Below are positions 1 through 64,000 of a DNA stretch of 64,000 nt, in pieces. The number at the start of each line of letters is the position of its first letter. Position 1 is the stretch's first letter. The DNA lies in NCBI GenBank assembly GCA_016841765.1, contig JAENYN010000013.1, positions 1 through 64,000 of the forward strand, given 5' to 3'. Source of the DNA: Guptibacillus hwajinpoensis. GTDB taxonomy: Bacteria; Bacillota; Bacilli; Bacillales; Bacillaceae_O. The translations under genes were made by a program, and so were the position numbers. Below the pieces are notes generated by a model. The model was not told where the DNA came from. It worked only from the letters and a program-made list of their open reading frames with translations, and made no database searches.

Positions 1-104
1 GAAGAAAATGGGTTTTTATTTTCGAGGAGTCGAGTGTCTTCCGCTCCATTCCACTTGTTTTTAAAAAGAGTATGGAAAATCAAAAGATTTAGTGAAGAGA
101 GTAA

Positions 105-168
105 ATAAAAACCCGAACGGTCAGGCGTAAGATTTATTGAAATCTCACCTAATCGTTCGGGTTTATCA
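105..168 (-). terminator. Rho-independent terminator of ackA
   Basis: AAACCCGAACG...CGTTCGGGTTT inverted repeat downstream of ackA. Confidence 0.7.
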
Positions 169-249
169 CTAGCTGAAATACTTATGTCCCAGCCTCTGGT
201 TCTTGTAGTATATTATTTTTCCACCATTTAACGGCGGGCCTCTTTCATG

Positions 250-1443
250 TTAGTCAGTCAAACCGTACTTAACCGCATCACGGGCGATTACGACTTCTTC
301 ATTTGTCGGGATGACAATCACCTTTACTGGTGAATGCGGATAGTTGAGGAACGCTTCTTCACCGCGTGTCTGGTTCAATGAAGGATCCCAGTATACACCC
401 ATGAACTCCAGGCCGCGCAGTACACGCTCGCGGACAACGGTTGAATTCTCACCGATTCCGGCCGTGAAAATGATGGCATCTACGCCATGCATTCTTGCAG
501 CATACGAACCGATATACTTATGAATATGCTCGGCAAACAGGCTGAGCGCCAATTCAGCGCGCTTGTTGCCATCCTGAACAGCGGCTTCGATATCACGAAG
601 ATCGCTTGAGAAACCTGTGACACCAAGCAGTCCGCTATTCTTATTCAGTATAGTCAGCACTTCTTCGGCGCTTTTCCCCGTCTTTTCCATAATATATGGA
701 ATGAGGGCAGGGTCGATATCACCTGAACGGGTTCCCATTGTCAAGCCGGAGAGCGGAGTGAAACCCATGGACGTGTCAATGGATTTTCCGCCTTCCACGG
801 CGGCTACACTCGCTCCATTTCCAAGATGGCAGGAAATGAGGCGAAGCTGCTCAAGCGGGCGGCCGAGCAGTTCTGCCGCACGTTCAGTCACATACTTATG
901 GGAAGTTCCGTGGAATCCGTATTTGCGGATGCCGTATTCTTCATAGTATTCGTACGGCAAGCTGTACATATAAGCTTGCTCAGGCATCGTTTGATGGAAT
1001 GCCGTATCAAAAACAGCTACTGCCGGTACATCAGGCAAAATTTCTTTGAATGCTTTGATGCCGACAATATTGGCCGGATTGTGAAGCGGAGCCAGTTCAC
1101 TTTTGGACTCGATTCTATCCAGAATACGGTCTGTAATCAGTACCGAATCATTGAACTCCTCACCGCCGTGAACAACCCGATGGCCGATGCCGTCAATTTC
1201 GTCATAAGATGAAATGATATTGTGGCTGATCAGCTTATCGAGCAGCATTTTAACCGCAACCGAATGGTCAGGGATATCTGTAACTTCTTTGACTTTTTCA
1301 CCTTCGACTGTAATGGTGAAAATACCATCCTCAAGCCCGATCCGTTCCACAAGGCCTTTGGTGATGACTCTCTCTTCAGGCATAACAAACAGTTGGAATT
1401 TCAGTGAAGAACTCCCGGCATTAATCGCTAAAACGTTAGACAT
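250..1443 (-). CDS. ackA: Acetate kinase
   Basis: 397-aa ORF; N-term [16 protein letters not shown] and [10 protein letters not shown] motifs typical of acetate kinase. Confidence 0.97.
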
Positions 1444-1605
1444 ATATATGACTCTCCTTTTTCAGTCCTTCTGCTCTATTTTTCCTTTTTTAGAAACCGA
1501 TAGATAAAACTGACTATATCATTTAAACACTCGGAAACACGTATTGCAAGAAGGAGGAAGCCATGTTACCGTTTTCGTCAAAAACTCTTTATTTTCAGAA
1601 AGGCA

Positions 1606-2607
1606 TTAATTGGCATTTCCGCTAAAATATTCAGCAAACCATCGATTGATCCTGTCAATCATTCCTGCCATTGCGGTTTTATTTGAAAAAGACGGCATTT
1701 CTGCGAGCAGTGCCTGTTTCGGTACATTGGTATTCTTACCTTTTTTCTGCAAAACAAGAATACTTTTTGCCATTTGCTCACTTTTAAACATCGATTTCGG
1801 CAGTTGCAGCAGCCCGAGAATGTGCACATGTTCTTTGAGGAACTTGTTTAACTTATCTGCCTCTTCGCTTTCAAACAAAAAGTTCGGGATCAAGAAAACC
1901 AGATATCCGCCTTCTTTCGTGTAATTGAGACTTTGTTCAATGAAAAGATGGTGGGCAAAGGAATGGCCCTTATCCGCCTGTAATGTGAAAGAGGCTGCTC
2001 TTGCATCATCCGGATAGTAACCGACCGGCAAGTCACTGACAACAGCATCGACCGGATCAAGCAGCAGCGGCTGCAGACTGTCCTGGTTGAATAGTTCAAT
2101 AGGCTGATACTGCCAATTAGCATTCATATAGGCCAGTCTGATGAGCGTTTCGTCAATCTCGCTCCCAAATGCAGAAAACTGCTTATTCTCCGCACTGCCT
2201 GTCACCGCCATCAGCAAATTGCCGATTCCAAGAGCCGGGTCAAAAACTCTGATTTGTTCCCTGTTTTCCGTTAATTTATTCAAGAGATAACCGATGAAAA
2301 CCGCAACTGCATCAGGAGTCACCATATGATTTTGCTGAGTGGCATCTTTCATCCCTTTCAACACTGCCAGCCCGAACGCTTTTCGTTTCTCCTCCTTCCC
2401 GAAGTCCTCCAGGGCAACCTGATCATATATTTTTTGGAGTTTTCGGGAAGAAAGATCATTCAGCTCCTGTAAAACCCTGCCTTCATACAGGTTTTCCGCC
2501 GTTTCAGCGAGAGCATCCAGGTAAACGGTATCCAATTCTTCGGCGAGCAGCTGCGCAGACTCGTCCATTACTTGAAAAAGTTTTTCCATGTTCGTCAATT
2601 CATTCAT
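1606..2607 (-). CDS. ytxK: Class I SAM-dependent methyltransferase, YtxK family
   Basis: N6-adenine-methylase-like DPALGIGNLL and SDLPVGYYP motifs; start trimmed to MNELTNMEKL, preceded by GGAGG. Confidence 0.85.
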   Translation of the reverse strand: MNELTNMEKLFQVMDESAQLLAEELDTVYLDALAETAENLYEGRVLQELNDLSSRKLQKIYDQVALEDFGKEEKRKAFGLAVLKGMKDATQQNHMVTPDAVAVFIGYLLNKLTENREQIRVFDPALGIGNLLMAVTGSAENKQFSAFGSEIDETLIRLAYMNANWQYQPIELFNQDSLQPLLLDPVDAVVSDLPVGYYPDDARAASFTLQADKGHSFAHHLFIEQSLNYTKEGGYLVFLIPNFLFESEEADKLNKFLKEHVHILGLLQLPKSMFKSEQMAKSILVLQKKGKNTNVPKQALLAEMPSFSNKTAMAGMIDRINRWFAEYFSGNAN

Positions 2608-2817
2608 TTCCGTACCTCCGTTTTCATCTCTAATAAGCCATTTTATCAAATTAAACACCACTTTTAAAATGCCCGGGCCTGCAAGGGATGTACCGCTGCT
2701 TGATGCCGATTCTTCGAGCAACTTTATTCGCCGACTGGCAATCCTTTCGAAGAGACAGCCGTCTTTATAGCCACTTTGCCAAAACCTCTATTGGGGACAA
2801 CTTCCTACACGAATAAA

Positions 2818-2853
2818 AAAAGAGAAGCCGCCGTCCGGCAGCTTCTCTTTTGA
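2818..2853 (-). terminator. Terminator of tpx
   Basis: AAGAGAAGCcGCCGTCCGGCaGCTTCTCTTTT hairpin. Confidence 0.75.
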
Positions 2854-2859
2854 TTATTT

Positions 2860-3360
2860 TCAGAGGGCTTTTTTGGCAGCTTCAAGAGCGGCTTCATAGT
2901 CAGGGTGATCTGTTGCTTCACTTACATATTCGGTATGGACAACTTTGTTATTCCCATCAACGACAAAAACTGCCCTTGTCAACAGCCTTAATTCTTCAAT
3001 CGCAACCCCGTAAGCTTTGCCGAAGGATAAATCCCGATGGTCGGAGAGCGTAGTGACCTGTTCAAGTCCGCTTGCCCCGCACCAGCGTTTCTGGGCAAAA
3101 GGAAGATCTGCGCTGAACGTATAAACGGTGACACCATCAAGGGTGGCTGCCTCTTCATTGAATTTCCGGGTCTGCTGATCGCATACCGGCGTATCAAGCG
3201 ACGGCACAACACTGAAGATCCGAACTTTTCCTTTTGTATCCTCAAGGGTGAACGACGATAAATCGTTGGCCAGCACGTTAAAATCCGGTGCTTTATCCCC
3301 TTCCTTTACTTCATTTCCGAGCAACGTGACAGGGTTGCCTTTGAACTTTACGTTTGCCAA
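2860..3360 (-). CDS. tpx: Thiol peroxidase
   Basis: [24 protein letters not shown]...[20 protein letters not shown]; likely TTG start at 3360 with upstream GGGAGGG. Confidence 0.93.
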
Positions 3361-3559
3361 TGAAATCCCTCCCATTTTTATTGTATGTACAGTGTTAAAT
3401 ATATCGGTGCCGGGCCGGATTTTCAAATAATAAGCCGTGGGAGCCCGGTTTATTTTTTAAAAATCACGGAATGCCCCTGAATAAAATGGAGCGGATATTA
3501 GATTGCCCCCGTAAAATGCTGAATCAGCCCCCAGGTGGAAGAAGGCTTCATCGATTTGA

Positions 3560-4120
3560 TAGAACACAAACCACTTCAATTTTAACTAAAATGCCCAGAG
3601 AACTAGACAAAATTCACTGAATGAAGGCCTTTATCCGGCCACAGAGTTTTTCAACCGAGAAGTTCATTTAAAATGAACGTGCTAATCATCCTGATATAGG
3701 AGGGTATATTTTAAAAAAGCTTTTTTTCTTTTATAAGTTGCTTTTTTTCTTTTTATTTTTGTTTTTTTCTTTTTTAAAGATTTTTTTCTTTTTAAAAAAC
3801 AATTTTTTCTTTTATTCCAATATTTCTAAAGGACCCGTATAAGTGGGAAGCTAACTCCATCCCTGCAAAGAAGAGGGCGCATGCTCAAAACAATTTCACA
3901 TCAAACTAAAGCAAATGCTCAAGAACCAAACAAAATTATCTGGCTTTAGGACCATTTTCCGGCCAGTGTGCTTTTCAACTGGCTACATTCATTTCAGGAA
4001 GCGGACTTCTCCTCCGTATTCAGAAGGATATCTTAAAAAAACAGCATTTTTCTTTTTATTTACGCTTTTTTCTTTCAAAGATGGCTCTTTTATATTCTAA
4101 AATCGGCCTTTTTCTGTTTC
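3560..4120. repeat. Tandem duplication (~323-bp offset) carrying T-tract arrays with ~20-21 bp spacing
   Basis: GAACTAGACAAAATT... at 3600 and GAACCAAACAAAATT... at 3923, both with TCCGGCCA, TTTTCAAC, TTCATTT and TTAAAAAA landmarks in the same order, each leading into T(5-7)CTTTT runs. Confidence 0.75.
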
Positions 4121-4162
4121 CCAGTACGCAACAACATCACTTTTCACATTATCAATCATGAA

Positions 4163-4198
4163 AAAAACCGGCTGCCAAAAGCAGCCGGCTGAAACGTT
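4163..4198 (-). terminator. Terminator of ytfJ
   Basis: AACCGGCTGCCAAAAGCAGCCGGCT hairpin. Confidence 0.75.
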
Positions 4199-4199
4199 C

Positions 4200-4679
4200 T
4201 TATATTCCAGGATCATGCATTTTCCCTTCGTTTGCATCCCTGCCTGAAGTGCGGCCGGTTGAATTTTTGTTGCCGCCCATCATTTGCTGGAGCTTTTCCG
4301 CTGCCTGCGGTGCAAAGTCAAGAATCTTTTCAAACAAGTGGGTGCTTTCATCAAGATGCACCATTTTTACGCCGTGTGAATTAACGATCAAAAAAGCGAT
4401 AGGTGTAATAGACACACCCGCACCGCTTCCCCCTCCGAATGGATGGGCTTGCTGTTCCCCGCCTGCCGAGCGCGGAGCACTGTCGACCTGGAACTCACTT
4501 CCGCCTGAAGCAAAACCGAAACCGACCTTTGAAACGGTCAAAATGACGCTTCCATCCGGTGTTTCAACAGGATCACCGATAATGGTATTGACATCGATCA
4601 TTTCTTTTAAGTTTTCCATAGCCGTAGTCATTAAGCCCTGGATTGGATGTTCTGCCATGGCTGCCGCCTCCCTTTCCAA
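4200..4679 (-). CDS. ytfJ: Sporulation protein YtfJ (GerW family)
   Basis: HPIQGLMTTAMENLKEMIDVNTIIGDPVETPDG...GGGSGAGVSITPIAFLI. Confidence 0.93.
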   Translation of the reverse strand: MEREAAAMAEHPIQGLMTTAMENLKEMIDVNTIIGDPVETPDGSVILTVSKVGFGFASGGSEFQVDSAPRSAGGEQQAHPFGGGSGAGVSITPIAFLIVNSHGVKMVHLDESTHLFEKILDFAPQAAEKLQQMMGGNKNSTGRTSGRDANEGKMHDPGI

Positions 4680-5302
4680 TATTTAAGAATCTTTAACGCC
4701 GCGCCAATAGCATTTCCAATCCGAAAGGAAAAAATACACTCGAACCTCGTATCAAGGGCACGTTCATTGAATAACGGAATTACCTGCAAATCCGGTTTAG
4801 CCTTCAAGTCCATGAAAATGCTGATGAATCCGGCGATATTGCCTTTTACAGACCAGGCCGCACCATAAAGGATGGCTGTTTCGGCTGCATCCCCCGTACC
4901 GATGCGGCTGTGCCATGCTAACCTTGTCACACTTACCTTACTGAGAAAATGTCGGACGATATTTTTGAAGTGTGAAACATGGTTGACGAATTCTTTCGCC
5001 CTGTCAATCTGGTTCTTAATGGTCTGCAAAGAGAATTTCACTTCTTTCTCTTTTGCTGATTGATCGGGTTTTTTCCCGGGTTTTTGTTCCTCTTTTATGA
5101 CAAACTCATCCTCTTCGTTGTTCCATGTCATCAGCGGGATATCCAGGGTATAGGAAAGGAGCCCTTTCCAAATTTGAAAAGTGGCAGTTAAGGCATCATT
5201 GTTCCGGGACCGTTTATAGTTCAGTTTGACGGTCAATTTCGTGAAAATAAGTATAAAAATAATGGCAATCAATATGCCAAGGATAATGCCGAGCCATCTC
5301 AT
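4631..5302 (-). CDS. DUF2953 family membrane protein (YtfI-like)
   Basis: N-terminal TM helix MRWLGIILGILIAIIFILIF; location next to ytfJ. Confidence 0.8.
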   Translation of the reverse strand: MRWLGIILGILIAIIFILIFTKLTVKLNYKRSRNNDALTATFQIWKGLLSYTLDIPLMTWNNEEDEFVIKEEQKPGKKPDQSAKEKEVKFSLQTIKNQIDRAKEFVNHVSHFKNIVRHFLSKVSVTRLAWHSRIGTGDAAETAILYGAAWSVKGNIAGFISIFMDLKAKPDLQVIPLFNERALDTRFECIFSFRIGNAIGAALKILKYWKGRRQPWQNIQSRA

Positions 5303-5384
5303 CTTTATTCCTCCCTGTCCCATTATCGGCAAAAACGGGAAAGAATAAACCCGCTGCACGGGACAGCGGGCCGTTCACTCTCTA

Positions 5385-5873
5385 TCATCTTTTCGTCAAT
5401 ACCACAACCGTGTCGGCAAAATAATCATGAAACCCTTTCTTCTTTTTCGAAAATGCGACTGCCAAAAAACCGATGAATAAAAGTGTCTTGGCTATGAATT
5501 TGCCGATCACTTCACGGATCAGGACATCGTTCCAGGTCAAAACTTCATGCCGTTCCGATAACACCTTTAGTCCGAATACCATTTTTCCAAGTGTCTGGCC
5601 GTACAGTTTCGTCATGACGGTGAAGTACGTATACATCACGATTGCAGTTGCGACAGCAGCAGGGGCAAACATGCTGTCCTGGACCAGAGGCAGTTCACTA
5701 TATCGAAGGACCGGATAAATGATGATCCGATTCAGGCTTCCGATAACAATGAGGTCGAGCAAATACGCCCAAAAACGCATCCAAAACCCTCCATACAGGG
5801 TATCGTCGATTGTTTCAGGCCTGGTGTCTTCTGAACCTGCCATATCATTTATGGTTGTATCCATTGTCGGCAC
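5385..5873 (-). CDS. RDD family membrane protein (YteJ-like)
   Basis: GGFWMRFWAYLLDLIVIGSL RDD signature and GQTLGKMVFGLKV. Confidence 0.88.
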   Translation of the reverse strand: MPTMDTTINDMAGSEDTRPETIDDTLYGGFWMRFWAYLLDLIVIGSLNRIIIYPVLRYSELPLVQDSMFAPAAVATAIVMYTYFTVMTKLYGQTLGKMVFGLKVLSERHEVLTWNDVLIREVIGKFIAKTLLFIGFLAVAFSKKKKGFHDYFADTVVVLTKR

Positions 5874-5879
5874 CCTCCT

Positions 5880-6896
5880 CTACCTCGCATACAGGTACAT
5901 CATACGCGGACTGTTTGATTCAGAAGCTAGCTTCAGCAGAAGCTGTGTTTCAGCATCTTTCGTGAATAGCTTTCCTGCAGTCATTTCTAGAACCGAACCG
6001 AAACCCGTATTGTTTTTGTATTCAAACACAGTGGCACCGGCCAGTTTGTGATCTTTTTTCATTGCGGCAATTGTGTCATCAAGGTATCCGAATTCATCAA
6101 TAAGGTTGAGTTTTTTAGCCTGTTTGCCGTCATACACACGGCCATCCGCGACTTCATACACCTTTTCCCGGGGAATCTCCCTGCCCTCTGTTATGACATC
6201 GACAAAGCTTTCATAAGAATTGTTGACCATCGACTGCAAAATTTTCCGCTCTTCTTCTGTCATTTCACGGTTTGGTGACATGATGTCCTTATGTGGCCCG
6301 CTTTTGATCGTCTCAAATTCAACCCCCAATTTCTTGGCCAGCTCACCATAATTGAGGCCCTGCATGATGACGCCGAGCGACCCGGTCAGCGTTTCCGGGC
6401 TGGCAAAGATTTTATCGGCGGGTGTAGAAATATAATATCCTCCCGAAGCTGCTATGCTGCCCATTACCACGTAAATCGGCTTATCGTATTTTTCTTTTAT
6501 CCCGGTGAGACGGTCATGAATCTCGGCGCTTTCGGCTACGCCTCCGCCCGGTGAATTAATATGTAAGATGATGCCGCCAACCGCTTTGTCTTCGGCAGCC
6601 TGATCCAGCTTTTCCAAAAACGAACGGTGATGGTATCCGACCGGTTGTAAAAACGAATTGGCATCGCCGGTATCCTGGATGGTGCCGTTCACATGCAATA
6701 CGGCAATCTTTTTGTCCTGGGACCCCTTTTCAAGAACTTTTTCTTCAAATTTTTCCTCTCCGCCAAAAAACAAACTGTCCTGGAAACCAGTTAAATTTGC
6801 GCTGGCAAGGGAAGATATGAATTGTACGCCGATGGAAAACAGGAACAATACAGCTGCAATCCCTAGCGCAAGCCATCTTTTCTTATCCATTTTCAT
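5880..6896 (-). CDS. sppA: Signal peptide peptidase SppA
   Basis: [44 protein letters not shown]49 motifs. Confidence 0.95.
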
Positions 6897-7136
6897 CCTC
6901 CTGGTTGTCTTGAATAGTGTTGAAAATCGTGCCTCGTCCTATGGGATTTCGTGAAGTGGTGCAGATAATTGAATGAGGTGTATCAATATCTTTTTAAAGT
7001 GTATCAAAAAATGAAATGTATTCCCATTCCTGCATTCCCGGCAGGCAATAAAGCAAACGGGAAGGACTTTTTCAGAAAAAAGAGAATGTATAAATTAAGA
7101 GGATAGCCGATTCTATACATAAGGGGGAAATACAGG

Positions 7137-7943
7137 ATGCCAAATCGCAGAAATGTATACTTACACTATCATCCGGATGAACTGACAAAGGATCAAGTCG
7201 AGGAACTCAGCCGAATCGGAGAAAAATTTGAATTTAACATGATCACAGATCACAGGGATGCCAATATCATTGTAAGCATCGGAGGGGACGGCGCCTTTTT
7301 GCAAGCCGTCCGCAAAACGGGCTTTCGCGATGATGTATTATACGCAGGCATTACATCAACCGGAGAACACCGCCTGTATTCCGACTTCAGCCTTCAGGGA
7401 GTGGAAAAGTCCCTGGACACCATCCTGGATTCCGAAATCGAAGTCAGGCGCTATCCAATAATAGATGTCACCATCGATGGGCATACATCTTTCAAATGCA
7501 TGAATGAAGTGAGCATCAGGTCAAGCAATATCAAAACATTTGTCATCGATGTCTTTATTGATGATCTGCACTTTGAAACATTCAGAGGGGACGGGATGAT
7601 TGTTGCCACGCCAACAGGCAGCACGGCCTACAACAAATCCATAAATGGTGCAGTGGTGGATCCGCTCTTGCCCTGCATGCAGGTCAGCGAGCTTGCTTCC
7701 CTGAACAACAACCGTTATCGGACACTCGGCTCATCCTTTATCCTTGGTGGCCAGAGAAGCCTCACCCTAAAGCTGACGGAAAGAAACGGAGGAAATGACT
7801 TTCCTATTATCGGCATGGATAATGAAGCGCTCGGAATCCAGCATGTCGAGAAAATCAAAGTCGAATTGAGCGACCGCATCATCAAGACTGTCAAGCTGAA
7901 AAACAACTCCTTCTGGGAAAAAGTCAAACGGACCTTCCTTTAG
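7137..7943 (+). CDS. nadK: NAD kinase
   Basis: SIGGDGAFLQAV (GGDG) and ATPTGSTAYNKS motifs. Confidence 0.95.
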   Translation: MPNRRNVYLHYHPDELTKDQVEELSRIGEKFEFNMITDHRDANIIVSIGGDGAFLQAVRKTGFRDDVLYAGITSTGEHRLYSDFSLQGVEKSLDTILDSEIEVRRYPIIDVTIDGHTSFKCMNEVSIRSSNIKTFVIDVFIDDLHFETFRGDGMIVATPTGSTAYNKSINGAVVDPLLPCMQVSELASLNNNRYRTLGSSFILGGQRSLTLKLTERNGGNDFPIIGMDNEALGIQHVEKIKVELSDRIIKTVKLKNNSFWEKVKRTFL

Positions 7944-7967
7944 GCCGTTTTCATTAAGGCATAATAA

Positions 7968-7996
7968 GTACCCCCCGGCTTTTGCCGGGGGGTTCC
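7968..7996. terminator. Bidirectional terminator between nadK and the amidohydrolase
   Basis: ACCCCCCGGCttttGCCGGGGGGT. Confidence 0.8.
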
Positions 7997-9607
7997 TCAC
8001 TTTTCATACTGGATTGTATCATCAACAATCGTCATTTTAACCTGTGTATTGAGGATGTCATCAGCCGGGATGTTAAAAAGGTCACGGTCAAGAACAGTAA
8101 AATCGGCATGATGCCCGGACTTGATCAAGCCCCTTTCACTTTCTTCGCAAACTGCCTGTGCACTTCCAACCGTATATAGCCGGACAGCCTCGAAAGGTGA
8201 CAGCCGTTCATCCGGCAAATACGTTTCAGAGCCTCCGGGATGGCTGCGGGTGACCGCTGCATAAATTCCAAGCAGAGGGTCTGCCTCCTCGATTGGCGCA
8301 TCCGATCCTCCGGCACACAGGACACCGTTTTCCAGCATCGTTTTCCAGGCATATGAAAGGCGGATCCGCTCTTCTCCAAGCCGCTCGATCACCCAAGGAA
8401 AGTCGGAAAGAACAAACTGGGGCTGTATATCAATGATGCAAGGAAGTTTTTTGAGTCTTTCCAGCAAATCCTCTGTAAGGATTTGTCCATGTACGAACCT
8501 GTCCCTCTGTCCCGGCGCAGGCGGATTTGCTTCAACTGCATCAAGTGTCATCCTGAGAGCCTCGTCACCGATCGTGTGGACAGCAACCGGCATGTTATAG
8601 GACCGGGCATCCGAAACGATTGTTTCGAGCTCTTCCTGTGAATGCACCGGTACACCTGACGTTTCCGGAGCATCCGTATAGGGGGCACTCAATAAAGCGG
8701 TACGTCCCCCGAGGGCGCCGTCGGCAAAAATCTTAACCGATGTAAATCGGACAAACGGGGTTCCATCCATGTATCCGTATCCCTGCTGTGCCATGTCACC
8801 CGCTACTCCGTGATGGACGAGGAGGTCCGCCCGGAATTTGAGGTCATCGCCATCTATTACTTTTGTAAAAGCCCTGTATGTCCGGTCAAAACCTCCATAA
8901 TAATTCAGGTCTTCACTGTGTCCGCCGGTAAGCCCCCTTTTGAATAGATCGCTGATCGAAACACGCAGCGCTTTTTGGATATAGTCTTCCGAAACCCGGG
9001 GTACCGCAGCTTTCACAAGTTCCTGGGCGGTATCAAGCAAATAGCCGGTCGGTTCACCATCATGGTCTTTTACAATGATACCTCCTGGAGGGTTAGGTGT
9101 CTCTGATGTGATCCCGGCAAGCCGCAAAGCTTCAGAATTCACGAGGACAGCATGCCGGCAAACCCTCGTCAGCAGCATCGGGGCATGGGGAGCGATTTCG
9201 TCAAGCTCTTCCCTGTGGAATATTTTCCGGTCGACGAACCGGTTTTCATTCCAGCCTTCCCCGAGAATCCATTCTCCTGCCGATGTCTCTTCAGCTTTTT
9301 TACGCAGTTCAGCTGCCATTTCTCCTGATGATGAGCATTTCGAAAGGTCAAGCCTCAGCAATTTTTCACCATGGCCGATGATATGAAGGTGGCTGTCAGT
9401 AAAGCCAGGATACATAAAGCCGCCATCAAGGTTGACCTCGTTCTCAATCACCTCGTGATACCGCCCCTTCAAATCGCCGAGCGGTCCGCCTTCCACTATT
9501 TTCCCATTTTCTGTGACGACAGCTTCTACTGTGTCTGCTTCATTTTTCATTGTGTATATTGTTCCGCCAAAGTATAACGTGCCCATTTCTGACTGATCTC
9601 TCCTCAA
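7997..9607 (-). CDS. Amidohydrolase family protein (YtcJ-like)
   Basis: GGFMYPGFTDSHLHIIGHG metal-binding motif; VHTIGDEALRM; AGGSDAPIEEADP. Confidence 0.9.
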   Translation of the reverse strand: MRRDQSEMGTLYFGGTIYTMKNEADTVEAVVTENGKIVEGGPLGDLKGRYHEVIENEVNLDGGFMYPGFTDSHLHIIGHGEKLLRLDLSKCSSSGEMAAELRKKAEETSAGEWILGEGWNENRFVDRKIFHREELDEIAPHAPMLLTRVCRHAVLVNSEALRLAGITSETPNPPGGIIVKDHDGEPTGYLLDTAQELVKAAVPRVSEDYIQKALRVSISDLFKRGLTGGHSEDLNYYGGFDRTYRAFTKVIDGDDLKFRADLLVHHGVAGDMAQQGYGYMDGTPFVRFTSVKIFADGALGGRTALLSAPYTDAPETSGVPVHSQEELETIVSDARSYNMPVAVHTIGDEALRMTLDAVEANPPAPGQRDRFVHGQILTEDLLERLKKLPCIIDIQPQFVLSDFPWVIERLGEERIRLSYAWKTMLENGVLCAGGSDAPIEEADPLLGIYAAVTRSHPGGSETYLPDERLSPFEAVRLYTVGSAQAVCEESERGLIKSGHHADFTVLDRDLFNIPADDILNTQVKMTIVDDTIQYEK

Positions 9608-9639
9608 CTCATCTGTAAAGATTTTCTTATTATGATATC

Positions 9640-11214
9640 TTATTGGGCCTGTTTTTCCAACTCTTTTTGCCTCAATTCCACACGGCGGATTTTTCCGGAA
9701 GTCGTTTTCGGAAGCTCCTTCAGGAATTCAATTTGCCGCGGGTATTTATATGGTGCTGTCAATTCCTTGACATGATTTTGCAAGTCTTCTATCAGGCCGG
9801 ACTGGTCAGGGTCGGCATTGTCTTTCAGCACAATAAATGCTTTGACGACATGGCCCCTGATTTCATCCGGGCTCGCAACAACCGCACATTCGCTGACCAG
9901 GGGATGCTTCACAAGTGCGTCTTCCACCTCAAAAGGCCCGATCGTGTAACCCGAACTGATGATGATATCATCTCCGCGCCCTTCAAACCAGAAGTATCCG
10001 TCTTCATCCTTTTTCGCTTTATCGCCAGTCAAATACCAGTCTCCCCTGAACTGCATCGCCGTTCTTTCGGGGTCCTTATAATAGTTCTTGAACAAAGCGG
10101 GAGTATCCCGGTGGACAGCAATGTCCCCAACTTCACCGGTTTTGGCGGGTTCGCCGAATTCATTGATGACTTCAACCACGTTGCCAGGGGTCGGTCTTCC
10201 CATTGAGCCCGGCTTGATTTCCATGCCGTTCATAACGCCGACAAGCAATGTGTTTTCGGTTTGCCCGTACCCGTCACGGACATCGATGTCAAAATGCTTT
10301 TTGAATGTGTCAATGACTTCCCGGTTTAACGGCTCGCCGGCTGAGACGGCACTTTTTAAAGACGGCAGGGAATAGTCGCCGATGTTCTCCACTTTTGCCA
10401 TTAAGCGGTATTCAGTAGGCGTACAGCACAATACATTGATTTCATGCTGTTGGAGCAGCGACAAATATTTTTGCGGATCAAAGCGGCCGTGATAAACAAA
10501 TCCGGTCGCACCGCTGCCGAGTACCGATAAAAAAGGACTCCATATCCATTTTTGCCAGCCCGGGCCGGCCGTTGCCCATACTTTATCTTTTTCTTCAATA
10601 TCAAGCCAGCCTTTTGCAGCTGTCCGCAAATGTGCGTATGCCCAACCGTGTGTGTGCACGACACCTTTCGGCTGCCCGGTTGTGCCTGAAGTATAGGAAA
10701 GAAACGCCATATCATCACGGCTGGTATCCGCTTGCTCAAGTTTTCCGGCTGACGAGGCAATCCTGTCATCAAGACTCACCCATCCGTCTTTTGCTTTTCC
10801 AGCTGACATTTTGACAAAATCACCTTCAAGGCCTTCAAGCTGATCAGTGAATAGGTGATAAACAATGACACCTTTCACTTCACCGTGTGAAATCCGGTAT
10901 TGCAGATCCTTCTGCCGCAGCATTTCCGAACTTGGGATGACAACTAGGCCTGCTTTCAAAGCACCCAGGTACACAGCATAGGCATCGATCAGGCGGGGAA
11001 TCATGACAAGGACTTTGTCTCCTTTTTGAAGTCCTTCCCCAAGCAGCGCATTCCCTACTTTGTTGACACGCTCCATCAGGGAGGCATATGTAATGTCCTG
11101 TGACTGTCCCTTTTCATCCTCCCAGATAATCGCCGTTCTTTCTCCACCCGCAAATTTTTCCACTTCACTAGCCAAATTGTACTTCTCCGGTGCGATCAGC
11201 TCTTCCCTTTTCAT
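9640..11214 (-). CDS. AMP-forming acyl-CoA synthetase (MbcS/YtcI-like)
   Basis: AFLSYTSGTTGQPKGVVHTHG AMP-binding motif; PKTTSGKIRRVELR C-terminal motif. Confidence 0.88.
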   Translation of the reverse strand: MKREELIAPEKYNLASEVEKFAGGERTAIIWEDEKGQSQDITYASLMERVNKVGNALLGEGLQKGDKVLVMIPRLIDAYAVYLGALKAGLVVIPSSEMLRQKDLQYRISHGEVKGVIVYHLFTDQLEGLEGDFVKMSAGKAKDGWVSLDDRIASSAGKLEQADTSRDDMAFLSYTSGTTGQPKGVVHTHGWAYAHLRTAAKGWLDIEEKDKVWATAGPGWQKWIWSPFLSVLGSGATGFVYHGRFDPQKYLSLLQQHEINVLCCTPTEYRLMAKVENIGDYSLPSLKSAVSAGEPLNREVIDTFKKHFDIDVRDGYGQTENTLLVGVMNGMEIKPGSMGRPTPGNVVEVINEFGEPAKTGEVGDIAVHRDTPALFKNYYKDPERTAMQFRGDWYLTGDKAKKDEDGYFWFEGRGDDIIISSGYTIGPFEVEDALVKHPLVSECAVVASPDEIRGHVVKAFIVLKDNADPDQSGLIEDLQNHVKELTAPYKYPRQIEFLKELPKTTSGKIRRVELRQKELEKQAQ

Positions 11215-11378
11215 TTCAATCCCTCCATGTAAGCATTTACATTCCTATTGTACCAAATATCTAAAAATTTTAAATATTAAAATAACATATTATTTTAATA
11301 TAATTTTACACATAGAAAAGAGGAATGAGGTTTCCCTCATTCCTCTGCAGCCATTTTATTTATTTGTGGTGGTGCTGA

Positions 11379-11597
11379 TTAAAACTGTTGTCCCTGCCCG
11401 TTCATTTGAGACTGTGCCATAGATACGAGGCGCTTAGTGATTTCACCGCCGACAGAACCGTTGGCACGAGAAGTAGTTTCACCGCCAAGGTTTACACCAA
11501 ATTCGCTGGCGATCTCATACTTCATCTGGTCGATAGCTTGCTCAACGCCAGGCACAAGAAGTTCATTTGAGTTGTTGCTTCTAGCCATGTCTTTCAC
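11379..11597 (-). CDS. sspA: Alpha/beta-type small acid-soluble spore protein
   Basis: [48 protein letters not shown]. Confidence 0.97.
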
Positions 11598-11789
11598 CTC
11601 CTTGTACGTTTATGATGTGCCGAATCCCCACATCTCATACAACTTTCTTATGGTAATTGTTTCTAACACCAGCATAGTAAAAAAGCTTTCTGTAAATAAG
11701 AAAAGGGCAGGCTATGCGATCCACGAGGTGCCCTGTCCATTCCGCTTCCAAAAGTATCCCTACACCCCTGATAACTGGCGCATGAAAAA

Positions 11790-11820
11790 AAACCGGACGA
11801 TCAATGCGCCCGGTTTTTTT
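11790..11820 (-). terminator. Terminator downstream of thiI
   Basis: AAAAAACCGGaCG...GCCCGGTTTTTTTT hairpin. Confidence 0.65.
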
Positions 11821-13035
11821 TCAAAAGAGGTCTTCCTCAAATTCGGTTTTATTTTCATGATGCTCCTCATTGTACCAGAGCGTTTCTGTCCCTTCCACAG
11901 CTTCCTTCACAAGCCGGTCAACTTCAAGATTGATTTCATACTTTTCGGCAAACTCTTTCTTCGGCCTTGTTGCCGGAGAAGAAGGAAGAAACACGGTGCA
12001 GCAATCTTCATATGGCCTGATCGAAATGTCATACGTTTCAATAGCTCTGGAAATATCCATAATTTCAATTTTGTCCATCCCGATAAGAGGCCGCAGGATC
12101 GGATAACTGGTTACAGAATTAATGGTGTTCATGCTTTCAAGTGTCTGGCTTGCCACCTGCCCAAGGCTTTCACCGGTCGCCAGAGCAAGTGCATTTGTAT
12201 TACCGGCGACACCTTCGGCAATCCTTAGCATCATTCGGCGCATGATTGTCATCGAATAATTCGGCGGAATATGTTTGTTGATTTCCTTTTGCACCTCCGT
12301 AAAGGGCACGATATGCAGCTTGATGCCGCCGCCAAATGGAGTCAGCGCTTTTGCGAGATCGATGACTTTTTGTTTTGCACGTTCACTTGTATAAGGAGGG
12401 CTTTCAAAATGGATGGCCTCCAGTTTGACCCCGCGTTTCATTGTGAGATATCCGGCGACTGGACTGTCAATGCCTCCTGAAAGCAGCAAGAGGACCTTCC
12501 CGCTTGAGCCGACCGGCAATCCACCGGGTCCTTTAAAATCATAACAGGTAATATAGGTATCCTGCTCACGGACTTCCACCCGTACGTTGACATCAGGGTT
12601 ATGGACATCAACCTTCAATGAATCACCGCTGTTTTTCAAAATAAATCCGCCGATTTCCCTGTTCAATTCCTGGGAATTGATTGGAAAGATTTTATGCGCG
12701 CGGCGGGAACTGACCTTAAATGTTTTAGCATCGGGATTCGCTTCCCATAAGGCAGAAAGGGCTCCTTCTTTCATGGCATCTAGGTCATTGTTGACTTTGA
12801 CGGCAAGACTGAATGAATGGATACCAAAAACTTGCTGGAGCCCGGCAGCGACTTCCTCGTGGTTTTCGCCGTGAAGCTCAATGAAAAGCCTGTCCCGCGA
12901 TTTTTTGTATTCAAGGTTTTTAAAAGGTTTCAGCTTCCGCTTAATGTTTTGGCGAAGCTGATTGACAAATTGATGGCGGTTCTTTCCTTTTAGCGAAAGT
13001 TCTCCAAACCTGATTAAAATGTGATCATATTGCAT
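11821..13035 (-). CDS. thiI: tRNA 4-thiouridine sulfurtransferase ThiI
   Basis: THUMP-domain start [22 protein letters not shown]-loop [15 protein letters not shown]. Confidence 0.96.
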
Positions 13036-13039
13036 GTTA

Positions 13040-14185
13040 TTACCCCATTACTTTTTTTAGTTTCGGTACAACCTGAGCGAGTTCATTCAGGAAAAGGCGG
13101 ATTTCTTCCTCCGTATTGCCGAAGCCGGTGCTCACCCTGACACCGCTTACTGACCGTTCTTCGCCATGGCCGCAGGCTTCAAGGATTCGGCTTGCACTTG
13201 AAAGCTTTGAGGAACAGGCTGATTTTGTGGAAACATATATCTCTTTTTCTCCCAGAGAGTGAATTAACACTTCGGGCTTGACGCCAGGAATGGAAAAGTT
13301 GACAATATGCGGGGCACTTGCGGCTGCAGGCGAGTTAACTTCTATCCCTTCAATTGCACCCAGCCCATCCAACAGACTGGCCTTCAACTTCTCAAGGTGT
13401 TTTATTCCACCGTTTTGGGCTTGTTCCATTGTCATCCGCAATGCTTTCGCAGTGGCAACAATTCCAGGTACATTTTCAGTGCCTGCCCTGTTTCCGTGTT
13501 CCTGACCACCTCCGGAGAGCATCGGAAATAAGGAAACTCCCTTGCGGATGTACAAAAAACCGGTCCCTTTCACTCCGTTGAATTTATGTGAAGAAAAGCT
13601 GGCAAGATCGACTCCTGCCTTTTTTAATGGAAGCGGGACCTTCCCTGCAGCCTGAATTGCGTCGATATGAAAAAGCGTCTTCGGAAAGGATTTCAACAAA
13701 GCGCCGATCTCTTCAACCGGCTGTATACTGCCTATTTCATTATTGACATAAATGATGGAAACAAGAATCGTATCATCCCGCATCGCTTTTTTTAATGTAT
13801 CGACAGAAACTTTCCCATGTTCATCAACAGGCAAATAGGTGATTTCAAAATCCATTTCTTCTAGCTGCTGGAATGCTTCATGGCTTGAAGCATGCTCTAC
13901 TCCGGTAGTAATGATATGCTTCCCTCTCGACCGATATTGAAAGGCTGATCCTTTTATCGCCGTATTATTGCTTTCTGTTCCTCCCGAAGTGAAAACAATT
14001 TCACCGGGCTGTACACCCAGCAGCTTGGAAATATTTGTGCGTGACTGTTCGACCAGTTGTTCCGCTTTAATTCCCAGTTGATGCAGAGATGAAGGATTTC
14101 CGAAATATTTCTGCGCTACTGTGGTGTATGCCTCGACAGCCTCCGGGTATGGTTTTGTTGTTGCGCTGTTGTCCAGGTAAATCAT
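13040..14185 (-). CDS. Cysteine desulfurase (NifZ/IscS-type)
   Basis: [40 protein letters not shown] lysine; SACSS; next to thiI. Confidence 0.94.
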
Positions 14186-14409
14186 CGCTATTTTTCCCTT
14201 CTATCCGTTTTTGCATTATTTAATCTTATCATAAACCATGCACTTTAATAAATAAGGTTGTTTTTAAGTAAGGCGTTTTTAATTATTCAGTGGCTTCCCG
14301 GATGCCCGGCATCGAAAAAGACACCTTGGCGAGGCGGAGAGCAGGACTGATGCCTTATGCCTATGGATGAAAGCGAAATCCGGGAACACAGGTATTGGCA
14401 GTACGATTG

Positions 14410-14545
14410 TCCTTGCGGATTATTTTCGGTTACTGTCCAATTTTCATCATTTTCTGTCCAAATCACCGACTTTACTGTCGGGTTCTTGCATTTTACTGTC
14501 CAATTATCTCGCTTTACTGTCCAATTCGCCTCTCAACAACAACTA
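14410..14545. repeat. Dispersed element containing five 21-bp units (TTTACTGTCCAATTnnnnnnC)
   Basis: CTGTC(C/G) at 14433, 14454, 14475, 14496, 14517 (exact 21-bp spacing); upstream GCGGATTATT and downstream CGCCTCTCAACAACA shared with 39230-39315. Confidence 0.85.
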
Positions 14546-14610
14546 TTTGATTTCCAAAATAAAAAAAGGAATACCAAACCTTGTGATTTGATATCCCTTT
14601 TCTAATATTT

Positions 14611-16305
14611 TTATACTTCCTGATATTCTCCGATCCACTGTTCCATTCTTTTCAAAGCGCCGGGTTCAACTTCCTCAACGGTTGAAGCGGCTGTTTCCAG
14701 CGCCGTTTCGTATTCAAAATTCCGGAACGCCTGCTCCGCTTGGTCGAGCTGGCGGGCAACATGAGGGTCCCTGCTTCGGTAGCGGTTTCCGTATTGAATG
14801 ACTCTTTCGGCGAGGTCAGCCTGTTCAAGCAGATGCAATGTTTTTTCATGCACCTTGTCGACATCCTTTTCGGCAACGGCGAGAATCTGGTTAACGGCCT
14901 GCATGTTCAGCGGCTTTTCATCCAGCTTTTCATTTACGTCGGCTATGCTGCTGTCAGCAAATTCGACTTCCTGGATATAATGCTCGGGCATACCCGGAAC
15001 CGTCGATTTCTGGATGATCCTGGTGGTATCGAACAGTTTTCTTCTCAAGCTCTGAATTGTTTCCTGCGCTCTCCGCTCATCTTTTCGCAAGGCATCGAGC
15101 ATCTCTTCATACTGATGATGCGCTGTCTTGATTTCCTCAAGCGCCTTTTCCAGTTCTTTCAGTTCCCTCCGCGCCCGGAAATAAGACACCTTCTTGCCTT
15201 TCACCATTTCAACCGCTTTTTCATATGACTTAAGTAATTTTCCAAGCTTGCGCTCGATTTCCTTTTGAGTGTCAAGCTCTTCATAAAGCCGGTAATTCTG
15301 CTGGACGGCCACCGTTTCCTTTTTCGTATGGCTGATCGCTTGATCCATTTCATCAAGTTTCGGGCCAATTGCCGGAAGGCCGGTTTCCACTTCATGCTTG
15401 GCCGTTACTTCCGCTTCAAGCTGATCGTATATGTCATCGATTTTTTTCTTAATTTCAGCTACGCCCTGTTCCGCTTCAGCGACCTCGCCTTTATCGAGCT
15501 GGCTGCGGAATTCGCTGACTTTGTTTGCCATTTCATTAATCTCGTTTTCAAAGTTGAATTCATCAATCGGGTAGCCATTTTCTTTCATTTCCATACAGCC
15601 GCTGTGCAGCTCTTTTAATTGGTCGGGCAAAGATGTGCTGCAAGCCAGCATCAAATCAGGCAATGTTTCCATTTTTTCTGTCAATGAGGTTAACAGGTCT
15701 TTTATAGTGGAGACGATGCTTGCCGCTTCTATATAGTTTCCATGTTCCCTTTTTTGCTCGTACAGGGCGAACTGTTCAGCGGTTTCATCAAGTGATTCTT
15801 CAATAGGCTTTAAAGCTTTGCCATAAGAATGGCGGTGGGACAGCAGCATCTGTTTGCATTCCCTGTATGCTGTCCGCAATTCTTCGATATCAGCTTCATT
15901 TTTTTCTTCACTGCTGATCAGTTCTTCCACTTCAGTGCGGATCACATCGATTTCATTGTTTGCTTCCTCCAGCAGCCTTCGTGTTTCGTGATTGATCTGT
16001 TTCGCCTTGCCGAAACGATAACGGTCCGCCGCCTCTTCTGCTTCGTAAAGCATTTCTTCGACATCAGGAAGCTTGCCGGTTATAAGTTCGTCCCATTTCG
16101 CCCGCCAGCGCTCGAACCGTTCTTCTGTTTCCCCGGACATATTCAGTTTTTTGACCCTTGCCAGTTCATCATTGATGGGGCGATTCATGATATCGATTTT
16201 TTTTGCTTCCAGTCGATCGACTTCATCATATACTTTTTTCCGTGAGTAAATCCCATATCCGACAAATGCCATTACAACCGCAAAAACCGCTGCAATTATG
16301 TACAT
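14611..16305 (-). CDS. ezrA: Septation ring formation regulator EzrA
   Basis: 564-aa coiled-coil protein with single N-terminal TM; position upstream of the cysteine desulfurase and thiI. Confidence 0.95.
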   Translation of the reverse strand: MYIIAAVFAVVMAFVGYGIYSRKKVYDEVDRLEAKKIDIMNRPINDELARVKKLNMSGETEERFERWRAKWDELITGKLPDVEEMLYEAEEAADRYRFGKAKQINHETRRLLEEANNEIDVIRTEVEELISSEEKNEADIEELRTAYRECKQMLLSHRHSYGKALKPIEESLDETAEQFALYEQKREHGNYIEAASIVSTIKDLLTSLTEKMETLPDLMLACSTSLPDQLKELHSGCMEMKENGYPIDEFNFENEINEMANKVSEFRSQLDKGEVAEAEQGVAEIKKKIDDIYDQLEAEVTAKHEVETGLPAIGPKLDEMDQAISHTKKETVAVQQNYRLYEELDTQKEIERKLGKLLKSYEKAVEMVKGKKVSYFRARRELKELEKALEEIKTAHHQYEEMLDALRKDERRAQETIQSLRRKLFDTTRIIQKSTVPGMPEHYIQEVEFADSSIADVNEKLDEKPLNMQAVNQILAVAEKDVDKVHEKTLHLLEQADLAERVIQYGNRYRSRDPHVARQLDQAEQAFRNFEYETALETAASTVEEVEPGALKRMEQWIGEYQEV

Positions 16306-16520
16306 GATGCACCCCTCCCCTCTTCTCTTTGTCTCTCATGTCCACACTTTCGCAGGATGCCTTTTCCCATATATATAAAACCACCTTAGAAATTCTTTCG
16401 GATTCTGAACGTTTTAATTGTTTTTATGATACCATGTAATCAACAAATTTTGACCTCATTTTTTTAAAAATTGAGCAAAAAAAGGAAATTAGCTGTTTTG
16501 GAAGAAAAGGGAGTGAAACC

Positions 16521-17366
16521 GTGAAAATAAAAGCTGATGGCCATGTCCACACCCCGTTTTGTCCGCATGGGTCGTCCGATTCTCTGGAACTATATGTCGA
16601 ACGCGCTATAGAACTGGGATTTCAAGAAATGACATTTACCGAGCATGCCCCGCTTCCCGAATCTTTTCCAGACCCTGCACCGACACGTGACAGCAGCATG
16701 AACAGGGCTGATCTGGAGCGTTATTTTTCAGCTATCGATAAAATAAAAGAAAAATACCGGAAAGACATCAGGGTGAACACTGGACTTGAAATGGATTATA
16801 TCAGGGGATATGAAATGGAAACAGCGGATCTCCTGAACGAGGTCGGACCTGTTCTCGATGACAGCATCCTGTCGGTTCACTTTCTAAACGCAGAAAGCGA
16901 ATGGATATGTATGGACTATAGCGCCACTGAATTCAGGCGGCTGGCAGAAAGAACGGGGTCGGTTGAAAATATCTACCGCCTTTATTATGAAACGGTTCAT
17001 GAATCGGTCCTGTCAGATCTCGGTCCGTATAAACCAAAGCGGATCGGACATATGACGCTGGCCCGTAAATTCCAAAAAAAATTCCCGGTTCAGCAAGATT
17101 TCAAACCGGAAATCCTTACAATATTAAATGATGTAAAGCGTCTTGGGCTTGAATTGGATTACAATGGGGCCGGCACAGTGAAGCCAGGCTGCCTTGAGAC
17201 GTATCCGCCCGGCTGGGCCGCAGTGGAAGCTTACAGACTTGGCATCCCCCTCATCTATGGATCAGATGCCCATACAGCAGACGGACTGGGACAGGGAATG
17301 TCAGCCCTGGAGCCTGATGTTCGCTTCGGTCTGCCATCCGGCAGCAGGAGCAGGAATCACCTTTAA
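16521..17366 (+). CDS. hisJ: Histidinol-phosphatase, PHP family (HisJ)
   Basis: KADGHVHTPFCPHGSSDSLELYVERAIELGFQEMTFTEHAPLP PHP motif; GSDAHTADGLGQG. Confidence 0.93.
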   Translation: MKIKADGHVHTPFCPHGSSDSLELYVERAIELGFQEMTFTEHAPLPESFPDPAPTRDSSMNRADLERYFSAIDKIKEKYRKDIRVNTGLEMDYIRGYEMETADLLNEVGPVLDDSILSVHFLNAESEWICMDYSATEFRRLAERTGSVENIYRLYYETVHESVLSDLGPYKPKRIGHMTLARKFQKKFPVQQDFKPEILTILNDVKRLGLELDYNGAGTVKPGCLETYPPGWAAVEAYRLGIPLIYGSDAHTADGLGQGMSALEPDVRFGLPSGSRSRNHL

Positions 17367-17984
17367 TTGTGACTGGTGATGACAAAGCGAATGCTCAATC
17401 CATCTCCTGATTTCACCCGAATAGATTTTATAAAAGTACTGCTCATTCGGATAAACATGCAGCACTTCGGCAAGATAATGGGGGTGCAAGTAAGGCATGG
17501 CGAACATCCCTTTCAACTGCATGATCGTATAAGGGACAGGGACTTTGCGAAATTCCTTCCGGGCAATGCCTTCTGTCAGAACCGACTGCAGAAGGTATTT
17601 TTCTTTTGAAAGATACGTTGTCATCAGTTCACGGTTCAGCATCGTATCGAGGGTAATTTCCCTCTGTACGAAGCGGGCGAGATTGGCATTTTGCTGTTGG
17701 AATAATAAGACGGTATCGGCCATTTGCATAAGGCACTCACGCCGGCTTTTTCCTGTATGGTCCTCATACACACCGTCAAGTGCAGAAATATACCCTTCAA
17801 GGAAGCCCGTAAGCAGCTGTTCCATCAACCCTTTTTTTCCGCCGAAATAATATGAAATCAATGCGACATTCACATTTGCCCTCGCTGCTATTTCCCTGAC
17901 AGAAGTGCCGTCGAATCCTTTTCTATTAAACAGCAGTGCAGCAGCTTCCATCACCCTGTCTTTCGTAGCATGCATCACCTTCAT
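17301..17984 (-). CDS. refZ: TetR-family forespore regulator RefZ
   Basis: TetR HTH ATKDRVMEAAALLFNRKGFDGTSVREIAARANVNVALISYYFGGKKGLMEQ; convergent with hisJ as in B. subtilis. Confidence 0.88.
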   Translation of the reverse strand: MKVMHATKDRVMEAAALLFNRKGFDGTSVREIAARANVNVALISYYFGGKKGLMEQLLTGFLEGYISALDGVYEDHTGKSRRECLMQMADTVLLFQQQNANLARFVQREITLDTMLNRELMTTYLSKEKYLLQSVLTEGIARKEFRKVPVPYTIMQLKGMFAMPYLHPHYLAEVLHVYPNEQYFYKIYSGEIRRWIEHSLCHHQSQLKVIPAPAAGWQTEANIRLQG

Positions 17985-18120
17985 CTATTCCCCTCCTCTT
18001 ATCCCTAATTTCGGGGACCGCCTTTTATTGTCCTTTAATTTTCTTTCGCAAAATTCGTGTATATTTCGCTATTTTTTGATATGATGTAGCTAATTTATTC
18101 GTTTTCGGGAGGGAAGAAAT

Positions 18121-18615
18121 ATGTTTAACGTCGAATCATACGAGGGGACAAAGGCCCAAAAATACGAACTTCTCCTTAAGCAGCTGAGAGCGCTGACAGA
18201 AGGAGAGCCGAATCGGATCGCAAACCTGGCGAATGCTTCAGCACTTCTAAACCAGTTTCTGGATCAAATAAATTGGGTAGGCTTTTACTTGCTGGAAGAC
18301 GGCGAGCTTGTGCTTGGCCCGTTCAACGGCCTGCCCGCCTGCGTCCGCATTTCCGTCGGCAAAGGAGTGTGCGGCACAGCTGTTTCCGAGCGGAAAACAA
18401 TGCGGATTGCCGAAGTTCACGCTTTTCCCGGCCATATCGCATGTGATGCCGCTTCCCGTTCCGAAATTGTCGTACCGATAGTTAAAAAGGATGAAGTGAT
18501 TGGGGTATTGGATATCGACAGCCCGATTATAAATCGTTTCGATGAGACCGATCAGCACTGGCTTGAACAATTTACTGCTGTTTTACAGGAAAACTTGCAG
18601 CACAGCCTTGAATGA
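18121..18615 (+). CDS. GAF domain protein, free methionine-(R)-sulfoxide reductase type (YtsP-like)
   Basis: NWVGFYLLEDGELVLGPFNGLPACVRISVGKGVCGTA; GVLDIDSP. Confidence 0.9.
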   Translation: MFNVESYEGTKAQKYELLLKQLRALTEGEPNRIANLANASALLNQFLDQINWVGFYLLEDGELVLGPFNGLPACVRISVGKGVCGTAVSERKTMRIAEVHAFPGHIACDAASRSEIVVPIVKKDEVIGVLDIDSPIINRFDETDQHWLEQFTAVLQENLQHSLE

Positions 18616-18711
18616 TTGGATTGCAGAACAAAAACAAGCCACTTGATTCCCGTTCCCCCTGGATTCCGTCTTATAAAATTCCATGTCGAAATCAATCTTA
18701 TCCTTTTATAT

Positions 18712-18755
18712 AGCTGAAAAAAGGTTCGGCCCTTTGAATGGGCCGAACCTTTTCG
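18712..18755. terminator. Terminator
   Basis: AAAAAAGGTTCGGCCCtttgaatGGGCCGAACCTTTTCG. Confidence 0.85.
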
Positions 18756-18787
18756 TTTGCTGAGTGGATAGCCGGGATTTTCCCCTT

Positions 18788-19996
18788 TTAAGGATGAACT
18801 TGTTCAGGCGCAAGGACGTTCAAGGCTTGATTGAGATCTGACCAAATGTCTTCCCAGTGCTCTAATCCTACAGAAAGGCGGAGCAGGTTATCTTTTATTC
18901 CCATATGAAGACGTGCATCTTCAGGAATGACTGCATGTGTCATTGTTGCCGGGTGCTGGATCAACGTTTCGGCGTCCCCGAGGCTGACGGCAATCTTGAT
19001 CATATTGACGTTGTTCATCACTTTCTGGGCCTCGGCTTTCCCGCCTTTAATTTCAAAGGAAATCATCCCGCCACCCATTTCCATCTGTTTTTTTGCAATC
19101 GGGTATTGCGGGTTTTCCATGTCAAATGGATAAAAGATATTCTCGACAGCCGGATGCTTTTTCAGCAAGTCAAATATTTTTGCAGCATTTTCGCAATGGC
19201 GATCCATTCTGAGCGGGAGTGTCTTCAAGCCCCTCAGCAAGAGCCACGCATCGAACGGCCCGATTACACCACCGATGTCCTTGCGGGTTGTCATGCTGAT
19301 TTCATCCATCAGCTCTTTGCTGCCAGTCACAAGTCCTGCAATCACATCACCGTGTCCGCCGATATATTTGGTGGCGCTATGGATGACAACATCACAGCCA
19401 AGGTCGAGCGGTCGCTGCAGGTATGGGGAACTGAATGTATTATCGACCACGACCGGAATCCCGTATTCCTTGGCAATCCGCGCAACCATTTCCAAATCGA
19501 TCAATCTCATTGTCGGATTGATCGGGGTTTCCAGATAAATGAGAGTGGTATTCGGTTTGATTTGCCTTCTTATTTCCTCTTCCGATTCCAGATAGCTGAA
19601 ATCATGAGAAATGCCGTGTTTCGCATCCATTAATTCCAGCAGTCCGAATGTGCATCCGTAAATGCCCCTTGACACAAGGATATGGTCTCCGCTCTTCGTA
19701 AGCGAAAACAGCACCGCAGATACCGCTGCCATGCCGGAAGCAAAAGCAAGGCCTGCTTCCCCGCCTTCTAGAGCGGCAATTCGTTCTTCCAGCGCTGTCA
19801 CGGTCGGATTTCCGAGCCTGGAATAAATATAACCTTCGCTTTCACCTGCAAATCGGGCTTCCCCCTGCTCTGCAGTTGAGAAAGTGAATGTGGATGTCTG
19901 ATAAATTGGAGGAGCCAGACTGTCATGATGATGTGCAGAATCATAACCACCATGAATGGCTTCTGTCGCAAAATTTTTCCGTTGTCCGTTTTTCAT
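18788..19996 (-). CDS. Trans-sulfuration family PLP enzyme, methionine gamma-lyase-like
   Basis: RLGNPTVTALEERIAALEGGEAGLAFASGMAA...SATKYIGGHGDVIAG; start trimmed to MKNGQRKNFATEAIHGGYD. Confidence 0.9.
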   Translation of the reverse strand: MKNGQRKNFATEAIHGGYDSAHHHDSLAPPIYQTSTFTFSTAEQGEARFAGESEGYIYSRLGNPTVTALEERIAALEGGEAGLAFASGMAAVSAVLFSLTKSGDHILVSRGIYGCTFGLLELMDAKHGISHDFSYLESEEEIRRQIKPNTTLIYLETPINPTMRLIDLEMVARIAKEYGIPVVVDNTFSSPYLQRPLDLGCDVVIHSATKYIGGHGDVIAGLVTGSKELMDEISMTTRKDIGGVIGPFDAWLLLRGLKTLPLRMDRHCENAAKIFDLLKKHPAVENIFYPFDMENPQYPIAKKQMEMGGGMISFEIKGGKAEAQKVMNNVNMIKIAVSLGDAETLIQHPATMTHAVIPEDARLHMGIKDNLLRLSVGLEHWEDIWSDLNQALNVLAPEQVHP

Positions 19997-20087
19997 ACTA
20001 AACCCCCGCTTTCTGCAAATTGTTAGCTGCCGCTTTCTGTGCCGGCATATTCCTCCCTCTTTAAGAATATGACAATGGCACTGTTTT

Positions 20088-20101
20088 TGAAAGCGTTTTC
20101 T
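20088..20101. promoter_or_regulatory. Putative CcpA catabolite-responsive element (cre)
   Basis: TGAAAGCGTTTTCT, near-consensus cre, upstream of the methionine gamma-lyase-like gene. Confidence 0.5.
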
Positions 20102-20141
20102 TTTAGAAAAAAGTAAAAAGCCTGTACCGGCCAAGAAGCTG

Positions 20142-22370
20142 TCATACTTCCCGGCCTTTATACACCACCCGGTTCTTCCCTCTAGTTTTTGCTTCATACA
20201 GCGCTTTATCCGCACGATTAAACAGCCGTTTTGCCGAATCCTCCATTTCGCTTTTCCAGATGGTGACTCCGCACGAAACGGTAACACGGGGATCTGTTTC
20301 CTGTTCAACCTTTTCTGTCAGCCGCTCTGCGATTCTGATTCCCGTCTCTGAATTAATGTTCGGCAAGTAAACCGCCAATTCTTCACCACCCCAGCGGGCA
20401 CCCGCATCACCATCACGGATGTTCTTTCTGATAACTTCAGCCACCTGGATGATGACTTCATCACCCTTTTCGTGTCCATAATTATCGTTGATTATTTTAA
20501 AGTTATCTATATCAATCAGCAGGAAAATCCCCTTCTGATCCGTTTGCATTGACTTATGGATATATTCATCGAGATAACTGCGTGAATACAGCCCGGTGAG
20601 ATAATCGGTAATGACCATATGCTCAAGTTCTTCCCTCAGCATGGCATTTGAGAAAGCGAGCGTGGAATGGTGGACAAGGGATTGGAGCAGCTTGAACTCA
20701 TTAAATGAAAACGCGTACGGCTCTCGATGCAAGGCCACAACTGCTCCCTTCAATGTCTGCTGGTGCACCATCGGCACAGCCATCAGCGAACCATACCGAG
20801 TCTGATAGGGCAATTGTGCAGGAAGGTTTCCGAAAAACAGCGAATCCTTTTCTTTCCTGATTTTATTCTCGATTTTGCTGGCGATGGCGCCAGCCTCCTC
20901 TGTGTGAAAATAAGAAGTGCTTCCTGGCAGAAATCCGATGCCGCCATCCGGATCGAACAACATGAATCCAGCTTCCTCTGCCTTAAAAAAACGGGTGATC
21001 TGCTCTGCCATAAAAGAGGTTGTATCGCTTAACCGGGTAAATGTATTGAGGCGGTGGGACGTTTCATTTATGAGCTTCAAGTCCATGATCAGTTGCCTGG
21101 ACTGTTGATAAAGCTGGGCATTTTCAAGAGCGCTTCCTGCTGTATTCGCGAGCAGCAAAATGAATGCCACTTCTTCTTTCGGAAACACCATGGCACTTGG
21201 GGCAGTGACCTTCAGGACACCATACGTCCCCTGCCTCCCCATCAGCGGGGCATACAGCATGGAACGGCGCTCTTTCAGGGAATCTTCAAATTGCACCTCT
21301 CCAGTCAGGTATGCCCGAGCAGCCGCCTGCTGCCATGGTTCTTCCCCGAATTCAAGCCCGCTTACATAGTCATTTTTAAAAGAGTTGTTATCATGTGTAA
21401 GCAGCAGCCTGTATGTAAAATCGGGATACATCAATTCAAGGCTGTGCACAATTTGCTCCAGCACTTCATTCAGTTCTACAGAGCTATGAAACTTGGCCGC
21501 CACGCGCGAAAGCTGTTCAGCCCTTTTTTGTTCTTTCAGGTTTTTAACGTAGCGGTCTGCTTTTGTCAGTATGTCACCGGCCATCTCCCCTGTCTTGTAA
21601 AGCAATTCAAACAGCTTCCGACTGACAGGATCACCGTCCAGTTCATACATAAGGATAAACTGGACGCTATTGATTTCTTGGAATGAAGCAAGAGGCAGAA
21701 ACAGCCGGATATCATCCATCGCCGGAAAAAACTCCGTAGACAGTTCAAACATCTCGGAGAAAACCGGGTTGCCGGTCTGTTTCAATGACTGCCATTTCGC
21801 GAGTGAAAACGTGTGGACTTGCGGGTTTTCCATAATCAAATGATTGGTGGAATTCTCCGGGCAATAGTCGCCGGTCCATTTATTGAAGCTGTATAGCGTG
21901 ACCTCGCTGACAGGGAGCAGTTCTTTCATGTTGTTGACCATGGCGGCTGCCATAACGGAAAATGATTGATCATTTGTTGTAAGCAGCACATCATAACAAA
22001 CAGCCTTAAGTTTTCCGGCAGCGTCACTCGGCACAAGCTGCTGCTGGACTTCTGCGGCGAATTGCCTTTCTATGTATCGTTTCATCGATTCTGTTCCATG
22101 AACAAAACAGGAAACCGAAAGCCGGAACGGCATGGTGCCGTATGACGTTTCAACCATAAAGGGCACTGTCCATTCACTTTTCTCCTGACCTGGCGATTCG
22201 GATTTATCCATCATTCCGCCGATTTGTTCTTTAACCAGTACAGTTCCCGAATCATCTTTAATCGTTATTACTGCGGGGACAAGAATTCTGAGAACTGAAT
22301 TGGAGTGCCGGACGGCACACTCCAACATCCCTTTCAAGCCCGAGGCTTTTAAGCATTCCACTTCTTCCAT
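20142..22370 (-). CDS. GAF domains plus GGDEF diguanylate cyclase (YtrP-like)
   Basis: DYLTGLYSRSYLDE...IDIDNFKIINDNYGHEKGDEVI...GARWGGEELAVYLP. Confidence 0.9.
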   Translation of the reverse strand: MEEVECLKASGLKGMLECAVRHSNSVLRILVPAVITIKDDSGTVLVKEQIGGMMDKSESPGQEKSEWTVPFMVETSYGTMPFRLSVSCFVHGTESMKRYIERQFAAEVQQQLVPSDAAGKLKAVCYDVLLTTNDQSFSVMAAAMVNNMKELLPVSEVTLYSFNKWTGDYCPENSTNHLIMENPQVHTFSLAKWQSLKQTGNPVFSEMFELSTEFFPAMDDIRLFLPLASFQEINSVQFILMYELDGDPVSRKLFELLYKTGEMAGDILTKADRYVKNLKEQKRAEQLSRVAAKFHSSVELNEVLEQIVHSLELMYPDFTYRLLLTHDNNSFKNDYVSGLEFGEEPWQQAAARAYLTGEVQFEDSLKERRSMLYAPLMGRQGTYGVLKVTAPSAMVFPKEEVAFILLLANTAGSALENAQLYQQSRQLIMDLKLINETSHRLNTFTRLSDTTSFMAEQITRFFKAEEAGFMLFDPDGGIGFLPGSTSYFHTEEAGAIASKIENKIRKEKDSLFFGNLPAQLPYQTRYGSLMAVPMVHQQTLKGAVVALHREPYAFSFNEFKLLQSLVHHSTLAFSNAMLREELEHMVITDYLTGLYSRSYLDEYIHKSMQTDQKGIFLLIDIDNFKIINDNYGHEKGDEVIIQVAEVIRKNIRDGDAGARWGGEELAVYLPNINSETGIRIAERLTEKVEQETDPRVTVSCGVTIWKSEMEDSAKRLFNRADKALYEAKTRGKNRVVYKGREV

Positions 22371-22658
22371 TTTTCATCACCACATTTCAGCAGTCAGCAT
22401 AATATCCAGGTTTCAATTCAACACTAAAATATATTTCCATTATATCTTTTCTAGGACTCTTTTCCTATAAATAAACTCCAAAATATTTTCCTTCATCTAT
22501 ATAGGCAATCACTGAACTCAGAAGAAGCAGTTATTATATAATGAGGCGTTTCATTCAGAAGGTGTTTAACTGATTAGGCAGGCAGCCTCTTGCTGAGCAT
22601 TAGAATCCGATGAATATAGAAGGACCACAGTCAGACCGTATTAAATTTATAAACATCC

Positions 22659-22687
22659 TTGACGGCATATATCCTACCGAGTATAAT
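22659..22687 (+). promoter_or_regulatory. SigA promoter of rpsD
   Basis: TTGACG-N17-TATAAT. Confidence 0.85.
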
Positions 22688-22689
22688 GG

Positions 22690-22876
22690 AATTTGTGTGA
22701 AATAGGGCAGCCTGAATGAATGCCGTTATGGCAGTATTTTGTTCCTCAACCGAGGTGTACCGTGTAACTCTTAGCTGCTGGAGCGAAGGTGCATGAAAAC
22801 AAAATGCGCATAACGAGATTCATATCGGTCGTCTGTTTTTATTTTACAGATAAAAACAACGAAGGAGGAGTCACTT
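22690..22876 (+). promoter_or_regulatory. rpsD leader, likely S4 autoregulatory leader RNA
   Basis: ~190-nt untranslated leader between a strong promoter and rpsD; S4-autoregulated leaders are established for Bacillus rpsD; fold not computed. Confidence 0.55.
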
Positions 22877-23479
22877 ATGGCTCGTTATACAGGACCAACC
22901 TGGAAAATTTCCCGTCGTCTCGGAGTTTCTCTGAGCGGCACCGGCAAGGAGCTTGAAAAGCGTCCTTATGCACCTGGTCAGCATGGACCAACCCAGCGTA
23001 AAAAACTTTCCGAATATGGATTGCAGCTTCAGGAAAAGCAGAAGCTTCGCCATATGTTCGGTTTGAATGAGCGCCAATTCCGCCGCACATTCGATCAAGC
23101 AGGCAAAATGAAGGGTATCCACGGTGAGAACTTCATGATCTTGCTTGAATCCCGCCTGGACAACCTGGTTTACCGTATGGGTCTAGCCCGTACACGCCGC
23201 CAGGCACGCCAGCTTGTAAACCACGGCCACGTTACTGTGGACGGCGGACGCGTAGACATTCCGTCTTACCGCGTACAGCCTGGACAAACAATCGCTGTTC
23301 GCGAAAAGTCCAAAAACCTTGATATCATCAAAGAAGCGATTGAAGTGAATAACTTCATCCCTGAATATGTTTCTGTTGATGCAGAAAAATTGGAAGGTTC
23401 TTATTCCCGCTTCCCAGAGCGTTCCGAACTTCCAGCTGAAATCAACGAAGCGCTTATCGTCGAGTTCTACTCCCGTTAA
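22877..23479 (+). CDS. rpsD: 30S ribosomal protein S4
   Basis: [37 protein letters not shown]. Confidence 0.99.
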
Positions 23480-23484
23480 GCATG

Positions 23485-23520
23485 AAAAACCGGACGGCCT
23501 TTGCCGTCCGGTTTTTTTAT
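23485..23520 (+). terminator. Terminator of rpsD
   Basis: AAACCGGACGGCctttGCCGTCCGGTTTTTTTAT. Confidence 0.9.
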
Positions 23521-23575
23521 TTTTTTACGAAATTATCCGCTAATTCACCTATTACCCGCTGATCCGACAAAAACA

Positions 23576-23608
23576 ATAGCAGCAGGACGTTCCCCTGCTG
23601 CTTTTTCC
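23576..23608 (-). terminator. Terminator of tyrS
   Basis: AGCAGCAGGacgttccCCTGCTGCTTTTT-type hairpin overlapping the tyrS 3' side. Confidence 0.6.
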
Positions 23609-24868
23609 TTACTTATAGGTGATCAAAAAGTATTTTTTCTTGCCGCGGCGGATGACGGTGAACTTATCTTCAATACGGTCTTTTTCCTGGATTGTGTAAT
23701 CCATTGACTGCTCCCGTTCGCCATTGATGTAGACCGCCCCGTTTTTAATATCTTCACGGGCCTGGCGTTTTGATTGAGAAATTTTTGCCTGTACCAGCAA
23801 TTCGATGAGCCCGATTTCCTTTTCTTCTGTCTCAAAAGAAGGGACATCCTTGAACCCCTGTTCGATATCCTTTGCACTTAAGTCAGAAATGTTCCCGCTG
23901 AAAAGCGCTTCGGATATACGGTTTGCCTGCTGGAGTGCTTCTTCTCCATGCACAAGCTTTGTCACTTCTTCTGCAAGGCGCCGGTGGGCAACCCGTTTTT
24001 CCGGTGCATCCTGAAGTTCCTTTTCTAGCTCCTCAATTTCGTCTTGGGACAGGAAAGTAAAGTACTTCAAAAACTTTACGACATCACGGTCGTCTGTGTT
24101 AAGCAAAAACTGATACAGCTCGTACGGTGTCGTTTTCTCGGCATCAAGCCAGATCGCTCCACCTTCCGTTTTTCCAAACTTGGTGCCATCCGCTTTTGTG
24201 ACAAGCGGAATGGTGAATCCGTAAGCTTTCGCTTCCTCACCTTCCGACCTCCTAATCAGTTCCAGTCCGGCAGTAATGTTGCCCCACTGGTCACTTCCCC
24301 CAATTTGAAGCCGGCAGTTCTCCTGCTGGTACAATTTTAAAAAGTCGTATGATTGAAGAATCATATAACTGAACTCTGTAAAAGAAATGCCGGTTTTTAT
24401 CCGGGATTCCACTGACTCCTTGGCAAGCATGTAATTAATGCCGAAATTTTTGCCTACATCCCGCAGGAAACTGATCACATCGAGCTTGCCGATCCAGTCA
24501 TAGTTATTGGCGACAGCCGCCCTGTTTTCGCCTTCAAAATCGAGAAATTGGGAAAGTTGCCCTTTGATCCGGTCACTCCACAGTTCGACGATCTCCTGCT
24601 GGTTCAGTGTCCGTTCAGCTTTTTTGCCGCTTGGGTCGCCGATTAATCCAGTAGCGCCTCCAACGAGCGCGATCGGATTATGGCCGGCATTTTGAAACCG
24701 CCTTAAAGTCAACACTGTCAGCAAATGACCGATATGAAGACTGTCGGCAGTCGGATCGAAACCACAGTACAGGGTTACCGGCCCTTTTTCCAATTCCTTT
24801 TCCAGGCCTTCCTGGTCTGTCACTTGATTGACCAGTCCACGGTATTGCAAATCATCAAATAAATTCAT
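23609..24868 (-). CDS. tyrS: Tyrosyl-tRNA synthetase
   Basis: LYCGFDPTADSLHIGHLL and TKADGTKFGKTEGG class I motifs; C-terminal S4 domain. Confidence 0.98.
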   Translation of the reverse strand: MNLFDDLQYRGLVNQVTDQEGLEKELEKGPVTLYCGFDPTADSLHIGHLLTVLTLRRFQNAGHNPIALVGGATGLIGDPSGKKAERTLNQQEIVELWSDRIKGQLSQFLDFEGENRAAVANNYDWIGKLDVISFLRDVGKNFGINYMLAKESVESRIKTGISFTEFSYMILQSYDFLKLYQQENCRLQIGGSDQWGNITAGLELIRRSEGEEAKAYGFTIPLVTKADGTKFGKTEGGAIWLDAEKTTPYELYQFLLNTDDRDVVKFLKYFTFLSQDEIEELEKELQDAPEKRVAHRRLAEEVTKLVHGEEALQQANRISEALFSGNISDLSAKDIEQGFKDVPSFETEEKEIGLIELLVQAKISQSKRQAREDIKNGAVYINGEREQSMDYTIQEKDRIEDKFTVIRRGKKKYFLITYK

Positions 24869-24919
24869 CTGGTTTCTCTCCTTTTTCCGTATGGGGACTT
24901 GAGTGGGTCCCTGTTTTTT

Positions 24920-25230
24920 GCATATAAAAAAGCCCGCCCCTGAAAAGGGACGAGCTTACTCGCGGTACCACCCTTGTTGAAGGCAAATGTACATGCTTGC
25001 TGCCTTCCACTCTGCTGGATAACGGACCAGTACCGTCTTCCGCTACTGCAGTAAAGGGCTTCATGGCAGGCGGTGCTGCCATCCTTTACGGGTTCACAAA
25101 AGATGCTCCAGGAAGTATTTCACGCCTGCCTTTGTACTGGCTCACACCGGCCGCCAGCTCTCTTGGACAGGGAGTCAGCCGCTACTTGGTCCCTTCAAAG
25201 CATTTTTTTCCAATGTATGTTATACTATTC
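24920..25230 (-). promoter_or_regulatory. T-box riboswitch (tyrosine) upstream of tyrS
   Basis: Minus-strand AACAAGGGTGGTACCGCG T-box (24961-24978) followed by GAGTAAGCTCGTCCCTTTT; candidate specifier TAC (Tyr) in GTGAAATACTTCC at 25115-25117. Confidence 0.95.
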
Positions 25231-25388
25231 TGGTTGTTTGCCAGGGACCAGTGATTTACTGACCCGGGATTAGATATATCCCTTTTTTATCACAGTTGTT
25301 TCCAAAAAGCAAATATATTATTCGACGAAATATACTCAATTACGGGGGTTTATGCTATAATAGGGCTGAAATTTTAGGGGGTTGATGT

Positions 25389-28343
25389 ATGGCTTTCGAT
25401 AAGTTTGACGATATAAAGAAGCGCTGGTCGTCTTTAAAGGAACACCATGCCAGCAAAAAAGCGGCAAAAGGCGCTCGGATTACATCTAAGGTTTTATGGA
25501 ATTTATTGATCGTTTTTTTGGTTTTCGGTTTAATCGGCACCTTTTTTGCAGGCGGTGTTGGTGCGGGTTATTTCGCTTCTCTCGTGAAAGATGAGGAACC
25601 CCGCAGCTTCACCAGCATGAAAGAGGATGTATATAATTATGAAGAAACATCACAGATTTATTTTGCAGACAATGTCCTGCTCGGGAATTTACGCACTGAT
25701 CTGCAACGGGAAGAAGTAAGCCTGAATGAAGTATCCGATCATGTCATACAGGCGGTCATTGCAACAGAAGACCAATATTTTTATGAACATGAAGGTGTCG
25801 TCCCCAAAGCGATTGCCCGTGCCATTTTCCAGGAAGTAACGAATTCTTCCAGCCAGAGCGGAGGAAGCACATTGACCCAGCAGTTGATCAAAAACCAGCT
25901 GCTTACACGGGAAGTTTCCTTTGAAAGGAAAGCCAAGGAGATCCTTCTTGCACTCCGTCTAGAGCACGCGCTTAATAAGGACGAGATTCTTGAAGCTTAT
26001 TTGAATATTGTCCCATTTGGCCGTAATGCTTCTGGGCGCAATATCGCCGGGGTCCAAACGGCAGCCCAGGGAATCTTCGGCGTAGATGCTAAGGACCTGA
26101 CCCTGCCGCAAGCTGCTTTTATTGCAGGTTTACCCCAAAGTCCGTACGGTTACACACCTTTTAACCAGTACGGGGAATTAAAAGAAAATCTTGAACCGGG
26201 TACCAACCGGATGAAGACGGTATTGAACCGGATGAAGGGTGCAGGCTTCATTACCGAAAAAGAATTCAAACAAGCGACAGCTTACGATATTACAAAAGAC
26301 TTCGCCAAGCGGAAAGACAGTCCGCTTCAGAAGTATCCATATGTCATGCAGGAAGTCGAAAGACGCGCCGTTGATATCCTTGCAAAACAAATGGCAAAAG
26401 AAGACGGAGTCAAGCAGGAAGACCTTTATAAAGATAATAAGAAACTTCTGAAGGAATATGAAGCCAATGCCGATACTCTGATCAGGAAAAGCGGCTATCG
26501 CATTCACACAACCATCAATAAAGAAATCTATGACAAAATGCAGGAAATCAAAAACAACTATACCCTTTACGGCTCTGATAAGGCCGAATGGAAAGTGGAC
26601 CCTAAGACCGGTGAAAAAGTCAAGGTGATGGAACCAGTCGAAACTGCGGCAATCATGATTGAGAATAAATCAGGCCGGATCATCAGCTTCGTCGGCGGCC
26701 GTGATTTCGAGCGGCAGCAGCAAAACCATGCCACACAGGCACTCAGGCCAAATGGGTCGACGATGAAGCCGCTGCTTGTCTATGCGCCGGCAATGGAACT
26801 CGGGGCTATTCAGCCGGGATCTGTGTTGATTGATGCACCTATTACCTTTAAGACATCGAACGGCCCTTATAATCCTAAAAACTACGGTGGCGGTTACCAC
26901 GGTCTTACGTCTGCACGAAATGCGCTGGCAAAGTCCTATAACGTGCCAGCTGTAGAAACATACAGCAAAATTGTTAACCGCGACCCGGTGCAATTCCTAA
27001 AAAAAATGGGCTTCACTTCACTTGAAAAAGGTGATGGACAAAACCTATCCAGTGCTCTTGGGACACCAGAAGTCTATGTCGAGGAAAATGTCAATGCGTT
27101 TGCGACATTCGGCAACGGCGGTAAATTTGTGGATGCGTATATGATTGATAAGATTGAATCTAAAGACGGGGATATCGTGTATCAGCACAAGTCTGAACCG
27201 GTCGATGTCTTTACTCCGCAAACGAATTATCTCATGCTTGACATGATGCGGGATGTACTGAAATACGGAACAGCGGCCAGCACGCCGAAGCGCCTGAAAT
27301 TTCATGCCGACTGGGCCGGCAAAACAGGTACAGGACAGGATTATAAAGATGCCTGGTTTGTCGCCACAAATCCGAATATAACGTTTGGTACATGGATTGG
27401 CTATGATACACCAAAGAGCCTGGAAAAATCCTATAAGGGCTACAGCTATTCCAGCCGGAACCAGAAACTCTGGGCTGAACTGATGAATGCCGCCTATGAT
27501 ATCAAACCGGAACTTGTGAAACCGGAACAGAGCTTCAAAATGCCGGGCGGCATTGTCCGCAGATCGTATTGTGCGATGGCCGGGTTGCTGCCATCCTCTG
27601 TCTGTGCCGAAATGGGGCTGATGCAGTCAGACCTGTACAACGTCAAGTACCTGCCTAAGGAAAAGGACGGATCTGCCGATTCAGTCAAATATATTGTCAG
27701 AAATGGAACGAAGTACATCGTTCCTGACAGCGCACCGGATGAATTTGTGGAAAAAGGGCTTATGCTTGGCGGGGATGCTGCCGAAGAGTTAAGCAAAGTG
27801 ATTGAGTATCTGCCGGAAAACGGCAAATTCGGCAACTTCCTTTCTCCTGACTCGCCGAAAATCAACGATAACGGGAAGGCACCGGACCCAATCGGCGGCG
27901 TGAAGCTGTCAGGAAAGTCCCTCAACTGGCCGCTTCCGGGCGAAAAGGATATTATTGGTTACAGGGTTTACCAGGCTTCCAGCAAGAATGGAAGTTTCCG
28001 CAGGGTTGCGAATGTTCCGGCGAATGTCCTGTCCTACACAGTGCCGGGAACATCATCCGCTTATTATGTAACTGCTGTCGATGTGGCAGGCAAAGAGTCT
28101 GCTCCATCAGCGATTGTAGGCGGGCCGCCGGAAAAACCGGCTGAGCCGGAACCGAAGCCGGAACCAAAACCGAAAGAAGAAAAGCCGCCAAAGCCTGATG
28201 ATAATAACACCAATGAACCGCCGGCTGATGATAGTCAGTCAGGCGGGACAGACTCAGGCACCACTGATGGAAACGGTGACGGCGGGAATCCGCCACCTGA
28301 AGGCGGCACTTCTGATAGTGGAGACACAACCGCCAATCAATAA
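25389..28343 (+). CDS. Class A penicillin-binding protein (PBP1A family) with FN3-like domain and Pro/Gly-rich tail
   Basis: Transglycosylase ATEDQYFYEHEGVVPKAI; SxxK motif RPNGSTMKPLL; KTGTG; tail EPKPEPKPKEEKPPKPDDNN. Confidence 0.93.
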   Translation: MAFDKFDDIKKRWSSLKEHHASKKAAKGARITSKVLWNLLIVFLVFGLIGTFFAGGVGAGYFASLVKDEEPRSFTSMKEDVYNYEETSQIYFADNVLLGNLRTDLQREEVSLNEVSDHVIQAVIATEDQYFYEHEGVVPKAIARAIFQEVTNSSSQSGGSTLTQQLIKNQLLTREVSFERKAKEILLALRLEHALNKDEILEAYLNIVPFGRNASGRNIAGVQTAAQGIFGVDAKDLTLPQAAFIAGLPQSPYGYTPFNQYGELKENLEPGTNRMKTVLNRMKGAGFITEKEFKQATAYDITKDFAKRKDSPLQKYPYVMQEVERRAVDILAKQMAKEDGVKQEDLYKDNKKLLKEYEANADTLIRKSGYRIHTTINKEIYDKMQEIKNNYTLYGSDKAEWKVDPKTGEKVKVMEPVETAAIMIENKSGRIISFVGGRDFERQQQNHATQALRPNGSTMKPLLVYAPAMELGAIQPGSVLIDAPITFKTSNGPYNPKNYGGGYHGLTSARNALAKSYNVPAVETYSKIVNRDPVQFLKKMGFTSLEKGDGQNLSSALGTPEVYVEENVNAFATFGNGGKFVDAYMIDKIESKDGDIVYQHKSEPVDVFTPQTNYLMLDMMRDVLKYGTAASTPKRLKFHADWAGKTGTGQDYKDAWFVATNPNITFGTWIGYDTPKSLEKSYKGYSYSSRNQKLWAELMNAAYDIKPELVKPEQSFKMPGGIVRRSYCAMAGLLPSSVCAEMGLMQSDLYNVKYLPKEKDGSADSVKYIVRNGTKYIVPDSAPDEFVEKGLMLGGDAAEELSKVIEYLPENGKFGNFLSPDSPKINDNGKAPDPIGGVKLSGKSLNWPLPGEKDIIGYRVYQASSKNGSFRRVANVPANVLSYTVPGTSSAYYVTAVDVAGKESAPSAIVGGPPEKPAEPEPKPEPKPKEEKPPKPDDNNTNEPPADDSQSGGTDSGTTDGNGDGGNPPPEGGTSDSGDTTANQ

Positions 28344-28361
28344 TCAGCAGCAGATTTAGAT

Positions 28362-28396
28362 GAAGCCCCGGAGTCATGACTCCAGGGCTTTTTCAT
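28362..28396 (+). terminator. Terminator of the PBP gene
   Basis: AGCCCcGGAGTCATGACTCCaGGGCTTTTTC. Confidence 0.8.
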
Positions 28397-28461
28397 GGGG
28401 ACAACAATGTTATACAGAACTGAATCACAACGATTCTGTAGTTACCAATACAGGAAAAAAC

Positions 28462-28500
28462 GCAGAAAAAAAGCTCAGCACCTATGCTGAGCCTTTTATA
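28462..28500 (-). terminator. Terminator of acsA
   Basis: AAAAAAAGCTCAGCAcctaTGCTGAGCCTTTTAT. Confidence 0.8.
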
Positions 28501-28502
28501 TA

Positions 28503-30224
28503 TCAGTCTTCCATCGTTGACAGGTCGCCAGCCGGAAGATCGAGCTCCCACGCTTTCAGGACACGTCTCATGATCTTACCGCTTCGGGTCTTCGGAAGTT
28601 TATCCCTGAACTCGATTTCACGCGGTGCGGCATGGGCGGCGAGGCCTTTTTTCACAAACATGCGGATTTCCTCAATCAATTCATCATTTGCTTCATAGCC
28701 ATCCCTGAGCGCCACGAATGCTTTGATAATTTCTCCGCGGACAGGGTCAGGCTTACCGATGACACCGGCTTCGGCCACAGCAGGGTGTTCTACGAGCTTG
28801 CTCTCCACTTCGAACGGACCGACACGCTCACCGGAAGTCATGATGACGTCATCAATCCTGCCCTGGAACCAGAAATAGCCGTCTTCATCCATATATGCGG
28901 AGTCACCCGACACATACCATCCGCCATTCGGCATGAGATAAGATTCATATTTTTCCGGACGGTTCCAGATGGCCCGCATCATGGACGGCCAGCCCTTTCT
29001 GATTGCAAGATTGCCCATCCGATACGGCGGAACTTCATTGCCCTGGTCATCAACGATAGCTGCTTCCACGCCAGGAATCGGCTTGCCCATTGAACCAGGC
29101 TTGATTTCCATGGAAGGATAGTTGCAAATCACCTGTGCGCCGGTTTCTGTCATCCACCAGGTGTCGTGAATCCGTAGATTGAATACTTTCATACCCCAAC
29201 GGATTACCTCAGGATTCAGCGGCTCACCGACTGACAGAATGTGGCGGAGAGAAGAAAGGTCAAACTGTTTCACGACTTCATCGCCTGCTCCCATCAGCAT
29301 CCTGAACGCTGTCGGTGCGCTGTACCACACTGTGACGCCAAAATCTTCAATCGCCTGGTACCAATTCTCCGGCTTGAATCTGCCGCCGAGAATCAGGTTG
29401 GATGTACCGGTCAGCCACGGGCCGAATACACCATAGGATGTACCGGTCACCCATCCCGGGTCGGCAGTACACCAGTAGGTATCGCTTTCCTTAAGGTCAA
29501 GCACCCATTTGGCTGTCTGGTAATGCTGGATCATAGCATTATGAACATGGAGAACGCCTTTAGGCTTGCCTGTTGAACCTGAAGTATAATGAAGAATAAG
29601 TCCATCTTCGCGGTCGACCCACTCGATATCCAAATCCTTGCTTGCTTTTTCCACACGGTTGTAATAATCGAGGTAAGGACCTTCTTCTTTTACATTGTCA
29701 CCGACAAGAATGACATGTTTTAAGCTTGGCAGCTCGTCAACCGGAACCCGTTCAAGCAGTTCAGGGGTAGTGACAATCACCTTCGCTTCACTGTCTTCCA
29801 GCCTGTCCCGAACCGCACCTTCCATGAACGCTTCGAACAACGGGCCGACGATCGCCCCCAATTTCACCGCGCCAAGCAAAATGAAATACAATTCAGGAGA
29901 ACGAGGCATAAAAATGAAAACACGATCCCCTTTTTCAACATCTGCAGCTGATTTCAGTACATTTGCGGCCTTGTTTGTCCAGTCTTTCATTTCTTTGAAG
30001 GTGTATTTTTCATTCCTGGCTGCATCCTTATAATAAAGGGCCACCTTATTTTTCCGGTATGATTCAGCATGCCTGTCAATTGCCTCGTATGCTAAATTGA
30101 CCCGGCCTGTTTCATACCAGGAAAAGTTTTTTTCCACCTCCGACCAATCGAAACTCTTTTTGGTTTCTTCGTAATTTTCAAGGTTGTGTTCTCCATTTAA
30201 TACAGGAAGCGCTTCCACTTTCAT
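28503..30224 (-). CDS. acsA: Acetyl-CoA synthetase
   Basis: ILHYTSGSTGKPKGVLHVHN; PKTRSGKIMRRVLK; divergent from acuABC. Confidence 0.96.
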   Translation of the reverse strand: MKVEALPVLNGEHNLENYEETKKSFDWSEVEKNFSWYETGRVNLAYEAIDRHAESYRKNKVALYYKDAARNEKYTFKEMKDWTNKAANVLKSAADVEKGDRVFIFMPRSPELYFILLGAVKLGAIVGPLFEAFMEGAVRDRLEDSEAKVIVTTPELLERVPVDELPSLKHVILVGDNVKEEGPYLDYYNRVEKASKDLDIEWVDREDGLILHYTSGSTGKPKGVLHVHNAMIQHYQTAKWVLDLKESDTYWCTADPGWVTGTSYGVFGPWLTGTSNLILGGRFKPENWYQAIEDFGVTVWYSAPTAFRMLMGAGDEVVKQFDLSSLRHILSVGEPLNPEVIRWGMKVFNLRIHDTWWMTETGAQVICNYPSMEIKPGSMGKPIPGVEAAIVDDQGNEVPPYRMGNLAIRKGWPSMMRAIWNRPEKYESYLMPNGGWYVSGDSAYMDEDGYFWFQGRIDDVIMTSGERVGPFEVESKLVEHPAVAEAGVIGKPDPVRGEIIKAFVALRDGYEANDELIEEIRMFVKKGLAAHAAPREIEFRDKLPKTRSGKIMRRVLKAWELDLPAGDLSTMED

Positions 30225-30321
30225 TCCCATTCCCCCTAAATTTAGTTTCGTAATGTCATTATAGTATAAAATAAATTTATTCTCAATTTTTTAAAAATAT
30301 AGACAAAAAACATTTTTCTAT

Positions 30322-30335
30322 TGAAAACGCTTTAT
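30322..30335. promoter_or_regulatory. Putative cre in the acsA-acuA divergent promoter region
   Basis: TGAAAACGCTTTAT; CcpA control of the acsA/acuABC region is established in B. subtilis. Confidence 0.5.
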
Positions 30336-30396
30336 CTGTTTGGTTATCCTTTATAATAGAGGTAGCGAAAGCAGATTAAGAGATGGTGGTGACCGG

Positions 30397-31029
30397 ATGG
30401 AACACAAAAAAACATACAATGCGGCAAGGCATAAAACGGCGCACGGCGACCTCCTGATTGAAGGTCCTATAACGGCTGAAACCCTTGCAGAACTTGATTT
30501 TCACGAACATTTGACGGCATTTCGCCCTCACAAACAGCAGCATAAGGCCCTGATCGGCATTGCGGACCTTGAAGAGGGCCGGATTATTATTGCCCGCGAA
30601 AATAACATGGTCGTCGGATATGTGACATTCCTGTATCCCGATCCACTGGAACGGTGGTCCGAGGGCAAAATGGAAAATCTCATCGAATTGGGGGCCATTG
30701 AAGTTATCCCGAAATACCGCGGTGCCGGGGTCGGCAAACAGCTTCTCAAAGTGTCGATGATGGACGATTACATGGAAAACTATATTATTATTACCACAGA
30801 ATACTATTGGCACTGGGATCTTAAGGGTACAGGACTAAATGTATGGGAATACCGAAAAGTGATGGAAAAGATGATGAGTGCCGGCGGCCTTGAATGGTAT
30901 GCAACTGATGATCCAGAAATCAGTTCACATCCCGCCAACTGCCTGATGGCCAGAATCGGAAAAAATATCGACAGGGATTCAATAGAACAATTCGACCGGC
31001 TCCGATTTATGAACAGGTTCATGTATTAA
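30397..31029 (+). CDS. acuA: Acetoin utilization acetyltransferase AcuA (GNAT)
   Basis: GNAT motif EVIPKYRGAGVGKQLL; gene order acsA-acuABC. Confidence 0.95.
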   Translation: MEHKKTYNAARHKTAHGDLLIEGPITAETLAELDFHEHLTAFRPHKQQHKALIGIADLEEGRIIIARENNMVVGYVTFLYPDPLERWSEGKMENLIELGAIEVIPKYRGAGVGKQLLKVSMMDDYMENYIIITTEYYWHWDLKGTGLNVWEYRKVMEKMMSAGGLEWYATDDPEISSHPANCLMARIGKNIDRDSIEQFDRLRFMNRFMY

Positions 31030-31084
31030 ATGGCGTATGAACATACCGTAATTATTTTCTGTCTCAATGACGGGGGGAACAAAT

Positions 31085-31732
31085 ATGATCGTTGAAGAAA
31101 TTATGCAAAGACAAGTATATACATTGAAAGCCGATGACCCGATCGCAAAAGGCTGGAAACTTTGCAACCTGCATCATATCCGGCATTTTCCGGTTGTTGA
31201 TGAAGACATGAAAGTGATCGGAATCGTATCGGACAGGGATCTCCGTGATGCGAGCCCGTCCATTCTCCATGACTGCAACCGCAAGCAGGAAGAATTGGAA
31301 AAGCCGGTCTCTACCGTTATGACACGCGAAGTCATTACCGGGCATCCTCTCGACTTTGTTGAGGAGATTTCCGCGATTTTTTACGAAGAAGAAATCGGCT
31401 GCATGCCGATTATCCGCGACCAAAAGCTGGTCGGGATTGTAACGGCAACCGATTTGCTCAATACTTTTGTAAGGCTCACAGGCGCCAACCAGCCTGGTTC
31501 ACAGCTGGAAGTGAAGGTTCCCAATAAAGCAGGCATTCTTGCTGAAGTGACCGCTGTAATCGGCCGCCATAAAGTAAATGTATCCAGTGTCCTTGTCTAT
31601 CCCGGAAAAACAGATGATTATAAAATCCTCGTTTTCCGGGTGCAGACCATCAATCCGATGAATATCATCCACGACTTGAAAGGGGAAGGATATGAAGTGC
31701 TGTGGCCTAACCTTCCGGGAGTATCCTCATGA
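31085..31732 (+). CDS. acuB: CBS and ACT domain protein AcuB
   Basis: Two CBS repeats (VVDEDMKVIGIVSDRDLRD; MPIIRDQKLVGIVTATDLL) and a C-terminal ACT-like domain. Confidence 0.95.
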   Translation: MIVEEIMQRQVYTLKADDPIAKGWKLCNLHHIRHFPVVDEDMKVIGIVSDRDLRDASPSILHDCNRKQEELEKPVSTVMTREVITGHPLDFVEEISAIFYEEEIGCMPIIRDQKLVGIVTATDLLNTFVRLTGANQPGSQLEVKVPNKAGILAEVTAVIGRHKVNVSSVLVYPGKTDDYKILVFRVQTINPMNIIHDLKGEGYEVLWPNLPGVSS

Positions 31733-32913
31733 AGGAAGCAGCTTTCATATATTCAGATGAATTTGCACGATATAAGTTCAATGACCAGCATCCATTCAAT
31801 CAGCTCCGCGTACAGCTGACGTTTGATTTGCTGAATACACTGGAAGCCCTTCAAGATAAGGACATCATTCCACCTCGGCCTGCAACCGACGATGAAATCG
31901 CCCTTATCCATGATGTCAATTTCATCGAAGCGGTAAAAAAAGCGGGAAAAGGCGGACTCCCGGAAGAGCAGGCAGGCAATTTCGGTCTTGGTACAGAGGA
32001 TACTCCAATTTTCGAAAACATGCATGAAGCGAGTTCCCTAATTGTCGGAGGGACATTGAAGGCTGTTGAGCTTGTAATGGAAGGAAAAGCCCGGCATGCC
32101 CTCAACCTCGGCGGCGGGCTTCATCATGGCTTCAGAGGAAAGGCCTCCGGCTTTTGTATCTATAACGACAGTTCTATCGCGATTGAATACTTGCGCCGCA
32201 ATTATAATGCCAGAGTGCTGTACGTTGATACAGACGCACACCATGGTGATGGTGTGCAATGGTCATTTTATGATGACCCTAATGTCTGCACATTCTCCAT
32301 GCATGAAACCGGACGTTATCTTTTTCCAGGGACGGGAGCGGTAAATGAACGAGGAGCCGGAGCCGGCTATGGATGTTCTTACAACATCCCGCTCGATGCA
32401 TTTACAGAAGATGAGTCCTTCCTTGAATCTTATGAAACCGCTCTCAGGGAAATTGCCGAACATTTCAAGCCTGATGTCATCCTTACCCAGAATGGTGCCG
32501 ATGCTCACTTCTATGATCCGCTGACCCATCTGTCTGCAACAATGAACATCTATAGGGAAATTCCAAAACTTGCCCATAAAATTGCCCATGAATATTGTGA
32601 TGGGCGCTGGATTGCGGTTGGCGGCGGAGGATATGATATCTGGCGGGTTGTACCAAGAGCCTGGGCACTGATCTGGCTTGAAATGACAAGTAACCGAATC
32701 GGTGAAGGCAAATTGCCGCAGGAATGGATAGATAAATGGCAGCCGAAAGCGCCGGTCCAGCTCCCTGACAGTTGGGATGACCCGGAAGGAGCTTATTCGC
32801 CGATTCCGCGCAAACCCGAAATTACTGAGAAAAACGCCCAGACACTGACAAAAGCGCTGCAAATCATCCGGCAGAACAAGGAATCCCAAAACCGAAAGAA
32901 TCAATCCTGTTAA
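31729..32913 (+). CDS. acuC: Histone deacetylase-family protein AcuC
   Basis: VLYVDTDAHHGDGVQWSFYDDPNVCTFSMHETGRYLFPGTG; ATGA overlap with acuB. Confidence 0.96.
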   Translation: MKEAAFIYSDEFARYKFNDQHPFNQLRVQLTFDLLNTLEALQDKDIIPPRPATDDEIALIHDVNFIEAVKKAGKGGLPEEQAGNFGLGTEDTPIFENMHEASSLIVGGTLKAVELVMEGKARHALNLGGGLHHGFRGKASGFCIYNDSSIAIEYLRRNYNARVLYVDTDAHHGDGVQWSFYDDPNVCTFSMHETGRYLFPGTGAVNERGAGAGYGCSYNIPLDAFTEDESFLESYETALREIAEHFKPDVILTQNGADAHFYDPLTHLSATMNIYREIPKLAHKIAHEYCDGRWIAVGGGGYDIWRVVPRAWALIWLEMTSNRIGEGKLPQEWIDKWQPKAPVQLPDSWDDPEGAYSPIPRKPEITEKNAQTLTKALQIIRQNKESQNRKNQSC

Positions 32914-33019
32914 AGCGAACGTCCCTGGAAAACCCGGCTGAGTGCCAATGGAAAACATCTCAACGGGCAAGCCAATAGCAAAAGTTGAATTTACATTTGA
33001 AAACACTATACAAATAGCA

Positions 33020-33055
33020 CACAAAAAGCTCAGACCCTGAGCTTTTTATTTTTTG
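33020..33055 (+). terminator. Terminator of acuABC
   Basis: AAAAAGCTCAGacCCTGAGCTTTTTATTTTTT. Confidence 0.75.
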
Positions 33056-33341
33056 CCAGCTTATTCCCTTGAAATGCAAGATAAATCCAACTTGGGTGTT
33101 ACTGCTGGAATAAATCTTTCTTTACAGATTGGATTGGTGAGAAAGGCATTCGACTCCAGCAGGGGGGAAGCGAATGCCTGTAGCCGAAAGGAACGGTCAA
33201 GATTCTGAAAACCAAATTCCCTTCTTTTACAATCCTGCCCTGGAATTGAAAAACAATCTTCACCCAAAAGGAATAAGAAAACAACATAAAAACAAAAAAC
33301 GAGTATGAAACCTTCCCGATTTCATACTCGTTTTCGTTTGG

Positions 33342-34040
33342 TTAGTTCTCTTTATTTTTCGAATCAGAAATCACTATCTCCACTCTCCGGTTCTTTTGCC
33401 AGTTGTCCGAGTTATTATTGGCAGCAAGCGGCCTTGTATCACCGTATCCGATTGCTGTAAAACGGGCCGCATCAATACCGTGATGATCGGTGAAATAGCG
33501 GATCACACTGCTGGCACGTGCTCCGGACAGTTCCCAGTTGGAAGGATAACGATAAGTATGTATCGGCCGGCCGTCTGTATGGCCCTCCACTTTCACCTGG
33601 TTGGAAAGTGTTGAGAGCAAATGAGCAATTTCACTTAAGAATGGCTTTGCCATATCTATAATTTCCGCTTCGCCTGTTTTAAAAAGCACCTTTTCCTGAA
33701 GGACAAGAACAACACCGCGTTTATTTCGCTGGGCTGTCACAGTGGTCTCCAGCCCATGTTCTGCCAGATATGCACGGATTTCAGTAAGGATTTCATCCAA
33801 CTGAACATCATCAATTGTTGCTTCTGCGTAATCTTGTTCAAGTAAAACAGAAGAGTTATCTTCGAAGATAGAGTCGCTGTTGAATGATTTGGCCACCGCT
33901 TGAAATTTGATTAAATCGATTTGGGACATGGAAAACAGCAAAATAAAAAACACGAGGATCAGCGTCATCAGATCCGCATATGTCACCATCCAGGAGGGAG
34001 CACCTTTTTTCCCCCGGTCTTTCTTTCTTCTAAGACTCAT
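33342..34040 (-). CDS. motS: Flagellar stator protein MotS/MotB (OmpA domain)
   Basis: GAPSWMVTYADLMTLILVFFILLFSMSQID plug/TM; VEGHTDGRPIHTYRYPSNWELSGARA; adjacent to ccpA as in B. subtilis motPS. Confidence 0.9.
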   Translation of the reverse strand: MSLRRKKDRGKKGAPSWMVTYADLMTLILVFFILLFSMSQIDLIKFQAVAKSFNSDSIFEDNSSVLLEQDYAEATIDDVQLDEILTEIRAYLAEHGLETTVTAQRNKRGVVLVLQEKVLFKTGEAEIIDMAKPFLSEIAHLLSTLSNQVKVEGHTDGRPIHTYRYPSNWELSGARASSVIRYFTDHHGIDAARFTAIGYGDTRPLAANNNSDNWQKNRRVEIVISDSKNKEN

Positions 34041-34860
34041 GGGCAGGCTCCCCGATCAAGATATCGTTTTCCATTTCCGGTTTGAACGCTTTTTCCTTTT
34101 CTTCTTCTGATAAAAAAGCACTGAGCTTTTCTTCAAGGAATGTGGAGTTCTGTCCGGATTGGATGCCGATCACCCCTTCAATTACAATCTCCTTGAGGAA
34201 AACCTCCTCATCCGTCTTGTTTTCAAGCTTTGAAGCCATCGGATTGAAGACGAGATTGGCAAGGAGTGACCCGTAAAGGGTAGTCAATAGCGCAACCGCC
34301 ATGTTCGGGCCGAGTGCCGCCGGGTCGTTCAGGTTTTTAAGCATCAAAATAAGCCCGACTATCGTACCCAGCATCCCCCAGGCCGGGGCATATTCCCCTG
34401 CTTTTTCAATAATGCTGCGGCCCTTGCGATGGCGTTCTTCCAATGCGGCGATTTCCGCATTCATGATCTCTTTGATCATTTCTGGGTCCAGACCATCAAC
34501 AGCAAGCAGGACTCCTTTCTTCAAAAAAGGGTCCCTGATTTTGTCAACTTCCGTTTCAAGGGATAACAGCCCCGCTCTTCTTGCTTTATCAGACAGCCGA
34601 ATGAATGTTTTGACCATTTCACCCACATCGGTTTCATTAGTTCGGAACGCTTCTTTTAAAATCCTGAAGATCAGCTTGATTTCTTTCACATTAAAATTGA
34701 TCAGCAGCCCGCCGGCGATTCCGCCCAAAACGATGACCATTGAAGATGCCTGAATGAACGAAGGCAGCTGTGATAGCCCTGAGTGCGTATAAATGCCAAG
34801 TAAAAGCATGGATAAACCGATAAAGATTCCAATTGGTGTGAGAACATCCAACTTTTTCAT
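34030..34860 (-). CDS. motP: Flagellar stator protein MotP/MotA
   Basis: GEYAPAWGMLGTIVGLILMLKNLNDPAALGPNMAVALLTTLYGSLLAN. Confidence 0.9.
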   Translation of the reverse strand: MKKLDVLTPIGIFIGLSMLLLGIYTHSGLSQLPSFIQASSMVIVLGGIAGGLLINFNVKEIKLIFRILKEAFRTNETDVGEMVKTFIRLSDKARRAGLLSLETEVDKIRDPFLKKGVLLAVDGLDPEMIKEIMNAEIAALEERHRKGRSIIEKAGEYAPAWGMLGTIVGLILMLKNLNDPAALGPNMAVALLTTLYGSLLANLVFNPMASKLENKTDEEVFLKEIVIEGVIGIQSGQNSTFLEEKLSAFLSEEEKEKAFKPEMENDILIGEPAHES

Positions 34861-34913
34861 GTCTCTCTCCCCTGCTTACAAAAAGTGGTTTTTCACACTT
34901 TATATCGGCAAGG

Positions 34914-35915
34914 TTACTTCTTTGTTGAGCTTCTTTCCTCAATCCGGTGCGGAAGTACTATTGTCTGGTCTTCCGTCGTTTCTTTATTCATCAATTTTGT
35001 CAGCAGGCGCATGGCAACTGCACCGATATCATACATCGGCTGTACAATCGTAGTGAGCTGCGGGCGGATCATCTTCGCCAATCTCGTGTTATCAAAGCCG
35101 ATAACTTCAACATCTTCCGGCACGCGTAAACCGTTATCCTGATATCCGTGTATGACACCAAGCGCCATTTCATCGGTTCCGGAGAAAACAGCGGTAGGAG
35201 GCTGATTGAGATTGATAAACGTTTCAGCAGCTTCCAGCCCGGAATCATAGGTATAATCACCGATTACGATCAGGTTTTCATCGTAAGAAAGTCCCGCTTC
35301 CTCGAGTGCCTCTCTGTATCCTGCAATTTTATATTCACCATTTATCGGATCCTGCAGGGGACCTGAAACATAGCCAATCCTCTTATGGCCGTGATCAACC
35401 ATCAGGCTGACCGCATCGAACGCAGCCTGTTTGTAATCGATGTTTACGCTTGGCACGGACTGGGACTGCTCAGTTGTTGCCGCAAGGACGATCGGCACCG
35501 GTGACTTCTTAAATTCTTCAACATGTTCTTCGGTTATTTTCCCACCCATAAAAACGATTCCATCAACCTGCTTGCCAAGCATCGTGTTAATCAGATGGAG
35601 TTCTTTTTCGCTATTTTGGTCGGAATTGCTCAAAATGATGTTGTAATTGTACATTGTCGCAATATCTTCAATCCCGCGCGCAAGTTCTCCGAAAAAGATG
35701 CTGGACACATCAGGGATAATGACACCGACTGTTGTCGTTTTCTTGCTGGCGAGGCCGCGGGCAACTGCATTGGGCCGGTAGCCGAGCCTTTCAATTGCTT
35801 CATTCACTTTTTTTCTTGTGGTCGGTTTCACATTCGGATTGCCATTAACAACCCGGGAAACCGTTGCCATGGAGACACCTGCTTCCCTGGCAACATCATA
35901 AATGGTTATATTCAT
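34914..35915 (-). CDS. ccpA: Catabolite control protein A (LacI family)
   Basis: [40 protein letters not shown]; location next to motPS and aroA. Confidence 0.96.
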
Positions 35916-36018
35916 TCTTTTCCCTCCTCAAACATAATAAAAATTTTGTCGAAATTCCATATCTGCATCTAATCCTATTATACAGAAAAAGCCCTTACAA
36001 CTTTAATGCATTTATAAT

Positions 36019-36036
36019 TTGTTAAATGTTTAACAA
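36019..36036. promoter_or_regulatory. Rex-like operator upstream of ccpA
   Basis: TTGTTAAATGTTTAACAA, inside a 22-bp dyad ATTTGTTAAA-TG-TTTAACAAAT. Confidence 0.5.
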
Positions 36037-36755
36037 ATAAAAATAATACCATACTTTTTTCTTGTTTTTCATGCCATTAGTTTAAAATTTTTCATAAATT
36101 TATATTCATTAGCATTCCAAATTAAATATTACATATTCTAACTTGAAAGCCATGATAATAATCCGTACATATCCTTCCCTTCCCTTTCTTTTGTTCCTTA
36201 ACAGGAAGTTACTTAAACAGAAGAATCCAGGACATGGTTTAAGCGTTGATAAAAAGTAAACCCGAAGATAAAAATTTGATGATTTCCTTAAATACTTCAC
36301 CCTAGCACAAGTGCAATATCTGTTCCTTTTCCCTTCAGTCGCATCCTGCCATGGGGCCGCTGAAATTCATCCTCTGCGTTATACCAACCTAGGGAACTTC
36401 CCTGATGGATTCCCCGCTGGACATTAAAAAAGCTCTTTATATTGAAACCGTACGAAGAAAATCGGATTATATTTCGAAGAGTCAAAAGCCTTTCACTCCA
36501 ATCAACTCGGTAAGAATAATTTATTCCAAGGAGGATCACACAATTTGGAGCAGACAAGGCATTTCAATTTTCGATAGGTCGCTAATTAACTACCCAAAAA
36601 TGATTATTGAATAGACAAGGATAAGTATCTTAGGTAGTGAATACAGCTAATTTTCATTCGAAATGACTTCAGTTTATTGGACCGAGTTAAAACATGGAGA
36701 AGTTTTCAAGTTCTTAAAAAAGCAGGTTGGATAATGTCAAACGCTTCATGCACCA

Positions 36756-36882
36756 GTTGATTGGAGCGGAAGGGGCTCGACTCCTGCGGGACTAGCGGGA
36801 CAGCTGAGACCCCGCAAGACGAAGCGATGAGGAGGCTCAGCGCCCGCCCTGCGGAAAGCGAGCCCCTGCAGCGTAAATCAAC
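36756..36882. repeat. Bacillaceae-type palindromic intergenic repeat (non-coding, MITE-like)
   Basis: Terminal inverted repeats GTTGATTggaGCgGaAgGGGCTCG...CGAGCCCCTgCaGCgtaAATCAAC around CTCCTGCGGGA...TGAGACCCCGCAAGACGAAGCGATGAGGAGGCTCA...CTGCGGAAAGCGAG. Confidence 0.8.
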
Positions 36883-37064
36883 TCCCCGTTCCAAAGTGCA
36901 ATACTTACAAACAGTCTCTTGACCAAACTTATTTCGTCAAAGCGAATTCCAACAGCGGAAAAGAACGGGTAAAATTAAAGGTGTTAATACCTGCCCTGTA
37001 ATGGATACCAGGCAGACGTTAGTTTGATTTAGCCGGAATCATTTCCAAAGCTTTTTTGCAAAAT

Positions 37065-37115
37065 AAAAGAAGAACAGCAAACCTTGAATCATTGATTCAG
37101 TCAGCTGTTCTTCTT
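37065..37115 (-). terminator. Terminator of aroA
   Basis: AAGAAGAACAGCaaaccttGAATCATTGATTCagtcaGCTGTTCTTCTT. Confidence 0.8.
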
Positions 37116-37151
37116 GTTCCTTATTTTGTTAAACAGGCAGAGATTCCATTA

Positions 37152-38228
37152 TCAGACGTTGATTGGATTTTGCTGTCTTAGGCTATTCATATATTCATTA
37201 AACTGATCAATGTTCATTTGCTGGGCGGAATCAGAAAGTGCGACGGCCGGATCCGGATGAACCTCAGCCATGACTCCGTCTGCCCCGATAGCCAGTGCTG
37301 CTCTTGAGGCTGGAAGGAGCAGGTCTCTTCTGCCTGTTGAATGGGTGACATCGACAAAAACCGGTAGATGGGTTTCTTGTTTCAGGATTGGCACCGCAGA
37401 AATATCGAGTGTATTCCGGGTCGCCTTTTCATAAGTCCTGATGCCCCTTTCACAGAGGATGATGTTTTCATTTCCTCGTGAAATGATATATTCAGCTGCA
37501 TTAATGAATTCCTGGATGGTGGCAGCAAGACCGCGTTTTAACAGGACAGGTTTATCAACCGATCCGGCTGCTTTAAGCAATTCAAAGTTTTGCATATTGC
37601 GGGCTCCAATTTGAATCACATCAATATAGTCAACAGCTGTTTCGATATCGGCCGGGTTGACAATTTCACTCACGACTGCCAGGCCGTATTCTTCACCGAC
37701 CCGCTTCAGGATTTTTAATCCTTCAAGACCGAGCCCCTGGAAATCATAAGGGGATGTACGCGGTTTGAAGGCACCGCCGCGGAGGATTTTCAAGCCCTGG
37801 GCCTTTACAGCTTTGGCCACTTCTGCGACTTGTTCATAGCTTTCCACTGCGCAAGGACCCATAATGAAACGCTGCTTTCCGTCTCCTATTGCTTCGCCGT
37901 TAATATTTACAATTGTGTTTTCAGGCTTGCGCTTTCTTGAAACAAGCAACGCTTTACGATGGTCGTCTTCCTGCAATTCAAGAGCTGCCTTGAAAATTTC
38001 CTTGAAAAGGGCCTGGATCGTCGATGTTTCAAACGGTCCCTCATTATTAGCGGCAATCTTGTCAAGCATCTTCCGCTCCCGAACCGGATCAAACCTTTCA
38101 GTGCCCTGTGCTTCTTTTATTTCACCAATTTGCTGTACAATTTTCCCTCGTTCATTAATTAACTCGAGTAATTTCAGATTCACGTCATCGAGCTGATTTC
38201 TTAACTCTTCAAGTTCAAGATTGCTCAC
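37152..38228 (-). CDS. aroA: Bifunctional chorismate mutase/DAHP synthase
   Basis: N-terminal chorismate mutase ([30 protein letters not shown]) and DAHP synthase ([30 protein letters not shown]). Confidence 0.96.
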
Positions 38229-38595
38229 GCTTTATCCCACCCTTTCCTTTATAGTTAAGCCATTGTACATGTTAGAAATGTAAATGATTAGGGCTTATTA
38301 TAAACGAATCCTCTTCAGTTGTCACGAAAAAATTCTTTAATTATTAAACGCTTTTAAGTAATAAAGCATAATATGACTATTACAGTATATTCGTGCATCA
38401 GCTTGCCTGCTTATGTCGGAAAATAATGCAATCGCTTAGCTTAGTGTATTTGCTGACACGGTAATGAGTTCTGGCTGCCAGTGATCACCGTGGCGAATGC
38501 CGATAAAAATTTCACCAGGCGAAATGTAATCTGTCATGCTGTTCTATCGAATTCTCAGTAAAATCAACAACACAGAAATTCAGAGGGTGTGTTAC

Positions 38596-38961
38596 TTATT
38601 TTCTGCCCTGTTCTTTTAGAACTTTCTCTTGCAAGACATCATAGGTTATGTTCCAGTGGGAATCACTCCAGGAAACCCGGCCTTCTTCGAAAAGCAGTGC
38701 CTGCGGTGATTCATGCTTAACACCGGTCAGCTCAGCAACGTAGTTTGAAAGCTCGCGTGCCTCCTGCACATATAAGTAATATGTTTTCTCATCAGGATAA
38801 TCTTCTGTAAAATGCTCATATGCCTCATAGGCCTGCGCACTTATAGGGCATGTCAGACTGTGCTTGAACAAAAGGAAAGTCTTTTCCCCGTCAAGAATTT
38901 TCTTAAGTTCCTCCACTGTTTTTACTTGTACTTTATCCAATGTGTGTTCCCCCTTATGCAA
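38596..38961 (-). CDS. ytxJ: Bacillithiol system redox-active protein YtxJ
   Basis: FLLFKHSLTCPISAQAYEAYEHF (TCPIS motif). Confidence 0.92.
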   Translation of the reverse strand: MHKGEHTLDKVQVKTVEELKKILDGEKTFLLFKHSLTCPISAQAYEAYEHFTEDYPDEKTYYLYVQEARELSNYVAELTGVKHESPQALLFEEGRVSWSDSHWNITYDVLQEKVLKEQGRK

Positions 38962-39229
38962 TCTGTTTCCTTATTGTACACAAATCCAGTTAAGTTTTGC
39001 CAACCTTTTTATTTGTTGGAGGCGAGAAGGTCCGACTCTGTTTTTAGCAGTCCAAAGAATGAGGAATCGCCGTTCTTCTTATCATAACACTTATGCCAGC
39101 GCTATATTATTCTTGTACTCGTGCATACATTGAAAAACAGGCCTGCCGGATTGTACCATTAAGCAGTAAAATATCCGTTAATATCACGAATTCAGTTCCT
39201 CAAGCATCGGCTGCACGACTATGCCCGGG

Positions 39230-39315
39230 CGGATTATTGCCTGTTACTGCCCAATTTTCGCCCTTTACTGTCCAATTCACCGGCTTTACTCTCCAATCGC
39301 CCTCTCAACAACAGC
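39230..39315. repeat. Dispersed element containing three 21-bp units, second copy of the 14410-14545 family
   Basis: TTACTGCCCAATTTTCGCCC/TTTACTGTCCAATTCACCGGC/TTTACTCTCCAATCGCCCTC; unit landmarks at 39247, 39268, 39289 (21-bp spacing); same GCGGATTATT and CTCTCAACAACA flanks. Confidence 0.8.
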
Positions 39316-39356
39316 ATGTTATATTCAAGAACAAAAGCGCAGGATATGCCCGGCTT

Positions 39357-39438
39357 AGCGGCGTACTCATAAGCGGGGGTACCCCAGGAAGGTGATCTTT
39401 CCTTCCGGAGGGGATCACCTCTTATGGCGATAGCCGCT
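39357..39438. other. Structured palindromic element (nested stems)
   Basis: AGCGGC(39357)/GCCGCT(39433), CATAAG(39368)/CTTATG(39421), AGGTGATC(39390)/GATCACCT(39413) nested in order, plus internal GGGGTACCCC palindrome. Confidence 0.6.
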
Positions 39439-39509
39439 GGCGCCTGGAGCTGGATGACTCCCTTCCCGCTTTTTATCAACAACGCAAAAATTATAATTTC
39501 CTTACCAAT

Positions 39510-39545
39510 AAAAAAGCAGGGGCCATATGACCCCTGCCTGTTGTT
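39510..39545 (-). terminator. Terminator of ytxGH
   Basis: GCAGGGGcCATATGaCCCCTGC hairpin. Confidence 0.7.
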
Positions 39546-39549
39546 TCTT

Positions 39550-40095
39550 TTACTTGTCATCTTCTTTTTCTTTTGAAGCAGCCGGCTGCTTTTTTTCTTC
39601 AAGCTCCTGCTCCAAATCTTCTTTATGGTCATCGAGACTTTGTTTCGTAGCCTCCACTTCCTTTTTGACGTCCTCTTCCATAGACTCAAGGTCTTCCTTG
39701 TGATCCTGGACACTCTGGTTTGTCGCTTCCACTTCTTCTTTCACTTCTTCAACTTCCTCAAGGATATCTTCTTTGGAAGCGTTGCGTTTATCCTGCCATT
39801 TTGTTTTTCCTTCATTCACTCTCTGGCGGATGTCTTCCACTTTTCCTCTTGCCCTCGTTGATATTTCATTGCTTCTGTCTTTAGCAGTTGTTGTCCAGTC
39901 GTTTGTTTTTTCTTTAATCCTGGAAGTCTGGTCATTCAGATCAGTACGGAGCTCTTTTCCTGATTTTGGAGCCATTAAAAGGGCTGCGGCCGCACCGATC
40001 ATCCCTCCGATAAGGCTTCCGATCATAAAGTCCTTTGCATTGATGTTGCTTTCATTATTGTTCGTCTGGTTGTTGTTCTGGTTTTCGTTTTCCAT
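39550..40095 (-). CDS. ytxH: YtxH family general stress protein
   Basis: DFMIGSLIGGMIGAAAALLMAPKSGKELR plus charged coiled-coil. Confidence 0.93.
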   Translation of the reverse strand: MENENQNNNQTNNNESNINAKDFMIGSLIGGMIGAAAALLMAPKSGKELRTDLNDQTSRIKEKTNDWTTTAKDRSNEISTRARGKVEDIRQRVNEGKTKWQDKRNASKEDILEEVEEVKEEVEATNQSVQDHKEDLESMEEDVKKEVEATKQSLDDHKEDLEQELEEKKQPAASKEKEDDK

Positions 40096-40123
40096 ACTCC
40101 ACTCCTCCTTAAAAATTGATCTA

Positions 40124-40549
40124 TTAGTTATTCACTTGTTGCTTTTTGGATTTCCACTTTTTCCAAATGTCCATGGCGGTGTCAGTCCATTGTATGACCT
40201 GGGCTGCCTGTCCGCTTTTCTCATCAGCCTGCAGGGCAATTCTGTCAGTGATTTTCCGGACTGACGTATTGAAATCATTTACCGTCTCACCGACTCCCTT
40301 CACCGAGTCAACGAGCGTGTTGAGTGATTCCGATTTATGCTGGACATCCTCAGCCAGCATATTAGTTTTGTGAAGCAGCTGCTCTGTTTCGTATGTAACA
40401 CCGTTAAGCTGCTTTTGAAGGCTGTCGAGTGTGACCGACATGTTATCCATCGTATGGGACACAGATTTAAGCGTTTTGGCAAGGTACACGACCAATACCG
40501 TAAACGCAATGGCAATCAAAGCGATGCTTAAATAAAGAATGATTTCCAT
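40124..40549 (-). CDS. ytxG: DUF948 family general stress protein YtxG
   Basis: N-terminal TM plus coiled-coil TMDNMSVTLDSLQKQLNGVTYETEQLL; adjacent to ytxH. Confidence 0.92.
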   Translation of the reverse strand: MEIILYLSIALIAIAFTVLVVYLAKTLKSVSHTMDNMSVTLDSLQKQLNGVTYETEQLLHKTNMLAEDVQHKSESLNTLVDSVKGVGETVNDFNTSVRKITDRIALQADEKSGQAAQVIQWTDTAMDIWKKWKSKKQQVNN

Positions 40550-40637
40550 GAGTTTTGTTCCTCCCCGTTTTTGTTATCGTGTGCTGAAGTAGTTGTAGTG
40601 GTGTGTTCTGCATATGAGCTTAATTGATATAGTATAT

Positions 40638-40664
40638 TACCCGAAAACCGGGCTGCACAAAACA
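40638..40664 (-). promoter_or_regulatory. Putative SigB promoter of ytxG operon
   Basis: Minus strand GTTTTG-N15-GGGTAA. Confidence 0.45.
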
Positions 40665-40807
40665 CATGTAACTTAACTTCCACAAACTTAAATGAATCCC
40701 TTCAAAATTCATGCAAGAAATATCGACAACACCCGAGGTCACTCTACAAAATGATAGGCATCAGGTACAATGGAAATGAACGATTATACCTACTGGAGGC
40801 GACTTGA

Positions 40808-41923
40808 ATGAAAGATCCGCGCATCGATAAACTTGCCGGCAGCTTGATTGAGTATTCCGTTAAGCTGCAGCCTGGTGAAAACGTATTGATCGAGAATACT
40901 GGGGTTGAACCTGAGCTCGTCAACGCCCTTATCCAAAAAGCCTACAAAGCCGGCGGCCATCCGTTTGTGCTGCTCAAAGAAAATGCCATTACGCGAACCC
41001 TTCTGAACGGGGCACAAAAGGATCAGCTCGATTTGATGGCCGATCTCGAAATGAAAATGATGGAACAAATGGATGCCTATGTCGGACTTCGGAGTGGAAA
41101 GAATATTTCCGAACTGTCCGATGTACCCGCCGAAAAGATGGAACTCTATGGAAAAACAGTCGGGCAGCGGGTGCACAGGGACGTCAGGGTGCCTAAAACA
41201 AAATGGGTGGTCCTCCGATACCCGAACGAATCTATGGCACAGCTTGCCGATATGAGTACGGATGCCTTCGAAAATTTTTATTTTGATGTATGCAATCTTG
41301 ACTATGGGAAGATGAGCAAAGCAATGGAGCCGCTGGTCGAGCTCATGGAAAAAACGGACCGGGTGCATATCAAAGGGGCAGGCACTGACTTGTCTTTTTC
41401 CATCAATAACATTCCGGCTGTAAAATGCGCCGGTGAACTGAACATTCCTGACGGAGAAGTCTATACAGCCCCTGTTAAAGACTCTGTTAACGGCACGATA
41501 TCTTTCAACACACCTTCCCCTTATCACGGCTTCACATTTGAACAGATTAAACTGACATTCAAAGATGGTAAGATTGTTGAAGCGGAAGGAAACGATACAA
41601 AGAGGCTAAATCAGATCCTTGATACAGATGAAGGAGCCCGATTTATCGGGGAATTTGCCATCGGCGTCAATCCTTATATCAAGCATCCGATGAAGGATAT
41701 ATTATTCGATGAAAAGATAGACGGAAGTTTTCATTTCACACCGGGGCAGTGCTATGACGAAGCACCTAACGGCAATGACTCGGCAGTCCACTGGGATATG
41801 GTCTGTATCCAGCGCCCAGAATACGGGGGCGGAGAAATATATTTTGATGATGTCCTTATCCGAAAAGACGGCCGGTTTGTCATCCCGGAACTGGACGGCC
41901 TCAACCCTGAAAATTTGGTCTGA
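40808..41923 (+). CDS. M29 family aminopeptidase
   Basis: VHIKGAGTDLSFSI; EGARFIGEFAIGVNPYIKHPMKDILFDEKIDGSFHFTPGQCYDEAPNGNDSAVHWDMV. Confidence 0.93.
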   Translation: MKDPRIDKLAGSLIEYSVKLQPGENVLIENTGVEPELVNALIQKAYKAGGHPFVLLKENAITRTLLNGAQKDQLDLMADLEMKMMEQMDAYVGLRSGKNISELSDVPAEKMELYGKTVGQRVHRDVRVPKTKWVVLRYPNESMAQLADMSTDAFENFYFDVCNLDYGKMSKAMEPLVELMEKTDRVHIKGAGTDLSFSINNIPAVKCAGELNIPDGEVYTAPVKDSVNGTISFNTPSPYHGFTFEQIKLTFKDGKIVEAEGNDTKRLNQILDTDEGARFIGEFAIGVNPYIKHPMKDILFDEKIDGSFHFTPGQCYDEAPNGNDSAVHWDMVCIQRPEYGGGEIYFDDVLIRKDGRFVIPELDGLNPENLV

Positions 41924-41976
41924 ACACCTGCATGAGTTGCAGTTATCCTCTCACTGAATCCAGGTTAAAAGCAAAC

Positions 41977-42010
41977 GAAAAGGAGCTTGATCATCAAGCT
42001 CCTTTTTGCG
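41977..42010. terminator. Bidirectional terminator
   Basis: AAAAGGAGCTTGATcATCAAGCTCCTTTTT. Confidence 0.9.
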
Positions 42011-42013
42011 CTT

Positions 42014-43330
42014 TTATTTTCCTGTTTCTTCAACACCGGCGATTTCCTCATATGCCTGCTGGTATTTTTGAATGTCCCCGGCTCCCATGAAAATTAGGAC
42101 ACTGTTTGCATGTTCGGCGAGAACCCCTGTCGATGACAGATCAAGCATACGGGCTCCATCAATTTTTTCTTTCAAATCGTCGATTGTGAGCTGTCCGCGG
42201 TTTTCACGGGCGGAACCAAAAATATCACACAAGTAAACTTGATCGGCGTGCGAAAGACTCTCCGCAAATTCATTCAGGAATGTTTGTGTCCTGGTGAAAG
42301 TATGCGGCTGGAAAACAGCGACGATATCTTTGCCCTGATACTTTTGGCGTGCGGATTCGATAGTTGCTGTGATTTCTGTCGGATGATGAGCATAATCATC
42401 GATCAGCACCTGTGATCCGAACACTTTTTCAGTGAATCGGCGTTTGACGCCTCCAAAAGTTTTCAACCGGCTTTGCACAACTTCCACAGGTACACTTTCA
42501 TAGTGGCACAGGGCAATAACTGCCAGAGCATTCAGGACATTATGCATGCCATATCCCGTTATCGTGAATGAGGCATAAAAATTGTTTCTCACAAACACAT
42601 CAAAGGTTGTACCTTCAGGTGTCGGCTTGACATCTCGGGCCTGGAAGTCGTTATCCTCCCCAAGCCCATAAAACATGACAGGCACCTGGGCCTGGATCCC
42701 TTGCAGTTGTTCATCATCCCCGCAGGCGATAATCCCTTTGTCGACCTGCAAAGCCATCTGCTGGAACGCCGATACAACGTCCTCAATATCCTTAAAATAG
42801 TCGGGATGGTCAAAGTCGATGTTTGTCATAATGGCATAGTCAGGATAGTAGGATAAGAAATGGCGGCGATACTCGCAGGCTTCAAACACGAAGTATTCAC
42901 TGTCTTCAACCCCTTTACCGGAGCCATCCCCGATCAGGTACGATGTCGGGCAATGTTCGCCAAGCACATGTGCAAGCAGCCCTGTCGTCGATGTTTTGCC
43001 GTGTGATCCGGTAACTGCGATACTGGTGAAGTTCTTCGTGAATTCACCGAGGAAATTGTGATATCTGTATACAGGAATACCCAATTCTTTTGCTGCCATT
43101 ATCTCTTCATGGTCATCGCCAAATGCATTGCCGGCAATGACGGTAAGGCCTTCCTTTATATTGCTTGCACTGAAAGGATAAATGGGAATACCGCGGTCCT
43201 CAAGCGCTTCCTGGGTAAAAAAGCGTTTCTCTACATCGGATCCCTGTACTTGATATTTCATATCATGCAGAATTTGTGCCAGGGCACTCATTCCGGTTCC
43301 TTTGATTCCTACAAAATGGTAAACTGTCAT
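42014..43330 (-). CDS. murC: UDP-N-acetylmuramate--L-alanine ligase
   Basis: [51 protein letters not shown]. Confidence 0.97.
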
Positions 43331-43597
43331 ATATTTGAACCTCCACCGCTTCAATTCATCGTTTCATCTATGTAACACAGTATATGAACGTAAGGCCTAT
43401 TTGACTCAATGGCCTTCATGCCCTTTTAGGATAACTGTTGATACATATGTCTGGATGGTCATTCCAAGAAACAGGCTAAACAGCTTGCTGCCCTGGAAAA
43501 ACGTGATGTTCCAAATGTTGGGCTCCATTTACTGTTTTCTTATTATAGCAAAGCGCCTGGTATAATGCCATGATGACTTCACTGCTTCCCGCGGATG

Positions 43598-43634
43598 TGC
43601 AGACAGCCGATAGAATGATTCTATCGGCTGTCTC
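43598..43634 (-). terminator. Terminator downstream of NaPRTase
   Basis: GACAGCCGATAGAATgATTCTATCGGCTGTC, perfect 15-bp arms. Confidence 0.8.
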
Positions 43635-43668
43635 AATCACTTCGCAACGTATTCGGTCCTTATGGCGG

Positions 43669-44769
43669 TCAGGAATCGCATTTTTCCAGGCGGGGATTGG
43701 GACGGTAAGCCCTTCCTGCTTTTGCTTCCGGTGAGCCGTTCAGCAATACATTGTCACCTGTGAATCCTATTTTCACTTTTAAAAGGCTGCTGCCGACACC
43801 ATACATATCAACCGGCACATTCATTTCTTCAAATTCTTTGATGCGCTCTTCACTGAAGCCTCCGCTCGCCACAATCTTCACATGGTCGAATCCTTCTTTG
43901 TCAAGGGCCTCCCGCAGGGCGAAAAGCAAATAGGGATTGACACCGCGGGGGTCAAACGTTCCCAATACTTCAGGGTTCCGCACAAAGTATTGGTCCACCA
44001 TTGTTTTTGAGGTATCGACCCTGACCCCTTTAAGCGTCTCCCCAAACTCACGGGCGACTTTCAGTGCATCAGTGATAATATCATTATTATAATCAATAAG
44101 GGCAACAAGCTCGTCTTCTGGGAACTGTTGATGATAAGCTCTAGCTGCCTCGACGATATCGCCGTTGAATAGCTGGATCAAGGCGTGCGGCATTGTCCCC
44201 ATTCCTTTTTTGCCCCACCATTCATTCATCGCATGGGTCGCCTGCGCTGTCGAACCGCCTATATAGGCAGCATAACCGTCTCCTGCCTGCTGGGTGAAAT
44301 GGTCATCACGGTCTCCCATGAAAATGACAGGTTTCTGTTTGCCGGAAATACTTGCGGCCTTTACTACATTGTAAACATTTGTGGCGACTGAAGTCCTTCG
44401 TCCGAGAATGCCATCTATGAGCCCCTCAAGCCAGCCAAAGTCCTGATAAGGCCCTGTGATGGTCATCACCGTTTCAAACGGTGTCACCTTGTCTCCGTCC
44501 TTTAATGAATATATTTCAAGGTTTTCCGGATTGTCAGCAAATGTTTTTACAAGGGCAATGACTTCATCGGTTCCGCATAACACGGCATGCTGCTTTTGAA
44601 AAAACTGCATCGTTACGACATTATCCGGTTTCTGTTGTTTTACGATTTCCCTCGTTTTAAGAAAATAGACAGCAGAAAACCAGCCTTCCCCAACCCGTTC
44701 ATCAAATTTAAAAGTCTTATTGGTCAAGCGCTTTATTTTTCCTTGCATTTTCAATTCGATTTCTTTCAT
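43669..44769 (-). CDS. Nicotinate phosphoribosyltransferase
   Basis: FLKTREIVKQQKPDNVVTMQFFQK; FMGDRDDHFTQQAGDGYAAYIGGSTAQATHAMNEWW. Confidence 0.9.
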   Translation of the reverse strand: MKEIELKMQGKIKRLTNKTFKFDERVGEGWFSAVYFLKTREIVKQQKPDNVVTMQFFQKQHAVLCGTDEVIALVKTFADNPENLEIYSLKDGDKVTPFETVMTITGPYQDFGWLEGLIDGILGRRTSVATNVYNVVKAASISGKQKPVIFMGDRDDHFTQQAGDGYAAYIGGSTAQATHAMNEWWGKKGMGTMPHALIQLFNGDIVEAARAYHQQFPEDELVALIDYNNDIITDALKVAREFGETLKGVRVDTSKTMVDQYFVRNPEVLGTFDPRGVNPYLLFALREALDKEGFDHVKIVASGGFSEERIKEFEEMNVPVDMYGVGSSLLKVKIGFTGDNVLLNGSPEAKAGRAYRPNPRLEKCDS

Positions 44770-45027
44770 GCTATTGCTCCTCTTATAGAAGATCATGACA
44801 TAAAAATTGCCACATCATTTCGTAATCTCTTTATATAACCGCGGAAAACTTCACTCTTTATCATATAAGACCAACTGAATGAAAACAAGTGAAAAAGCGT
44901 CAAATTGCGAGTCTGTTCGCGAGCAGAACAGACAAAAACCGCGATGAAAAGCCAGATTCATTGTCCTGGCAAACATGCAGGGTGCATGAAGAAAGGCATC
45001 CGCCAGCCTGAGCGGATGCCTGATGAA

Positions 45028-47013
45028 TCACATTTGCGGTGTCGGTGTTTTATCCTTATGGTCCTTTTTATTCAAGAGGGATTGAAAAATAAACATTGCT
45101 GCCAAAACGGCAAGCCCTGCCAGCGAGATCAAAAGGCTTGGATAAACTAAAAGAATACCTGCACCAAACAAGATGATCCGCTCAACAAAGTTGGAATTTC
45201 TCACAAAGAACCCAATCATTGCCGCACTTATACCGGCCATACCAAGCAATGCTGTCAAGACAGTCGGCGTGACACTCAGGAATGTTGCGCCTTCCTGCAG
45301 CAGCAATTGAGGATGCATAACAAATATATATGGAATGATGAAAGCGGCTATCGCCAATTTAAAAGCCGTGACACCCGCCTTCATCGGATTGGCATTCGCT
45401 ATGCCCGCCCCTGCATATGCAGCAAGCGAAACAGGAGGCGTAATGTCGGCAACAATTCCGAAATAGAAAACGAACATGTGTACAGCAATGACAGGAACAT
45501 CCGGAAAAGCATTCAAAATAGCCGGGGCTGCCATGGATGCTGTTACGACATAGTTTGCGGTTGTCGGCAATCCCATACCGAGTAAAATGCTGGCCAGCAT
45601 CGTAAAGAACAGGATCAAGAAGAAGTTTCCTGCAGCAAGTTCAATGATGCCGCCGGCAATCTTGCCGCCAAGTCCGGTCAATACAACAATCCCTACGACA
45701 ATGCCGGCTGTCGCACACGCCGATATGACCGGCAGGGCCGTCCGGGCACCCTGTTCAAGTGCATCAAGCATTTCACGGAGAGACATTCGGGTCGCTTTGC
45801 GGAAAAGGCTGACAGCAAAAGCCATTCCGATTCCCCATAATGCTGCATAAGTCGGTGTCCGGCCAGAAAGCAGCATCCATACGATTGTCACCAGTGGAAG
45901 CAGCAGGTCAATCTTCTTCAGCAAATTCGCACCTTTCGGCAATTCTTCTTTGGAGACACCGAGAATGCCTTGCTTCTTTGCTTCAAAATGCGTCCCCATA
46001 AAAACACCTGAAAAGTACAGGACTGCAGGGATAATGGCGATAATGATGATTTCACTATATGGCACACCGGTATATTCAGCCATTATAAAGGCTGCAGCAC
46101 CCATGATCGGGGGCATGATTTGGCCTCCTGTTGAGGCGGAGGCTTCTGTTGCTGCTGCAAATTCAGGACGGAAACCGGCCCGCTTCATCATCGGGATTGT
46201 GAAAGATCCAGAACCGACCGTATTTGCGACTGAGCTTCCTGTAACCATTCCCTGCAGCCCACTCGCAGCAACTGCCGCCTTGGCTGTACCGCCGGTGTAC
46301 CGGCCTGTCAGGGCGAAAGCAAGATCATTAAAAAATCTTCCGATATCTGTCTTGATCAGCATCACTCCGAAAAACAGGAACAAGTAAATATACTGTGAAG
46401 ATATTTGAATCGGGATTCCGAAGATGGCATTCGATTTAAAAAACATTTCGGTGCTCAATCGATTCCAATCAAATCCGGCATGGCCGAACATCGGGATGCC
46501 GGTTCCCCACAGCCCATATGCAAGGGCTGTAGCCGCAATGATGACGATCGGCAAGCCTACTGCCCTTCTTGTTCCTTCGAGGAGCAAAACAATCCCGGTG
46601 GTAGCCACCGCAATATCAAACGGACTGTATCCGAATATGATAGCCCCATTAATCAGACGTTCATAATTAAACACGATATAATAATTTGTAAACAGGGCCA
46701 GCAAGGCTAAAATCACATCGTACCAGGCGACCCCCCGTTTGCTGGTCCAGTGTTTCCTTGCCGGATAAAGTATAAAAATGAGGGCAAGTCCGGTACCAAG
46801 GTGGATTGGCCCTTGAATAAGGGAAGGATAAACTCCTTTATATGCTGTAAACAAATGGAATATCGTGAGAGCGGCACCCACAATGGTGACCACCCATGCC
46901 CATTTTCCGATATCGATCCGATAGGCATGTTCACGATCATACTTTGCGAGTATATCTTCATTTTGTACTTCTGTTTCTTGATCTTCGTTCAGCATCTTAT
47001 TTTCTTTTTCCAT
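45028..47013 (-). CDS. TRAP transporter fused permease (4TM/12TM fusion)
   Basis: Multi-TM; AAVAASGLQGMVTGSSVANTVGSGSFTIPMMKRAGFRPEFAAATEASASTGGQIMPPIMGAAAFIMAEY. Confidence 0.95.
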   Translation of the reverse strand: MEKENKMLNEDQETEVQNEDILAKYDREHAYRIDIGKWAWVVTIVGAALTIFHLFTAYKGVYPSLIQGPIHLGTGLALIFILYPARKHWTSKRGVAWYDVILALLALFTNYYIVFNYERLINGAIIFGYSPFDIAVATTGIVLLLEGTRRAVGLPIVIIAATALAYGLWGTGIPMFGHAGFDWNRLSTEMFFKSNAIFGIPIQISSQYIYLFLFFGVMLIKTDIGRFFNDLAFALTGRYTGGTAKAAVAASGLQGMVTGSSVANTVGSGSFTIPMMKRAGFRPEFAAATEASASTGGQIMPPIMGAAAFIMAEYTGVPYSEIIIIAIIPAVLYFSGVFMGTHFEAKKQGILGVSKEELPKGANLLKKIDLLLPLVTIVWMLLSGRTPTYAALWGIGMAFAVSLFRKATRMSLREMLDALEQGARTALPVISACATAGIVVGIVVLTGLGGKIAGGIIELAAGNFFLILFFTMLASILLGMGLPTTANYVVTASMAAPAILNAFPDVPVIAVHMFVFYFGIVADITPPVSLAAYAGAGIANANPMKAGVTAFKLAIAAFIIPYIFVMHPQLLLQEGATFLSVTPTVLTALLGMAGISAAMIGFFVRNSNFVERIILFGAGILLVYPSLLISLAGLAVLAAMFIFQSLLNKKDHKDKTPTPQM

Positions 47014-47196
47014 TTCCTCACCATCCAATCTGATGTTGATACCCGCGAAAAGGGAGGGCTTGAATTATCTATGATCGTTTTTCCTGTATTTCGCGGAACC
47101 CGGGTTTTTGCCGGCGGAGAAAATATATTGCGGCTAAATGTGGAATATAGATTTTGTGGTCTATAATAATGCCCGGCGTTCAGAATTTCGGCAAAA

Positions 47197-47230
47197 CGAC
47201 CGGACAGTTAGTGTCCGGCCGTTTTGCCTT
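47197..47230 (-). terminator. Terminator downstream of TAXI binding protein
   Basis: AACGgCCGGACAgttagTGTCCGGcCGTTTTG. Confidence 0.8.
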
Positions 47231-47250
47231 ATAGTGTGTGCTGCGGCCTG

Positions 47251-48270
47251 TTAGTCGATCAGGCCGATTTCTTTATAGTATTTTTCTGCACCCGGATGCA
47301 TTGGAAGGCCTTCTGAGCCTTTCAGGGCATTTTCTTTTGTGATATGTGCGCCCTGTTCATGGGATATTTGATCGGAATTTTCGATCATGGCTTTCGTGAT
47401 TTGATAGCCAAGTTCTTCACTGATCTGATTCGTGGAACCGACCAGGATCGCATAAGCTGTTACCGTTTTCACAGGCTCCTTAAGCCATTCAAACGTATCG
47501 GCTTCAATGGTGAATTCCTGGTAATCCGTATTCTCCATCAGTGTATTAAGGGCATCCCCTTCAATTTCAAGGTACTTTACATCCTTTGTTGCAGCATACA
47601 ATTCATCGACGCTGGCTGCCGGAAGTCCGAGGAATCCGAACGTGGCATCAAGCTGTCCATCCTGCAGTTTCTTCTTGGCATCGCCAAAGCCTTCTTCAAA
47701 CGCTTGATAATCTCCGTCTTTCAGCCCGTAAGCTTCAAGGATTTGCTTAGCAGCAGCCTGTGTTCCGCTTCCAGGAGGCCCGATTGCGACTTTCTTGCCT
47801 TTCAAGTCGGCGATCGTTTCAACTCCTCTCGAATTCAGGGTTACAACCTGCATAACCTCAGGGTAGATATGTCCCATAAAGCCGAAGTTTTCAATTTTCG
47901 AACCTTCAAACTCACCTTCACCATTGGCTGCATTCAATGCAGGAATGTGAACAGTCATACCAAGCTGAAGTTCGCCTCGTCCAATTTTTGCAAGGTTTTC
48001 CACTGAAGCACCGGTTGATACAGCACTTACGTTGAAGCCTTCAACATCGACGTTTTTCTTCATAACTGTTGCCATTTCCTGTCCAAGCGGGAAATAGGTT
48101 CCGCCAGTACTGCCGGTTCCAAGCTGGATGTCCGTTTTAAAATCTTCTCCGGCTTCCCCTTCGCCGCCTTCGCCTCCACCAGCGTTTCCTCCGTTGCCGG
48201 AATCACCGCAGGCAGCAAGGAACATGGACATTGTGAGTACAGTCACAAGCATAAGTAGCCATTTCTTCAA
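47251..48270 (-). CDS. TAXI family TRAP transporter solute-binding lipoprotein
   Basis: Lipobox LAACGDSG; IQLGTGSTGGTYFPLGQEMATVMKK. Confidence 0.95.
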   Translation of the reverse strand: MKKWLLMLVTVLTMSMFLAACGDSGNGGNAGGGEGGEGEAGEDFKTDIQLGTGSTGGTYFPLGQEMATVMKKNVDVEGFNVSAVSTGASVENLAKIGRGELQLGMTVHIPALNAANGEGEFEGSKIENFGFMGHIYPEVMQVVTLNSRGVETIADLKGKKVAIGPPGSGTQAAAKQILEAYGLKDGDYQAFEEGFGDAKKKLQDGQLDATFGFLGLPAASVDELYAATKDVKYLEIEGDALNTLMENTDYQEFTIEADTFEWLKEPVKTVTAYAILVGSTNQISEELGYQITKAMIENSDQISHEQGAHITKENALKGSEGLPMHPGAEKYYKEIGLID

Positions 48271-48300
48271 AAAAACTCCCCCTTATTATTTTTATAAAAC

Positions 48301-48318
48301 CATCAGAATATTCTGATG
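48301..48318. promoter_or_regulatory. 18-bp perfect palindrome upstream of the TAXI gene (candidate operator)
   Basis: CATCAGAATATTCTGATG, 31-48 bp upstream of the TAXI start. Confidence 0.5.
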
Positions 48319-48519
48319 AATTGCCCCATAGATAATCACAAAATCATTCATAATGTCAAAAGTTAAAATTTTACTACATTCATATGAAAGATACAACACC
48401 TGTTATATAAAAGATATATTTATATTAAAACAAAAATGTATCAAACCGTCAACATTCTGTAACAAAGCGGCAACTGCATAATAAGGCACAGGCACGTCTT
48501 TTTTCCGTATATTAACAAA

Positions 48520-48550
48520 AAAAAGCCCGCTTATGATAGCGGGCTTTCTG
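48520..48550 (-). terminator. Terminator of sftA
   Basis: AAAAAAGCCCGCttatgataGCGGGCTTTC. Confidence 0.75.
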
Positions 48551-51404
48551 CTGTGAACATTTCTTCAATTTTTTCTTTTGACACCAGGATATCACGCGGC
48601 TTACTGCCTTTTTGCTCTGAAATGATCCCCTGTGCTTCCATCAGATCAATCAAGCGTGCAGCACGGTTGAAGCCAATGCGGAACCTCCTCTGCAGGGCTG
48701 ATGAGGAAGCGCCACCCTGTCCTGCCGCAAACAGGCATGCTTCTTCAAAAAGTTCATCTTCTTCCTGGTCAGGATGAGACCGCTGAACAAGGTCCTCCGG
48801 TTCAAACATATAAGATGGCTTCTGCTGCTTTCTGACAAAATCCGCCACCCGGTCAATCTCGTCATCCGAAACAAAATTACCCTGGATCCGCACAGGCTTG
48901 GAAGATCCATTTTCGAGAAAGAGCATATCTCCTTTCCCAAGAAGCTTTTCTGCCCCGCTCCCGTCAATGATTGTCCTGGAGTCGACTTGTGAGGAAACAG
49001 CAAACGCAGCCCTTGTCGGGATATTGGCTTTAATCAGGCCGGTGATGACATCGACAGACGGCCGCTGGGTTGCCAGGACCAGATGGATTCCGCACGCACG
49101 CGCCTTCTGGGCGATCCGGCACACGGCATCTTCCACATCCTGCGGAGAGACCATCATTAAGTCTGCAAGTTCATCGATGACAATGACCAGATAAGGAAGA
49201 ACCTGCTCTTTCTGACCGAATTCCCTGGCTTTTTTATTATAACGGGTTATATCGCGTACACCCGTATGGGCAAACAGCTCATACCGCCGCTCCATTTCTT
49301 CAACCGCCCATTTGAGTGCCGCGGTGGCGGCCTTCACATCCGTAATGACCGGGCTGACCAAATGCGGCAAATGATTATAAGGTGCGAGTTCCACCATTTT
49401 CGGATCAATCAACAGGAGTTTCAATTCATGCGGGGCTGCCTTGAAGAGCAGGCTCACGAGCATGGAATTGATGCAGACGCTTTTGCCTGATCCGGTGGCG
49501 CCTGCAATCAAGCCATGCGGCATTTTATTCAGGTCTGTAACAACCGGCTGACCCGCAATGTCCAGGCCGAGAGCCACTGTCAAGGGAGACGTGCTTTGCA
49601 TGAATGCGGGACTCCTTAAAATCTCCCGAAGAAAAACAGGCGCACTTTTCAAGTTCGGCACTTCGATTCCGATCGTATTTTTGCCGGGAATCGGGGCTTC
49701 TATCCGGATATCTGCCGCAGCAAGGCTCAGTTTAATGTCGTCAGTCAGATTCGTGATTTTGTTCACCTTAACACCGGGTTCCGGCTGGACCTCGAACCTT
49801 GTGACCGCAGGGCCTTTTGTCACACCGACGACGTGAGCGCGGACATTGAAGTTTACCAGGGTGGCATCCAATAGTTCCCGCTGGTTTTTCAGCCACTCCC
49901 CGTCATTTTCAGATGACCTGGGGGGCACATCGAGAAGCTGCAGGGACGGGTGCTGGTAAGTTCCACCCCTTTGTGACTTCATCGTTTTATCTTTGTCGCG
50001 TTTCAGCATGACAACGTTGTATGGCACATGAACCGTTTCATTTCCGCGGGCTGCCGTCGGGCGGTTCATCTTCTTGTCCGCCGCCTGTTCCCGTTGTGGC
50101 GCCGGCTTATCAGGGCTGTTTTTTAAAGGTGCTTCCTTTTTGTTCAAGGAAGAAGGTTCCTCTTCAATTTTAACTGGTTGCGGTTGGATCACATCCGCTG
50201 GTGCCTGTTCACTTGCCGAAACATCCCGGCTTGCATGAATTCCGGTATTCACTGCTTCGGCTGCATCATCCTGCTGTTCCGGTTCCGACCCGGCCTTTCT
50301 CTGCTCAAGGATTGGTGGATCCTCTTGTACAGAATCATTCAGTGTGACTTCCGGGATGGATTCTTCATCGGACTCCACCTGTTCCATTTTCATCGAAGAA
50401 TCCTTAACCGGTGGAATTGCCGCCTCTACGGCTTCATAACCCTCTGTTCCATACATGTCTTCTTCGCCGTCCACATCATGATCTGATACTACGTCTGCTG
50501 ATTCATTTACCTCATGGGATTCTTGTGCTGTACTCTCCTTCTCACGTGCATCTGCATTATCATCACTGACATCATCAACTTTGCTCTCCAATGTGGACTG
50601 ATCAAGGGTCAAGCCGACCTCCAGACCTTCCCCTTGCTCATCTTCATGGATATAAGATTCTTCGGTGTCCGCTTCTTCTTCTGGTACCGTTAGCGGGACT
50701 TGATTCTCCGGCAATTCTTCATCTTCCGCATCAGAAACACCCATTTTCGAGTATGTGTCCTCTTTCCTAACGGTTTGATCCTTGAATGGGGAAATGGCGT
50801 TCAAAAAAGACGGAATGGAAGGCGGCCGGGCCACTTCTCCCTCCCCGTCGGAAAACATCGTTTCCTGTGCCATCTCCTTTAACTTTTTAACATCATCCAG
50901 CGGGGAAGTGTACGGTTCATTAATATCAATAAAGTGTGAACGGTACATGCCATCAGGTGCTTTACCGAATCCGTATATGGGAGACGGCACATCTGTTCGT
51001 TGAAATGGGCGCTTGCTTCCTGAAGACCGGGCATCTCTTTCAGCCGATAATCCAGCCGGTTTGTTGGCAGCTTTCTGGCTTTTTGGCTTCCGTAAAGTTT
51101 CAGGCTGCTTTTTGTTCGACGCTGGTTGTTCCTGCCGCTTATGTTTCTGCCGGGCCGGTCTGGCCTGCCGCGGCTCCGCCTTGTGCGGTTCTCTTCTTTG
51201 CGCGGCTGCTTCACTTGCTCGCCGCTCATCATCAGGGATGAGCGGAAAGCGGAAGTTCCCCTGCGGATACTGGTAGGAAACTCTCGCTTCCACCTCTCTA
51301 TGTATTCTTGTTTGCTGAGGCGGCTTGGCGTTGCTGCTGTTTTCCATCGGAACACTGCCGTCTTCTTCAGTAAACTGTCTGATCAATCGTTTTATCCAAT
51401 CCAA
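48531..51404 (-). CDS. sftA: FtsK/SpoIIIE-type DNA translocase SftA (YtpT)
   Basis: PHGLIAGATGSGKSVCINSMLVSLLFKAAPHELKLLLIDPK; C-terminal gamma (winged-helix) domain; long acidic linker, no N-terminal TM. Confidence 0.93.
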   Translation of the reverse strand: MDWIKRLIRQFTEEDGSVPMENSSNAKPPQQTRIHREVEARVSYQYPQGNFRFPLIPDDERRASEAAAQRREPHKAEPRQARPARQKHKRQEQPASNKKQPETLRKPKSQKAANKPAGLSAERDARSSGSKRPFQRTDVPSPIYGFGKAPDGMYRSHFIDINEPYTSPLDDVKKLKEMAQETMFSDGEGEVARPPSIPSFLNAISPFKDQTVRKEDTYSKMGVSDAEDEELPENQVPLTVPEEEADTEESYIHEDEQGEGLEVGLTLDQSTLESKVDDVSDDNADAREKESTAQESHEVNESADVVSDHDVDGEEDMYGTEGYEAVEAAIPPVKDSSMKMEQVESDEESIPEVTLNDSVQEDPPILEQRKAGSEPEQQDDAAEAVNTGIHASRDVSASEQAPADVIQPQPVKIEEEPSSLNKKEAPLKNSPDKPAPQREQAADKKMNRPTAARGNETVHVPYNVVMLKRDKDKTMKSQRGGTYQHPSLQLLDVPPRSSENDGEWLKNQRELLDATLVNFNVRAHVVGVTKGPAVTRFEVQPEPGVKVNKITNLTDDIKLSLAAADIRIEAPIPGKNTIGIEVPNLKSAPVFLREILRSPAFMQSTSPLTVALGLDIAGQPVVTDLNKMPHGLIAGATGSGKSVCINSMLVSLLFKAAPHELKLLLIDPKMVELAPYNHLPHLVSPVITDVKAATAALKWAVEEMERRYELFAHTGVRDITRYNKKAREFGQKEQVLPYLVIVIDELADLMMVSPQDVEDAVCRIAQKARACGIHLVLATQRPSVDVITGLIKANIPTRAAFAVSSQVDSRTIIDGSGAEKLLGKGDMLFLENGSSKPVRIQGNFVSDDEIDRVADFVRKQQKPSYMFEPEDLVQRSHPDQEEDELFEEACLFAAGQGGASSSALQRRFRIGFNRAARLIDLMEAQGIISEQKGSKPRDILVSKEKIEEMFTAESPLS

Positions 51405-51595
51405 TCGTTATCACTCTTTCTTGTCGAATGAGAATTTTTACTAATTGTCAAGATGTCTTTATTGTACCAAGATTTTGTCGTGATTTGTCTAGTAAATCTC
51501 TATTATTTCCAGAAACATAACTGTAAAGAAAACAAAAACGCAGGAACTATATCCTGCGTTTTTTTTTGCCCTAAGGCGGATGTAAACTTTATTAT

Positions 51596-52204
51596 TCACT
51601 CAAAAAATGGTTCCCCGGGCTTACGGCCCCCTTCAAGAACAAGGATTCCTTTTTCAGCCGGCGCATCCGGCAGGTCCAGTTCCTTCGCGGAACAAATCAT
51701 GCCGGAAGAAGCAACGCCCCTCAATTCGGCATCTTTGATGACCATTCCGCTCGGCATGACGGCACCCGGTTTTGCAACGACGACCTTTTGGCCGTCATCG
51801 ACATTCGGCGCACCGCAAACAATCTGCAGGACTTCTGCCCCAACATCCACTTTGCAAATGCTCAATTTATCGGCATTTGGATGCTTGGCTTTTTCAAGGA
51901 CATGCCCTACGACAAACTTAGGGGAAAGATCGGCATCGAGCGTCTCTGCAAACCCATTCTTTTTTATTATTTCATTGATTTTGCCGGCAAGCTCTTCATC
52001 CAGCTCGACCATTCCGTCTCCTTCGACTGACAAATAAGAGGATGCGTTAAACAGGTTATATCCGGTTGTTTCACCTGAGGTTTTGTCAAAAATACGGACT
52101 GCATCGCCCTTTTTTTCATAGTCAAGGTTCGTGCGGTCACCGTCTTTCACTGTGACAAGCAGGACATCGCCAATACCTTTTGTATTGTAAAATACATTCA
52201 TCAC
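51596..52204 (-). CDS. ytpR: tRNA-binding domain protein YtpR
   Basis: [62 protein letters not shown]/tRBD. Confidence 0.94.
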
Positions 52205-52208
52205 TCAT

Positions 52209-53027
52209 TTACTCCTTTTCTGTGCTTTCCTTTTTTTTATTTTGGGCCAATATGAAGATCGGCTCCAGTTCCTTATTCTCATACAGGAAGGAAAGGGCGG
52301 TGACAGGAACCCTGCCGTCCGCAAAAAACTTCATCGTCATCTGCGCCAGAATATCGTAGCCGGTATCATTCTGGATATCTGAAATGATCAGAACATCCTG
52401 ATGGGGAACCGAAACCGTCATTGTCCCTTGAACGGTAGCCGCCATTTTTTCAAGGAGAGCTTCGTTCAATATCCTGCTCGCATCGTAGCCGTCATTCGCA
52501 TTTAGAAAATAAAACGTATTGCCTGCAACCTCATCCTGTTTCATGTCCACAGAAAGGGATCTGACGTTGAAACGCGCCACTTCACGAACATGCTCTGCGC
52601 TCCAGCCTTCTTTCTCAATGAAATTCATATCAAGCAGACGATACGATTTTCCCAAATCAAGGGCATAATAAACTCTGGTTTCAGCTGTATGGTCGTCATA
52701 CAGCAGCTTTTTCCCGTCTTTCGATTCCACTGGAAAGGAAGCCGAACGGATTACAGGGAAAATGTGCCGTTCTTTCCCTTCAAGATGCTGCTGTTCTGCC
52801 ATCACTTTCAGCGCCTCTTCCACATGATAAATGACATCATCAATCGCTGCATCTTTTCTTTCCTCATACTTTGCGACTATTCCGCCAAGTTTTAAATTGA
52901 TCCCCTGTTTTGTCCGTTTATGTTCAATGCGGAGTTCATCATTGTCGCGGTCATAAGAGGTCTGCCAATCAGGTTTTGCAAGCCTGTCTTCCAGCAGCCT
53001 TTTCATTTTGAGGCTGGTCATTTTCAC
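52209..53027 (-). CDS. ytpQ: DUF1444 family protein (YtpQ)
   Basis: 272-aa protein between ytpR and ytpP, syntenic; [48 protein letters not shown]. Confidence 0.88.
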
Positions 53028-53181
53028 TTCGATCGCCTCCCTGTTTTTTCATTATCTGCACAATATATTCATTTTACCATTGTTCATCCCGAAGTAAAAA
53101 TACCGCCTTTGCAGACGGTATCTTTGCCTTGTTCCCAAGCAGCGCCAGCGCAAAAAAGTCATTCCCCGCCGGCTTGTCTTC

Positions 53182-53496
53182 TTATGTGAGCGATTCAATG
53201 AATTCCTGGATTTGCCCTTTTGTCTTTCTATCTTTACTGACGAACCGGCCGGCTTCTTCCCCGTCCCGGTATGCGACGAAACTCGGAATGCCGAAAATGC
53301 CGAGATCTGCACACAAATCGATCATTTCATCACGATCTACATAGTAAAACCGGTAATCCGGATATTCATTTTCCAGTTCAGGCAAAAACGGTTCGATGAA
53401 TCGGCAGTCCGGACACCAATCTGCCGAAAAAACCAGGATCGCATTCCCTGAACTGACAGACTCTTGATAGCCTTCTTTCGTTTTTATCTCTTCCAC
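53182..53496 (-). CDS. ytpP: Thioredoxin family protein (YtpP)
   Basis: AILVFSADWCPDCRFIEPFLPELE (WCPDC). Confidence 0.93.
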   Translation of the reverse strand: MEEIKTKEGYQESVSSGNAILVFSADWCPDCRFIEPFLPELENEYPDYRFYYVDRDEMIDLCADLGIFGIPSFVAYRDGEEAGRFVSKDRKTKGQIQEFIESLT

Positions 53497-53511
53497 TTTA
53501 TCACCTGCTTA

Positions 53512-54522
53512 TCAATAATCAATTTTCATATCGCCGAATTTGATCCAGCCTTTTTTCCTCATCCACTCAGATAGTATCAGACTGATGACAGCAGGTCCAA
53601 CGAAATGCAACAGAATAACAGCGAGAAAGATATCCCATGAAAAGCCCATTACAGAAAACGACATGATTTGGCCGACCAGGCCGCTCGTTCCCATGCCTGC
53701 CCCAGCGGCGTTATTGGTAAGCTCGAGCCATACTGTCGCGAAAGGAGCAAGAAGGGCTCCGGCAACTGTAGGCGGAATGAGAATATATGGATTTTTTACG
53801 ATATTCGCGACCTGGAGCATGGATGTGCCGATCCCCTGGGCCAGCCAGCCACCGACCCCGTTTTCACGATAACTGCTTGTCGCAAAACCAATCATTTGTG
53901 CAGCACACCCGATTGTCGCCGCGCCAGCCGCCAGGCCATGCAGGTCAAGCATCAACGCGATTGCAAGACTTGAGATAGGCGCTGTCAGGGCCCATCCCAT
54001 TAAGACCGCCACTAAAATTCCCATAATAAACGGCCGCTGATCGGTCGACCACATGATCACTTCGCCAAACCACTCCGTGAAACCCTGGATATACGGCCCT
54101 ACAAGAGCAGCAACAGCATACCCAGTCAGTAATGTGACGAGCGGTGTGACAATGATATCAAGCCTTGTTTCCTTGCTGACAAGTTTACCAATTTCGGCTG
54201 AAATCAGCGCCGCAACATAACTTCCAGCCGGTCCGCCAAGCTGGCCGCCTGCTGAACCGGTAATGATGGCCGCAAAAATGACAAGCGGAGGAGCCTGAAG
54301 ACCATAAGCTATGGCACCGCCGATTGCTGCTCCCATCAGGCCCATGGCAAGCGTGCCGATTTCTACAAGGAATCCGAGCTGCGGTATCTGCTCCCCGATT
54401 GTTTTTATGATCAGTCCGATAATCAATGATGAAAAAAGTCCCAGGGCCATATAGCTTAAAGCCGTAACGAAATAGACTTTCGGCGAAAGTGTGACCCCTT
54501 TTTTAGCTAAAAATTCCCTCAT
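53512..54522 (-). CDS. PTS sugar transporter subunit IIC-like membrane protein
   Basis: Multi-TM; GAAIGGAIAYGLQAPPLVIFAAIITGSAGGQLGGPAGSYVAALISAEIGKLVS; start trimmed to MREFLAKKG. Confidence 0.8.
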   Translation of the reverse strand: MREFLAKKGVTLSPKVYFVTALSYMALGLFSSLIIGLIIKTIGEQIPQLGFLVEIGTLAMGLMGAAIGGAIAYGLQAPPLVIFAAIITGSAGGQLGGPAGSYVAALISAEIGKLVSKETRLDIIVTPLVTLLTGYAVAALVGPYIQGFTEWFGEVIMWSTDQRPFIMGILVAVLMGWALTAPISSLAIALMLDLHGLAAGAATIGCAAQMIGFATSSYRENGVGGWLAQGIGTSMLQVANIVKNPYILIPPTVAGALLAPFATVWLELTNNAAGAGMGTSGLVGQIMSFSVMGFSWDIFLAVILLHFVGPAVISLILSEWMRKKGWIKFGDMKIDY

Positions 54523-54688
54523 CTGTTTTCCCCCCGCATTTATTTTTATCCCCTTCTTATTATAGAGAGTTTTCGACAGGTGTAAAGACACTTGTATATG
54601 ACATTAGTAGGAAATTCAGTTTGCCAGTCTCCGAGAATCGTTCTATAATTAGTAAAATGGTGAAATTTTTGGTGAATAAAGGGGGATT

Positions 54689-56914
54689 TTGGTGAAAACA
54701 ATACGCAGTAAAATTCGTATGATTGTCGGTGTTTCACTGTCTGCACTTCTAATTGTCTTACTTTTTACTACGGTCTTTTTTACTATGCAGGAAAATGTAA
54801 AGGAAAAACAGCAAAATTTGAACCAGGCTATTACGATGAGCCAGGATATCATGATCAAAATGAGTGAAATCAGGGGTATTGAACAGAATTTCTTAAGAAC
54901 TCCATCCACGGAGCTGGCCCAGCAATTGAATAACCTTGCGGATGATATGATCGAAATGTCAAGTAATGCCGAAAAGCAGTTTGAAAACGAGCCCGGCTTA
55001 AAAAAGCAGTTCACTGAACTATCAAGCCTCACCAACCAATATCGCGACAAATTCCAGCCGCTTGCCGCTATGTTCAAGCAGCTTGGCTACTCTGACACCG
55101 AAGGGCTTAAAGGCAGCCTTATGTCAATCCATGAATCATTTGATGAGTATGCCGGCATGTCAGGGGATACAGATGCCGACGAGCAGCTCACCAAAGTCAA
55201 AATGCTGGAAGCGCAATTTATTGCCAGTGGAAATACCGAAACATATGAACAGCTCCAGGGTGAAATTGATACATATGAATCACTTGTGGCGGACGCGGCA
55301 CAAGAAGAAAGCAGTTTTACAACTGACTTTTTGAAATACCGAAGCGCCCTTGACACGATCCAATCAGCCTTTGTCCGTTCCGAAACGATCACATCAGATT
55401 TCGGAAAAATTGCAGAATCGGTTGCAGCAGAAACGGCTGCTGTCAAACAAGGGGTTGCCGATGAGTTATCTAAACTCTCAGACGAGCAGCAAAAACTCCG
55501 CAGCTATTTAATAGCCGGCCTGATCGCCATCGGCATCCTGACCGTTACCGGGATACTGGGCATGAGCATTTATTTGACCCGGACTATCACGAAATCGATC
55601 CAGTCGCTGAAAAAAGGGGCTGAAGTTATTGGTGAAGGGAACCTTTCCTTCCGGGTGGACGTCGCTTCAAAGGATGAGATGGGAGACCTTGCTGAAACAT
55701 TCAACCATATGGCTGAAAAAATGCAGCATACGATGAAAAACGTCCTAAATGCCTCTTCGGAATTATCGGCATCATCGGAAAATCTCACGGTAGTTTCACG
55801 GGAGACAAACGCCAGCGCCCTGGAAGTGAATGAAGCCATTCACCAGGTAGCAAAAGGTGCACAGGATCAAGCCGAACAAATCGAAACGAGCAATCAACTG
55901 CTCCACTCCGTTTCCAGGGCAATAAGTGAAACGAGTGAATCAGCTTCGGCAATCAACGCTGATGCGAGTTCTGCTGAAAAAGAGGGATCTGAAGGTTTAC
56001 GGGTTATGGCTGAACTGGACCGGGTTTCACAGGATTTCGTGAAGCTGGCTGCCAGCCTGACCGAACAGGTAAAACATGCAGCCGAGCAATCCCAACAAAT
56101 CAACCATATCGTCCATACGATCGAAGAAATTGCTGAGAACACTAACCTTCTTGCTCTTAACGCAGCGATAGAATCGGCACGGGCAGGAGAATCCGGCCGG
56201 GGATTTGCTGTGGTTGCAAAAGAGGTCCGCAAACTGGCAGAAAGATCCAAAGGGGAAGCACGTTCAATCAAGGGTCTGATTGAACAAATGTCAGCAAACA
56301 TGGAACAGCTTGCAGGCGAAGCAGAAGCCATTGATCATCTTCAGGAAACACAGCTTTATTCTGTCGACAGGACCAAAGCCGCCTTCGAGGCGATTGTGGC
56401 AAATGTCTCCCATATCGGCTCAGCGGCAGGTGCAGTCCATAAAGCATTCCAGCACGTGGAAGAATCTAACCGCGAACTTGCTTCCAAACTTACAGAAGTA
56501 AGCGCGATATCAGAAGAATCAGCAGCCACTGCTGAACAGGTCAGCGCCTCAAGCGAAAGCCAGATGCATGGAATCGAACAGGTCAGCAATGCCGCCACTC
56601 ATCTTGATGAAATTGCCAGGCTGCTGAAACAGCAGGTCTCCCAATTTGAAATCGGAGAGTACGAGGATGAAGAAACCGGCTGGCCTGAAGAGCTTCATGG
56701 AGAAAACACGATTGACCCGGAGGAAGAACATGCGGAAAACCTCATTGACAATTCCGGCCCGGATTCATTTGACGAGCCCGCTGAACAAGAAGTGGCCGCA
56801 TCTGCTGAAGACAAGCATCAGGAAGAAGCTGAACAAATATCATTCGACGAAAACAAAGAGGAAGAAGCAGAGGATACAGAACAAGAAGACGCGGACCCGC
56901 CAGCTGATAAATAG
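54689..56914 (+). CDS. Methyl-accepting chemotaxis protein with acidic C-terminal extension
   Basis: HAMP domain after second TM; hairpin tip [47 protein letters not shown]. Confidence 0.95.
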
Positions 56915-56979
56915 TTCAGGCAGACTAAAAGGGAGAAAATATTGATTCTGGATTATTTTCTTTTTATCACCATAAAAAA

Positions 56980-57036
56980 CAAAAAGAACAGCGAGCCGAC
57001 TGATGAAATTCCTTTTGGCTTGCTGTTCTTCTTTTT
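56980..57036 (+). terminator. Terminator of the MCP gene
   Basis: AAGAACAGCgAGCC...GGCTtGCTGTTCTTCTTTTT. Confidence 0.75.
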
Positions 57037-57129
57037 AGTGTGGAAATATGGCTAGCGGATATGATTTCCTAGATACCGGCGTGAAATGGTGCAACTCAAG
57101 AACTTATAAAACGAACTAGTGATTGATAA

Positions 57130-57630
57130 TTCAGTGTTTATATTCCTCTCGTTTTCCTGAGTAAGCGTAGTGAATGTGGGTTCAGTGCTTATATTCTTCT
57201 CTTCTTCCTGATTAAGCGCACTGAATGAGGATTCAGTGCCTATACTTTTCTCTTTTTCCTGATTAAGCGCACTGAATTAGGGTTCAGTGCTTATATTCTT
57301 CTCATTCTCCTGATTATGCGCACTGAATAATGATTCAGTGCTTATACTCTTCTCATTCTCCTGATTATGCGCACTGAATGAGGATTCAGTGCTTATACTC
57401 TTCTAATTCTCCTAATTATGCGCACTGAATGAAGATTCAGTGCCTATACTCTTCTCATTCTCCTGATTATGCGCACTGAATAAAGATTCAGTGCCTATAC
57501 TCTTCTCATTCTCCTGATTATGCGCACTGAATGAGGATTCAGTGCTTATACTCTTCTCATTTTCCTAATTAAGCTCACTGAATAAGGATTCAGTGCCTTC
57601 ATTCTACTTATTCTTCTAATGACAGCCACT
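57130..57630. repeat. 51-bp tandem hairpin repeat array (9 full units plus a partial tenth)
   Basis: TTCAGTG at 57130, 57181, 57232, 57283, 57334, 57385, 57436, 57487, 57538, 57589 (exact 51-bp spacing); each unit carries TTCAGTGC and GCACTGAA arms. Confidence 0.97.
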
Positions 57631-57839
57631 GTACAAAATGCGCTCCTGCCTTCCCGGACGCCCGTGTAAAGCAAATGCCGGCATCGGAAAAGAATGGATC
57701 AACCACTAAGACTGCCTCCATTTTCATTACGTACATATCGAAAGGGATCATACAGATAGGCTGTCCCTATTCGTATTAATCCCCCCTCAAAATGTTTATG
57801 ATTCCTCCCTTTCAGCCGGCCACACTGCTAAAGAACCTG

Positions 57840-58367
57840 TTACTCCTCTTGCTCTTTTTTCACAATAGAACGAATGATTTTCATCATCTTCCTGCTGTCA
57901 GCAGCAAGTTCATTCATTTTCGTTTCTGTTGTGATTTTGGCACCGCCGATTCCGGTGGTGACTTCATATTCCTTGTCTCCCGCAGGTATGACACTTAAAA
58001 AGCCAAAGCGGCCATCTCCTTTGAATGATTCAAGCAATAACGGCTCCTCAGCTTTTGCCAAATCTTTGTACAACGCTTGGCTTGTCTCATCCTCCAGTTG
58101 ATTAAAAAACAAGAGAAACTGTTGGCCATCTTCGGACAAAACAAAATTATTGCCATCTTCGGATTCAATTTTCATATCTTGAGGGACATAAAATTCCATA
58201 AGCTTGGTATTTTTGTTCGGTTCTGTCGGATTGGCATTAAACTCTTCCTTGACAGCGGTTTCCGTTTCCGCCAGCACGTCTTCTTCCGATTGGGTGCAGC
58301 CGGAGAGAAAAGCGGCGGCCGTCAGGATTGTGATTAGTATAAATATAAGCTGGTTCAATCGGGGCAT
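57840..58367 (-). CDS. Hypothetical lipoprotein
   Basis: Signal peptide with lipobox FLSGC. Confidence 0.75.
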   Translation of the reverse strand: MPRLNQLIFILITILTAAAFLSGCTQSEEDVLAETETAVKEEFNANPTEPNKNTKLMEFYVPQDMKIESEDGNNFVLSEDGQQFLLFFNQLEDETSQALYKDLAKAEEPLLLESFKGDGRFGFLSVIPAGDKEYEVTTGIGGAKITTETKMNELAADSRKMMKIIRSIVKKEQEE

Positions 58368-58590
58368 AAGCTCCCCCTCCTTGGCGAGTCTTTTTTCCTA
58401 TACTTATCTTACCCTATTCTTTTTTTTTATGCTAAAAAAATCCGTTAAATCTGTACAGGCTGCAGAGCTGAATGACAAATAACCGTAACACCTTTTCCTG
58501 TTCCTGTGAATAGTCCCTTTATCCGGAAATGTGATGCCAATTTTGATACAATAGTCAAGAAGATAATTAATTAGAAAGAGGAGGGTTAAT

Positions 58591-59037
58591 ATGGAACTTA
58601 CCGTGTATCTCGCCGGACAAATCCATGATGACTGGAGACAGCAATTAAAGGAAAAAGCAAAAGAAAAAGGGCTGCCGATCACGTTTGTCGGACCGATGGA
58701 AAATCATGACAGATCCGATGATATCGGTGAAGAAATTCTTGGCAAGCAGCCCAATAACATTTTTAAAGACGACAAGGCATCAGACTTCAATAATCTGCGC
58801 ACCCAGGTGCTCATTCAAAAAGCGGATCTTGTTGTAGGCTTATTCGGCGAAAAATATAAGCAATGGAACACCGCCATGGATGCCAGCACCGCAATCGCGT
58901 TGAATAAGCCGCTTATTCTGATTCGCCCTGAGTCACTTCATCATCCTCTGAAAGAACTCTCTAACAAAGCGACAGTGACCGTCGAATCCCTTGATCAGGC
59001 TTTACAGGGGCTGTCGTATATATTTGAGACAGAGTAG
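58591..59037 (+). CDS. ytoQ: YtoQ family protein
   Basis: MELTVYLAGQIHDDWRQQLKEKAKEKGLPITFVGPMENHDRSDDIGEEILG. Confidence 0.92.
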   Translation: MELTVYLAGQIHDDWRQQLKEKAKEKGLPITFVGPMENHDRSDDIGEEILGKQPNNIFKDDKASDFNNLRTQVLIQKADLVVGLFGEKYKQWNTAMDASTAIALNKPLILIRPESLHHPLKELSNKATVTVESLDQALQGLSYIFETE

Positions 59038-59117
59038 AAAAAACAGAGGATTTCTCCTTAACAAAAAGACCGGCATCTGCCCTAACATCAAAGCTGTTTT
59101 AACAAGTTGATATAAAA

Positions 59118-59156
59118 CCAAAAAGGCCTGGAAAACAATCCAGGCCTTTTTGGTTA
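59118..59156. terminator. Bidirectional terminator
   Basis: AAAAAGGCCTGGAaaacaaTCCAGGCCTTTTTGG. Confidence 0.9.
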
Positions 59157-59307
59157 CTACTTATAATGTTATTTTAGTGCTAAGCATACGATGTTTTAGT
59201 ATGTTGTTTCACCTGTTTTCACCATTTTCTCTACGGCACCGGAACTGCTTATTACCCCAAGCGGGACTTTTACAGGCAGCAATTTTTTACCACACAGCCA
59301 GCAAACC

Positions 59308-59742
59308 CTATTTCACAAGTGTGACCGGAATGTCAGAGAGATGAAGGACCTTTGTGCTGGTGGAACCCATCACCATGTTTTTCACACGGCCCATGCCCCG
59401 TGTCCCCATAACGATAATGTCAGCAGCCATTTCTTCAGCCGTTTCCACGATTTTTTCTGCCGGATCCCCGGTTTCCACTCTTGATTCAGCCTTCAGACCG
59501 GCCTTTTCAAATATCGGAAGCAGTTTGGAAACATCTTTCATGCCCTCATCGTAATAGTAACTGCCAAGGTCCTCTTTGCTGATAAACATGCGGGCATGCG
59601 ATGAATGGAGCGGTTGTTGAACGTTTAGGATGACAATCACCGGGTTGTCACTGTCTTCATTCCCTCCATAATGGCTGACGATAAATTCTGCGGCACGAAC
59701 GGAATTTTCTGAGCCATCAGATGTTACGAGTATTTTTTTCAT
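59308..59742 (-). CDS. Universal stress protein family
   Basis: MKKILVTSDGSENSVRAAEF; IIVMGTRGMGRVKNMVMGSTSTKVLH. Confidence 0.93.
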   Translation of the reverse strand: MKKILVTSDGSENSVRAAEFIVSHYGGNEDSDNPVIVILNVQQPLHSSHARMFISKEDLGSYYYDEGMKDVSKLLPIFEKAGLKAESRVETGDPAEKIVETAEEMAADIIVMGTRGMGRVKNMVMGSTSTKVLHLSDIPVTLVK

Positions 59743-60292
59743 TGAGTTTCCCTCCATCCTGTTCTATCTTTCTTCCAACAAGAGACCTGGCATGGTATTG
59801 GTGTTGCCCTGCTAACAATTTCACCAGATGCTGATACATTTCCTGCCGGGTTACCATTCCATTTGTGAATATTCCTATAGCACCTTCTTTTTTCCGGATC
59901 TCTTCCCTTTTCGTAAACCAGTCCATCACTTCTCCCAGTTCCCGACCTTCCCTCACTTTCTCAGACACTTCATCAGGCAGCAAAAACCGGGCACCGCTCG
60001 CAATGACCACTTTGCCCTTGCGATCGGCAAGGGCTCCCCAATTGCAGACAAACATTCCATATTTTGAATCCGTGACCCCGCCTTCAAGGCCGATAGCCAC
60101 GTCTGCATCAACTTTTTCGAGACAGGCTTTTGCACGATTGATTGCACCCTGGGCCGTTTGTTCATCCCCAAAAGGCTGGGAGGAAACATCGGAAGGCACG
60201 TTAAGGCTGACAAATTCGTTGTCCGTCTCGCCGAAAACGTCCTTTACGGCCCCTTCCTTGACAGGATTGGTCGAGCCGATTGCAATTTTCAT
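59717..60292 (-). CDS. DUF84 family inosine/xanthosine triphosphatase-like protein
   Basis: MKIAIGSTNPVKEGAVKDVF; VDADVAIGLEGGVTD. Confidence 0.88.
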   Translation of the reverse strand: MKIAIGSTNPVKEGAVKDVFGETDNEFVSLNVPSDVSSQPFGDEQTAQGAINRAKACLEKVDADVAIGLEGGVTDSKYGMFVCNWGALADRKGKVVIASGARFLLPDEVSEKVREGRELGEVMDWFTKREEIRKKEGAIGIFTNGMVTRQEMYQHLVKLLAGQHQYHARSLVGRKIEQDGGKLNEKNTRNI

Positions 60293-60344
60293 CTTGGCAC
60301 CCCTTTTTTCAGTTTACCGGTTCCGGGAAGCCGGCAAACATATT

Positions 60345-60382
60345 GTCTGTAAAAAAGAAGCCGTTTCCGGCTTCTTTTTTGC
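60345..60382 (-). terminator. Terminator downstream of the M42 peptidase gene
   Basis: AAAAAAGAAGCCGtttCCGGCTTCTTTTTT. Confidence 0.8.
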
Positions 60383-60388
60383 TATATA

Positions 60389-60474
60389 GAAAAGCATAAA
60401 TTGTCAGCAAGGGCATATTTCAAAGCAGCTGACAATTTTAAGAATGTAGATAAGGGCAGCATGCCTCTATCTTC
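60389..60474 (+). repeat. Dispersed two-hairpin intergenic repeat, copy 1
   Basis: GAAAAGCATAAATTGTCAGCAAGGGCATATTTCAAAGCAGCTGACAATTTTAAGAATGTAGATAAGGGCAGCATGCCTCTATCTT; matches the reverse complement of 63871-63956. Confidence 0.85.
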
Positions 60475-60516
60475 CCCTAAAAGCTCTCCAATCAGCGAGT
60501 TTTCTTTCGTATTTTA

Positions 60517-61590
60517 TCATCCATTTTGACGAATGGAATCCACTGTGGACTGGTCTGAAGAACGGACCAGTTTAAGCAGCAGCTCCTTTGCGGCAGCATA
60601 ATCATCAACATGGATCATCGAGGCAGCAGTATGGATATAACGCGAACAGATTCCAACTACTGCTGATGGTACACCATTATTGGAAAGGTGGACCCTTCCT
60701 GCGTCAGTTCCCCCCTGGGAAATAAAGTACTGATATGGGATATCATTGCTCTCGGCAGTATCGAGTATGAACTCACGCATTCCTTTATGTGTGACCATCG
60801 ATCGGTCGAAAATGCGGAGCAGCGCGCCCTTGCCAAGCTGCCCAAACTCTTTTTTATCTCCGGTCATATCGTTGGCAGGAGACGCATCAAGTGCATAAAA
60901 AAGATCCGGTTTGATCATATTGGCAGCTGTTTGAGCCCCGCGCAGGCCAACTTCTTCCTGAACAGTGGCACCGGAATACAGGATATTCGGCAGGCTTTCA
61001 CCTTCCAATTCCTTCAGCAATTCGATGGCAAGCCCAACACCATACCGGTTATCCCACGCCTTGGCAAGTATCTTCTTCCGATTTGCCATGGGGGTGAACG
61101 GACAAATTGGAGTGATTTGCTGGCCCGGTTTAATGCCGATCTCCCTGGCATCCTCACGGTCATCCGCACCGATATCGATCAGCATATTTTTTATTTCAAT
61201 GGGCTTTTTTCGCTTCTCCTCATCCAGCAAATGAGGGGGGATTGAGCCGATGACACCGGTAACCGGCCCGTTTTCTGTAATGACCTGGACCCGCTGGGCA
61301 AGAAGCACCTGGCTCCACCAGCCGCCAAGTGTCTGAAAACGGAGCATGCCGTTGTCCGTAATGCCTGTCACCATAAAGCCGACTTCATCCATATGGCCGG
61401 CAACCATGATGCGCGGCCCCGTTTCTCCACTCTTTTTAACGCCGAACACACCACCGAGATTGTCCTGGATGATTTCATCGGAAACCTTTTCCAATTCTGA
61501 TTTCACATATTTGCGAACTTCATGTTCGAAACCCGGAGCACCTGGAATCTCAGTCAGTGTCTTGAACATATTTAATGTCGTTTCATTCAT
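60517..61590 (-). CDS. M42 family aminopeptidase (YtoP-like)
   Basis: [56 protein letters not shown]. Confidence 0.95.
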
Positions 61591-61819
61591 CTTTTTTCTC
61601 CTTTCAGCATAACCATTTCCTATTTCGGTGAATCTGAATATGTATCCCTTTTATTGTATCGAAACTCAAAGCATGTTTCCACTTCCAGCCAGCCGGTTTA
61701 ATAGAGGATTTTCCCATTCTTTTGTATAATACAACTAATATGAAATAACTTCACCTGCTTCTCATGCTTTAAAGGAAACAAGTTGAATCGACTTATTAAG
61801 GAAGGTAGGGAAAATATTC

Positions 61820-62131
61820 ATGAATCTAAAAAACGTTTTGATTGGCGCAGGCATCGGTGCCGCTGCTGCTGTGATTGTCATGCAGGCCCGTGACGAGCAA
61901 TCTATTTCTGCGGAAAAGGCGCTGAAGGATGCCAAAGATCTTTTCAAAGAAAAAGGACCCATTGACGGCTCCTGGATACATATGGTGCCGGAAGAAACCG
62001 AAAAATTCGGTTTGCCTTATACTGTATACAGGGGAGGCATTTCCCGTTCTTCGGAAGAACGGGCAGAACAATATGAGTTTATGATCGATGCAAAAACCGG
62101 AACGATCCTTGAAGTCGAAAAATCTGTATGA
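61820..62131 (+). CDS. PepSY domain-containing membrane protein (YtzB-like)
   Basis: N-terminal TM NVLIGAGIGAAAAVIVM; C-terminal YEFMIDAKTGTILEVEKS PepSY signature. Confidence 0.8.
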   Translation: MNLKNVLIGAGIGAAAAVIVMQARDEQSISAEKALKDAKDLFKEKGPIDGSWIHMVPEETEKFGLPYTVYRGGISRSSEERAEQYEFMIDAKTGTILEVEKSV

Positions 62132-62221
62132 TTCACCGGTTGGAGTTCCTTCAGGCATAGACAAGGGAACCTTTCCCCCTGAAATCCAGCCGCTAAGCCG
62201 AACACTTGCATACAATTGAAT

Positions 62222-62252
62222 GTAAAAAAACCCCGCTAATTGCGGGGTTTTC
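62222..62252. terminator. Bidirectional terminator
   Basis: AAAAAAACCCCGCtaattGCGGGGTTTTCTC. Confidence 0.85.
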
Positions 62253-62255
62253 TCG

Positions 62256-62810
62256 TTAATGATAAACTTGCCTGCTGCCATATATATTGTTGGCTGTTGT
62301 CCACTCGGTTGTGGAATACTGGCGTTTTTCCCAAAAGAACATGAAGAATGCCGGAACAATCAAAATAAATGCAAGCAGCATGAGAATAACACTGACATGC
62401 ATGAATTTGCCGTTTTGATCCTTCTGGGCTTCTTCATAGTCTGCAACTGCCGGGAATACTGCAACATCCTGCAGTGTCAGCGCTTTGTCGTTTTGCGGAT
62501 CATAAAAGACGGTGTCCCGATGTGAAAAGGCAAAAAGGTTATCGCGGACCGTTTTATAAGTAGCCGTTCCGGCAACAACCTGCTTTATATCGCTTTCCTC
62601 GGAGGAAACTTCAAATAATTGCGTATTGCGGATTTCGAGGGAGCCGTTTTTGAAGTCGCTGTGCTCCTCTTTCAATTGCTTATTCACCGCAGACATCATT
62701 TCCGCATTGTATTTGCCAGTATTCTTGCCTTCTGCCGCAAATGCCTGCGATCCCATAACAGTTCCTGCCAGCATGACAGCTGTGAACAGTGCTGCAAACC
62801 ACTTTTTCAT
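62256..62810 (-). CDS. Hypothetical secreted/membrane protein (signal peptide plus C-terminal TM)
   Basis: MKKWFAALFTAVMLAGTVMGSQAFAAE signal peptide; VSVILMLLAFILIVPAFFMFF TM. Confidence 0.7.
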   Translation of the reverse strand: MKKWFAALFTAVMLAGTVMGSQAFAAEGKNTGKYNAEMMSAVNKQLKEEHSDFKNGSLEIRNTQLFEVSSEESDIKQVVAGTATYKTVRDNLFAFSHRDTVFYDPQNDKALTLQDVAVFPAVADYEEAQKDQNGKFMHVSVILMLLAFILIVPAFFMFFWEKRQYSTTEWTTANNIYGSRQVYH

Positions 62811-62895
62811 CCTTTTACCCTCCTAGAGTCCATGATAATGAATCAGTTCATACTAATATAATAATAGTAGATACATAGAAAAGTTTCAATAACGG

Positions 62896-63747
62896 TTATT
62901 TCCTCTCTTCCCTCTTCACCGCATCAATAACCTCTTTACCATCCCGCGACCATTTAATTGCCCTGTATTCCTCATCATGATAAAACGTGAACCATGCATT
63001 GCGGCTGTATGCTTCTTCCATCCATTTCTGCTTTTGCTCAATGGAATCCATCGGATAATCATCGAATGCAAGCACCCATAAAATATTTTGATGGGCGCGT
63101 GTCGGCATCAAATCAGCCATATGAACAATCGACTCTTCCCCGGTTTCCAGCATGATAATGCTATGCCCGTCACTGTGTCCCCCGGTATGGTGCATAACAA
63201 CGCCAGGAACTGGTTCGGTTTGGCCCTTAAAGGTACGGACCTGATGTTCCACCGGTTTCCAGTTTTCCTTCCAATAGGTGTTTTTTGACCGAACATTCGG
63301 GTTCCTCATCTCATTCCATTCTATTTCCGAAACAATGATCTCCGCATTCGGAAATGCAGAGACAAGCTCACCATTTTCCCATTTTGTGAGGCCGCTTGAA
63401 TGATCGAAATGCAAATGCGTCATTAACACGAGGTCGATCTCACGCTCAGTAAGCCCGAGGCTTTGTAAATCCTCATCGACCCGGCTTTCCTCTGTCACTC
63501 CGTAGTTACGCTTCATTTTATCGGAAAATTTTCCTTTTCCGATGCCCGATTCAATCAATATATTTTTGCCGCCTGCCTGAAAAAAGATCGGGTCGGTCCG
63601 GAGCGGAACCTGGTTCTTTTCATTGGAAGGATACTTTTTGCTCCACAGCACCTTTGGAACTACTCCGAACATCGCTCCGCCATCAAGGTGTGTCATCCCG
63701 CCGTTAAGCCAGGTTAATGCCAAATCCCCTTTTTTAAACGTTTCCAT
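62896..63747 (-). CDS. ytnP: MBL-fold metallohydrolase, lactonase-like YtnP
   Basis: [13 protein letters not shown] (HxHxDH); [14 protein letters not shown]. Confidence 0.92.
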
Positions 63748-63870
63748 CTAATCCCCCCGTTTTGTTTAGAGCTACTTCTTAGTTTACCAAAAGCGAATTT
63801 AGTTTATAAATTAAAAGTATTCAGAATAAAATAGGGGGGATACACATCGCTTAAGTGGAAAACGTTTAAA

Positions 63871-63956
63871 AAGACAGAGGCATAGTTGCCCTTATCTATA
63901 TTCCTAAGATTGGCAGCTGCGTCGAATTACTCCCTTGCTGACAGTTTATACTTTCC
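63871..63956 (-). repeat. Dispersed two-hairpin intergenic repeat, copy 2 (inverted)
   Basis: Minus strand GGAAAGTATAAACTGTCAGCAAGGGAGTAATTCGACGCAGCTGCCAATCTTAGGAATATAGATAAGGGCAACTATGCCTCTGTCTT. Confidence 0.85.
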
Positions 63957-64000
63957 AATACGGCAAAAAAGCTGCCCATCTCGGGACAGCTCCTCTCAAG

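What the first reader, a model, noticed from the sequence alone, without database searches (positions are those of the whole stretch)
57130..57630. Strict 51-bp tandem array of hairpin units between convergent genes
Ten TTCAGTG landmarks fall at exactly 51-bp intervals (57130 to 57589). The consensus is TTCAGTGCTTATACTCTTCTCATTCTCCTGATTATGCGCACTGAATGAGGA. Each unit holds TTCAGTGC and its exact complement GCACTGAA. Across every inner unit junction this gives a tight hairpin, CACTGAAT-(4 variable nt: GAGG, AATG, GAAG, AAAG, AAGG)-ATTCAGTG. The stem is invariant while the loop varies, which suggests selection or homogenisation on the dyad. Edge units are degraded and central units are homogeneous, typical of copy-number turnover. 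All six frames contain stops, so it is not a coding repeat. It lies between the MCP terminator and a convergent lipoprotein gene. It could be a protein-binding array, a recombination hot-spot/VNTR, or a multi-hairpin RNA.
Basis: seen in the sequence. Interest (0 to 1): 0.8.

Follow-up and report, generated by a model that had tools for sequence, protein, structure and literature searches.

The report
Genus-specific intergenic palindrome satellite family
The 51-bp repeat array is real and is one of about 40 sister arrays scattered between genes of this Bacillales genome and of one other species of its genus but found nowhere else searched; it is a bacterial satellite-DNA family whose palindromic core is strongly conserved, probably because something recognises it, while the rest drifts.

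Summary
Nine to ten 51-bp units lie at 57129-57596, with a conserved dyad CACTGAA-N6-TTCAGTG across unit junctions. It is not a one-off. The same genome holds 129 exact dyads (0 for the reversed-pattern control), in at least 25 class-1 arrays, plus at least 15 arrays of a second class (TTATAGGCAC-N15-GTGCCTATAA). Both classes have a 51-52 bp pitch, sometimes in phase within one array. The family occurs in one congener and in no other of 399 Bacillales genomes. Across 10 orthologous loci of the two species, 8 share an array, mostly with different copy numbers; 2, including this one, are array-free in the congener. Between the species the arms are 91-100% identical, the linkers and centres only 63%. 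Sequence, not base pairing, is conserved. Best explanation: a dispersed intergenic VNTR/satellite whose palindrome is a recognition site for a lineage-specific DNA-binding factor (inferred), with tandem-duplication turnover. Main rivals are a selfish or neutral satellite and an RNA hairpin-cluster barrier. RAYT/REP membership fails: the RAYT-like genes are not flanked by the repeat, and there is no GTAG tag. New variant of a known kind.

The parts
57129..57596 (+). Class-1 tandem array, 9.2 units of 51 bp; purine-loop strand is +
   Evidence: TRF; unit table; model R1 scores + strand 33.7-60.6 bits v - strand 16-36 bits
57207..57250 (+). Extended palindromic element ATTAnnnGCACTGAA-NNNNNN-TTCAGTGCnnnTAnT; further copies start at 57258, 57309, 57360, 57411, 57462, 57513 and, weaker, 57156 and 57564
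   Evidence: R1 matches, E 1e-20 to 9e-10
57219..57238 (.). First of eight exact CACTGAA-N6-TTCAGTG dyads (also 57270, 57321, 57372, 57423, 57474, 57525, 57576)
   Evidence: pattern search
57117..57187 (.). Degraded left-edge dyads (57117 with 3 mismatches, 57168 with 2)
   Evidence: L052 positions 2118 and 2169
57588..57638 (+). Degraded right-edge unit (33/51 to consensus)
56978..57036 (+). Terminator-like inverted repeat of the upstream MCP gene, between the gene and the array
   Evidence: inverted repeat I22; sequence
54689..56914 (+). Upstream gene: methyl-accepting chemotaxis protein (context only)
57840..58367 (-). Convergent downstream gene: lipoprotein-like ORF, 175 aa (context only)
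   Evidence: 76% identical orthologue in G001

Best explanation
The array is one locus of a genus-restricted, dispersed, intergenic satellite (VNTR) family. SHOWN: a palindromic element with half-site GTGCnnnTAAT is repeated in head-to-tail arrays of strict 51-52 bp pitch; arrays keep their place in most compared loci but change copy number; within an array the linker is homogeneous, while between arrays and species linker and centre drift and the half-sites do not. INFERRED: units duplicate and are lost by slippage or unequal recombination in register, and single units occasionally seed new loci. The half-sites are kept because a lineage-specific sequence-specific factor, most likely a dimeric DNA-binding protein, recognises them on duplex DNA. 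The pitch is close to five helical turns, which puts the A/T patches on one helical face, so successive sites would face the same way. Lying outside genes and often beyond their terminators, the arrays would act as protein-coated boundary or topology sites between transcription units, working like BIME-2/gyrase sites without being REPs.
For: About 40 arrays in the genome. Column profile: most arm positions and TA at +-14.5/15.5 have zero between-array variation, while linker and nnn are near-random. Orthologous arrays: arms 91-100% v linker/centre 63%. nnn bases between the two conserved blocks do not pair above expectation and the full helix shows no covariation beyond shuffles: sequence, not pairing, is conserved. 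The same half-site and pitch in a second class with a different centre, in phase in mosaic arrays of both species. A/T-step power at 10.2-10.4 bp is about 3.5 times the within-unit permutation null. Divergent gene pairs tend to be avoided (3 of 33 v 38 of 156, p=0.06) and convergent ones favoured (12 of 33 v 31 of 156, p=0.065); terminator-like hairpins precede the array at 19 of 42 facing gene ends. One unit of array L046 nearly shares this array's linker, suggesting seeding.
Against: No binding protein has been identified. Class 1 shows strand asymmetries (purine centre, G.U over A.C, U-richer downstream) that a symmetric duplex site does not predict. Anti-complementarity at +-1.5 (1% v 31% expected) is not explained by a dimer site. 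A 17-bp harmonic is stronger than the 10.3-bp one, so the helical-phase argument is only suggestive. Location biases are borderline.
Confidence: 0.42

Rival explanations
1. Selfish or neutral satellite: units spread by a transposition-like process and expand by slippage; the arms are conserved only because the spreading machinery needs them, with no benefit to the host.
For: Genus-restricted high copy; arrays sharing linkers between loci (L043/L045, L033/L051, L046/this array); presence/absence at 2 of 10 orthologous loci; two Y1_Tnp (RAYT-like) genes per genome.
Against: The Y1_Tnp genes are not flanked by the element. Eight of ten compared loci share the array between species about 84% identical in genes, which indicates slow movement. 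No target-site duplication was shown.
Confidence: 0.3
2. RNA hairpin cluster: read-through transcripts form a run of hairpins with purine tetraloops that block, terminate or protect RNA 3' ends between genes.
For: Class-1 centre is purine-rich on one strand. One-sided changes are G.U rather than A.C on that strand in 22 v 3 arrays. That strand folds better in 23 of 29 arrays (p=0.0014) and is U-richer after the stem (81 v 24 of 214 dyads). It is the sense strand in 12 of 15 codirectional contexts. Three terminator-like hits in this array on + v 0.5 expected. RNA fold z -7.5 on + v -3.4 on -. Weak relatives in two other genera look like single bidirectional terminators. Hairpin clusters are reported to act as terminators (PMC8355165).
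Against: No pair covariation. Class 2 shows no sense-strand link (4 of 9). Arrays often lie beyond the gene's own terminator. No proper U-tract next to the stem. Shared ancestry of one oriented unit could produce the class-1 asymmetries.
Confidence: 0.2
3. REP/BIME element mobilised by a RAYT transposase.
For: Extragenic palindromes in high copy; RAYT-sized Y1_Tnp genes in both genomes.
Against: RAYT genes are described as always flanked by two REPs (PMC2817692); here none of the four intact loci carries the element. No GTAG-type head in the logo. Units run head to tail, not in alternating orientation.
Confidence: 0.05
4. A one-off replication-slippage array with no wider meaning.
For: Edge decay and homogeneous centre fit slippage; the locus is empty in the congener.
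Against: About 40 sister arrays with the same core and pitch but mostly unrelated linkers.
Confidence: 0.03

Closest known systems
MIRU/VNTR loci of mycobacteria (dispersed intergenic tandem repeats)
   Same: Short tandem units of similar length at tens of intergenic loci, copy number differing between lineages (comparison with MIRU from general knowledge)
   Different: MIRUs are not built on an invariant palindrome; here two classes share a half-site and a strict 51-52 bp pitch; no sequence relation tested or expected
REP/BIME-2 arrays of enterobacteria
   Same: Extragenic palindromes of about 35-40 bp in regular arrays outside genes; BIME-2 are strong gyrase sites (PMC6379681, PMC2817692)
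   Different: No GTAG head, no alternating orientation of units, no flanked RAYT gene; gyrase binding not tested
Non-coding satellite families of Leptospira interrogans and Methanocella conradii
   Same: Non-coding satellites with repeats over 30 nt spread through one genome; reported as rare in prokaryotes (PMC6749651)
   Different: Repeat 37-46 nt there (69 for one family) with few loci per family (up to 6); here 51-52 nt, about 40 loci, palindromic core, two interlocking classes, conserved place in two species
Hairpin-cluster intrinsic terminators (PMC8355165)
   Same: Several hairpins in series downstream of genes
   Different: Sequence-conserved, up to 18 units, weak or absent U-tracts, often beyond the gene's own terminator

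Membership tests
REP/BIME (RAYT-associated) | High-copy extragenic palindrome, 20-40 bp | tested here: met
   129 exact dyads, extended element about 38 bp
REP/BIME (RAYT-associated) | GTAG/CGTC-type tetranucleotide at the foot of the palindrome | tested here: not met
   logo of 164 units shows (CTG)ATTAnnnGCAC, no tag
REP/BIME (RAYT-associated) | RAYT gene flanked by two copies | tested here: not met
   Y1_Tnp loci L180-L183 hold no class-1 or class-2 element
REP/BIME (RAYT-associated) | Alternating orientation of palindromic units | tested here: not met
   units head to tail; centre direction constant in most arrays, mixed in L040 and L048
REP/BIME (RAYT-associated) | Binding of gyrase, Pol I or IHF | not testable with these tools
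   needs in vivo cleavage mapping or pull-down
Dispersed intergenic VNTR/satellite family | Same unit in tandem at many non-coding loci of one genome | tested here: met
Dispersed intergenic VNTR/satellite family | Copy number differs between related genomes at one locus | tested here: met
   orthologous pairs
CRISPR array | Unique spacers between repeats | tested here: not met
   linkers homogeneous within an array
CRISPR array | cas genes | not tested
   not searched; no CRISPR match in Rfam scan
Intrinsic terminator | GC-rich hairpin directly followed by a U-tract | tested here: inconclusive
   81 of 214 class-1 dyads pass a lax T-rule on the purine strand, 24 on the other
Known Rfam RNA family | Match at gathering score | tested here: not met
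   none at the array

The most novel reading that the evidence does not exclude
A bacterial genus has evolved its own satellite-like chromosomal boundary system: about 40 intergenic arrays of helically phased palindromes (two classes sharing one half-site) coated by an unknown lineage-specific architectural protein that organises or insulates transcription units.
Probability: 0.2. Interest if true: 0.82.

Novelty: new variant of a known kind. Interest (0 to 1): 0.55.

Why it matters
[quoted passage not shown] This family is larger, has an unusually clear split between an invariant palindromic core and free-drifting linkers, and can be followed locus by locus in two species. That makes the question of what keeps a bacterial satellite's core constant directly testable. 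It also offers ready VNTR typing markers for the genus.

Tried and rejected
Rfam scan of the region: nothing at the gathering score. Plasmids and phages: no match. RAYT mobilisation: genes present but not flanked. Link of array direction to the leading strand: 18 of 30, p=0.36, rejected. Extended hairpin through the nnn bases: no covariation. Sense-strand RNA stability in class 2: 4 of 9, not supported. Literature search for the core sequence returned 2,680 papers of which the 20 listed are unrelated. L186:8791 (51-bp period) was first taken for a third class but is probably a coding repeat.

Full report
OBSERVATION. Tandem Repeats Finder gives one array at 57129-57596 with period 51, 9.2 copies and no indels. 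The unit table confirms ten TTCAGTG landmarks at exact 51-bp steps, degraded edges and homogeneous central units. All frames hold stops. Eight junctions carry the exact dyad CACTGAA-N6-TTCAGTG. The array lies between an MCP gene, with a terminator-like inverted repeat at 56978-57036, and a convergent lipoprotein-like ORF.

IT IS A GENOME-WIDE FAMILY. The unit has 86 matches in its own genome. The exact dyad occurs 129 times against 0 for the reversed control, and every listed copy has a 6-base gap although 1-14 were allowed. Reading the loci shows at least 25 class-1 arrays of 2-18 units. All have a 51-52 bp pitch, with rare exceptions. The linker is mostly homogeneous within an array and differs between arrays. 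Arrays L037, L038 and L047 contain assembly gaps of N, so their copy numbers are uncertain.

A SECOND CLASS. A looser search found arrays of TTATAGGCAC-N15-GTGCCTATAA with array-specific centres and a 52-bp pitch. Both classes share the half-site GTGCnnnTAA(T) in alternating orientation. They can follow one another in phase in one array (L048 and its orthologue L073), and lie side by side in L044 and L050.

DISTRIBUTION. The tandem half-site pattern occurs in this genome (48) and one congener, G001 (44), and in none of the other 397 Bacillales genomes sampled. A covariance model finds only weak hits outside the genus, in G023 and G051. On reading these look like single terminator-type hairpins such as GCACTGAAAA..TTTTCAGTGC. 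This raises an origin from a terminator hairpin as a possibility, no more.

COMPARISON OF SPECIES. Ten loci could be paired by flanking genes (about 84% identical). Eight have an array in both species, mostly with different copy number; one of these (L159/L069) pairs on one flank only, and L066 is cut by a contig end. Two, L037 and the locus of this finding, are array-free in G001. Consensus identity between orthologous arrays is: inner arms 100%, GCAC 91%, TTA 90%, nnn 67%, centre 63%, linker 63%. The conserved part is therefore the palindromic half-site, while linker and centre drift. One unit of array L046 nearly shares this array's linker; L043/L045 share linkers, and L033/L051 share linkers and 5' flank. 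This suggests occasional seeding of new loci.

DNA OR RNA. For DNA recognition: the three bases between GCAC and TTA do not pair above expectation, and the full helix shows no covariation beyond shuffles. The same half-site recurs with different centres (class 2). A/T steps are phased at 10.2-10.4 bp above a within-unit permutation null, though a 17-bp harmonic is stronger. For RNA: class-1 centres are purine-rich on one strand with constant direction in most arrays, and positions +-1.5 are almost never complementary (1% v 31%). One-sided changes are G.U rather than A.C on that strand in 22 v 3 arrays. That strand folds better in 23 of 29 arrays and is U-richer downstream, and it equals the sense strand in 12 of 15 codirectional contexts. 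These asymmetries can also descend from one oriented ancestor, and the independent test in class 2 failed (4 of 9). Direction is not tied to the leading strand (18 of 30). Many tests were run, so single p-values near 0.03-0.06 should be read as hints.

LOCATION. Convergent gene pairs are over-represented and divergent pairs under-represented around arrays, both at p about 0.06. Terminator-like hairpins stand between gene and array at 19 of 42 facing gene ends under a strict rule. Gene calls here are longest-ORF calls, not curated annotation.

FAMILIES CONSIDERED. REP/BIME: copy number and extragenic palindrome met; GTAG head, alternating orientation and flanked RAYT not met, although two RAYT-sized Y1_Tnp genes exist per genome (PMC2817692). 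CRISPR: no unique spacers. Rfam: none. The closest kind is a dispersed non-coding satellite/VNTR family, reported as rare in prokaryotes (PMC6749651). It may work like BIME-2 gyrase sites (PMC6379681) without being one.

VERDICT. A real, genus-restricted satellite family, not found described in the held library, with strong constraint on its palindromic half-site. Recognition by a DNA-binding factor is the best-supported reading of that constraint but is inferred; no factor was identified.

Noticed in passing
L203:2320-2526 (G000 C5:77919-78125): A 52-bp tandem array of unrelated sequence (ATGCGTTACCCTTTTGATGGCGTGAGG...), stops in all frames, sharing only the pitch with the family.
   Followed up: partly
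L101:3607-3837 (Lentibacillus sp. CBA3610) and L107:2029-2205 (Bacillus timonensis): Tandem arrays of 52-bp period but different sequence in other genera, stops in all frames; the 52-bp pitch may be a wider feature of Bacillaceae intergenic arrays.
   Followed up: no
L087:1162-1404 (Gracilibacillus suaedae); L077:690-1007 (G001): Arrays of a direct short motif (TTTATTGCGAAAT every 21 bp; GCGYGAAA about every 26 bp); coding status not settled.
   Followed up: no
L180-L183 (G000 C35, C21; G001 C26 twice): Two RAYT-like Y1_Tnp genes (193-218 aa) per genome without flanking copies of this palindrome; which repeat, if any, they serve is unknown.
   Followed up: partly
L218:3690-3860 (G001 C29): The orthologous MCP/lipoprotein gap in the congener holds, in place of the array, another element with inverted ends (AAAAGCGCAAGGCGCC...GGCGCCTGGAGCTGGAC), resembling dispersed repeats of Bacillaceae from memory.
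   Followed up: no
L033 and L051: The two arrays share their linkers and also about 37 bp of 5' flank containing a hairpin (ATGCAATAAATCTTTTGGTGTTGCAT), as if copied together.
   Followed up: no
window 24943-25207 (-): T-box leader (Rfam RF00230, 147 bits).
   Followed up: no
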